Shown in pieces: positions 1 through 39,589 of a stretch of 39,589 nucleotides of DNA (within the stretch, counting starts at the first letter, position 1; each line of letters begins with the position of its first letter). The stretch is from NCBI GenBank assembly GCA_016783825.1, contig JADHVV010000015.1, positions 1 to 39,589 on the forward strand, given 5' to 3'. The notes beneath the pieces are model-generated. The model did not search any database, had not been told where the DNA came from, and saw nothing but the letters and a program-made list of their open reading frames with translations. This DNA comes from Candidatus Zhuqueibacterota bacterium (GTDB lineage: Bacteria; Zhuqueibacterota; Zhuqueibacteria; Thermofontimicrobiales; Thermofontimicrobiaceae). Position numbers and translations under genes: made by a program.

Positions 1-35
1 GTTTTTTAATAAAGATCAATTACTATTACAACGAA

Positions 36-120
36 AAGGCTGAGGCGAAGGCTAAGGCGGAGCAAGGTAGAAGATTAAAGGTTTAAGATTTTTTCCTTCG
101 CCTTCGCCTCAGCCTTCGCC
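36..120. repeat. Imperfect inverted repeat with short-period GAAGGC/GAGGC-type arms
   Basis: Left arm AAGGCTGAGGCGAAGGCTAAGGCGG (36-60); right arm CCTTCGCCTTCGCCTCAGCCTTCGCC (95-120), approximately its reverse complement. Confidence 0.85.
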
Positions 121-886
121 TGCACTTTAGTGCGTTATGAATCCCTTTAATTTTCATCCTGAAACTGTCTATTCGCCCAATTTTTACATCATTAATAGCA
201 TACTTTAATTCTTTAAAAGCGATTTCTTTTTGTTCATCAGATAGATCAGAATTTTCAATTAATTTAAAATAGTTACTGCCAATTTTTGTATAAGGTTTAG
301 GTTCAATAATTTTCTTTTTTTCTTCCATAAAAGCTTTATAATCGTAATAGTAGTTTTTATTTTTTACAAAGTGAAAAAACGGTTCGGTGTTGCTGACTAA
401 TCTCCTTTTATATTGCCTTGGTGTCGGATTTGTTTTGATCCATGTTATTTCATTAACTAATTTCACATCAAATTCTTTTAACACTTCGACTGCAAATCGG
501 TATGGAATAAGCTGCAAACTTGCATCTAAATATTTATCCCCAATATTAAATACAATACTTCCTTTATCGCTAACAATTCTATAACATTGTTCAAATACTT
601 TCATTAAATTATGAATATAATCATCAATTTTTTTTTCATTTCCAATACCTTCACCATAATCTCGCTGGTTAAAATAAGGGGGTGAAGTAATAACTAAGTT
701 AATTGTATTATTTGATATCGAATTTAAAACTTTTAAATTATCATCACAGATTACCCTGTTAATTAAATTATTTAATTTATTATCAGCGCTTTCTTTATTT
801 GTTTTTTCAAATTTTTCAATTTTTGCTGAATAAAATAATTGGCACTGTTCTTTTATAATTGAATCTTTCATATCTATTTGGTTCAT
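83..886 (-). CDS. DNA methyltransferase, N4-cytosine/N6-adenine type (TSPPY), apparently C-terminally truncated
   Basis: Motif IV TSPPY (LVITSPPYFNQRDYGEG) and flanking DNA-methylase-like sequence. No FxGxG/DPFxGSGT motif downstream. C-terminus is CRRRLRRRRRKKS encoded by the 36-120 repeat. Confidence 0.75.
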   Translation of the reverse strand: MNQIDMKDSIIKEQCQLFYSAKIEKFEKTNKESADNKLNNLINRVICDDNLKVLNSISNNTINLVITSPPYFNQRDYGEGIGNEKKIDDYIHNLMKVFEQCYRIVSDKGSIVFNIGDKYLDASLQLIPYRFAVEVLKEFDVKLVNEITWIKTNPTPRQYKRRLVSNTEPFFHFVKNKNYYYDYKAFMEEKKKIIEPKPYTKIGSNYFKLIENSDLSDEQKEIAFKELKYAINDVKIGRIDSFRMKIKGIHNALKCRRRLRRRRRKKS

Positions 887-928
887 TTTTACTATTATTC
901 TATTGTCAAGTTAGTTAAATGTATTTCT

Positions 929-2365
929 TTAAATTCCAAACAAATCGATTTGCGGTTGCTCCTTAACTTGCAACCTCACTTTTTTCTTTTTTAATTTTTT
1001 TAGATCTTCTTTTATGAGGAACAATTCCCGGCGATATTTTTGGGGCTGTTGAATTTCCAATTTTTGAGCACTTTTTAACGCAGTACCCAGATATTGCTCT
1101 GCTTCTTCCGTTTTGTTATTTTTACTCAAAAGCTCTCCAATTCCCCAATACCCCCAGAATTTTTCCGGCTCTATTTCAATGGCGCAGTTGAAAAGCTGTC
1201 TCGCTGTTTTTTTCTTTTTCAGACGAATCAGGATGTGTCCGTAATCAAAATAATTTTTCGAATCCAATGGATTTTTTAGAATCGTAAAAAAGAAAAACCG
1301 ATCCCGTTTGCTTTCCCAATATTTTCTCATGCTGATCTTTGCCGCGATGAGGATAATAATAAAAATATTGTTTGCTAATTTATCTTCAGATTTCAAAGTT
1401 TCCAAAGCTTGCTGAAGTTGTTCTTTAAATTCGGATTTCTTCTGTTTTTTTGAAACGTTTTCAATCCTTCGAATAATATCCGGTAATAAAAATGGCAAAT
1501 CTTTTTCAACACTTTCCAATATCGCAGCGGTCAACTTTTTCGCTAACTTCTCTTTATCCCCGTCAGGAATCAATTCGGTGATAAAATCCGGATTTGCTAA
1601 TTCATCTTTAAAGAGTTTGTAAAGGGAATATGGCAGATGAACCAATTCATCAAAATAAAGCTCGATCATTATTTCGCCGCGAAGGATTGTTGAGATAAGT
1701 CCCTCGAACGGCAAAATTTCTTTATGCTCTATTAGCAAACGCCAAAAAACAGGCCACTGGCAGATTTGTTTTGTTTTTTGTAAGATCAGGGGATCCTTAG
1801 TGAGAATTTCAGGATCTTTTACCCTGAGATTATCCATTCCTTCCATCAGCACTATCAGTGTGTCAACAAATTGCAGCCCGTCCTTGAGCGACAAATTGAA
1901 GATTGTCTCCCAAAGCGGGTTATCTTCCAGCGGCAATCCCAAATCAGTGTGCGATTGCAAAAACACCAGTGCGGTCATCAGTGAATCCTGGTCAACCGGC
2001 TGCTGTGAGTTAAGAAGCTCTCCTAATAATTTCTCTTCAGCATTTTTTATGAAATCATCGTTGATAAAATTGGGGAGAACTGCTGCTCGAATTTCTCTTC
2101 GGAACTCCCCGGGCTGTTTAAGCTTTTCAAATTTATTTGGATTGGCTTCCACCAACTCACGTATTTCCCGGAGTAGTTCCAATTCATCAAAGCGGAGATT
2201 TTTTAGTTTTTTTCGAGAGAGAAGAACATCAGCGATATGTTCAGAATTATCAATTAAGCGTTCGAGACTCGTTTTGGGGAGTTTCTTTTCTACCCTTGTT
2301 TCCTTAATAGCCTTTTCAACGATCTCAAACCGGGGCGGCGCTGCTGTCGTTGCAATTGAGTCCAT
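929..2365 (-). CDS. Hypothetical protein with C-terminal TPR-like repeats
   Basis: 478-aa ORF; C-terminal FDYGHILIRLKKKKTARQLFNCAIEIEPEKFWGYWGIGELLSKNNKTEEAEQYLGTALK resembles TPR helices. Confidence 0.7.
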   Translation of the reverse strand: MDSIATTAAPPRFEIVEKAIKETRVEKKLPKTSLERLIDNSEHIADVLLSRKKLKNLRFDELELLREIRELVEANPNKFEKLKQPGEFRREIRAAVLPNFINDDFIKNAEEKLLGELLNSQQPVDQDSLMTALVFLQSHTDLGLPLEDNPLWETIFNLSLKDGLQFVDTLIVLMEGMDNLRVKDPEILTKDPLILQKTKQICQWPVFWRLLIEHKEILPFEGLISTILRGEIMIELYFDELVHLPYSLYKLFKDELANPDFITELIPDGDKEKLAKKLTAAILESVEKDLPFLLPDIIRRIENVSKKQKKSEFKEQLQQALETLKSEDKLANNIFIIILIAAKISMRKYWESKRDRFFFFTILKNPLDSKNYFDYGHILIRLKKKKTARQLFNCAIEIEPEKFWGYWGIGELLSKNNKTEEAEQYLGTALKSAQKLEIQQPQKYRRELFLIKEDLKKLKKKKVRLQVKEQPQIDLFGI

Positions 2366-2511
2366 TATTGTGGTTTCTTTTTTATTACATTAGTTAAATA
2401 GTAGATTTAATTTTCGTTATAAAAATACATACTTTAATAGTTACTTGTAACAGCTATCTGTAATAACAATCTTGCAAATCACTGATTTTTCAACACTGCT
2501 AAAGTTGCTTA

Positions 2512-2856
2512 TTATTCATCTTGATACACACATGCATCCAAAATTGCCAATAGCTCATTTATAATTTCAGTGTCAGCCTTTTCAACAAATTTTGCTTGAC
2601 TACTGATATAATCAACCGATTTAATCTGTTCAACCATTATATAACCTGATAATGAAGAGCGATCAGGAATTTTTATGTGAAAAGGCATGTTACGGAATGT
2701 ATTTGTTATTGGGCAAACGATCGCAAGGCCAGTGTGTTTATTAAACAGAAAATTATTTGCTACAATTGCCGGTCTTCTTCCCTTTTGTTCATGCCCAGAC
2801 TGTGGATCGAATGTTAAAATGATAAAATCACCTTTTTCGGGAATATTTGATTTCAT
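2512..2856 (-). CDS. mazF: MazF/PemK-family mRNA interferase toxin
   Basis: PEKGDFIILTFDPQSGHEQKGRRPAIVAN start and VCPITNT motif typical of MazF/PemK; directly follows a MazE-like ORF. Confidence 0.9.
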   Translation of the reverse strand: MKSNIPEKGDFIILTFDPQSGHEQKGRRPAIVANNFLFNKHTGLAIVCPITNTFRNMPFHIKIPDRSSLSGYIMVEQIKSVDYISSQAKFVEKADTEIINELLAILDACVYQDE

Positions 2857-3105
2857 TTACCATTCTTCCTTTCCAACCGTATTACCCCAATCCAATTCTT
2901 TTGAGGAGTAATTTTTGGGCATTTTGGAAACAAGCTCTTTAATGTTATACTTATTCTTTATATTATTTAAAGGTTCGATGATAATCTTGCCCTTATAGAC
3001 AAAAATGTTCAACTTATCTCCAATGCTAACCTGTGCTTCCTGAAGGATTTGTTTTGGGAAACGTAATCCTTGACTATTCCCCCATTTTTGAATTTTTGTT
3101 TGCAT
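2857..3105 (-). CDS. mazE: MazE-family (AbrB/SpoVT fold) antitoxin
   Basis: QKWGNSQGLRFPKQILQEAQVSIGDKLNIFVYKGKIIIEP is a MazE/AbrB pattern; stop codon immediately abuts the mazF ATG. Confidence 0.9.
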   Translation of the reverse strand: MQTKIQKWGNSQGLRFPKQILQEAQVSIGDKLNIFVYKGKIIIEPLNNIKNKYNIKELVSKMPKNYSSKELDWGNTVGKEEW

Positions 3106-3165
3106 AATCTTATTTCCTTAAAATTAGGTGTATAACGTGAAATTATATGGCATTTTATTCCATTA

Positions 3166-4245
3166 TTATTTCAACATTTTAATTACTTCATCGATGGTGT
3201 ATGCTGGATCTACCATATGAATTACTGCATGACAATTTGGGCATGCTGGACGTAAATCTTTTATAGGGTCAACCTGGTATGCTTCGGAAATTTTTGAAAA
3301 CGGTTTAATATGGTGAACTTGAATATATTCTTTTTTCACATTTTTATAATGCTCTGTGAAATTAAAACCGCAGACAAAACATACTGCACCAAAGTGATTA
3401 ATACATTTTGTGCGAGCATTAGAATTTCTTTCATATCTATTAATAGAAACTTTAATTGTCGAACCTTCAAAATATTTTTCTGGTTCTTCAATTTCTTCTG
3501 CTATATGTTGAATGTTTTCATTTTGGAATGATTCAAAGTTGATATTATTGTTTTTTAAGTACAATTCAAAACCATTGCTTACATTAACTTTTTTAATTCT
3601 AAACATTTCCGTCTTAACTTTATAATTATTTTCAAATGGTATTACATTTTTTTTAATGCAAGTAAAAATCCAGTCCATTTCTTTTGAAGAAAAATTATAA
3701 ACTTTCTTGAAGTTATTAGCAGCATTGTTAAAATCTTCGTACTTGTCGCCATTATTTTGACCATATTTTTCTTTGATTCTGTGCAATATTTTTATCGCCT
3801 TTTCCGTAGTTGGCATCCATATATTGTATTTGTCTGGATTTGACAAGTATAAAAGTAATGTTACAAAGCCCCTATCAGCCCCTGAAATTTTAAGTTTTCC
3901 TTTATCCACACAATTGTTAATAATTGTTTTATAGTTTCGATTTGAATTAAAGATTTCATCAAACAAATTTTGTATTAAACTTGTTGGATTGCTTTTAAAT
4001 TTATTTAGATTGGGAGTTTGGAAAAGAGGCCCGAACCAATAATTTGTATTGTCGTCAACAATTTTAAATATGTGAATCAATAAATTTTTATTAATATTTT
4101 TTGAGTGTTCCCTAATAAGTTCCCATGCTATTTTTTCACGTTTTTGTTTTCTTGGTAACTCATGAGCGGTAAAATATTTGTAATCTTCACTTTTTTTAAA
4201 TTGTTCAATTATTTCTTTTTCATTTTGAATTATAATTTGCTTCAT
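3166..4245 (-). CDS. HNH endonuclease, possible restriction-type nuclease
   Basis: C-terminal HNH signature CFVCGFNF...EYIQVHHIKPFSK...DLRPACPNCHAVIH; long N-terminal domain of unknown identity. Confidence 0.8.
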   Translation of the reverse strand: MKQIIIQNEKEIIEQFKKSEDYKYFTAHELPRKQKREKIAWELIREHSKNINKNLLIHIFKIVDDNTNYWFGPLFQTPNLNKFKSNPTSLIQNLFDEIFNSNRNYKTIINNCVDKGKLKISGADRGFVTLLLYLSNPDKYNIWMPTTEKAIKILHRIKEKYGQNNGDKYEDFNNAANNFKKVYNFSSKEMDWIFTCIKKNVIPFENNYKVKTEMFRIKKVNVSNGFELYLKNNNINFESFQNENIQHIAEEIEEPEKYFEGSTIKVSINRYERNSNARTKCINHFGAVCFVCGFNFTEHYKNVKKEYIQVHHIKPFSKISEAYQVDPIKDLRPACPNCHAVIHMVDPAYTIDEVIKMLK

Positions 4246-4345
4246 TTGTAAACCTATAGTAAATGATGTTTATTGCCATATAACTAAATATACATCAAAA
4301 AAATAAAATCAAAGAAAATTCTTAAATTGATAAAAAAAATACTTT

Positions 4346-4933
4346 TCATTCAACAGATTTTTGCAGCAAAACCTGGTGCTGCATCATTGATTGTTGATAA
4401 TCTATTATCTGAAAATTATATTGCTGGATAACGCCTTTCAATTGATCTGAAGTTCTGACGTAAATTGGATGTCCCAACAAAAGTCTCATGCGCGTCCAGA
4501 AGTTAGCCGGGGAAAAAGTTAAAACCAGGCAGCCCCCGTTTTTCAGAATGCGGCACGTTTCTTCAAAAAAAGGAATGATATCTTTTATATATTCGATCAA
4601 GCCAACTGCTGTTATCATGTCCATTGATTTCGTTTTCACCGGGATGGACAGAGCATCAGCCTGTATAAATGGTAGGTTCGGATAACTTTCCCTGGCTTCG
4701 AGCAGCATTGAATAAGTGAAGTCAAGCCCAATAATAGATTTCGCTCCATTCAAATATTCTAATACATTGCCCGTGCCAACGCCAAGGTCAAGTACGCTTT
4801 TCCCTTTTAGCTCGACTTGATTTATTAAAGTAACTAAATTACTATTCTCTTTGTTTAATATTCTTTGAAAAGGGTAAAAAGACCGGAATAATTTGTAATA
4901 CCTGGTTTTTAAATTCCACAATAGTTTATTCAT
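4346..4933 (-). CDS. Class I SAM-dependent methyltransferase
   Basis: VLDLGVGTGNVLEYL motif I. The ORF-track start at 4981 is likely too early; ATG at 4931-4933 overlaps the upstream stop (ATGAATAA). Confidence 0.8.
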   Translation of the reverse strand: MNKLLWNLKTRYYKLFRSFYPFQRILNKENSNLVTLINQVELKGKSVLDLGVGTGNVLEYLNGAKSIIGLDFTYSMLLEARESYPNLPFIQADALSIPVKTKSMDMITAVGLIEYIKDIIPFFEETCRILKNGGCLVLTFSPANFWTRMRLLLGHPIYVRTSDQLKGVIQQYNFQIIDYQQSMMQHQVLLQKSVE

Positions 4934-6179
4934 AAAGCAGGTATCTTTTTCTGATTTTTTTAAATTTTTCCAAATCAGCATGCCATTGCTGTACTACCTT
5001 TTCCGCTGATTCTGCCTCATCCATTGCCCGTCTTGTTTCTTCATTGCCAAACATGTTTAAAACTCTGCGTTCCGATTTCCATTTAAATTTATCAGGGTGA
5101 TTTTTTTTGATATTATAAATTAAATGAATACCAAACTCAACTGATGGAAAAATCCGCGCGTCTGTAATTTCAAATGCCAATCCTTTACAGCATTCCCCCT
5201 CAAATTTTGGATTCACTGCCGCACCCGGCAAATCAATCGGAACGTATGAAGTCGTGTCGATTTTTATTCCCGGGATAGCGGCTTTTTCAAGGGATTTTTT
5301 CAGTGCGATATTATCCAACCAGGGAGCGCCGACATTTAAGAAAGGCTTATCCGTGCCCCGTCCCTCTGACACATTGCATGTTTCCAACAAACCCATTCCC
5401 GGGTAAAGAAGCGCCGTTTTTGTGCAGGGAATATTCGGAGACGGTTTCACCCATAACAATCCGAGTTCATCAAAAAAACTATTTCTTCTCCAATTTTCCA
5501 TCGAAAGAATAGTTAAATCAACTTTTACGCCATTAGCAAGCCAACCCTCTTTGTTGAACATTTTTGCCAATTCACCAACTGTCATGCCATGTCTTAAAGC
5601 AATTGGCTGAATACCGACAAATGATCTGTACTTTACATCTAACACGGGCCCTTCAACCATTGAGCCGGTAATCGGATTTGGTCGGTCAAGAACAATAAAT
5701 GACATATTATTTTCTGCAGCAGCCTCCATACACAGTGACATTGTGCTAATGTAAGTATAAAACCGCGCTCCAATATCCTGAATGTCAAAGATCAATACAT
5801 CGAGTCCCTGCAACATTTCTGTTGTTGGTTTTCTTGTTTCACCGTAAATGCTGAAAATTGGCACACTGGTTTTTTCATCTTTTTTATTTTCAATCTTGTA
5901 ACCACCCTCAATATCGCCACGGATGCCATGCTCGGGGCTAAACAACGCGACTAATTCAAAATCTGGCAATGCATAAAGTAAATCAATAATATGCTTTCCT
6001 TTGGAATCAACACCGGTCTGATTCGTGATGAGACCAATTCGCTTTCCATTAAGTAAATCAAGTTTATTTTCTATTAAAACTTCAATCCCCAACTTAATGG
6101 GTTGAGAATATGACGGCGAGTTGCAAAAAGAGGAGGGTATAATTAGAATAGCCAAAAACAAGATTAGTGTATTTTTCAA
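4926..6179 (-). CDS. DUF1343 / NamZ-family exo-beta-N-acetylmuramidase-like protein with signal peptide
   Basis: GKRIGLITNQTGVDSKGKHIIDLL, LFSPEHGIRGD, DIQDIGARFYTY, VLDRPNPI motifs of DUF1343; N-terminal signal peptide. Confidence 0.88.
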   Translation of the reverse strand: MKNTLILFLAILIIPSSFCNSPSYSQPIKLGIEVLIENKLDLLNGKRIGLITNQTGVDSKGKHIIDLLYALPDFELVALFSPEHGIRGDIEGGYKIENKKDEKTSVPIFSIYGETRKPTTEMLQGLDVLIFDIQDIGARFYTYISTMSLCMEAAAENNMSFIVLDRPNPITGSMVEGPVLDVKYRSFVGIQPIALRHGMTVGELAKMFNKEGWLANGVKVDLTILSMENWRRNSFFDELGLLWVKPSPNIPCTKTALLYPGMGLLETCNVSEGRGTDKPFLNVGAPWLDNIALKKSLEKAAIPGIKIDTTSYVPIDLPGAAVNPKFEGECCKGLAFEITDARIFPSVEFGIHLIYNIKKNHPDKFKWKSERRVLNMFGNEETRRAMDEAESAEKVVQQWHADLEKFKKIRKRYLLYE

Positions 6180-6205
6180 ACGAGATTCCTTACTTTTTTG
6201 TGAAA

Positions 6206-6474
6206 GGTAATTGGTTGAATAGGTAATTGGGTAATTAGTTTACCAGGTAATAAGGTTGATGATTAATAAAATTAATTGTAACTATTCAGTGTGGTTAAAA
6301 ATGTCATTCTGAGGGAGCTTGCGACCGAAGAATCTCCCCAATGTTTACAATTACTACGAGATTCTTCACTTCCCAACAACCCACATCGCCTCCCCCGTTC
6401 AGAATGACATGAATACAACGAATAGCTGAACAGTTACAATTAATTTTGATAATTTATTACCAAATTACCTTATT
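6206..6474. repeat. Family A palindrome (GGTAATTGGGTAATTAG arms), copy 1, with a family B element in its loop
   Basis: Left arm GGTAATTGGTTGAATAGGTAATTGGGTAATTAGTTTACCAGGTAATAAGG; right arm TTATTACCAAATTACCTTATTACC. Confidence 0.8.
6268..6447. repeat. Family B element, full-length copy (B1)
   Basis: Terminal inverted repeats AAAATTAATTGTAACTATTCAG / CTGAACAGTTACAATTAATTTT with inner GTCATTCTGAGGGAGCTTGCGACC...AGAATGAC. Confidence 0.85.
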
Positions 6475-6525
6475 ACCACACAAAGTTATGTCAATTCCGA
6501 TAACCGAAACGAAATCAGAAATTTC

Positions 6526-8403
6526 CTAAAGCGCCACATCCGAACCGATAAGAATTTTAATATCAAATAATGGCGCATTGGTTACTGATTTTGGCAGCTT
6601 AAAATGATCCATAAACTTTTCAGCATCTTCAGTCATGGATGCGTTACATTTTGAAAACGAGTGGTTGTAATTAAGTTTGTCTGCATTTCTGTAATTTACG
6701 ATGATAACCTTTTTTTCGTTGTAACGCTGGTTGTGTAACCGGTTGCCTAATTTTCTTGCGGAACCGGCAACCCGGTAGCCATTTAAAATTTCAATATAAT
6801 AATTATCTTCAGTGTCCGGAAGCCCGGTGTATTGATCGCTGATATTTGGCATGTTAAAATCCGCGCCGATAACGATTGTAAAATCCAGTGGTTTCACATC
6901 CGGTTCTATTTGAAAAGAACGGTTAAATACAGTTTTTAAACTTTCAATCCGCTTTGAAATTTCTCCTGATTTCAGGGAATCAAACGTTCTTCGCCAGATT
7001 ATAACAGAATTTTTAATTCGATATGAGGATTTAACCTGTGTTAAACGATCTGATGAATAAAGTCCTTTCAACTCATCATTAAATGAATTTAAAGAGATCG
7101 ATTTTTTCGAGCCATCGACAACAGCAATTTTGAGACTAACCGGTGTTTGTTCTTCAATCGTTTCTTCCACTACCACAACTGTCGTATCTTGATTTAAACC
7201 TGGTTGCGGCTCTTCAATCGGAATAGTTAAACTATCCTGTATTTCATCCCCGAATTCCTGCTCTTGAGCAATAGCATATTCGAGCGTATCCGATGGCGTT
7301 ATTTGTTGAACTTTGGGCGATTCTTTTAATGATTGCACATAAGGTGGAATATACTTTATCGCAGCATAAATTAATAAAAAAAATAGCAGAAAAAATATCA
7401 CATAATTGAGCCATTTGCCTGTGGGAAAAATTGATGATTTGACAACTGGCGGCGCCGTACGTTTGTAAACAGGATGCCTGAAATCACGATCTTGTGAAAA
7501 ATCATCCACAATTTCTATATCAGGCTCTTCCATCTGTTCATCCTTTCTGTTAGAGCGATAACGGACTCCTTTGATTACTATTTGGCGGTCTTCAGGCTCA
7601 TCGGGTTCCTGTGGCATCTCTATCGATTTTTCTTCATCTTCAATTGAGAGCCTTTTCATTCCCCTGACCTTAAAAATAACTGCTGATGCATCTTCATTAT
7701 AGTTTGTTTCAAGTGATTTTTGGACTACCAATTCACAAACTTGTTGTAAAGATGAAGTGTTTACAAAGGTTGGAATGTCCTGTTCCGGTATTGCTTCAAC
7801 AATAGAGCGTGTAAACAGCAGGATGATATCATTTGTTTGAATTTGTTTTTGTTTAATATCGATTGAAATATTATCTTTTGCGCCTAACAAAGGTAAAGAA
7901 ATTTCTGGTTGACGAGTATCTGCAAATGGGTAATTCGTTTCTATTTCGTTCTTATCAGGCTTGGTGAGATTTTCAAGAACGTTATTTCTTAACATATAAA
8001 CCAAACAATCTCCAATGGAAACCAGGTAAAGCGTATGATCATGTACAACAGCACAAATCAATGAATTTGAATAATAGTTTTGTTTACCTTCATTAATGTT
8101 CGCCTGGTAAATTGATATGTTTGCTTTTTGCAGCGCATTCGTTAACATGCCAGAAAGATTTCCGTTCCAGGGAGATTCAAAATATTCCTGAAAGACAGTT
8201 TGAATGACTAATTTACTTGAAAATTCACCACTTCCTTCTTCTCCCCGGGCGTCCGTTATCAAGAACATTTGACCCCGTAAATACAAATCCTCTGCATTTT
8301 GCGGCAAATAATATCCAATAACGTCCTCGTTCTTAATTTTTCTATATCCGGCAGCCGAGTGTTTTCCAAAATCCAAATTAAATATCATCTTATCTTCATT
8401 CAC
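6526..8403 (-). CDS. PP2C-type protein phosphatase with one TM segment and a LytR_C-like C-terminal domain
   Basis: N-terminal GKHSAAGYRKIKNEDV...LVSIGDCLVYMLR (PP2C-like); TM KWLNYVIFFLLFFLLIYAAIKYIPP; C-term YIEILNGYRVAGSARKLGNRL...VIIVNYRNAD...DIKILIGSDV resembles LytR_C. Confidence 0.75.
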   Translation of the reverse strand: MNEDKMIFNLDFGKHSAAGYRKIKNEDVIGYYLPQNAEDLYLRGQMFLITDARGEEGSGEFSSKLVIQTVFQEYFESPWNGNLSGMLTNALQKANISIYQANINEGKQNYYSNSLICAVVHDHTLYLVSIGDCLVYMLRNNVLENLTKPDKNEIETNYPFADTRQPEISLPLLGAKDNISIDIKQKQIQTNDIILLFTRSIVEAIPEQDIPTFVNTSSLQQVCELVVQKSLETNYNEDASAVIFKVRGMKRLSIEDEEKSIEMPQEPDEPEDRQIVIKGVRYRSNRKDEQMEEPDIEIVDDFSQDRDFRHPVYKRTAPPVVKSSIFPTGKWLNYVIFFLLFFLLIYAAIKYIPPYVQSLKESPKVQQITPSDTLEYAIAQEQEFGDEIQDSLTIPIEEPQPGLNQDTTVVVVEETIEEQTPVSLKIAVVDGSKKSISLNSFNDELKGLYSSDRLTQVKSSYRIKNSVIIWRRTFDSLKSGEISKRIESLKTVFNRSFQIEPDVKPLDFTIVIGADFNMPNISDQYTGLPDTEDNYYIEILNGYRVAGSARKLGNRLHNQRYNEKKVIIVNYRNADKLNYNHSFSKCNASMTEDAEKFMDHFKLPKSVTNAPLFDIKILIGSDVAL

Positions 8404-8502
8404 TTTTTTATCCCTCGATTATGTGGAATTATATTTGAAATCCTTGTAACAATATATAAAGCAATAAATTAAAAATCAAGAGAAAATTTACCAATTTATC
8501 TC

Positions 8503-8531
8503 TTGACATTTTGGCAGAACAATGCTATATT
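8503..8531 (+). promoter_or_regulatory. Consensus sigma70-type promoter for uvrB
   Basis: TTGACA (8503-8508), 17-nt spacer, TATATT (8526-8531). Confidence 0.75.
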
Positions 8532-8607
8532 TATTTCGCATTATTCTGGTATCAGTTCTATCGTTAATTTTTTTTCGTTGCAAAATTATTTTTATCAAGG
8601 TAACACA

Positions 8608-10602
8608 GTGGCAAAATTTGAGTTAATTTCAGAATACAAACCAACCGGCGATCAACCCAATGCTATTCGGGAACTCACAGAAGGTATTTTCCGGGGAGAT
8701 TCACACCAGACATTGTTAGGAGTAACCGGCAGCGGAAAAACCTACACCATGGCAAATATCATTGCTAATGTGGGCAAACCGGCGATCATTTTATCACATA
8801 ACAAAACATTAGCCGCGCAACTCTACGGCGAATTTAAGGGGTATTTTCCCAATAATGCCGTTGAATATTTCATCAGCTATTATGATTATTATCAACCAGA
8901 AGCTTATGTGGCATCGACCGATACCTATATCGCAAAGGATACATCAATAAATGATGAGATTGACCGATTGCGATTAAAAGCAACCAGTTCCCTAATGCAG
9001 CGCGATGACGTGGTTATAGTAGCTTCAGTATCGTGTATTTACGGTCTCGGCTCTCCCGAAGATTATAAAGCAATGTTAATAACTCTAAAAAAGGGACAAC
9101 GAATCGCCCGCAATACAATTCTCGAAAAATTAGTTGATCTTTATTACACACGTAACGATTTTGACTTTAGCCGCGGCAGCTTTCGGGTTCGGGGGGATGT
9201 GGTTGAAGTTATTCCTGCCTATGAAGAAGAAGGCATTCGCATTGAATTTTTTGGAGATGAAATAGAGAAAATTTCAAAAATTGATACGCTAACCGGAAAA
9301 ATTATCGGTTCCCTGGACTCAGCAGGAATTTATGCGGCAAAACATTATGTCACGACGCAGCCTAAAATTGAAAACGCTATCAAGGAGATAAAAAAGGAAT
9401 TGGAACAGCGGTTAGCCTGGCTTAGAAAGAATAACAAACTGCTCGAGGCGCAGCGATTGGAAATGCGCACCAATTTCGATTTAGAAATGATGATGGAGAT
9501 CGGCAGTTGTTCCGGTATTGAAAATTATTCGCGCCACATAACAGGCAGAGAACCGGGAGACCATCCATATACTTTATTAAATTTTTTCCCCAGCGACTTT
9601 CTCATGTTCATCGATGAGTCGCACGTTACTGTATCCCAGGTTCGGGCAATGTACCACGGTGACAGGTCACGCAAGGAAACATTAGTTGAAAATGGTTTCC
9701 GCTTGCCCTCTGCTCTGGATAATCGTCCGCTCAATTTTCAGGAATTTGAAAATATGCTCAAGCAGGTCGTGTTTGTTTCTGCCACGCCGGGAGAATACGA
9801 ACTGGAAAAATGCGGCGGTGTGGTTGTTGAGCAAATTATCCGTCCCACCGGTCTCATGGAACCGGAAATTGATGTCCGACCAATTAAGGGTCAGATTGAT
9901 GATTTGATTTCGGAAATCAATCTGCGTTCTGAAAAAGGGGAACGAGTGTTGGTTACCACGCTCACAAAACGAATGGCAGAAGATTTAACCGATTACCTCG
10001 CTGACATGAAATTACGGGTTCGATATTTACACTCCGAGGTCAATGTATTGGATCGGGTCAAAATTTTACGCGATTTGCGGTTGGCAGAATTTGATGTGTT
10101 AGTGGGAATTAATTTGCTCCGGGAAGGACTCGATCTTCCCGAAGTTTCTCTGGTTGCTGTTCTCGATGCAGATAAGGAAGGATTTTTGCGATCTGAAACT
10201 TCTCTGATGCAGGTTTCCGGCAGAGCCGCGCGCAATGTAAATGGCAGGGTTATTTTTTACGCCGATAAAATCACTCAATCCATGCAAAAAACAATCGACG
10301 AAACGAATCGCCGCCGAAAAATCCAGCAACAATATAATGAAGAACACGGCATCACTCCCAAAACAATTTATAAATCAGTGGAAGACGTGATGAGTTCTAC
10401 ACGAGTTGCTGATGAAAAAGTGGAAAAATGGGGAACCCGACGAAATAAGTCTCGTCGCTATGACCAACCCATGTCAGCAATGGAACAGACCGAACTCGTT
10501 GAAAAATTGGAACAGGAGATGAAGGACGCTGCAAAAAATCTGGAATTTGAGAGGGCGGCTGAATTAAGGGATGAGATTGAGTGGGTGAAGGACAATAATT
10601 AG
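8608..10602 (+). CDS. uvrB: UvrABC system protein B
   Basis: [50 protein letters not shown]-terminal UVR motif. GTG start at 8608 preferred over the 8503 track start, which overlaps the promoter. Confidence 0.97.
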
Positions 10603-10744
10603 TGCAAAGAATTTTAGAGCGCTATGGTAAATTCATTTTTTCTATAAATTTTTATTACAAATTATTGGCACTAAAGTTAATTTGCTGCCAATTATTTGGT
10701 AGCCGTAATGAACAAAAGTTACTCACAAAAAATAAAACAATAAA

Positions 10745-11179
10745 ATGCCTCCCAATAAGGAAACAATCGGTAAACTAACGCCAAAATATTCATTTGTTCT
10801 AAATAAATATTCTGACTATAGGGTTAGCAAATGCCCTGATTGCGATTTTAATACTTTTAAAAGAAAATTTCCGCTAGTAATATTTGTTACTAAAGGTGTT
10901 CCAATTACACTTGGACTTACCTGTACATACTGTTCAAAATGTGAGTTAATCATTGCTCATCAACATGAACTTGAAGAAGAACTCTATAAAATTTTTATTG
11001 AAATTGATCCCGAAATGATTGGGAACGAATATTATGTAGTTGGAACAGTGGATAAAAAAATATGGAAAAAGACCATTGGTAAAAAATCAAATTTTACCCA
11101 AATGTTAGAGCATGCAGCTGATTTTAAAGAAGTATTAGAATTAAAATACCAGCCAGCCGGTTGGTACCGTCCCAAATAA
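10745..11179 (+). CDS. Hypothetical protein with paired-cysteine (zinc-ribbon-like) motifs
   Basis: 144-aa ORF with CPDC...CTYCSKC. Confidence 0.6.
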   Translation: MPPNKETIGKLTPKYSFVLNKYSDYRVSKCPDCDFNTFKRKFPLVIFVTKGVPITLGLTCTYCSKCELIIAHQHELEEELYKIFIEIDPEMIGNEYYVVGTVDKKIWKKTIGKKSNFTQMLEHAADFKEVLELKYQPAGWYRPK

Positions 11180-11264
11180 TAAACATTATTGCCTTTTACT
11201 GACAGATAGCTTTGAAGTAAAGCCGTACATCAAAAAAAAATGCTTTTACGTGGTACTTAACTAA

Positions 11265-11305
11265 ATTTCAAAGGGGGGGTACAAATTGCCACCCCCCTTT
11301 GAAAT
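11265..11305. repeat. Near-perfect 41-nt hairpin upstream of the Bro-N gene
   Basis: ATTTCAAAGGGGGGGTACAAATTGCCACCCCCCTTTGAAAT. Confidence 0.85.
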
Positions 11306-11374
11306 GATTGAGAAAAAACAAGAATGATAAATAACAAAGGAACTGAATTTAATTAAACAAACAGGTGATTTAAA

Positions 11375-12181
11375 ATGACCACTAAAATCGCTGTTTTTAA
11401 GAAAAAAGAAATCAGAAAAACCATTCATAATAATGAGTGGTGGTTTGTAGTGGAAGATGTTGTTTTAGCTCTGACTGATTCAAGAGATCCTAAACAATAC
11501 ATTCAGCGGATGAAACTTAGGGATCCAGAGCTTAAGAAAGGGTGGGTACAAATTGTACATACCCTTTCAATTGAAACAACTGGAGGAAAGCAAAAAATGC
11601 TCTGCGCCAACACCGAAGGCATTTTCCGTATCATCCAATCAATGCCATCACCAAAAGCAGAACCGTTTAAACGCTGGCTGGCAAAAGTTGGTTATGAAAG
11701 AGTGCAGGAAATTGAAGACCCGGAACTTGCCACTAAAAGAACACGTGCCCTGTACAAAGCCAAAGGTTATCCTGATGATTGGATTGAAAAAAGAATGCGT
11801 GGCATTGCCATCAGCGAAGAATTGACCGACGAATGGCAGCAACGAGGCGTAAATGAAGACAGGGAGTACTCCATATTAACTGCAGAAATCTCAAAAGCAA
11901 CCTTTGGCATGACACCAAAAGAGTACAAAGACTTTAAAAGATTAAATAGAGAAAATTTGCGCGATCACATGAACGATCTTGAATTGATATTTTCAATGTT
12001 AGGCGAAGCATCTACAACAGAAATTGCCCTAAACACAGATGCCCAGGGTTTTGAAGAAAACAAAGATGCTGCCCAGAAAGGTGGTGACGTTGCTGGTAAA
12101 GCGAGAAAAGATTTGGAATCAAAAAGTGGCAAAAAAGTTTCCACGAAAAAAAATTATTTAAAGCAGATTAAAGACAAATAA
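11375..12181 (+). CDS. Bro-N domain protein (phage antirepressor-like)
   Basis: WWFVVEDVVLALTDSRDPKQYIQRMKLRD...GGKQKMLCANTEGIFRIIQSMPSPKAEPFKRWLAKVGYERVQEIEDPELA matches Bro-N antirepressor-like proteins. Confidence 0.88.
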   Translation: MTTKIAVFKKKEIRKTIHNNEWWFVVEDVVLALTDSRDPKQYIQRMKLRDPELKKGWVQIVHTLSIETTGGKQKMLCANTEGIFRIIQSMPSPKAEPFKRWLAKVGYERVQEIEDPELATKRTRALYKAKGYPDDWIEKRMRGIAISEELTDEWQQRGVNEDREYSILTAEISKATFGMTPKEYKDFKRLNRENLRDHMNDLELIFSMLGEASTTEIALNTDAQGFEENKDAAQKGGDVAGKARKDLESKSGKKVSTKKNYLKQIKDK

Positions 12182-12238
12182 ACTTGAATATGAATTATAG
12201 TAACCGATCATATGGTTAAAGTTAAAGTTACAAATTAG

Positions 12239-12287
12239 CCCACAGAAATAGAACACGTCACAGAAAAAATAAATTTTTTTCTGTGGG
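12239..12287. repeat. Hairpin downstream of the Bro-N gene, possible terminator
   Basis: CCCACAGAAA (12239-12248) pairs with TTTCTGTGGG (12278-12287); inner CACAGAAAAAATAAATTTTTTTCTGTG. Confidence 0.55.
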
Positions 12288-12381
12288 AGTTCGTTTATGT
12301 GAGAAAAAATTTCTAATGTTTTATAATCCTGTGATCGAATATGAATCATACAATCAACGAAGTTTTTAAACTGATAAAATT

Positions 12382-13134
12382 ATGAAACATCATTTCCGAA
12401 GAAAATTACTCAACGAAAATCGTTTAATAGGCACAATGGTCACTTTAGACTCTCCGGCAGTCAGTGAACTACTGGCACAAGTCGGATTTGATTGGCTGTT
12501 TATTGATGCGGAACATGCACCGTTCTCCACGCGGGACATGCAGGCGCTGCTTCAAAGCGCTGGAAATACGCCTTGTGTGATTCGGCTGGTTTCAGGCACA
12601 GAAGTAGCGATTAAAAAAGCGCTGGATATTGGCGCTGCCGGTATCATCGTACCACAAGTGAATACTGCCGAACATGCAGAGCAGATTATTCGGATGGCAC
12701 GCTATTCCCCGGAAGGTAACCGAGGTGTTGGGATTGGACGGGCTCATGGTTACGGTCTCAAATTTCAGGAATATATCGACAGGGCCAATGAAAAAACTGC
12801 TGTCATTGTGCAGGCGGAACATATTGAAGCAGTTAATAATATTCATTCCATCGTCAAAGTTCCGGGAATAGATGCTGTACTTGTTGGACCTTACGATCTT
12901 TCTGCAAGCCTGGGAAAGCTTGGTAAAGTTGATGATCCGGAAGTGGTTGCTGCGATCGAAAAGGTGACTGAAGCCTGTTTAAACGCTGGAATACGATTGG
13001 GTATTTTTGGTGTTACTACAGAAGCTGTAAAGCCTTACATTGAAAAAGGCTATACATTAATCGTAGCCGGTGTTGATACATTGATGTTAGCCCGGACTGC
13101 GAAGGCTTTGCTAAAGGAATTAAAAAATAAATGA
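12382..13134 (+). CDS. HpcH/HpaI aldolase family protein
   Basis: GFDWLFIDAEHAPFSTRDMQALLQ, AAGIIVPQVNTAEHAEQIIRMARYSPEGNRGVG, VDAVLVGPYDLSASLG-type motifs. Confidence 0.9.
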   Translation: MKHHFRRKLLNENRLIGTMVTLDSPAVSELLAQVGFDWLFIDAEHAPFSTRDMQALLQSAGNTPCVIRLVSGTEVAIKKALDIGAAGIIVPQVNTAEHAEQIIRMARYSPEGNRGVGIGRAHGYGLKFQEYIDRANEKTAVIVQAEHIEAVNNIHSIVKVPGIDAVLVGPYDLSASLGKLGKVDDPEVVAAIEKVTEACLNAGIRLGIFGVTTEAVKPYIEKGYTLIVAGVDTLMLARTAKALLKELKNK

Positions 13135-13220
13135 GTTTATAATAAAATCACTAATTTCATCATTAATATTTTTTTTAGGGGAGCGTTCAAGCGCTAAATA
13201 TTATCATGAAAGGGAAAACA

Positions 13221-13865
13221 ATGAAACGAAATCTGCTAATTTTATTAATCTTCGCCTGCTTGGTTTTTACAATCTTAGGCTGTTCAACGCCAAAAACAAT
13301 TCAACTCTGGAACGGAATGGATTTTTCCGGGTGGAAGTTGTTTGTCCCTGGTGATTCCATCGATGTCAAAGACGTCTGGTCTGTGAAAGATGGTGTCATT
13401 CATTGTAAAGGTGTACCCAATGGCTACATGCGAACCGAAGCTGAATATTCAAACTATACTTTGTACCTGGATTGGCGTTGGGTGGGAAAAGGCAGCAACA
13501 GCGGCGTATTGCTTCACTCCCAGGAACCGGACCAGGTTTGGCCAAATTGTATCGAGTGCCAGTTGAAATCAGGCAATGCCGGTGATTTTGTACTCATTGG
13601 TCCCGGCTCGATTACAGTAGATGAAGAAAAATTCGAAAATACGGAAAGATTCTTAGTGATTCCCAAAAAACAAGACAGTAATGAGAAACCAATTGGCGAG
13701 TGGAATAGTTATAAAATTGTTTGCCAGGGCGATAAAATTACTTGTTATGTGAATGGTATTTTACAAAATACAGGCACGCAAGCTTCTTTATCAAAAGGAA
13801 AGATTTGTTTTCAAAGTGAAGGCGCTCCGATTGAGTTTAGGAATTTTCGGTTGGAGTTATTTTAG
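13221..13865 (+). CDS. DUF1080 (3-keto-disaccharide hydrolase-like) lipoprotein
   Basis: Lipobox FTILGC; LWNGMDFSGWKLF...DVWSVKDGVIHCKG...SNSGVLLHS. Start chosen at the second Met preceding the signal peptide. Confidence 0.85.
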   Translation: MKRNLLILLIFACLVFTILGCSTPKTIQLWNGMDFSGWKLFVPGDSIDVKDVWSVKDGVIHCKGVPNGYMRTEAEYSNYTLYLDWRWVGKGSNSGVLLHSQEPDQVWPNCIECQLKSGNAGDFVLIGPGSITVDEEKFENTERFLVIPKKQDSNEKPIGEWNSYKIVCQGDKITCYVNGILQNTGTQASLSKGKICFQSEGAPIEFRNFRLELF

Positions 13866-13929
13866 TCGCAGACGCTAATATAAATTATTTTGACATTACA
13901 AAATAATGTACTAAAAGGAAACTAACATT

Positions 13930-14133
13930 ATGATTTCCCAAACATTAAAATTAGAAGCGCTTGAAAAAAAGAAACTTAAAGAAATACTTCAAGCAGTAGT
14001 TATCAACCAAACAGTGTTAACAGTACAATTTCCTGGAGGCGAGGAAGTAATTATCCAACCAAAGCCTCCTCTTAAGCCATTACCAATTCTAAACGGATAT
14101 GTACCAAAAGGCTGGAAGGAAGAAATTTACTGA
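13930..14133 (+). CDS. Small putative antitoxin partner of the PIN protein
   Basis: 67-aa ORF whose stop overlaps the start of the PIN ORF (TGATG). Confidence 0.65.
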   Translation: MISQTLKLEALEKKKLKEILQAVVINQTVLTVQFPGGEEVIIQPKPPLKPLPILNGYVPKGWKEEIY

Positions 14134-14618
14134 TGAATCGAGATAAACAGATACTATTAGATGCTGGATTGTTTATTGGGGCATTGCTTAAAGGAGATGC
14201 ACGTCATCAAGAAGCTCGCACAATAATTGAAGCAGCAAGACAAGGAGAATTAACAACTTGTACAACTACAAGCATTTTAAGCGAGGTATATGCTGCATTA
14301 ACCTGGATTAATGCTCAGCCACCTCATAGTCCAAGTGATGCAGCAAATGCAGTACGACTGTTAATTGAGCTACCTTCAGCAATCGATATACTCTCAGATG
14401 GGTTTGATGTCAGTTTGAAAATGTTGGAATTATCAGAAAAATATAATTTGACTGCCCGCAAAGTGCATGATGCTAGGCATGCTGCAACAGCTATTATTAA
14501 CGATATAGAGTTAATCTACACTTATGATATAACGGACTGGAGACTGTTCGAACCAGAAGGATTGATAATTGCTGGGCCGCCAAGTGTTATGGTGAATATT
14601 AATAAAAAGAATGAATGA
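14133..14618 (+). CDS. PIN-domain (VapC-like) toxin
   Basis: LLDAGLFIGALLKGDARHQEARTIIE start and C-terminal VHDARHAATAI...ELIYTYDITDWRLF pattern. Confidence 0.85.
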   Translation: MNRDKQILLDAGLFIGALLKGDARHQEARTIIEAARQGELTTCTTTSILSEVYAALTWINAQPPHSPSDAANAVRLLIELPSAIDILSDGFDVSLKMLELSEKYNLTARKVHDARHAATAIINDIELIYTYDITDWRLFEPEGLIIAGPPSVMVNINKKNE

Positions 14619-14687
14619 CCTGCTTTTAAAAAAAATAAAATCTTATTTTCTCTTCAAATCATCACCCTTGGAGGTATAATAAACAAT

Positions 14688-15950
14688 ATGAAAATATTAG
14701 TCATAGGCAGCGGTGGACGGGAACACACCCTGGTTTGGAAAATTGCTCAAAGCCCTGATGTGAAAAAAATTTACTGTGCGCCCGGCAATGCCGGTATCAG
14801 TGAGTTAGCAGACTGCGTATCAATTGATGCTGCTGATATTAAAGGTCTGTTAAAATTCGCGGCTGGCAAACACATCGATTTAACAGTTGTTGGACCGGAA
14901 GTGCCATTGTCGTTGGGAATTGTTGACCTGTTTAAAAGTAAGGGATTAAAAATTTTCGGGCCGTCTCAGAAGGCTGCTGAAATTGAAAGCAGCAAAATAT
15001 TCTCAAAATACCTGATGGAAAAATATAAAATCCCCACGGCAAAGTATGAGAGTTTTGACGTTTACGATAGAGCTGAAGAATATGTGAAATCCATTTCAGC
15101 GCCGTTAGTAGTAAAAGCAGATGGATTGGCAGCAGGCAAAGGCGCTATCGTTTGTTTCACCAAAGAAGAAGCGTTGGCTTCATTGAACAAGTTAATGGTG
15201 CAGCGAATCTTTGGACAAGCCGGAGCCAAAGTTGTGATTGAAGAATACCTGGCAGGGGAAGAGGTTTCAGTACTGGCGTTTACTGATGGCACAAATATTG
15301 TTTCGCTAATCCCGGCGCAGGATCATAAACCAATCCTCGATGGAGATAAAGGGCCTAATACCGGTGGTATGGGCGCTTATGCCCCAGCTGTATTTGTCGA
15401 TGATAAAATGTTCGAAACAATTCGGAAAAATATTTTAGAGCCAACTATTAAAGGTATGGCTCTTGAAGAAAGACCTTACCGCGGTGTGCTTTATGCCGGG
15501 TTAATTATGACCAGGCAAGGTCCCAAAGTCATCGAATTTAACTGCCGTTTTGGGGACCCTGAAACACAGGTTATTTTGCCTTTGATTAAAAGTGATATTG
15601 TCCCTTTCCTAAACGCTTGTGCTGAAGGGGATATCAAAGATCTAAAATTAGGTTTGTCTGCTCAATTTGCAGTGTGCGTTGTTTTAGCATCCGGCGGTTA
15701 TCCAAATGAATATGAAAAGGGTAAAAAAATATTTGGATTGGATAAAAATTTTGGCAGTAGTGTGTTTAACTTTCATGCCGGTACGAAAAAAGTGAATGAC
15801 GATTGCCTGACAAATGGCGGCAGAGTATTAGGAGTGACTGCTTTGGGAAATAATATCAAACAAGCGATCAATCGCGCTTATTCCGCGGTTGGGAAAATTG
15901 CTTTTGATGGCGCTTATTATAGAAAGGATATTGGGTATAAAGCGCTTTAG
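14688..15950 (+). CDS. purD: Phosphoribosylamine--glycine ligase
   Basis: MKILVIGSGGREHTLVWKI...VVGPEVPLSLGIVD...VVKADGLAAGKGA...NTGGMGAYAP...EFNCRFGDPETQ. Confidence 0.97.
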   Translation: MKILVIGSGGREHTLVWKIAQSPDVKKIYCAPGNAGISELADCVSIDAADIKGLLKFAAGKHIDLTVVGPEVPLSLGIVDLFKSKGLKIFGPSQKAAEIESSKIFSKYLMEKYKIPTAKYESFDVYDRAEEYVKSISAPLVVKADGLAAGKGAIVCFTKEEALASLNKLMVQRIFGQAGAKVVIEEYLAGEEVSVLAFTDGTNIVSLIPAQDHKPILDGDKGPNTGGMGAYAPAVFVDDKMFETIRKNILEPTIKGMALEERPYRGVLYAGLIMTRQGPKVIEFNCRFGDPETQVILPLIKSDIVPFLNACAEGDIKDLKLGLSAQFAVCVVLASGGYPNEYEKGKKIFGLDKNFGSSVFNFHAGTKKVNDDCLTNGGRVLGVTALGNNIKQAINRAYSAVGKIAFDGAYYRKDIGYKAL

Positions 15951-16028
15951 GCTCTGTCGTGGATAGGTTTTAAAAAAAAGTTCATGACAACGTTATTACA
16001 ATATATTACATCTAAACAATTGGCTCAA

Positions 16029-16201
16029 AGGTAATTTGGTAATTAGTTAAATAGGTAATTGGGTAATTGGTTAAATAGGTAATTAGTTAAATAGGTAATT
16101 GGGTAATTAGCTTATTGGGTAATTGGGTGTTTAATTATAAACCAGTCTTGATTTTGTACTTATTACCATAATTACCCAATTACCTTATTACCAAATTACC
16201 T
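16029..16201. repeat. Family A palindrome, copy 2, with expanded left arm
   Basis: GTTAAATAGGTAATTGGGTAATT-type units repeated in the left arm; right arm ATTACCCAATTACCTTATTACCAAATTACCT (16171-16201). Confidence 0.85.
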
Positions 16202-16218
16202 AACAAGGAGTAACATCA

Positions 16219-17136
16219 ATGAAAATTTTAGTAACCGGCGGCGCCGGTTTTATTGCTTCTCATGTTACTGATGCGTACATTAATCAAGGGCATGAAGTTG
16301 TTGTTATTGATAATTTATCCACTGGAATCAGGGACAATATAAATGCACAAGCAAGTTTTGTGGAAATGGATATTCAAGATTCACAAATTTTTGATCTGTT
16401 TGAAAAGGAAAAATTTGATGTCGTCAATCATCACGCGGCGCAAATGGACATCCGCCTTTCGGTTAAGGATCCGACTTTTGATGCCAGAAATAATATTTTG
16501 GGGACGATTAACCTGGCAGAAGCTGCTGTTAGAAATGATGTTAAAAAGTTTATTTTCATTTCCAGCGGCGGCGCAATCTATGGGGAACAGGACTATTTTC
16601 CTGCAGATGAAATTCATCCGACGCGTCCTTTGTCCCCTTATGGCATTGCCAAATTAACCGGAGAAAAATATCTTTACTATTATAATAAAACTTATGATTT
16701 GAATTTTGTGAGTCTGCGATATGCAAATGTTTATGGACCGCGGCAAAATCCCCACGGAGAAGCCGGAGTAATTGCAATTTTTGCCAGCAAGCTTTTTAAC
16801 AATGAAACGCCTGTTATTAATGGTGAAGGCAAACAGACTCGTGACTATGTTTATGTTGCTGATGTCGTTCAAGCAAATGTAAAGGCACTTAATTATAATC
16901 AGAGCGATTATTTCAATATCGGAACCGGGATAGAAACGGATGTGAACGAACTTTTTTATCATGTAAATCATTTAACTGACAGCCATGTTGAAGAAAAACA
17001 CGGACCTGCCAAACCGGGGGAACAACAGCGCAGTGTCTTAAATAATAAAAAAGCAAAAGAGCTGTTAAATTGGCAGCCAACAGTTCAGCTTGAAGATGGG
17101 CTTAAAAAGACGGTTGATTTTTTTAAAACAAGATAG
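16219..17136 (+). CDS. NAD-dependent epimerase (UDP-glucose 4-epimerase-like SDR)
   Basis: MKILVTGGAGFIASHVTDAYINQGHEVVVIDNLSTG; SSGGAIYGE; SPYGIAKLTGEKYL. Confidence 0.93.
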   Translation: MKILVTGGAGFIASHVTDAYINQGHEVVVIDNLSTGIRDNINAQASFVEMDIQDSQIFDLFEKEKFDVVNHHAAQMDIRLSVKDPTFDARNNILGTINLAEAAVRNDVKKFIFISSGGAIYGEQDYFPADEIHPTRPLSPYGIAKLTGEKYLYYYNKTYDLNFVSLRYANVYGPRQNPHGEAGVIAIFASKLFNNETPVINGEGKQTRDYVYVADVVQANVKALNYNQSDYFNIGTGIETDVNELFYHVNHLTDSHVEEKHGPAKPGEQQRSVLNNKKAKELLNWQPTVQLEDGLKKTVDFFKTR

Positions 17137-17141
17137 TTTAT

Positions 17142-17240
17142 CTTTACGAAAGCTAATAGCCAAACGTCAAACACTAATCAAATGAATAAATATGAACAAG
17201 AATTTAATTGATAAGCTGCCAACATGAGCTTTCGTAAAGT
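17142..17240. repeat. Element T copy 1, with terminal inverted repeats
   Basis: CTTTACGAAAGCTAAT ... ATGAGCTTTCGTAAAG. Confidence 0.8.
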
Positions 17241-17255
17241 TGAGTTGAAATTTAA

Positions 17256-17445
17256 CTTTACGAAAGCTAATCAGTCAAACAATTAACTGTAATCGATTTG
17301 CAAATTTGAATTTTATTTGTAACTGTTCAATTATTCGTTGTATCCATGTCATTCGGTCGCAAGCTCCCTCAGAATGACTTTTTTTCAACTCTGAATAGTT
17401 ACTTTTATTTTATCATTAAATTCACTATATGAGCTTTCATAAAGT
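17256..17445. repeat. Element T copy 2, interrupted by family B element B2
   Basis: CTTTACGAAAGCTAAT at left; ATGAGCTTTCATAAAG at 17429; B2 lies between. Confidence 0.8.
17311..17410. repeat. Family B element, short copy (B2)
   Basis: GTAACTGTTCA...TGAATAGTTAC termini; matches the reverse complement of B1 with an internal segment missing. Confidence 0.85.
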
Positions 17446-17469
17446 TGGATTAAAATAATAATTAAAACT

Positions 17470-18672
17470 ATGGAATTAAACAATCAAATTAACAAAGACC
17501 ATGAAAAACGTTTCCTGAATTTTCAAAAGGAATCCGGGATTTATGGTACCTCTGAAGCGATTCAACAAATATTTGACACGATTGAGCAGGTGGCGCCAAG
17601 CGACATTTCTGTGCTCATCAACGGCGAGAGTGGAACCGGGAAAGAACTGGTGGCAAAGGAGATTCATCGCCGAAGCCGCCGGGCAAACAATCCCTTAATA
17701 ATTGTGAATTGTGGCGCAATACCGGAAGGCATAATTGAATCCGAACTGTTCGGGCATGAGAAGGGCGCTTTTACCGGCGCTGTTGGCGTTCGCAAAGGTT
17801 TTTTTGAAACCGCTGACCGCGGCACTATTTTTTTAGATGAAATCGGGGAAATGCCGTTGAGTGCACAAGTGAAAATCCTTCGCATACTTGAGGGCAAGGA
17901 ATTCACCCGTGTCGGAAGTTCGGTTGCCAAACGCACTAATGTTCGGGTCATTGCTGCCACAAACAAATCATTAGAACAAGAAGTGCAAAACGGAAATTTC
18001 CGGCAAGACCTGTTTTTTCGTTTGCGGGCAATAACCATCGAACTGCCCCCGCTTCGGTCGCGCAAGGAAGACATTCCACTCCTTGTTGATAAATTTTCTC
18101 AAAATTATTGCAAAGATAACCGGATAAATTTTGCCGGCTTTGATGAAACCGCAATAACAGGTATGCAAAACTATCCCTGGGCAGGAAATATCCGCGAGTT
18201 GAAAAACCTGGTTGAAAGCATGATCATTCTCGAAAAAGGGCGTAAAATAGATGAACAAGTATTAGCGAAATACCTTAATACTTTTGACCAGGGAACAAGG
18301 AATTTACCAATCCCGGTCAATCGTCCCACTGACCAGGTAGAGCGGGAATTCATTTACCGGGCGTTGATAGATTTAAAAAATGAAATTTCCCAATTACGGG
18401 AATTAATTCTAACCCGCGTTTTTCCACCAAAAAGGTTAAAAAGTTGGGAAGGTGCTGATGCGACTGTTTTTTCCCATGAAGATGCACACGTCGTTTATGA
18501 CGATGTATCAGCGGAAGCAAAACCAATTGTTTCCATACCTGGTATGGAGAAAAAGTTAATTGAAGAGACACTTAGCCGGTTTAGCGGGAACAAAAGAAAA
18601 GCAGCGTTAAGTTTAAAAATAAGCGAAAGAACCCTTTATCGTAAAATAAAAGAATACAAACTACCTTTTTAA
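17470..18672 (+). CDS. Sigma-54-dependent transcriptional activator without receiver domain
   Basis: [15 protein letters not shown] Walker [15 protein letters not shown] (GAFTGA loop), [12 protein letters not shown] Walker B, C-terminal Fis-type [27 protein letters not shown]. Confidence 0.95.
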
Positions 18673-18673
18673 T

Positions 18674-19192
18674 ATGAAAACACAAAACTACATTATTTAT
18701 TTAATTTTACTACTCCTATTTAGCTTCGGGATGAAATGCGGATACTACTCATTTTCCGGATCAACTTTACCAGCACATATTCGAACCGTAGCTGTACCCA
18801 TGTTTGAAAATAAAACCAGCGAATTTGGTGTGCGTGAAGATATGACAGATGCGATCATCATAAAATTTACTCAAGATAATACACTCAAAGTTGCCGATCG
18901 CAGGTCAGCGGACAGTATTGTATTGGGCAGCATTGTTAATATTCGCGAACAAGCCGGCGCCTATACTGCCAATGAACGGGTAAAGGAAATACGAGTTTAT
19001 GTTTCTGTGCAGGCAAAATTTGAGGACATAAAAAAGCGTAAAGTCATCTGGGATGAATCAATCACACAATGGGGCACATACGATCCCACTCTACCGGCAG
19101 GAGATGAAGGCTCAACCAGGCAGGATGGCATTAATGAAGCAATAGAAAAAATCGTTGATGATATTTTCAACAAAACTGTGTCCGGCTGGTAG
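18674..19192 (+). CDS. lptE: LptE-like LPS assembly lipoprotein
   Basis: GYYSFSGSTLPAHIRTVAVPMFENKTSEFGVREDMTDAIIIKFTQDNTLKVADRRSADSIVLGSI; C-terminal AIEKIVDDIFNKTVSGW. Confidence 0.85.
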   Translation: MKTQNYIIYLILLLLFSFGMKCGYYSFSGSTLPAHIRTVAVPMFENKTSEFGVREDMTDAIIIKFTQDNTLKVADRRSADSIVLGSIVNIREQAGAYTANERVKEIRVYVSVQAKFEDIKKRKVIWDESITQWGTYDPTLPAGDEGSTRQDGINEAIEKIVDDIFNKTVSGW

Positions 19193-19403
19193 CATTCGAA
19201 TTTAATGCAATAATTTATTAAAAAGTCATTGATTTTATCGGTAAATTGTACTATTTTAAAGAAGCACCATTATCCAATATATTATTCTACCCCGCATTAT
19301 TTATCATATTTTTAAAGGTAGCGGGATAACCTGAATTATTCAAAAATTTAGGAAAAAATATCAATTATTAAGGCTACTTTGAGCAGTTATAGGAGTTAAT
19401 AAA

Positions 19404-20981
19404 ATGCAAAAATCAACAAAGGAAGAAATTAAATATTTAGAGCGCATTTTATCAGAAAATTCAAATTCCATCCTTTTTGCGCGACTGGCTGAAACATATC
19501 TTCAGGCAGACAGAGTAGATGATGCAATTGAATTATGCGAATTTGGTGTAAAAAAACACCCGGCTTATGTTACCGGACATTTTATTCTTGGCAAATGTTA
19601 CCTGAAGAAAAAATTATTAGATCAAGCAGAAAAAGAACTTAAGTGCGCGATCACGTTCGATCCAAAATATATTGCAGCGCATCGTGAATATGGTGAGTTA
19701 ATGGCTCAAATAGGGTGGCACACCACTTGCGAACTGACGTTTCAGGAAATCATGAAAATCGATCCGCTAAATGAAAAAGCAAAGTCCAGAATGTCAGAAA
19801 TTAAAAAATTATTTATCCATCAACCGGAAAATAAAATTGATGAGCCGGGAGAAACACAGTTCTCAATAAAGGAGATGGACAATTCTTTCGCAGCTAACAT
19901 AGAACGAATTGAGGAAGAAAAAAAAGAACCTGAAATTGGAATTGAAAAATTTGATTTGAGTAATAATATTCAGGAAGAAAAAGCCGGGGCTGAAATAATT
20001 GATAAATTTAATATGGGTGAAGCTATTCAGAAAGAAAAAGCTGAGGATGAAATAGTTGAAAAATTTAAGTTGGGTGATACTATTGAAAAAGAAAAAGCTG
20101 ATGCAGAAATAGTTGATGAATTTAAGTTGGGTGATAGTATTCAAGAAGAAAAAACAGAAGCTGAAATACCGGAAAATCCTGACGAAGATGACGCCAGCAT
20201 GGATTTGTTAGAAGATATTTTTCGTGATACTTCCATTCCGGAACTGGAATCCGATGAACTAACTTCTGATGAAGGAACATTTGAAGCTGATATTGAATCG
20301 AAATTTGGGGGTCAAGCCGAGGAAGAAACACCTTTCGCTGAAACTCCAGACAAGCCATCGCCGTTTGATCAACCGGCTTATGTGGCGCCCGAAGAATTAC
20401 ATCAGCCGCAAGAAATTGAGGAAGAGTCTTCTGAAGAAAAACTGACACCTTTGCAGGAACAAATAAAACCATTAGAAGATGAGCCATTATCACCGGAAGA
20501 TTTATCCGAACAACCGCTATGGGAAAGCGAATTGGAACAAAAGCCTGAAACCGAAACAGAAATACCGGCAGTAGAAAAACCATCTTTTGAAAAACAGGAT
20601 GAGTTGGTTTCTGATTTGAAAAATATACAGCAAGGCGAAGATAGTGTAACAGATGTTTTCGGTTCGGCGCCAGGTTTTCTGCCGGAAGAAGAACCGGCTG
20701 ACAAACCTCTCGAAGCTCCAAAGTTAGAATCTGATTCAGCAGGTACGCCGCCTCAAGGATTTATTGAGCCGCCACAAATTGATGATATCGTGGAATCCTT
20801 GGATAAGAAAAAAGAAAAAATTGTTACTCCCACACTTGGTGAAATTTATACTGCGCAGCATCAATATTCAAAGGCTATTAATGTCTATGAAATGTTATTA
20901 AAAAAAGAACCTGACAATGAAATTTACAAACAGAAAATTGAATACTTAAATAAAAAGTTGGAAGAATCTGAGGAAGATTAA
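19404..20981 (+). CDS. TPR protein with acidic low-complexity central region
   Basis: TPRs at both ends (SNSILFARLAETYLQADRVDDAIELCEFGVKKHP; PTLGEIYTAQHQYSKAINVYEMLLKKEPDN), long Glu/Pro-rich middle. Confidence 0.85.
   Translation: MQKSTKEEIKYLERILSENSNSILFARLAETYLQADRVDDAIELCEFGVKKHPAYVTGHFILGKCYLKKKLLDQAEKELKCAITFDPKYIAAHREYGELMAQIGWHTTCELTFQEIMKIDPLNEKAKSRMSEIKKLFIHQPENKIDEPGETQFSIKEMDNSFAANIERIEEEKKEPEIGIEKFDLSNNIQEEKAGAEIIDKFNMGEAIQKEKAEDEIVEKFKLGDTIEKEKADAEIVDEFKLGDSIQEEKTEAEIPENPDEDDASMDLLEDIFRDTSIPELESDELTSDEGTFEADIESKFGGQAEEETPFAETPDKPSPFDQPAYVAPEELHQPQEIEEESSEEKLTPLQEQIKPLEDEPLSPEDLSEQPLWESELEQKPETETEIPAVEKPSFEKQDELVSDLKNIQQGEDSVTDVFGSAPGFLPEEEPADKPLEAPKLESDSAGTPPQGFIEPPQIDDIVESLDKKKEKIVTPTLGEIYTAQHQYSKAINVYEMLLKKEPDNEIYKQKIEYLNKKLEESEED
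19932..20162 (+). repeat. Four ~57-bp (19-20 aa) in-frame tandem repeats
   Basis: EIGIEKFDLSNNIQEEKAGA / EIIDKFNMGEAIQKEKAED / EIVEKFKLGDTIEKEKADA / EIVDEFKLGDSIQEEKTEA. Confidence 0.85.
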
Positions 20982-21007
20982 ATGGTAATACTGAAAATAT
21001 TGTTTTC

Positions 21008-21349
21008 TTATTGAAACGAAGCGAAATTTTGTCTACGCGATAAAACTGGAATTAAAACTACTTGACCAACTTGAAGTTTTCGTTCATCTTCAATTTGGTT
21101 TACTTTTTTTATAACACGCCAATCAACATCATAATGTTCTTCTAAATCGATCAAAGTTTCGCCTCCTTTCAGAGTGTGTGAAATACTTTTTTTGTTTTTT
21201 TGATATTGAGACGGATCATTTATTTCTGACTTTTCCTTAATCTTATCATAAAGTTTATCTATATACATTTCCGCCTTATTTGCAACCATGTGAAAACCAA
21301 TAAAGGCGAAAATTAATATACAAAATATTGCAAGGTCTGTTAATTTCAT
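21008..21349 (-). CDS. Membrane-anchored LysM domain protein
   Basis: N-terminal TM plus SHTLKGGETLIDLEEHYDVDWRVIKKVNQIEDERKLQVGQVVLIP. ATG at 21347-21349 has AGGAGG upstream. Confidence 0.82.
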   Translation of the reverse strand: MKLTDLAIFCILIFAFIGFHMVANKAEMYIDKLYDKIKEKSEINDPSQYQKNKKSISHTLKGGETLIDLEEHYDVDWRVIKKVNQIEDERKLQVGQVVLIPVLSRRQNFASFQ

Positions 21350-21436
21350 CTGATTCACCTCCTTACTTAAAATATATAATTTTATAACCTGAAACTTCTA
21401 ATTTATTAAACAAAGTAATATACAAATAAGTTTCGC

Positions 21437-21486
21437 CTTTAAACAATTTGTAAAGACGTATATAGCTTTAAACATATTGTACAAAC
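21437..21486 (+). promoter_or_regulatory. Two direct repeats upstream of the XRE regulator, candidate operator
   Basis: CTTTAAACAATTTGTAAAGAC (21437-21457) and CTTTAAACATATTGTACAAAC (21466-21486), 29-bp spacing. Confidence 0.45.
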
Positions 21487-21527
21487 ATTGACAAGGTTTT
21501 GTTTTAACACAAAAGGGCTTAACAATT

Positions 21528-22499
21528 ATGTCTAAATTAATCACAAAATTTAGAAATTTACTGATTGAAAAAAGTAACCAAAACCTCTCTGAACTAGCCA
21601 GTCATATTGGCATTAGCCGTGTTACTCTTTATAGCCTGATGTACGATAATTGGAAACAAATTCAGCGTGAAACGATTGAAAAAGTCTGTGATTATTTTAA
21701 TTGTGAAATTAATGATCTTTTTGCCATCGAAGAAAATCCTTTCTGGCTACCATTTTTACAAAAGGGCGATTTTTGTTTTATCTACGGCGGAACGAAGGTC
21801 AATGAAAATAAGGATGTTGTTGGATTTTGGGATATTAAAGTTATGAGTGAAGTGACAACCCATCTAAATAAATTATGCGGGAAGGATCCAGTCAATTTCA
21901 GCTTCATTTCAACGTTAGATTTTGGTGACAGCATGGAAAAAGTGATAGATTTTATCAAGATGAATAATACAATCATAATCGGTTCTCCAAAGAATAATGT
22001 ATTAACTGAATATGTCTTGGCAAAATTGTATAAAGCAGAACCGTTCAACCCTGAAAAGAAAAATCGCGACAAAATACCAATGCGATTTGTTAGACCAAAG
22101 AATTGGGGAATTAGTACAGAAAAAAGCACAGTTTCTAATTTTGGTGATCAAAAAAATATGCGAGGTGTTTTTTCGCATAAATCAAACAAAATAATTGCTT
22201 ACGGCGACTGGTTCGATAATTTTTACAACAGGCAAGTCGAACTGGGTAAAGATTGTGCAATTTTAGTTGTCGTTAATAAACCATTTGAAACAGCTGCCAA
22301 TGTTAAATTGATTATTTTAGCTGGATTCACAGGCCTGAGCAGTTATGGTGCTGCTCAATTATTGATAAAACATTCTAATAATTTGGAGCCGGCGACAAGT
22401 AAACCATTGGTAAAAGCAATTCAGTTGCAATATAAAAAATTAACATTAGACAAAGATGATCGGGAAATCACCAAAATAAGTTTCGTCCAGGAGAAGTAG
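21528..22499 (+). CDS. XRE-family HTH protein with a large C-terminal domain of unknown function
   Basis: N-term LSELASHIGISRVTLYSLMYDNWKQIQRETIEKVCDYFNCEINDLF; C-term has TIIIGSPKNNVLTEYVLAKLY and IILAGFTGLSSYGAAQLL. Confidence 0.8.
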   Translation: MSKLITKFRNLLIEKSNQNLSELASHIGISRVTLYSLMYDNWKQIQRETIEKVCDYFNCEINDLFAIEENPFWLPFLQKGDFCFIYGGTKVNENKDVVGFWDIKVMSEVTTHLNKLCGKDPVNFSFISTLDFGDSMEKVIDFIKMNNTIIIGSPKNNVLTEYVLAKLYKAEPFNPEKKNRDKIPMRFVRPKNWGISTEKSTVSNFGDQKNMRGVFSHKSNKIIAYGDWFDNFYNRQVELGKDCAILVVVNKPFETAANVKLIILAGFTGLSSYGAAQLLIKHSNNLEPATSKPLVKAIQLQYKKLTLDKDDREITKISFVQEK

Positions 22500-22548
22500 T
22501 TGTAGCTCTTAAAAATCAAATTATTAATAAGCCGGAGATCATATTCTA

Positions 22549-23442
22549 TTGATAAATATTTCAACTATCATTGTTACCTTTAATCATGAAAATGAAATTA
22601 TCAGTTGCCTGAATACATTACTGAATGCTTTAGCTTCACTCCGCGCTCAAATTATTGTTATCGACAATCATTCGCAAGATCAAACTTTATCAAACGTACA
22701 TTCGGTGTTTAAAAAATATGACGATAGAAATGAATTGCAGGTCATTCGAAACAAAGTAAACCTTGGCTTCACAAAAGCTGTCAACCAGGGATTGGTAAAA
22801 AGCAGCGGCGAATATGTTTTAATCCTGAATCCTGATACAGAACTTCCTCCCGATATATTTCCGGTTTTATTCAATGTGTTTCAAAACAATAAAAAATGCG
22901 GCATTGTTTCACCACAATTCAGAAATTCGGATGGGTCACTACAACCATCGTGCCGACGTTTCCCCAGACACCGTGATATAATTTATACAACTTTCGCACT
23001 GAATAAATTATTCCCCAAAAGCAGAAAATTTAATTACTGGCAAATGGGCGATTTTGACTTTCAAACGCAGCGCAAAGTCCATCAGCCCCAGGGCGCTTTT
23101 TTGCTAATGCATCGAGCAGCACTGGAACAAGTTGGATTTATGGATGAAAAATTCCCCATGTTTTTCAGCGATGTGGATTGGTGCCGCCGGTTTATCAAAA
23201 AAGGTTGGGAAATTATTTTCCTCCCTGACGTTAAAATTATACATCAGCAGGGCAGCTCGATTTTTAAAAGCCGTTTGAAAATGATATGGTCAAGCCACCG
23301 ATCATTTTATTCTTATTTTGTTAAATACTACCCGGCAAAAAAATGGACGTCGATAAATCTTTTGACCGGCTGTCTGTTGATTTTGTTGGCGTTGTTGCGG
23401 TCGCTTTTTTGTTTACTGACAAATAATTCTAAAACCAGTTAA
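22549..23442 (+). CDS. Family 2 glycosyltransferase (rhamnosyltransferase-like)
   Basis: STIIVTFNHENEIISCLNTLL...IIVIDNHSQDQTL...NLGFTKAVNQGL...VLILNPDTELPPD; TTG start preceded by GGAG. Confidence 0.9.
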   Translation: MINISTIIVTFNHENEIISCLNTLLNALASLRAQIIVIDNHSQDQTLSNVHSVFKKYDDRNELQVIRNKVNLGFTKAVNQGLVKSSGEYVLILNPDTELPPDIFPVLFNVFQNNKKCGIVSPQFRNSDGSLQPSCRRFPRHRDIIYTTFALNKLFPKSRKFNYWQMGDFDFQTQRKVHQPQGAFLLMHRAALEQVGFMDEKFPMFFSDVDWCRRFIKKGWEIIFLPDVKIIHQQGSSIFKSRLKMIWSSHRSFYSYFVKYYPAKKWTSINLLTGCLLILLALLRSLFCLLTNNSKTS

Positions 23443-23489
23443 TTTATTAAAGTAGGGAAAGATGGCATCTTGCCTCACATGAACACAAA

Positions 23490-23546
23490 ATGAAATTAAT
23501 GCAAACCACAATTTTTTTATTTGGTATTTTTTTCGTTGACAAGTAA
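23490..23546 (+). pseudogene. Decayed copy of the subtilase 5' end / signal peptide
   Basis: MKLMQTTIFLFGIFFVDK* resembles subtilase MKFKQIHIFLFLFFLL; the upstream ~40 nt also match the subtilase upstream sequence. Confidence 0.5.
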
Positions 23547-23684
23547 TTAGTGTCTGTCCGAAAAAGGCATATTTTTGTCATTCCGGCGATGTTTTGTGCC
23601 GGAATCTCCTGAATGTAAGCACGAGATTCCGGTACTTCGCTTCGCTCCGACCGGAATGACTGTTTTTTTGGACAGACATTAATT
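23545..23684. repeat. Family K inverted-repeat element, copy 1
   Basis: Ends AATTAGTGTCTGTCC / GGACAGACATTAATT; inner GTCATTCCGGCG...GCCGGAATC...GATTCCGG...CCGGAATGAC. Confidence 0.88.
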
Positions 23685-23748
23685 AATAGTGAAGTTTACC
23701 TTTCTTTATATTAGGCAAGATACCATCTTGCCCTACCATGGATACAAA

Positions 23749-26700
23749 ATGAAATTTAAACAAATACATATTTTCCTGTTTTTATTTTTTCTTCTCCCGG
23801 CATATGTATTTTCCGAAAATGTAACGAATGAAATCATCATAAAATTAAAATCGAAAGTTGAATTTTCCTACCAGGAAACGCTAACACTTTCAAAATTATC
23901 TTTTTCTTTAAGCCAATTTAAAAATGTTGAAGTTTTATCATTGCTGAAATCAAAGCAACTTTCTTACAACAGACAAAATTCTCTATTCTTAAAATTTGGA
24001 CTGGAGCGTTATTACAAAATTAAAGTGCCGCAAAATATTAGCCCAGATGTTTTTATTTCCGCACTGAAAAACAACCCGGCAATTGAACATGTTGCTTTTA
24101 ATTCAACTTACAAAATCCACGACCTGCCAAACGATCCGTTATTACCGGATCAATGGCTCATCGATAGAATTCAATTGGAGTCAGCCTGGAATATTACTTT
24201 TGGTGATTCAACAGTTTTGATCGCTATTATTGACACCGGCATTGATTATGAACACGAGGATCTGTCCGCTAATTTATGGATGAATTCCGGCGAGGATTTG
24301 AACAAAAATGGTGTTATTGATTCTTCCGATTTTAATGGTATCGATGATGACAACAACGGGTTTGTTGATGACATCAGGGGCTGGGATTTTACCGATGCAC
24401 CGCATTTTCCCGACGGTGGTGATTACCAAACGCCTGACGAAAATCCCCGCGATGAAAACGGGCACGGAACATCGGTAGCCGGCATCGCTGCTGCCACAAC
24501 GAACAATGGAATTGGCATCGCCGGTATTGCGCCGGGCTGCCGGATTATGAATTTAAGAGCCGGCACCAGCCAGGGACTTTTAGAAGAAGACGATGTGGCA
24601 TCCGCCATTATTTACGCTGTTGACAATGGCGCTCATATCATTAACATGAGTTTCGGGGATGTTGCCACGACACAGTTGCTGCGTGATGTCATTCAATTTG
24701 CTTTTGAAAGCGGTGTTGTTCTAATTGCCTCAGCTGGCAATAGTACGTCACCGGAAATACACTATCCATCGGGATTGCCCCAGGTTATTTCGGTGGCAGC
24801 AACAAATTCTGATGATGAACCGGCAAATTTCTCCAACTACGGCGTTACCATTGATCTGGCTGCCCCTGGAGTGGATCTTCTCACAACCACAAAAAATAAT
24901 TTGTACCGTAATTTTTCAGGCACTTCGGCAGCAGCGCCGGTTGTTGCGGGAACAGCCGGGTTGATGCTTAGCAACAATCCGGCGCTTAACAATCAGGATG
25001 TTAGAAATTTATTAGTTTCCTCGTCGTTAGATTTGGGAGCGGATTTATGGGATCAACAATTTGGTGCAGGACGAATAGAACCAGCCAAAGCGCTTCAAAT
25101 ATCCCATGTTTCGCAAGCAGTTATTTCAAACCCGGTTTTGGACCAGGGATTTTTTTCCGATTCAATTTTTGTAATTGGCAGCGCATCCGGCGTTTATTTG
25201 TCAAGTTATGAACTTTTTTATGGAATGGGTGTTAACCCGGTGGAATGGATATCGATCTTAAAAACTGAAAACCGCCAGGTCATAAACGATACGCTGGGAA
25301 CCTGGCAAATTTTCAGCTTACCTGACACTTCATACATTCTGCGCCTGCAAATAAATAATTCCGATGGCAGCGTCACTGAACACCGAACGCGTATTTTTAT
25401 CGACCGAACTGCTCCCACACTGTTATCGCTTACAAAAATAAAAATGCTCGACGGTTATTCGCACAGCCAATTGATTGAATTCGCGACGGATGATTTGACC
25501 AACGCTTCCATTCACTACCGTTTGCGAAACTCATCCGAGTCTTTCAAAAGAATAGCGCTCGATTATGAAGTTAAAATCCACCGCTATAATTTTACTGAAC
25601 AAGGGGATTGGGAATTCTATTTGAGATTTCAAAATAAATCAGAATTATTTACCATCGATGATAACCATGGACTTTATTATGCAATGAACCTGGCTTTTCC
25701 CAATATTGAAACCAGTCGTTTTATTCAGCTAAATTATGAACTGCCTCCGCTGTATTTGTTGAACAAATTAGCTGATTTTGATCTGGATGGTAATCCTGAA
25801 TTTTTAGGCAATGCGCTCTCCGTTAACCAAGCATTTGGCAAAATGACATTGTTCGAATTCCATGATGAAAATTTTAATCAAACAGAAATCAATTCAACCG
25901 TTTATATCCCGCGCGACATTGGCGATTCTGATAATGATGGACTGCCGGAAATTTTAGCAGGCAGGGGGCAAAGATCGGTAATATTTGAAAGCGAACAGGT
26001 TGGTGAAATTCCCCAGCAAATTGTTTGGGCTGATTCCAATAATTTTTGGGCGAGCCGGTTCGCTGATCTCGATTCGGATGGAATAGGGGAAATTATTGGG
26101 CGAACCGAAAACACATTCTCAATTTACGAAAATAGTGGAAATAATTTTTATTCCTTTACTTTTTCATTGGAAAATTTGACTGATGGATCCAACGGCACCG
26201 GTGTCCCCCACAGTGAAATAGGTGATTTTGATAATGACCGGCAAATGGAAATCCTGCTTGCTGATTATGACGGTGATATTTACATTTATGAGTCAACAGG
26301 AAATGACTCCTATCAATTTACCTGGCACGATAGGCTGCCGCTGATAGACGCAATCAATTTTATTTCCTGTGGTGATTATGATGGTGATGGTGTTTTGGAG
26401 TTTGCTGCCGGCTGCCATTCATCTTCCGACCTTGATCTGGAACATGAGTATGATGGCAGGTACTGGACTTTCCGCATTTACGATACGTCCGGAGATAATG
26501 AATATTCACCAGTATGGGAACAATCGTTTTTTGGATTTGCTGAACCGGCTGACTTTGCCAGTGGCGTGTCTTCCGGTGATGTCAATGGTGATGGCACGGA
26601 TGAATTACTGATAAACGTTTTCCCGGATTTTTATTTAATAGACTACAATTTGACAACAGGGAAGTATGAACCTGTCGGTTATTTTTATCCCAGCCGCAGT

Positions 26701-27951
26701 CAAACAAATTTGATCGCTGACCTGGACAAAGATGGTAAAGCTGAGTTTTTGATCAACACAGGTTCAAGCACAGTTATGCTTCAAGATAAATATTCGTCAT
26801 CTTTCTCCGGCCCGCCTGCGCCGGCAGGATTTCAGGCTTATCCATTGAATGAATTTAAAGCTCACCTTGAGTGGCTGCCTGTGCAGGGGGCAAACCATTA
26901 TCAAATCTACCGAGGGGATACGCCTGACCAATTCGACTTTCTAGGCGCTACGCCCACAACCGGTTTTGTTGACACCTCTGTGCAAACAGGTAGTGTTTAC
27001 TGGTACGCAATCACCACTATCGATTTATCCCTGTCTCCCAGCGAAAGTCGTAAAACAACAACCATTTCAGTAAAACCGGGTTTTCAACCTTTTTGCTCCG
27101 GTGTGGAATTCATCCATCCAAATCAATTACGTGTTCAATTCAGCGAAGCTATGGATAACTCCATTTCCAACATCTCGACTTACCGGTTTTCAGAGGGACT
27201 GGAACAGCCAGGTTCGGCAGTTATCTCTCGTTCCGGTGAAGAAGTATTATTAACATTTAAGGAAAAAACGGTCCCCCCAGGCAGCTACCAGCTTGAAATG
27301 AACAATGTTCGGGATAAAGATCGCACCCCTGTTGACACGACACGTAATACGATTGATTTTGAAGTTCCGCAACAGCTCGAACCTTTTTATCTTGTGAATG
27401 CTGAATTAGGAAGCGAAAACACAATTATTTTAAGTTTCAATTTGCCGGTTGATTCGATCAGCGCCACTTTACAATCGAATTTTTCTTTTGAACCGCCGCA
27501 GGAAATTAAGAACATATTGTTTGATACAAAGAAAAACTACCAGGTTCAAATAGTTCTTAAAACTTATCCCAAAAATGTAACGTCGGTTATCATCTCCGTA
27601 AAGAATATTTTGAGCAACTCCGGATCCCCCATTCAAAAAGGTCAGGGCAGCCAGACAGTATTGATCGTCCCACAGGCAAATCTTTCAAAAGTTTATGCCT
27701 ATCCCAATCCATGCCGGCTGGGTGACGGAGATTCTTACATCACTTTCGCTAACCTGATCGATTATGATTCAATCAAAATTTTAACAATTAACGGGCAACT
27801 CATCCGCTCATTTAAAAAAGAACGCCAAAGCAGCAAGCTTATTTGGGACATGAAAAATGAGAATGGTGAGCCTGTTAGTTCAGGGATTTATATTTTTTCG
27901 GTTTCCAATTGTGATGGTGTTCAGTTGGGAAAGGTGGCGGTTATTAAATAA
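23749..27951 (+). CDS. Secreted S8 subtilisin-like protease with FG-GAP-like, Fn3-like, Ig-like and T9SS/FlgD-type C-terminal regions
   Basis: Catalytic IAIIDTGIDYEHEDL (D), DENGHGTSVAGIAA (H), NFSGTSAAAPVVAG (S); repeated GDxDxDGxxE units; C-term YAYPNPCRLGDG...SGIYIFSVSNCDGVQLGKVAVIK. ATG at 23749 preferred. Confidence 0.93.
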   Translation: MKFKQIHIFLFLFFLLPAYVFSENVTNEIIIKLKSKVEFSYQETLTLSKLSFSLSQFKNVEVLSLLKSKQLSYNRQNSLFLKFGLERYYKIKVPQNISPDVFISALKNNPAIEHVAFNSTYKIHDLPNDPLLPDQWLIDRIQLESAWNITFGDSTVLIAIIDTGIDYEHEDLSANLWMNSGEDLNKNGVIDSSDFNGIDDDNNGFVDDIRGWDFTDAPHFPDGGDYQTPDENPRDENGHGTSVAGIAAATTNNGIGIAGIAPGCRIMNLRAGTSQGLLEEDDVASAIIYAVDNGAHIINMSFGDVATTQLLRDVIQFAFESGVVLIASAGNSTSPEIHYPSGLPQVISVAATNSDDEPANFSNYGVTIDLAAPGVDLLTTTKNNLYRNFSGTSAAAPVVAGTAGLMLSNNPALNNQDVRNLLVSSSLDLGADLWDQQFGAGRIEPAKALQISHVSQAVISNPVLDQGFFSDSIFVIGSASGVYLSSYELFYGMGVNPVEWISILKTENRQVINDTLGTWQIFSLPDTSYILRLQINNSDGSVTEHRTRIFIDRTAPTLLSLTKIKMLDGYSHSQLIEFATDDLTNASIHYRLRNSSESFKRIALDYEVKIHRYNFTEQGDWEFYLRFQNKSELFTIDDNHGLYYAMNLAFPNIETSRFIQLNYELPPLYLLNKLADFDLDGNPEFLGNALSVNQAFGKMTLFEFHDENFNQTEINSTVYIPRDIGDSDNDGLPEILAGRGQRSVIFESEQVGEIPQQIVWADSNNFWASRFADLDSDGIGEIIGRTENTFSIYENSGNNFYSFTFSLENLTDGSNGTGVPHSEIGDFDNDRQMEILLADYDGDIYIYESTGNDSYQFTWHDRLPLIDAINFISCGDYDGDGVLEFAAGCHSSSDLDLEHEYDGRYWTFRIYDTSGDNEYSPVWEQSFFGFAEPADFASGVSSGDVNGDGTDELLINVFPDFYLIDYNLTTGKYEPVGYFYPSRSQTNLIADLDKDGKAEFLINTGSSTVMLQDKYSSSFSGPPAPAGFQAYPLNEFKAHLEWLPVQGANHYQIYRGDTPDQFDFLGATPTTGFVDTSVQTGSVYWYAITTIDLSLSPSESRKTTTISVKPGFQPFCSGVEFIHPNQLRVQFSEAMDNSISNISTYRFSEGLEQPGSAVISRSGEEVLLTFKEKTVPPGSYQLEMNNVRDKDRTPVDTTRNTIDFEVPQQLEPFYLVNAELGSENTIILSFNLPVDSISATLQSNFSFEPPQEIKNILFDTKKNYQVQIVLKTYPKNVTSVIISVKNILSNSGSPIQKGQGSQTVLIVPQANLSKVYAYPNPCRLGDGDSYITFANLIDYDSIKILTINGQLIRSFKKERQSSKLIWDMKNENGEPVSSGIYIFSVSNCDGVQLGKVAVIK

Positions 27952-27975
27952 AGAAATCAGTTCATTACTTTTTTA

Positions 27976-28004
27976 TTGACATTCAGAAGAATATTCAATA
28001 TATT
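27976..28004 (+). promoter_or_regulatory. Consensus sigma70-type promoter upstream of the SPOR lipoprotein
   Basis: TTGACA (27976-27981), 17-nt spacer, TATATT (27999-28004). Confidence 0.75.
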
Positions 28005-28060
28005 CAAATCGACTGAATTTAAACATTTGTCAATAAAATGAATTCAAGGAGTTGATTTAC

Positions 28061-28621
28061 ATGAGAAAAATAATTTTGTTATTCGTTTCTCTTATTTTAA
28101 TGGTTATTTTGTTCGGCTGCAGCAGTACCGGACAAATGGTGAAACCGAACAAAAATACTGAGGTGAGAGAAAGGAAAACAGGCATAATCAATGAAAATTT
28201 TGATCTATCTGTACTTGATGAAAATGAATTGGATTTAAAAAAAACCATTTCCCCGGAATCAAAATCTGATAATATTGACGATCTGCTGCTTCAAACACCT
28301 GATGAGCAACCATTGCCTGAAGAAGTAGATGGTTTCAGGATACAAATTTGCGCTGTTTCTGATGAAGAAAAAGCAAAGCAGGTACAACGGGATGCGATAT
28401 TTCAATTTATAAATGAAGAAGTATATTTGGATTATCATGCGCCATATTACAAAGTCCGCATCGGAAATTGTTTGACCCGCTATGAAGCGGAGCAGCTTCA
28501 GCAAACGGTAATAAAACAGGGATTTGCCGATGCCTGGGTTGTGAGAGCAAAAGTCAAACCCAATTCTGATCCCCCCGTGCAAAATGAAGAATCTCCTCCC
28601 AACTTGGACAAACCAGAATAA
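28061..28621 (+). CDS. SPOR-domain lipoprotein
   Basis: Lipobox VILFGCSS; C-terminal GFRIQICAVSDEEKAKQVQRDA...YLDYHAPYYKVRIGNCLTRYEAEQLQQ; SD AAGGAG before ATG 28061. Confidence 0.85.
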   Translation: MRKIILLFVSLILMVILFGCSSTGQMVKPNKNTEVRERKTGIINENFDLSVLDENELDLKKTISPESKSDNIDDLLLQTPDEQPLPEEVDGFRIQICAVSDEEKAKQVQRDAIFQFINEEVYLDYHAPYYKVRIGNCLTRYEAEQLQQTVIKQGFADAWVVRAKVKPNSDPPVQNEESPPNLDKPE

Positions 28622-28633
28622 AAGGTTAAATGA

Positions 28634-28711
28634 AAGGAGTGTTGGATTGATGGAGTAATGGATTACTGATGAAACACAAATTCCAATACTCCAATACTCC
28701 ATTACTCCTTT
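28634..28711. repeat. Imperfect palindrome with GGAGTATTGGA-type arms
   Basis: AAAGGAGTGTTGGATTGATGGAGTAATGGA / TTCCAATACTCCAATACTCCATTACTCCTTT. Confidence 0.8.
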
Positions 28712-28885
28712 TTGGTCATAATTGTCACGTTTTGTTTTTTTTCCCATCGTTCAACGATTTATCTTTTTGGTAACTAACCACAATCTGCAAAAAAATGTAA
28801 AATTTCTTTATATTTCAAATATTTCATTTGGAATCTGACCAAAAATGTATTACATTATACGATTATTTTTTTTAGGAGGATTTTT

Positions 28886-29641
28886 ATGTCCGGACATTCT
28901 AAATGGAGTACAATAAAACGTAAAAAAGCTAAAACTGATGCGCAACGGGGTAAGGTTTTTACTAAAGTAATTAAAGAAATCACAGTGGCTGCACGAACAG
29001 GCGGCGGCGATGAATCGACAAACCCGGCATTACGACAGGCAATTGCCAATGCAAAAGCAGTTAATATGCCTTCTGCCAATGTCGAAAAGGCAATAAAGAA
29101 AGGTACCGGGGAATTACCGGGGGTTGTGTACGAAGAAGTAACGTACGAGGGTTATGGCCCCGGGGGCACGGCAATTTTATTAGATGCGCTTACGGATAAT
29201 AAAAATCGAACAGTAGCTGAGATCCGTCACATTCTTTCAAAGCACAATGGAAACCTGGGCGAAGCGGGCTGTGTTGCCTGGATTTTTGATAAAAAGGGGC
29301 TTATCGCGGTTAAAGCGGATAAAATATCAGAAGATGATCTTATGGAAGTGGCGCTGGAAGCCGGGGCAGACGACATGCGACTTGAAGATGATATGTACGA
29401 AATTGTTACCCAACCGGCTGCTTTTGAAGAAGTGAAAAAATCATTGGCAGAACAACAAATTGAAACTGAATCAGTAGAGTTGACCATGTTTCCAAAGAAT
29501 ACTGTTAAAGTTAACGAAAAGGAAGCTATACAGTTACTAAAGCTGATGGATTTTTTAGAAGATCACGATGATGTCAATAATGTTTATTCAAATTTTGATG
29601 TTGCGCCTGATGTTCTTGAAAAGATTGGCAATGCTGATTGA
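28886..29641 (+). CDS. yebC: YebC/PmpR family protein
   Basis: MSGHSKWSTIKRKKAKTDAQRGKVFTKVIKEI; GGDESTNPALRQAIANAKAVNMP; YEGYGPGGTAILLDALTDNKNRT. Confidence 0.96.
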   Translation: MSGHSKWSTIKRKKAKTDAQRGKVFTKVIKEITVAARTGGGDESTNPALRQAIANAKAVNMPSANVEKAIKKGTGELPGVVYEEVTYEGYGPGGTAILLDALTDNKNRTVAEIRHILSKHNGNLGEAGCVAWIFDKKGLIAVKADKISEDDLMEVALEAGADDMRLEDDMYEIVTQPAAFEEVKKSLAEQQIETESVELTMFPKNTVKVNEKEAIQLLKLMDFLEDHDDVNNVYSNFDVAPDVLEKIGNAD

Positions 29642-29650
29642 AATAAATAA

Positions 29651-29773
29651 AAGTAGCAGTGGCAGTTGCACAGTCTATATTTCCAAAATAAAAACAAGGT
29701 AACTGCGCAGGCAGTAGCAGTTAAATAAAAGATGGGCTATTATTACTGCCACTGCCTCTGCTACTGCCACTTG
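29651..29773. repeat. Imperfect palindrome with GCAGTGGCAGTAGCAGT-type arms
   Basis: AAGTAGCAGTGGCAGTTGC ... ACTGCGCAGGCAGTAGCAGTT ... ATTACTGCCACTGCCTCTGCTACTGCCACTTGT. Confidence 0.8.
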
Positions 29774-29841
29774 TAATTATTCGTGCTGATACTTTATTGT
29801 ACAAAATTTGCTTTTCACTAATCCAAATAAGGAAATTAACA

Positions 29842-30333
29842 ATGATAGTCGCCGGAGTTGATCCGGGTATTCAAAATACAGGCATAGCAGCATTAGAAAT
29901 GAATAAAGGATCAATTGAACCTGTTACTTTTGAGAATATTCAAACAAAGAAGGACGATCCTTTTGAGATAAGATTACAAACGATTTATGAGAACGTTTTC
30001 AAATTCTTAAAAAGTTACCAACCTGAAATTGTTGCTTTTGAAGAGATCTTTTATTCAAGAAATGTAAAAGTTGCTTTGAAAATGGGGCATGCTCGCGGCG
30101 TTGCTTTATTAGCAGCAGCAAAAGCAAATATTCCAATAAAAGAATATTCTCCGCGTGAGGTTAAATTATCGGTTACCGGGAATGGTAATGCATCCAAACA
30201 CCAGGTGCAGCAGATGATTTGCCGTCTGTTAAATTTATCCTCGGTTCCATCGACTTATGATATCTCCGATGCAATGGCGGTTGCTTTTTGTTTATGCCAA
30301 AGAATAAAATTCGAAAAACTTATCGAGAAATAA
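29842..30333 (+). CDS. ruvC: Crossover junction endodeoxyribonuclease RuvC
   Basis: MIVAGVDPGIQNTGIAAL...VAFEEIFYSRNVKVALKMGHARGVALLAAA; internal ATG start preferred. Confidence 0.95.
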   Translation: MIVAGVDPGIQNTGIAALEMNKGSIEPVTFENIQTKKDDPFEIRLQTIYENVFKFLKSYQPEIVAFEEIFYSRNVKVALKMGHARGVALLAAAKANIPIKEYSPREVKLSVTGNGNASKHQVQQMICRLLNLSSVPSTYDISDAMAVAFCLCQRIKFEKLIEK

Positions 30334-30393
30334 TTAAAAAGTCAAAATAATTTAAGTCAACCTGTCCGACTTCTTTTTGGCGGAAATCATTAA

Positions 30394-30996
30394 ATGATAA
30401 ATTATTTGCAGGGAATACTGGTTCATAAATCACCAACGAAGTTGGTCGTTGAAGTGAACGGTGTCGCTTTTGAAGTGAACATTACATTATTCTGCTTTGA
30501 GAATCTGGGCGAAATTGGTCAAAAAACCAAAGTGCTGACCTATCTTCATGTTCGGGAAGATATTTTACAACTTTATGGATTCAAAACCAACTCAGAACGT
30601 GAACTATTTATGCATTTAATTTCTGCACCAGGCATTGGTCCCAAAAAAGCCCAGGTGATTTTATCCAGTGTTGCAGCGGCGCAATTGCAGAGATATATTA
30701 TTGAAGAGGATTTATCAGCGCTCACTTCATTATCAGGAGTTGGGAAAAAAACTGCGCAACGTCTCATTTTAGATTTGAAAGATAAAGTGCTAAGCATTGA
30801 TGATATGGATCGCTTGCCCAGGAAAAGTGAAGATATGCAGACAATCGATAATTTGATTGATGAATCTGTGGCAGCCCTGACATCATTAGGTTTTAATAAA
30901 AATAGCGCTCAAATGGTCGTTCTTAAAATTGTCCGAAAAAATAACCAGGAAATTAGCCTGGAAGAACTCATAAAACAGTCTTTGCAAAATTTGTAG
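30394..30996 (+). CDS. ruvA: Holliday junction branch migration protein RuvA
   Basis: MINYLQGILVHKSPTKLVVEVNGVAFEV...LISAPGIGPKKAQVIL...LTSLSGVGKKTAQRLILDLKDK. Confidence 0.96.
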   Translation: MINYLQGILVHKSPTKLVVEVNGVAFEVNITLFCFENLGEIGQKTKVLTYLHVREDILQLYGFKTNSERELFMHLISAPGIGPKKAQVILSSVAAAQLQRYIIEEDLSALTSLSGVGKKTAQRLILDLKDKVLSIDDMDRLPRKSEDMQTIDNLIDESVAALTSLGFNKNSAQMVVLKIVRKNNQEISLEELIKQSLQNL

Positions 30997-31026
30997 TTCC
31001 GAGCGCAGTTTCCAATAATTAAATTC

Positions 31027-31145
31027 TGAAACGATGCTTGATATCCGCCCAAAAAGATGGCGGACGTTCCGCTTGATTATTGATGCTGGATGGGATGGGG
31101 GGATCAAGGAACAAGATTCAAGCATCCAGTATCTCTCTGCATCAT
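31027..31145. repeat. Family R palindrome (GATGCTGGATGGGATGGG), copy 1 with extra internal hairpin
   Basis: TGAAACGATGCTTGAT...TTGATGCTGGATGGGATGGGGGGATCAAG...AAGCATCCAGTATC. Confidence 0.8.
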
Positions 31146-31215
31146 AAAATTTTAAACATATTCATAAACTTTTGCACAAAAAACAAAAGCTGAACTGATA
31201 ATAAAGTAATAAAGC

Positions 31216-32247
31216 ATGACCGAAAATGAAATAAACCGTACAACAAATCCCAACCAGTTTGATGAAGAATATGAGTTTGACCTGACCCTTCGTCCGCTTA
31301 AACTTGATGATTTTGTTGGACAGGAAAAATTAAAAGAGAATTTAAAAGTTTTTATCCAGGCTACAAAGGACAGGGGAGAGGCGCTCGATCATGTTCTGTT
31401 TTATGGCCCGCCAGGATTAGGGAAAACAACGTTAGCGCATATCATTGCTAATGAGCTGAATTCTAATGTTCGCATGACTTCAGGACCAGCCCTGGAAAAA
31501 CCCGGTGATTTGGCAGGGGTGCTGACGAATCTTGCTGAAAAAGATGTGTTTTTTATTGACGAGATTCACCGTTTAAATCACACGATTGAGGAGTACCTGT
31601 ACCCGGCATTAGAAGATTTTAAACTCGATATAATCATTGACAAAGGCGCCAATGCCAGAACGATTCAGTTAAATTTGCCTAATTTTACTTTAGTCGGTGC
31701 AACAACACGAGCGGGTTTGCTGACATCGCCTTTGAGAGCTCGCTTTGGCGTTGTTAGTCGGTTAGATTTTTATACGGAAGATGAATTAGGAAAAATTATT
31801 AATCGCTCTGCCAGAATATTGGATATTGCCATCGATGCTGAGGCAGAAATTGAAATAGCACGACGCTCTCGGGGAACGCCGCGGATAGCTAACCGTCTTT
31901 TGAGACGGATTCGTGATTTTGCCCAGGTTCAGGGTGATGGTAAAATAAATCTTAAGGTCGCGCAATCTTCTCTTCATCGATTGGATATTGATGAAAGAGG
32001 GCTCGACGAAATGGATAAAAGGATTGTAAAAACGTTAATAAGTAAATTCAATGGCGGCCCCGTCGGAATTAACACATTGGCGCTGGCAGTAGGGGAAGAA
32101 CGGGATACAATTGAGGAAGTGTATGAACCTTATTTGGTTCAACAAGGATTTTTAAACCGCACTTCAAGGGGGAGGGTGGCAACAGAGACCGCCTATAAAC
32201 ATTTTGGATTTGAATTCAAAGTACAGGGGCAAGCAAAATTATTTTGA
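31216..32247 (+). CDS. ruvB: Holliday junction DNA helicase RuvB
   Basis: [73 protein letters not shown]. Confidence 0.97.
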
Positions 32248-32259
32248 GGAGAAATATTT

Positions 32260-33288
32260 ATGAAACTTTCTGAGCTAAAATATAATTTACCAGATAAGTT
32301 AATCGCAGAATATCCGGCTGAAAAACGCGATCAATCAAAGTTGATGATTTTGGATCGGAAAACCGAATCGACAGATACAAAAATTTTTAGTGATGTAATC
32401 GATTATTTTGAGAAGGGGGATTGTCTGGTTGTCAATGAGACAAGAGTTTTTCCGGCTCGATTAATGGCAACCAAAGATAAAACAGACGCCCAGGTGGAGA
32501 TATTCTTGCTGCGTGAACTGCAATATGGCTTATGGGAAGTTCTCGTGAAACCGGCAAGAAAAGTAAGAGTCGGCAACCGGCTTACAATTGCTGATGGTGA
32601 GTATTGTGATGTTATTGACAATACCATATCCGGCGGCAGAGTGGTCAGGTTTTTTTACGAAGGTGATTTTTTCGATATTGTTGAAAAGTTCGGAAAAACA
32701 CCGTTGCCTCCTTATATTAAAAGAGAATCCACTGAAAAGGATAAAGAAAGATACCAGACAGTCTATGCAAAGACAAAAGGCGCTGTTGCTGCGCCTACAG
32801 CCGGGCTCCACTTTACGAAAAAGATACTTGATAAAATTAGCAAAAAAGGTATTAAGATTGTACCGGTATTGCTGCACCTGGGATTGGGCAGCTTCCGTCA
32901 GGTTATGGTAGAAGATTTAGGTCGCCATAAAATGGATTCTGAATATTTTGAAATAACTGAAGATGCCACTAAAGTTATTAATGAAACCATCAAAAATGGT
33001 GGTAAGGTAATTGCTGTTGGAACAAGCAGCACCCGGGTTTTGGAATCTGTGGTTACAACTGAAGGTTTTGTTAAACCCTCCAAAGGCTGGACTGACAAAT
33101 TTATTTATCCGCCGTATGACTTTAAAATAGTGGACATGTTGATCACAAATTTTCATCTTTCCTGTTCCACACTGGTAATGTTAGCCTCGGCATTTGCAGG
33201 CAAGGAATTCCTGTTTCGATCTTATAAACAAGCTATAAAAGAAAAATGGCGGTTTTATAGTTATGGAGATGCGATGTTGATTATCTAA
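32260..33288 (+). CDS. queA: S-adenosylmethionine:tRNA ribosyltransferase-isomerase
   Basis: YNLPDKLIAEYPAEKRDQSKLMILDR; GAVAAPTAGLHFT; HLGLGSFRQV; GTSSTRVLES. Confidence 0.96.
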   Translation: MKLSELKYNLPDKLIAEYPAEKRDQSKLMILDRKTESTDTKIFSDVIDYFEKGDCLVVNETRVFPARLMATKDKTDAQVEIFLLRELQYGLWEVLVKPARKVRVGNRLTIADGEYCDVIDNTISGGRVVRFFYEGDFFDIVEKFGKTPLPPYIKRESTEKDKERYQTVYAKTKGAVAAPTAGLHFTKKILDKISKKGIKIVPVLLHLGLGSFRQVMVEDLGRHKMDSEYFEITEDATKVINETIKNGGKVIAVGTSSTRVLESVVTTEGFVKPSKGWTDKFIYPPYDFKIVDMLITNFHLSCSTLVMLASAFAGKEFLFRSYKQAIKEKWRFYSYGDAMLII

Positions 33289-33340
33289 CACAGCGAAAAG
33301 AATTGTAAATCTATGTAATAAATGGTGTTTATTGATAATT

Positions 33341-33420
33341 TGAAACGATGCTTGATTCTTGATGCTGGATGGGATGGGAGTATCCAGTAACAAGCATCGA
33401 GCATCCAGCATCCTGAAACC
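33341..33420. repeat. Family R palindrome, copy 2
   Basis: TGAAACGATGCTTGATTCTTGATGCTGGATGGGATGGGAGTATCCAGTAACAAGCATCGAGCATCCAGCATCCTGAAACC. Confidence 0.85.
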
Positions 33421-33464
33421 TTCACACAAAAGAAAACCAGAGTCAAAAAATAATAAGGATACTC

Positions 33465-34157
33465 ATGAGCGTTTGTGCTATCATCGCTGCCGGTGGGCGT
33501 GGCGTTCGGATGGCGGCTTCAATTAATAAACAGTTTCTTGAAATTAACAACAAACCGATAATTGCTTATACAATTGAAAAATTTAATCAATCGTCGCTCA
33601 TCGATGATATAGTTATTGTTGTACCAGAAGAATGGATAGAGTTTGTTTCTGAATCAATAGTTAGCAAATACAACTTTTCTAAAGTATCGAAAATTGTAAA
33701 AGGTGGGGAGACAAGGCAGAAATCTATTTTTGCTGGTTTGAAAGAACTTGAGGAAAATGTAACACATGTTGTAATCCACGATGCAGTTCGTCCTTTAATA
33801 AATCGGCAGATACTTGAAAATGTCATTAATAAAGGAAAAGAAGTTGGCGCTGCTATCGTAGCGGTTCGGGCACAAGACACAGTAAAAAGGGTGAATGAGA
33901 ATAAAATTGAAAGTACACTGAATCGGGAAATAATATGGCTGGCACAAACGCCGCAGGTATTTCAAAAAGATATCATTTTAAAAGCTTATCAAAAAGCTGC
34001 TAAAGACAATATTTCTGCAACGGATGATTCGGCTCTCGTTGAGAGAATGGGAGTAACTGTGGAAGTGGTTGAAGGCAGTTATTCAAATATCAAAATCACG
34101 AATCCCGCCGATCTTGGATTGGCAGAATTTTATTTGAACCGGCACAATAAGAAATAA
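33465..34157 (+). CDS. ispD: 2-C-methyl-D-erythritol 4-phosphate cytidylyltransferase
   Basis: [65 protein letters not shown]. Confidence 0.95.
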
Positions 34158-34158
34158 T

Positions 34159-34635
34159 ATGAAAATTGGTTTTGGCTATGATGTACATCGCTTGACCGAA
34201 AAGAGAAAACTAATTCTTGGCGGTGTAAATATCCCATTTGAAAAGGGACTGTTGGGGCATTCAGATGCTGACGTGTTAGCTCACGCGATAGGTGACGCAT
34301 TATTGGGCGCAGCAGCTCTTGGCGACTTAGGCGTTCATTTTCCCCCGAGCGAGGCAAAGTATAAAGACATTTCCAGCCTGATTTTGTTAGAGAAAATCCA
34401 TAGCATGGTGCGAAAAGAGAATTTTAAGATTGTTAATGTCGATGCGACAATTGTGGCTGAAAAGCCCAGGCTGATACATTACATAAAAGAAATGCGCCAA
34501 AATATTGCTGATACTTTAAAACTCAGACTTGATCATATTTCTGTTAAAGCGACGACAACGGAGGGATTGGGATTTACAGGTACAGGTGAAGGAATAGCAG
34601 TTTATGCTGTTTGTTTAATTGATGAAATTTTATAG
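34159..34635 (+). CDS. ispF: 2-C-methyl-D-erythritol 2,4-cyclodiphosphate synthase
   Basis: [78 protein letters not shown]. Confidence 0.97.
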
Positions 34636-34724
34636 AAATAGTTACTTTTCAGGTTAAAAAAAGGCAAGACTATTTAGGGCAAAACTATTAATTTTTTAAA
34701 AGAATTGAATTGCATACTTTTAGA

Positions 34725-34761
34725 TGACAAAATAATTATTTTGTCAGTAATTATTTTGTCA
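34725..34761. repeat. Perfect 22-bp palindrome plus a third half-site
   Basis: TGACAAAATAATTATTTTGTCA (34725-34746) followed by AATTATTTTGTCA (34749-34761). Confidence 0.85.
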
Positions 34762-34795
34762 TTTTTTTATTTGGATAAATTTTTTAAGTTTCTTA

Positions 34796-34928
34796 ATAGT
34801 TAGTGTCTGTCCGAGATGTCATTCCCGCATGTTTTTAGCGGGAATCTATTCTGTTTTACAAGGAGATTCCGGCTTAAAAGATTGCCGGAATGACAAAAAC
34901 TGGGCTTTTTCGGACAGACACTAGTTAT
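34796..34928. repeat. Family K inverted-repeat element, copy 2
   Basis: Ends ATAGTTAGTGTCTGTCCGA / TCGGACAGACACTAGTTAT; inner GTCATTCCCGC...GCGGGAATC...GATTCCGGC...GCCGGAATGAC. Confidence 0.9.
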
Positions 34929-34965
34929 CAGAAATAAATATTTTTTTAATGGAGAACACATATTA

Positions 34966-36402
34966 ATGGAAACGAGAGTTAGATTTGCACCAAGCCCGAC
35001 AGGTCATTTACATATAGGCAATGCCAGAACAGCAATTTTAAACTGGTTGTTTGCAAAACACACAAACGGAAAATTTATTCTAAGAATAGAGGATACTGAT
35101 CCCGAGCGGTCTGCTGATGAATTTATCAAACCAATTTTTGAAGATTTGAAATGGTTAGGTCTGCCTTGGGATGAAGGTCCCGATGTTGGTGGATCAATGC
35201 AACCTTATCGTCAATCCGAACGATTTGATATTTATAAAAAGTATGCGCAAAATTTATTGAGCGATGGCAAAGCATATTATTGTTATTGCACATCAGATGA
35301 GTTAGATCAAATGCGTAAAGAAAGTCTGGCAAAAGGGGGTACAGGATTTTATAATCAAAAGTGTCTTCATCTGAGTGAAACAGAAAAGGATGAATTCGTT
35401 GAGCAGGGGAGAAAGCCGACGATCAGGTTCAAAGTACCTGAAAATGCAGAAATTAAATTTGATGATGTTGTGAGAGGTGAGTTAAAATGGGATTCCGAGA
35501 ACATAAGTGATTTTGTGATTATGCGCAGTGAAGGTATTCCGACGTACAATTTTGCAGTAGTCGTCGATGATGGTCTGATGAAAATTTCTCATGTAATTCG
35601 CGGGGATGATCACGTATCAAATACACCAAGACAAATTCTACTGTACCAGGCGTTGGGTTTTGAAATACCTGAATTTGTACACATACCGATGATTCTTGGA
35701 GATGATCGAAGCCGGTTGTCCAAACGACACGGCGCCACATCTTTGGATCAATATCATAACAAAGGTTATCTGCCCGAAGCATTGGTTAATTTTTTAAGTT
35801 TGTTGAGCTGGTCATCCGAAAGCGGGGACGAAATTTTATCGATTGAAAGGTTAATAAATGAGATTGACTTAAACCGTATTTCAAAGTCTGCTGCTGTTTT
35901 TGATGTGGAAAAATTGAATTGGATGAATGGTACTTATATTCGGCAAACAGAATTGAAGAGATTAACAGAACTATCTATCCCGTTTTTTCAGCAAAAAGAT
36001 TATCCGGTGGGCGATGTAGATAAAACAGAAAATATCATTTCTATTTTACAGGAAAAAGTTGATTACCTGGAACAACTACCTGAACATGCGGCTATTTTCT
36101 TCCGGGACAAAGTGCGGATTGAAAATTCCGAAGCAAAATCAATGGTCCGCCAGGATAGCACACAAAAGGTGTTTTGGTCATTTTTAAGGGAACTGGAAGC
36201 CATTGAGAACATAGACAGGGATATCTTTCGCCGCATGATGAAAACTGTTCAGAACGAAACCGGAATAATGGGCAAAAATTTATGGATGCCTGTGAGAATC
36301 GCACTCACCGGTGATTTACATGGCCCGGATTTACCAATGGTGGCTGAAATATTGGGCAGAGAAAAATGTGAGAAATTTATAAAACAGGTGATAATTAGGT
36401 AG
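34966..36402 (+). CDS. gltX: Glutamate--tRNA ligase
   Basis: TRVRFAPSPTGHLHIGNARTAILNWLFA; RIEDTDPERS; RLSKRHGATS. Confidence 0.97.
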   Translation: METRVRFAPSPTGHLHIGNARTAILNWLFAKHTNGKFILRIEDTDPERSADEFIKPIFEDLKWLGLPWDEGPDVGGSMQPYRQSERFDIYKKYAQNLLSDGKAYYCYCTSDELDQMRKESLAKGGTGFYNQKCLHLSETEKDEFVEQGRKPTIRFKVPENAEIKFDDVVRGELKWDSENISDFVIMRSEGIPTYNFAVVVDDGLMKISHVIRGDDHVSNTPRQILLYQALGFEIPEFVHIPMILGDDRSRLSKRHGATSLDQYHNKGYLPEALVNFLSLLSWSSESGDEILSIERLINEIDLNRISKSAAVFDVEKLNWMNGTYIRQTELKRLTELSIPFFQQKDYPVGDVDKTENIISILQEKVDYLEQLPEHAAIFFRDKVRIENSEAKSMVRQDSTQKVFWSFLRELEAIENIDRDIFRRMMKTVQNETGIMGKNLWMPVRIALTGDLHGPDLPMVAEILGREKCEKFIKQVIIR

Positions 36403-36448
36403 CAGGATTGAAGTATCCTGTCATAGAATAGTTAACTGCTCGATATTT

Positions 36449-36556
36449 AGGTAATTGGGTAATAAGGTAATAGGGGTAATTAGTTTATTTGGTAATTGAG
36501 AATTCATGATACGAATAAATTTTCTATTACCCAATTACCTTATTACCAAATTACCT
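36449..36556. repeat. Family A palindrome, copy 3, possible terminator
   Basis: AGGTAATTGGGTAATAAGGTAAT... / ATTACCCAATTACCTTATTACCAAATTACCT (36526-36556) followed by a T run. Confidence 0.85.
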
Positions 36557-36624
36557 TTTTTTGACCTATATTAGAAAATATCCTGTGATCAGTTACGAAT
36601 TGAATACTAAAAGGATTATAGATA

Positions 36625-38322
36625 ATGCCAAACGATAAACCCGATAGAACACCAAATTTCATACGGAATATCATTATTGAAGATTTGAAGCACAATAAAA
36701 ATGATGGACGTGTGCACACACGTTTTCCGCCGGAACCAAATGGTTATTTACATATTGGTCATGCCAAATCGATTTGCCTGAATTTCGGATTAGCCGAAGA
36801 ATTTAATGGATTGTGTAATTTGCGATTTGATGACACAAATCCTGTCAAAGAAGAAGATGAATATGTAAAGTCGATTATTGAAGATGTTTCATGGCTTGGC
36901 TTCGATTGGGAAAACAGGCTTTATTATGCTTCCGACTATTTTGATCAGTTGTATGATTATGCTTTGCAACTAATAAAAAAAGGAAAGGCTTATGTTTGTG
37001 ATTTGAGCAGCGAAGAAACTCGTGAATATCGCGGCACATTAACAGAAGCGGGCAAAGAAAGTCCATACCGAAACAGATCAATAGAAGAAAACGTTGATTT
37101 ATTTGAACGGATGTACAAAGGAGAATTCGCTGACGGCGCTCGGGTTTTAAGAGCAAAAATTGATATGGCTCATCCGAACATGAATATGCGGGATCCAGTG
37201 ATGTATCGAATACTGCATGCAGCTCACCACCGAACCGGTGACAAATGGTGTATTTATCCCACGTACGATTGGGCGCACGGTTTGGAAGATTCAATTGAGA
37301 GAATAACGCACTCTGCCTGCACCCTGGAATTTGAAGATCATCGACCGTTGTATGATTGGTTTCTGGAACAGTTGGGAACGTTCCACCCTCAGCAAATTGA
37401 ATTTGCACCTATGAATCTTACTTATACAATGCTGAGCAAACGCAAGCTTCTTGAATTGGTACAAGGCGACCACGTCAACGGTTGGGACGATCCCCGAATG
37501 CCAACTATTTCAGGTTTGCGCCGACGCGGTTACACACCGGCATCAATTCGGAATTTTTCAGAGATGGTCGGGGTGGCAAAACGGGAAAGCACTGTGGATA
37601 TTGCCATGCTTGAATATTGCATCCGGGAGGATTTGAACAAATCTGCGCCACGGGTATTGGGTGTTTTACAACCCTTAAAAGTTGTCATTACTAATTATCC
37701 GGAAAATCAGGCTGAAGAACTTGATGCTGTAAACAACCCGGAAGACGCGTCCATGGGCACAAGAAAAGTACCTTTTTCGAAAATTATCTATATTGAACAG
37801 GATGATTTTAAAGAAGATCCGCCGAAAAAATATTTTCGTCTTGCACCGGGGAGAGAAGTTCGCTTAAGATATGCCTACTTCATCACTTGTAATGAAGTTA
37901 TTAAGGATGAAAAAACGGGTGAAATAAAAGAATTACATTGTACTTATGATCCGGCGACAAAAGGCGGCAATGCTCCCGATGGGCGGAAAGTAAAAGCCAC
38001 ATTGCACTGGGTATCTGCGGAACATGCGATTGATGCTGAAATCCGGTTATATGATCGGTTATTTGTTAAGCCTGATCCAGGGGCGGAGAAAGATGTTGAC
38101 TATAAAACGTTTTTAAATCCAAATTCTCTCGAAATTCTCAAATCATGTAAACTTGAACCGGGATTGAAAAATGTGGTTGCCGGTGAAAGATTTCAGTTTG
38201 AAAGACAGGGCTATTTTTGTGTTGATTCAAAGGATTCGAAACCAGATGGGCTTGTTTTTAACAGGACAGTCCCTTTGCGGGATTCCTGGGCAAAGATTGA
38301 GAAAGCAATGAAAAATAAATAA
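36625..38322 (+). CDS. glnS: Glutamine--tRNA ligase
   Basis: [56 protein letters not shown]. Confidence 0.97.
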
Positions 38323-38340
38323 AAAAAATCAGGTGCTAAA

Positions 38341-39589
38341 ATGGCTATTCAAATTTATAATACATTATCGGGAAAAAAAGAAGAACTGATCCCTATTGAA
38401 CCTGGAAAAGTTCGTATGTATTTGTGCGGTCCAACAGTTTATGATTATTTTCACATTGGAAATGCAAGACCATTCATTCTTTACGATATATTTCGAAGAT
38501 ATCTGAAGTATCGTGGACTGGACGTAAAATTCATCATGAACCTGACAGACATCGATGATAAAATTATCGGTAAATCCATTGAAGAAAAAATTTCCGCATC
38601 AGATGTGGCAAAAAAATATACCGACGCTTTTTTTGAAGATTTAAAAAAACTGGGTATTGAACAAGCTGATGAATATCCCAAAGCAACAGAAACAATTCCT
38701 GAGATAATTAACTTAATTGAGAAGCTCATTGAAAAAGGAATGGCATATTCCGTCAATGGTGATGTCTTTTATTCGGTGAGAGATTTTCAGGGCTATGGGA
38801 AGCTATCCGGCAGGAAAACTGACGAGCTCAAATCAGGCGCCCGGGTGGAAATTGATGAAAAGAAAAAGGACCCGTTAGATTTTTCTTTATGGAAAGCAGC
38901 CAAACCCGGGGAACCTGCCTGGGATAGTCCATGGGGTAAAGGAAGACCAGGATGGCATATCGAATGTTCAGTGATGTCAATGAAATACCTGGGCGAATCC
39001 ATTGATATTCATGCCGGCGGTATTGATTTAATTTTTCCGCATCATGAAAATGAGATTGCACAGTGTGAAGGCGCCACAGGAAAACCATTTGTAAAATATT
39101 GGATGCATAATGGTTTTTTGAATATTGAAGGCGAGAAGATGTCAAAATCTCTTGGCAACTTTTTTACAGCGCGCGACATCATGGATAAATACCACCCGGC
39201 AGTGATCAGGATGTTCTTCCTGTTAAAACACTACCGCAGTCCAATAAGTTTTAGTGAGGACAGAATCCGCGAGGCACAGCAGGCATTGGAAAGAATTATC
39301 ACCACAATGCAGAATATTGAGACTGAGTTAGGCACAAGCGAACCCGCGGATGCAAAAATAGTTTTAGAAGAATCCATAAATGAAATGAAACAAGAATTTC
39401 TGAACGAAATGGATGATGATTTTAATACTGCCGGCGCCATGGCAAAAATATTTGACCTGGTTAAAGAAGCCAACCTCATTTTAGCAAAAGGAAAACTGCC
39501 CGAATCAGAACTGGCTGCATTATTAAAAATAAAATCTACAATTGAAGAACTGGATTCATTTTTAAATATTCTTTATTATAGAGAGTCGT
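38341..39589 (+). CDS. cysS: Cysteine--tRNA ligase, 3' end outside the window
   Basis: Own translation from ATG 38341: MAIQIYNTLSGKKEELIPIEPGKVRMYLCGPTVYDYFHIGNARPF...GIDLIFPHHENEIAQCEGATGKPF...EGEKMSKSLGNFFTARDI; open to the window edge, absent from the ORF track. Confidence 0.96.
   Translation, partial: MAIQIYNTLSGKKEELIPIEPGKVRMYLCGPTVYDYFHIGNARPFILYDIFRRYLKYRGLDVKFIMNLTDIDDKIIGKSIEEKISASDVAKKYTDAFFEDLKKLGIEQADEYPKATETIPEIINLIEKLIEKGMAYSVNGDVFYSVRDFQGYGKLSGRKTDELKSGARVEIDEKKKDPLDFSLWKAAKPGEPAWDSPWGKGRPGWHIECSVMSMKYLGESIDIHAGGIDLIFPHHENEIAQCEGATGKPFVKYWMHNGFLNIEGEKMSKSLGNFFTARDIMDKYHPAVIRMFFLLKHYRSPISFSEDRIREAQQALERIITTMQNIETELGTSEPADAKIVLEESINEMKQEFLNEMDDDFNTAGAMAKIFDLVKEANLILAKGKLPESELAALLKIKSTIEELDSFLNILYYRES

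Follow-up and report, generated by a model that had tools for sequence, protein, structure and literature searches.

Bro-N genes carry a palindrome that is probably the binding site of their own product

Bro-N genes of many phyla carry, in the codons just after those of the predicted recognition helix, a palindrome whose arms vary together with that helix. We find it probable that this palindrome is bound, in a residue-specific manner, by a dimer of the protein that its gene encodes, with negative autoregulation as the likeliest use. The gene from which we started lies in the window, by which we mean the whole stretch of DNA that was analysed (39,589 nucleotides, contig JADHVV010000015.1 of a Candidatus Zhuqueibacterota bacterium), and all coordinates are positions in it. 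The features of this gene, with half-site bases numbered k outward from the three central bases, are as follows.

11375–12181, + strand: Bro-N gene, 268 aa, with a distant DinD-like C-terminus; proposed self-binding protein
11450–11473, + strand: codons of helix 1 of the predicted helix-turn-helix, residues 26-33 (AlphaFold)
11489–11521, + strand: codons of the predicted recognition helix, residues 39-49, PKQYIQRMKLR (AlphaFold; partial Mantel scan)
11495–11497, + strand: Gln41, a residue that predicts half-site base k4 (Q to T, D to G, G to G; held-out genes 9/9)
11507–11509, + strand: Arg45, a residue that predicts half-site base k3 (D to G, N to T, R/K/V to A; held-out genes 49/53)
11537–11567, + strand: intragenic palindrome AAAGGGTGGGTACAAATTGTACATACCCTTT, the proposed own binding site (in 138 homologues its position is conserved and its arms covary; 53/53 held-out genes)
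11546–11558, + strand: core GTACAAATTGTAC of the intragenic palindrome

The window protein matches the Pfam Bro-N family (PF02498) with 55.8 bits against a cut-off of 25.6 (7.5e-15), and its C-terminus reaches 18.9 bits of the 242 that are the cut-off for DinD (NCBIfam NF008573); judged by these scores it is a distant DinD relative and not a DinD equivalog. It may well be a dimeric helix-turn-helix DNA-binding member of the Bro-N/DinD group. The AlphaFold model (mean pLDDT 88) has helices 26-33 and 39-49 as a helix-turn-helix-like pair, with residues 41 and 45 one turn apart on the second of them. A sequence search of the PDB gave nothing significant. The best fold match there is the DdrC dimer of Deinococcus radiodurans (8u0g, 7qvb, 7udi; Foldseek E 9e-7, probability 1.00), a DNA-damage protein that is dimeric and binds DNA, although identity is only about 12% and the TM-score 0.3-0.5. 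DdrC is reported to bind DNA without sequence specificity, and to condense and circularise it (PMC5436757), which by analogy would count against sequence-specific reading by the window protein. The neighbours of the gene that were examined are uvrB, a 144-aa protein, an HpcH/HpaI aldolase and a 3-keto-disaccharide hydrolase, and no phage gene was recognised adjoining it. The first two precede the Bro-N gene (8503-10602 and 10745-11179); the 144-aa orphan has no Pfam or PHROG match and contains paired cysteines (CPDC, CTYCSKC).

A search in which each species was represented by one genome yielded 80 close relatives, spread over many phyla, and more divergent homologues were added from viral, plasmid, phage and further genome searches. 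Many of these sequences come from draft metagenome genomes, and their start codons are approximate. The 138 distinct Bro-N homologues analysed, from many phyla, have in-gene palindromes at the same codons. When aligned at the protein level, nearly all of them have palindromic DNA here, with arms that differ completely between clades (GTACAAATTGTAC, GGACAAATTGTCC, GTTCAAATTGAAC, AAACGGTTACAAATTGTAACCGTTT, CAACTGGCTACAATTTGTAGCCAGTTG and TTGTCCGAAAAAATCGGACAA are examples), and a paralogue in the host genome (L096) carries a version of its own. The initial annotation had proposed to look for variability at this codon segment, and the peptide does change by clade: GWVQIVHTL, GWGQIATPL, GWGQIVTPL, GYGQIVHTL, GWVQIEHPL, GWAQIESPL and YWGTICTPL, and in remote relatives SQLATICSQLK, NETVTNCNRLK, SELSEKIGQLK and NELYEKIVQLK. 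The reading frame of the palindrome varies as well, as can be seen from KGWVQIVHTL on the one hand and YWGTIC and xLxTxC on the other, and a palindrome that is found in different frames means that the peptide is not the conserved thing.

The pairing of the arms is far beyond what the proteins require. With the protein fixed and the codons redrawn from each gene's own usage, a mean of 10.95 of 13 pairs was observed against 5.95 in the synonymous recodings (140 genes). Fisher's method over the 71 distinct peptides gives p ~3e-113, which is not to be taken literally because the peptides are related. If the null is allowed the best palindrome anywhere in the region, P is still at most 0.05 in 125 of 134 genes and at most 0.01 in 104. 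In alignment A3 the paired fraction is 96.3% against 71.0% after shuffling, with 49 both-side changes against 18, and in alignment A2 it is 89.5% against 81.1%, with 46 against 19. With the partner displaced by 1-3 columns, pairing falls to 24-41% (A3) and 42-64% (A2), and the covariation score was reached by none of 500 shuffles in either alignment. Given the kinship among the genes, all these pairing statistics are a measure of strength and not exact probabilities. Synonymous and nonsynonymous positions covary with each other (GTA..GTA, GGG..GCC, GGA..GTC, GTT..GAA, GCT..GAG).

The arms are also matched to the helix. A partial Mantel scan of the protein columns against the site sequence, controlled for divergence of the C-terminal half, ranked residues 49, 41, 50, 45, 53, 44 and 38 highest among those not encoded by the site itself. 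Residue 45 predicts k3: aspartate goes with G (36/36), asparagine with T (5/5), and arginine (42/42), valine (9/9) and lysine (42/44) with A, the two lysine exceptions sharing Lys45-Val46 and taking C. Residue 41 predicts k4 in the non-YW proteins, where glutamine goes with T (55/55), aspartate with G (23/23) and glycine with G (27/28). This code recurs in the GW frame and in the remote YW clade, in the shifted YWGT frame (L093 and L110 have Asp41 and GGAC among relatives with Gln41 and GTAC), in the GGGQ clade (L086 versus L091) and in a non-coding leader (L138, Asn45 with T). The rules had been framed when 53 further genes were fetched, and in this held-out set the palindrome was found in all 53, k3 was right in 49 of 53 and k4 in 9 of 9. 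The k3 non-matches are a gene in which one half is right, two YWGKIK proteins that take C and so resemble the earlier Lys-Val exceptions, and one residue without a rule.

The codons of helix and site are some 15-60 nt apart. Changes in the two coincide on the C-terminal tree in 35/35 cases, but these are not 35 independent events, as helix and site recombine as one block, and we have discounted this way of counting. That the same rules hold in unrelated contexts, on the other hand, argues against mere linkage. The window gene has a conserved dyad that is matched to its own predicted DNA-binding helix, and the comparison of sequences strongly supports that each protein binds the palindrome in its own gene, with recognition-helix residues 45 and 41 presumably reading the third and fourth half-site bases from the centre.

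There are genes without an internal palindrome, and these carry one in the leader. Two genes of Chlorohelix plasmids (L138 and L140) lack the internal site and have a palindrome just before the ribosome-binding site; that of L138 obeys the rule for its own Asn45, and that of L140 agrees in its central bases with those of the other Lys45-Val46 proteins. Within the DinD branch, the internal sites of L217 (Thiothrix) and L220 (Parabacteroides) are weak and both genes have a palindrome in the leader, and L221 (Bernardetia, plasmid plasm3) has identical arms, CCATTTTTCC/GGAAAAATGG, both upstream and inside. A leader palindrome of at least 10/12 is present in 4/4 genes with a missing or weak internal site against 27/145 others, a descriptive comparison, since those four genes were noticed first. 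Read from the sequences, the pattern is what would be expected of an operator that can take up either of two places in its gene. Matches of a gene's own core in its upstream DNA were considered too, and several perfect ones turned out to be artefacts of a start codon chosen 3' of the internal site, so that only that of L138 is real; for the window gene the own-core upstream match is 12/17, no better than what the cores of other clades give.

We propose that the protein encoded by the gene binds at the intragenic palindrome, and that a dimer bound there, in the first 200 nt of the gene, would block transcription and thereby give negative autoregulation. Where a second site is present upstream, as in the window and on the Bernardetia plasmid plasm3, looping to it could also take place. 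Repression is suggested by the position of the site and by precedent. Lambda O dimers bind inverted-repeat sites inside the O gene, four iterons that make up the replication origin (PMC5043065). The likeness is that a DNA-binding protein has its sites inside its own gene, but Bro-N genes have one palindrome each, beside the recognition-helix codons and movable to the leader. I-TevI represses its own gene from an operator that overlaps the promoter and resembles the homing target (PMC3943268), and control of the own gene via a site near the reading frame is what we propose for Bro-N as well. The Bro-N proteins are however without an evident nuclease or homing site, and their site is normally in the coding sequence, with coevolution of helix and site. 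Both halves of the mechanism, sites in the own gene and autorepression, thus occur in nature. Phage antirepressors (Ant, with Bro-N and KilAC) have the Bro-N domain in common with the window protein (PHROG matches), but the one that was checked, from an Oceanotoga phage (L204), has no strong palindrome at the equivalent place. In the literature that we searched, with most subscription journals outside it, no report was found of an in-gene palindrome or own-gene operator for Bro-N, DinD or DdrC.

The palindrome could instead work as an mRNA hairpin, bound by the own protein or by none, that controls translation or decay. Both window copies fold well as RNA, as had been noticed from the start (upstream -24.1 kcal/mol, z -4.9; intragenic -18.3 kcal/mol, z -4.6; no shuffle equalled either). 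The leader sites of L138, L140 and L217 are near the ribosome-binding site, and the mismatches on the sense strand are G-U in 27 cases against 11 A-C, with 10 of the 27 at one and the same pair. The specificity, however, resides in the recognition helix of a helix-turn-helix, which typically is a reader of double-stranded DNA. The strictest pairing is found at k2-k4 and k10-k11, with k5-k9 lax in between, as would be expected from two contact zones rather than from a helix selected for stability, and the centre in the main class is itself symmetric (CAAATTG), which a loop does not need. We consider the RNA alternative unlikely and think that a dimer on DNA is what the palindrome serves.

Self-recognition could also have a role outside transcription, if a DdrC-like protein were to bridge or anneal copies of the gene that encodes it and so aid spread, recombination or the exclusion of relatives. 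It is in line with this that scattered members of many phyla have the gene, with 70-80% identity, and that it is often broken or multicopy, that DdrC anneals DNA besides condensing and circularising it (PMC5436757), and that the lambda origin is found within the O gene (PMC5043065). The leader copies near ribosome-binding sites nevertheless fit regulation better, and the genes come without a demonstrated mobility gene, terminal repeat or empty site, which leaves this alternative quite improbable.

Template-switch correction of quasi-palindromes is an existing mutational process that can keep a stretch palindromic without selection, and the variable peptide suggests that the stretch may tolerate it. 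It predicts neither that the bases of the palindrome are set by helix residues encoded outside it, a rule that holds in the held-out genes as well, nor that leader sites replace internal ones, nor that k5-k9 are lax beside a strict k2-k4 and k10-k11, and the chance that it accounts for our observations is very slight. Covariation at the protein level only, with helix residues touching palindrome-coded residues in the fold, would suit the AlphaFold model, where the coded residues come directly after the recognition helix, but it can hardly be credited when synonymous positions covary with nonsynonymous ones, and as a whole explanation it is refuted by the same base rules in different frames and in a non-coding leader.

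Self-binding at the intragenic palindrome, the reading we prefer, does not extend with the same force to the upstream palindrome of the window, the region of which has the following features.

11265–11305, no strand: upstream palindrome, ~70-110 nt before the ATG; putative hybrid site
11299–11328, + strand: weak sigma-70-like match TTGAAA-18-AATGAT, 9/12 matches, overlapping the right arm of the upstream palindrome

The initial annotation had described two 31-nt palindromes, at 11270-11300 and 11537-11567, and both are there. They agree at 24/31 positions as claimed, the intragenic copy encodes KGWVQIVHTL, the upstream copy in the same frame gives KGGVQIATPL and a stop, and a repeat finder recovers the pair as a 38-nt family at 76%. 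To call them the same palindrome is nonetheless an overstatement, as the left halves are alike (GGGTACAAATTG) but the right half holds 6 of the 7 mismatches. The upstream 31-nt copy is the centre of the larger palindrome at 11265-11305, which has perfect 14-nt arms ATTTCAAAGGGGGG / CCCCCCTTTGAAAT around 13 nt. Its left half GGGTACAAATTG (11277-11288) is of the type predicted for the window protein with its Gln41 and Arg45, and its right half CAAATTGCCACCCCCCTTT (11282-11300), 19 nt, is identical to the site of the GWGQIATPL clade, which has Gly41 and Asp45. The host genome, a 4.54-Mb draft of 260 contigs, has one copy of the upstream palindrome. GGGTACAAWTTGTACCC is matched best there by the window gene's own site and by the one within a paralogue (C142), and a match in a coding sequence of C258 has an equal number of mismatches (2).

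Nearly all homologues that were compared are without the upstream copy. The initial annotation had named such absence, together with a lack of binding or structural effect, as evidence against its proposal, and the first of these does speak against the pair, though not against the internal site. Among the other Bro-N loci that keep the internal site intact, such an element is present in L050 alone, where it is wholly of the GWGQIATPL clade's type, and the upstream hairpins of both the window and L050 match the code of their own protein incompletely. A role of both copies as operator or RNA sites in autoregulation is thus well founded for the intragenic one, through covariation, the recognition code and the leader copies, and much less so for the upstream one. 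The upstream palindrome is probably, as far as its sequence tells, a second, asymmetric operator or a relic, and not a part of what is conserved. The alternative origin offered initially, a captured gene fragment, keeps some plausibility from the hybrid of two half-site types. That the copy is a functionless relic of another Bro-N gene fragment is a serious prospect, which we would put somewhat below even. Its right 19 nt equal the site of another clade, such copies are found in just two loci that keep the internal site, and that of L050 is of a type that its own protein should not prefer. Against a relic, the perfect 14-nt arms reach past the coding homology (ATTTC/GAAAT), where decay would be expected if they were unused, the distance of ~70-110 nt to the start suits an operator, and no other gene remnant is seen here, though truncated Bro-N genes do exist (L212).

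Premature termination at 11300, which had also been suggested, was not borne out; there is no T-run after the hairpin, a terminator scan called none there, and we have rejected the upstream hairpin as a terminator. It was likewise rejected as a member of a REP-like repeat family, being single-copy, with the similar hairpins belonging to another family: the 11 other AAAGGGGG..CCCCCTTT hairpins in the host genome differ from it in centres and flanks. These eleven dispersed hairpins, of the type ACATCCCCCTTCAAAGGGGGACTTTTAGCGATTCCCCCCTTT (e.g. L191, L193-L202), form a palindromic repeat family that in centre and flanks is unrelated to the window palindrome. The sigma-70-like match is one of 3, against 1.4 expected in shuffles, and is not evidence of a promoter. 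Another palindrome, ACCATTCATAATAATGAGTGGT, covers the conserved IHNNEW codons of the window gene (11420-11441) and is longer and near-perfect in L016, L017 and L035 (AAAAACCATTCATAATAATGAATGGTTTTT); it could be codon chance or a second site.

The DinD protein of E. coli (PRK11525) has a Bro-N N-terminus, a related C-terminus and the same kind of in-gene palindrome as the window protein, although the latter falls far below the DinD cut-off and the known operator of E. coli dinD is that of LexA (PMC3009722). By Pfam, DinD of K-12 is a Bro-N protein with 32.4 bits. Its gene has the 30-bp palindrome GACCATTTCGAGGAGATCCTCGATATGGTC, built as GACCATTTCGAGGA-GA-TCCTCGATATGGTC, in codons 59-68, with 13/14 pairs and a synonymous P of 0.001. 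Among relatives of dinD the arms change (CGTG/CACG, GTTGA/TCAAC, TTCC/GGAA, CCCGA/TCGGG) and 9-14 of the 14 pairs are formed, and a second E. coli allele is weak (10/14 pairs, synonymous P ~0.1). In E. coli genomes dinD occurs in distinct allele groups (~87% and 96-100% identical to that of K-12), and both the sequence and the quality of the internal palindrome vary from group to group. A bold extension, which we think rather unlikely, would be that the whole Bro-N/DinD superfamily, perhaps with DdrC, is built on self-recognition by a simple residue-base code, and that this maintains, spreads or polices gene copies (by bridging, gene conversion or exclusion), beyond the tuning of expression.

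If each protein indeed binds its own gene, the genes are a natural record of protein-DNA coevolution, in which protein and target come from one short stretch of DNA, and the residue-to-base code can be tested directly. An unrecognised operator is predicted inside a textbook SOS gene, E. coli dinD, the function of which is poorly understood. An operator in the coding sequence would let a gene carry its own control between genomes and operons, which suggests how a gene that jumps phyla or enters foreign operons could stay under that control. There is also a warning in these results, in that a DNA site can be what lies behind an unusual conserved peptide such as KGWVQIVHTL or KGWGQIATPL.

Some observations on the surroundings of these genes can be added. 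Broken, truncated or tandem copies are many (e.g. G060, G055, G074, G106 and G312), a sign of frequent gain and loss. L212 has a truncated Bro-N gene (~1150-1470) directly 5' of a DinD gene, and the palindromes that the two genes carry are different. The Bro-N/DinD genes of L138, L140 and L217 are directly or shortly 3' of parB on plasmids. On plasmid pACLO of Arcobacter cloacae (L137, NZ_CP053834.1) a Bro-N homologue with a perfect internal palindrome sits between cas4 and cas1 in a type I-B CRISPR operon. In L049, finally, a 57-nt hairpin element, TAGGGGACG...CGTCCCCTA, is present as a direct repeat on either side of the Bro-N gene, at -288..-232 and +1212..+1268 from the gene, and is reminiscent of the REP elements mobilised by Y1 transposases.
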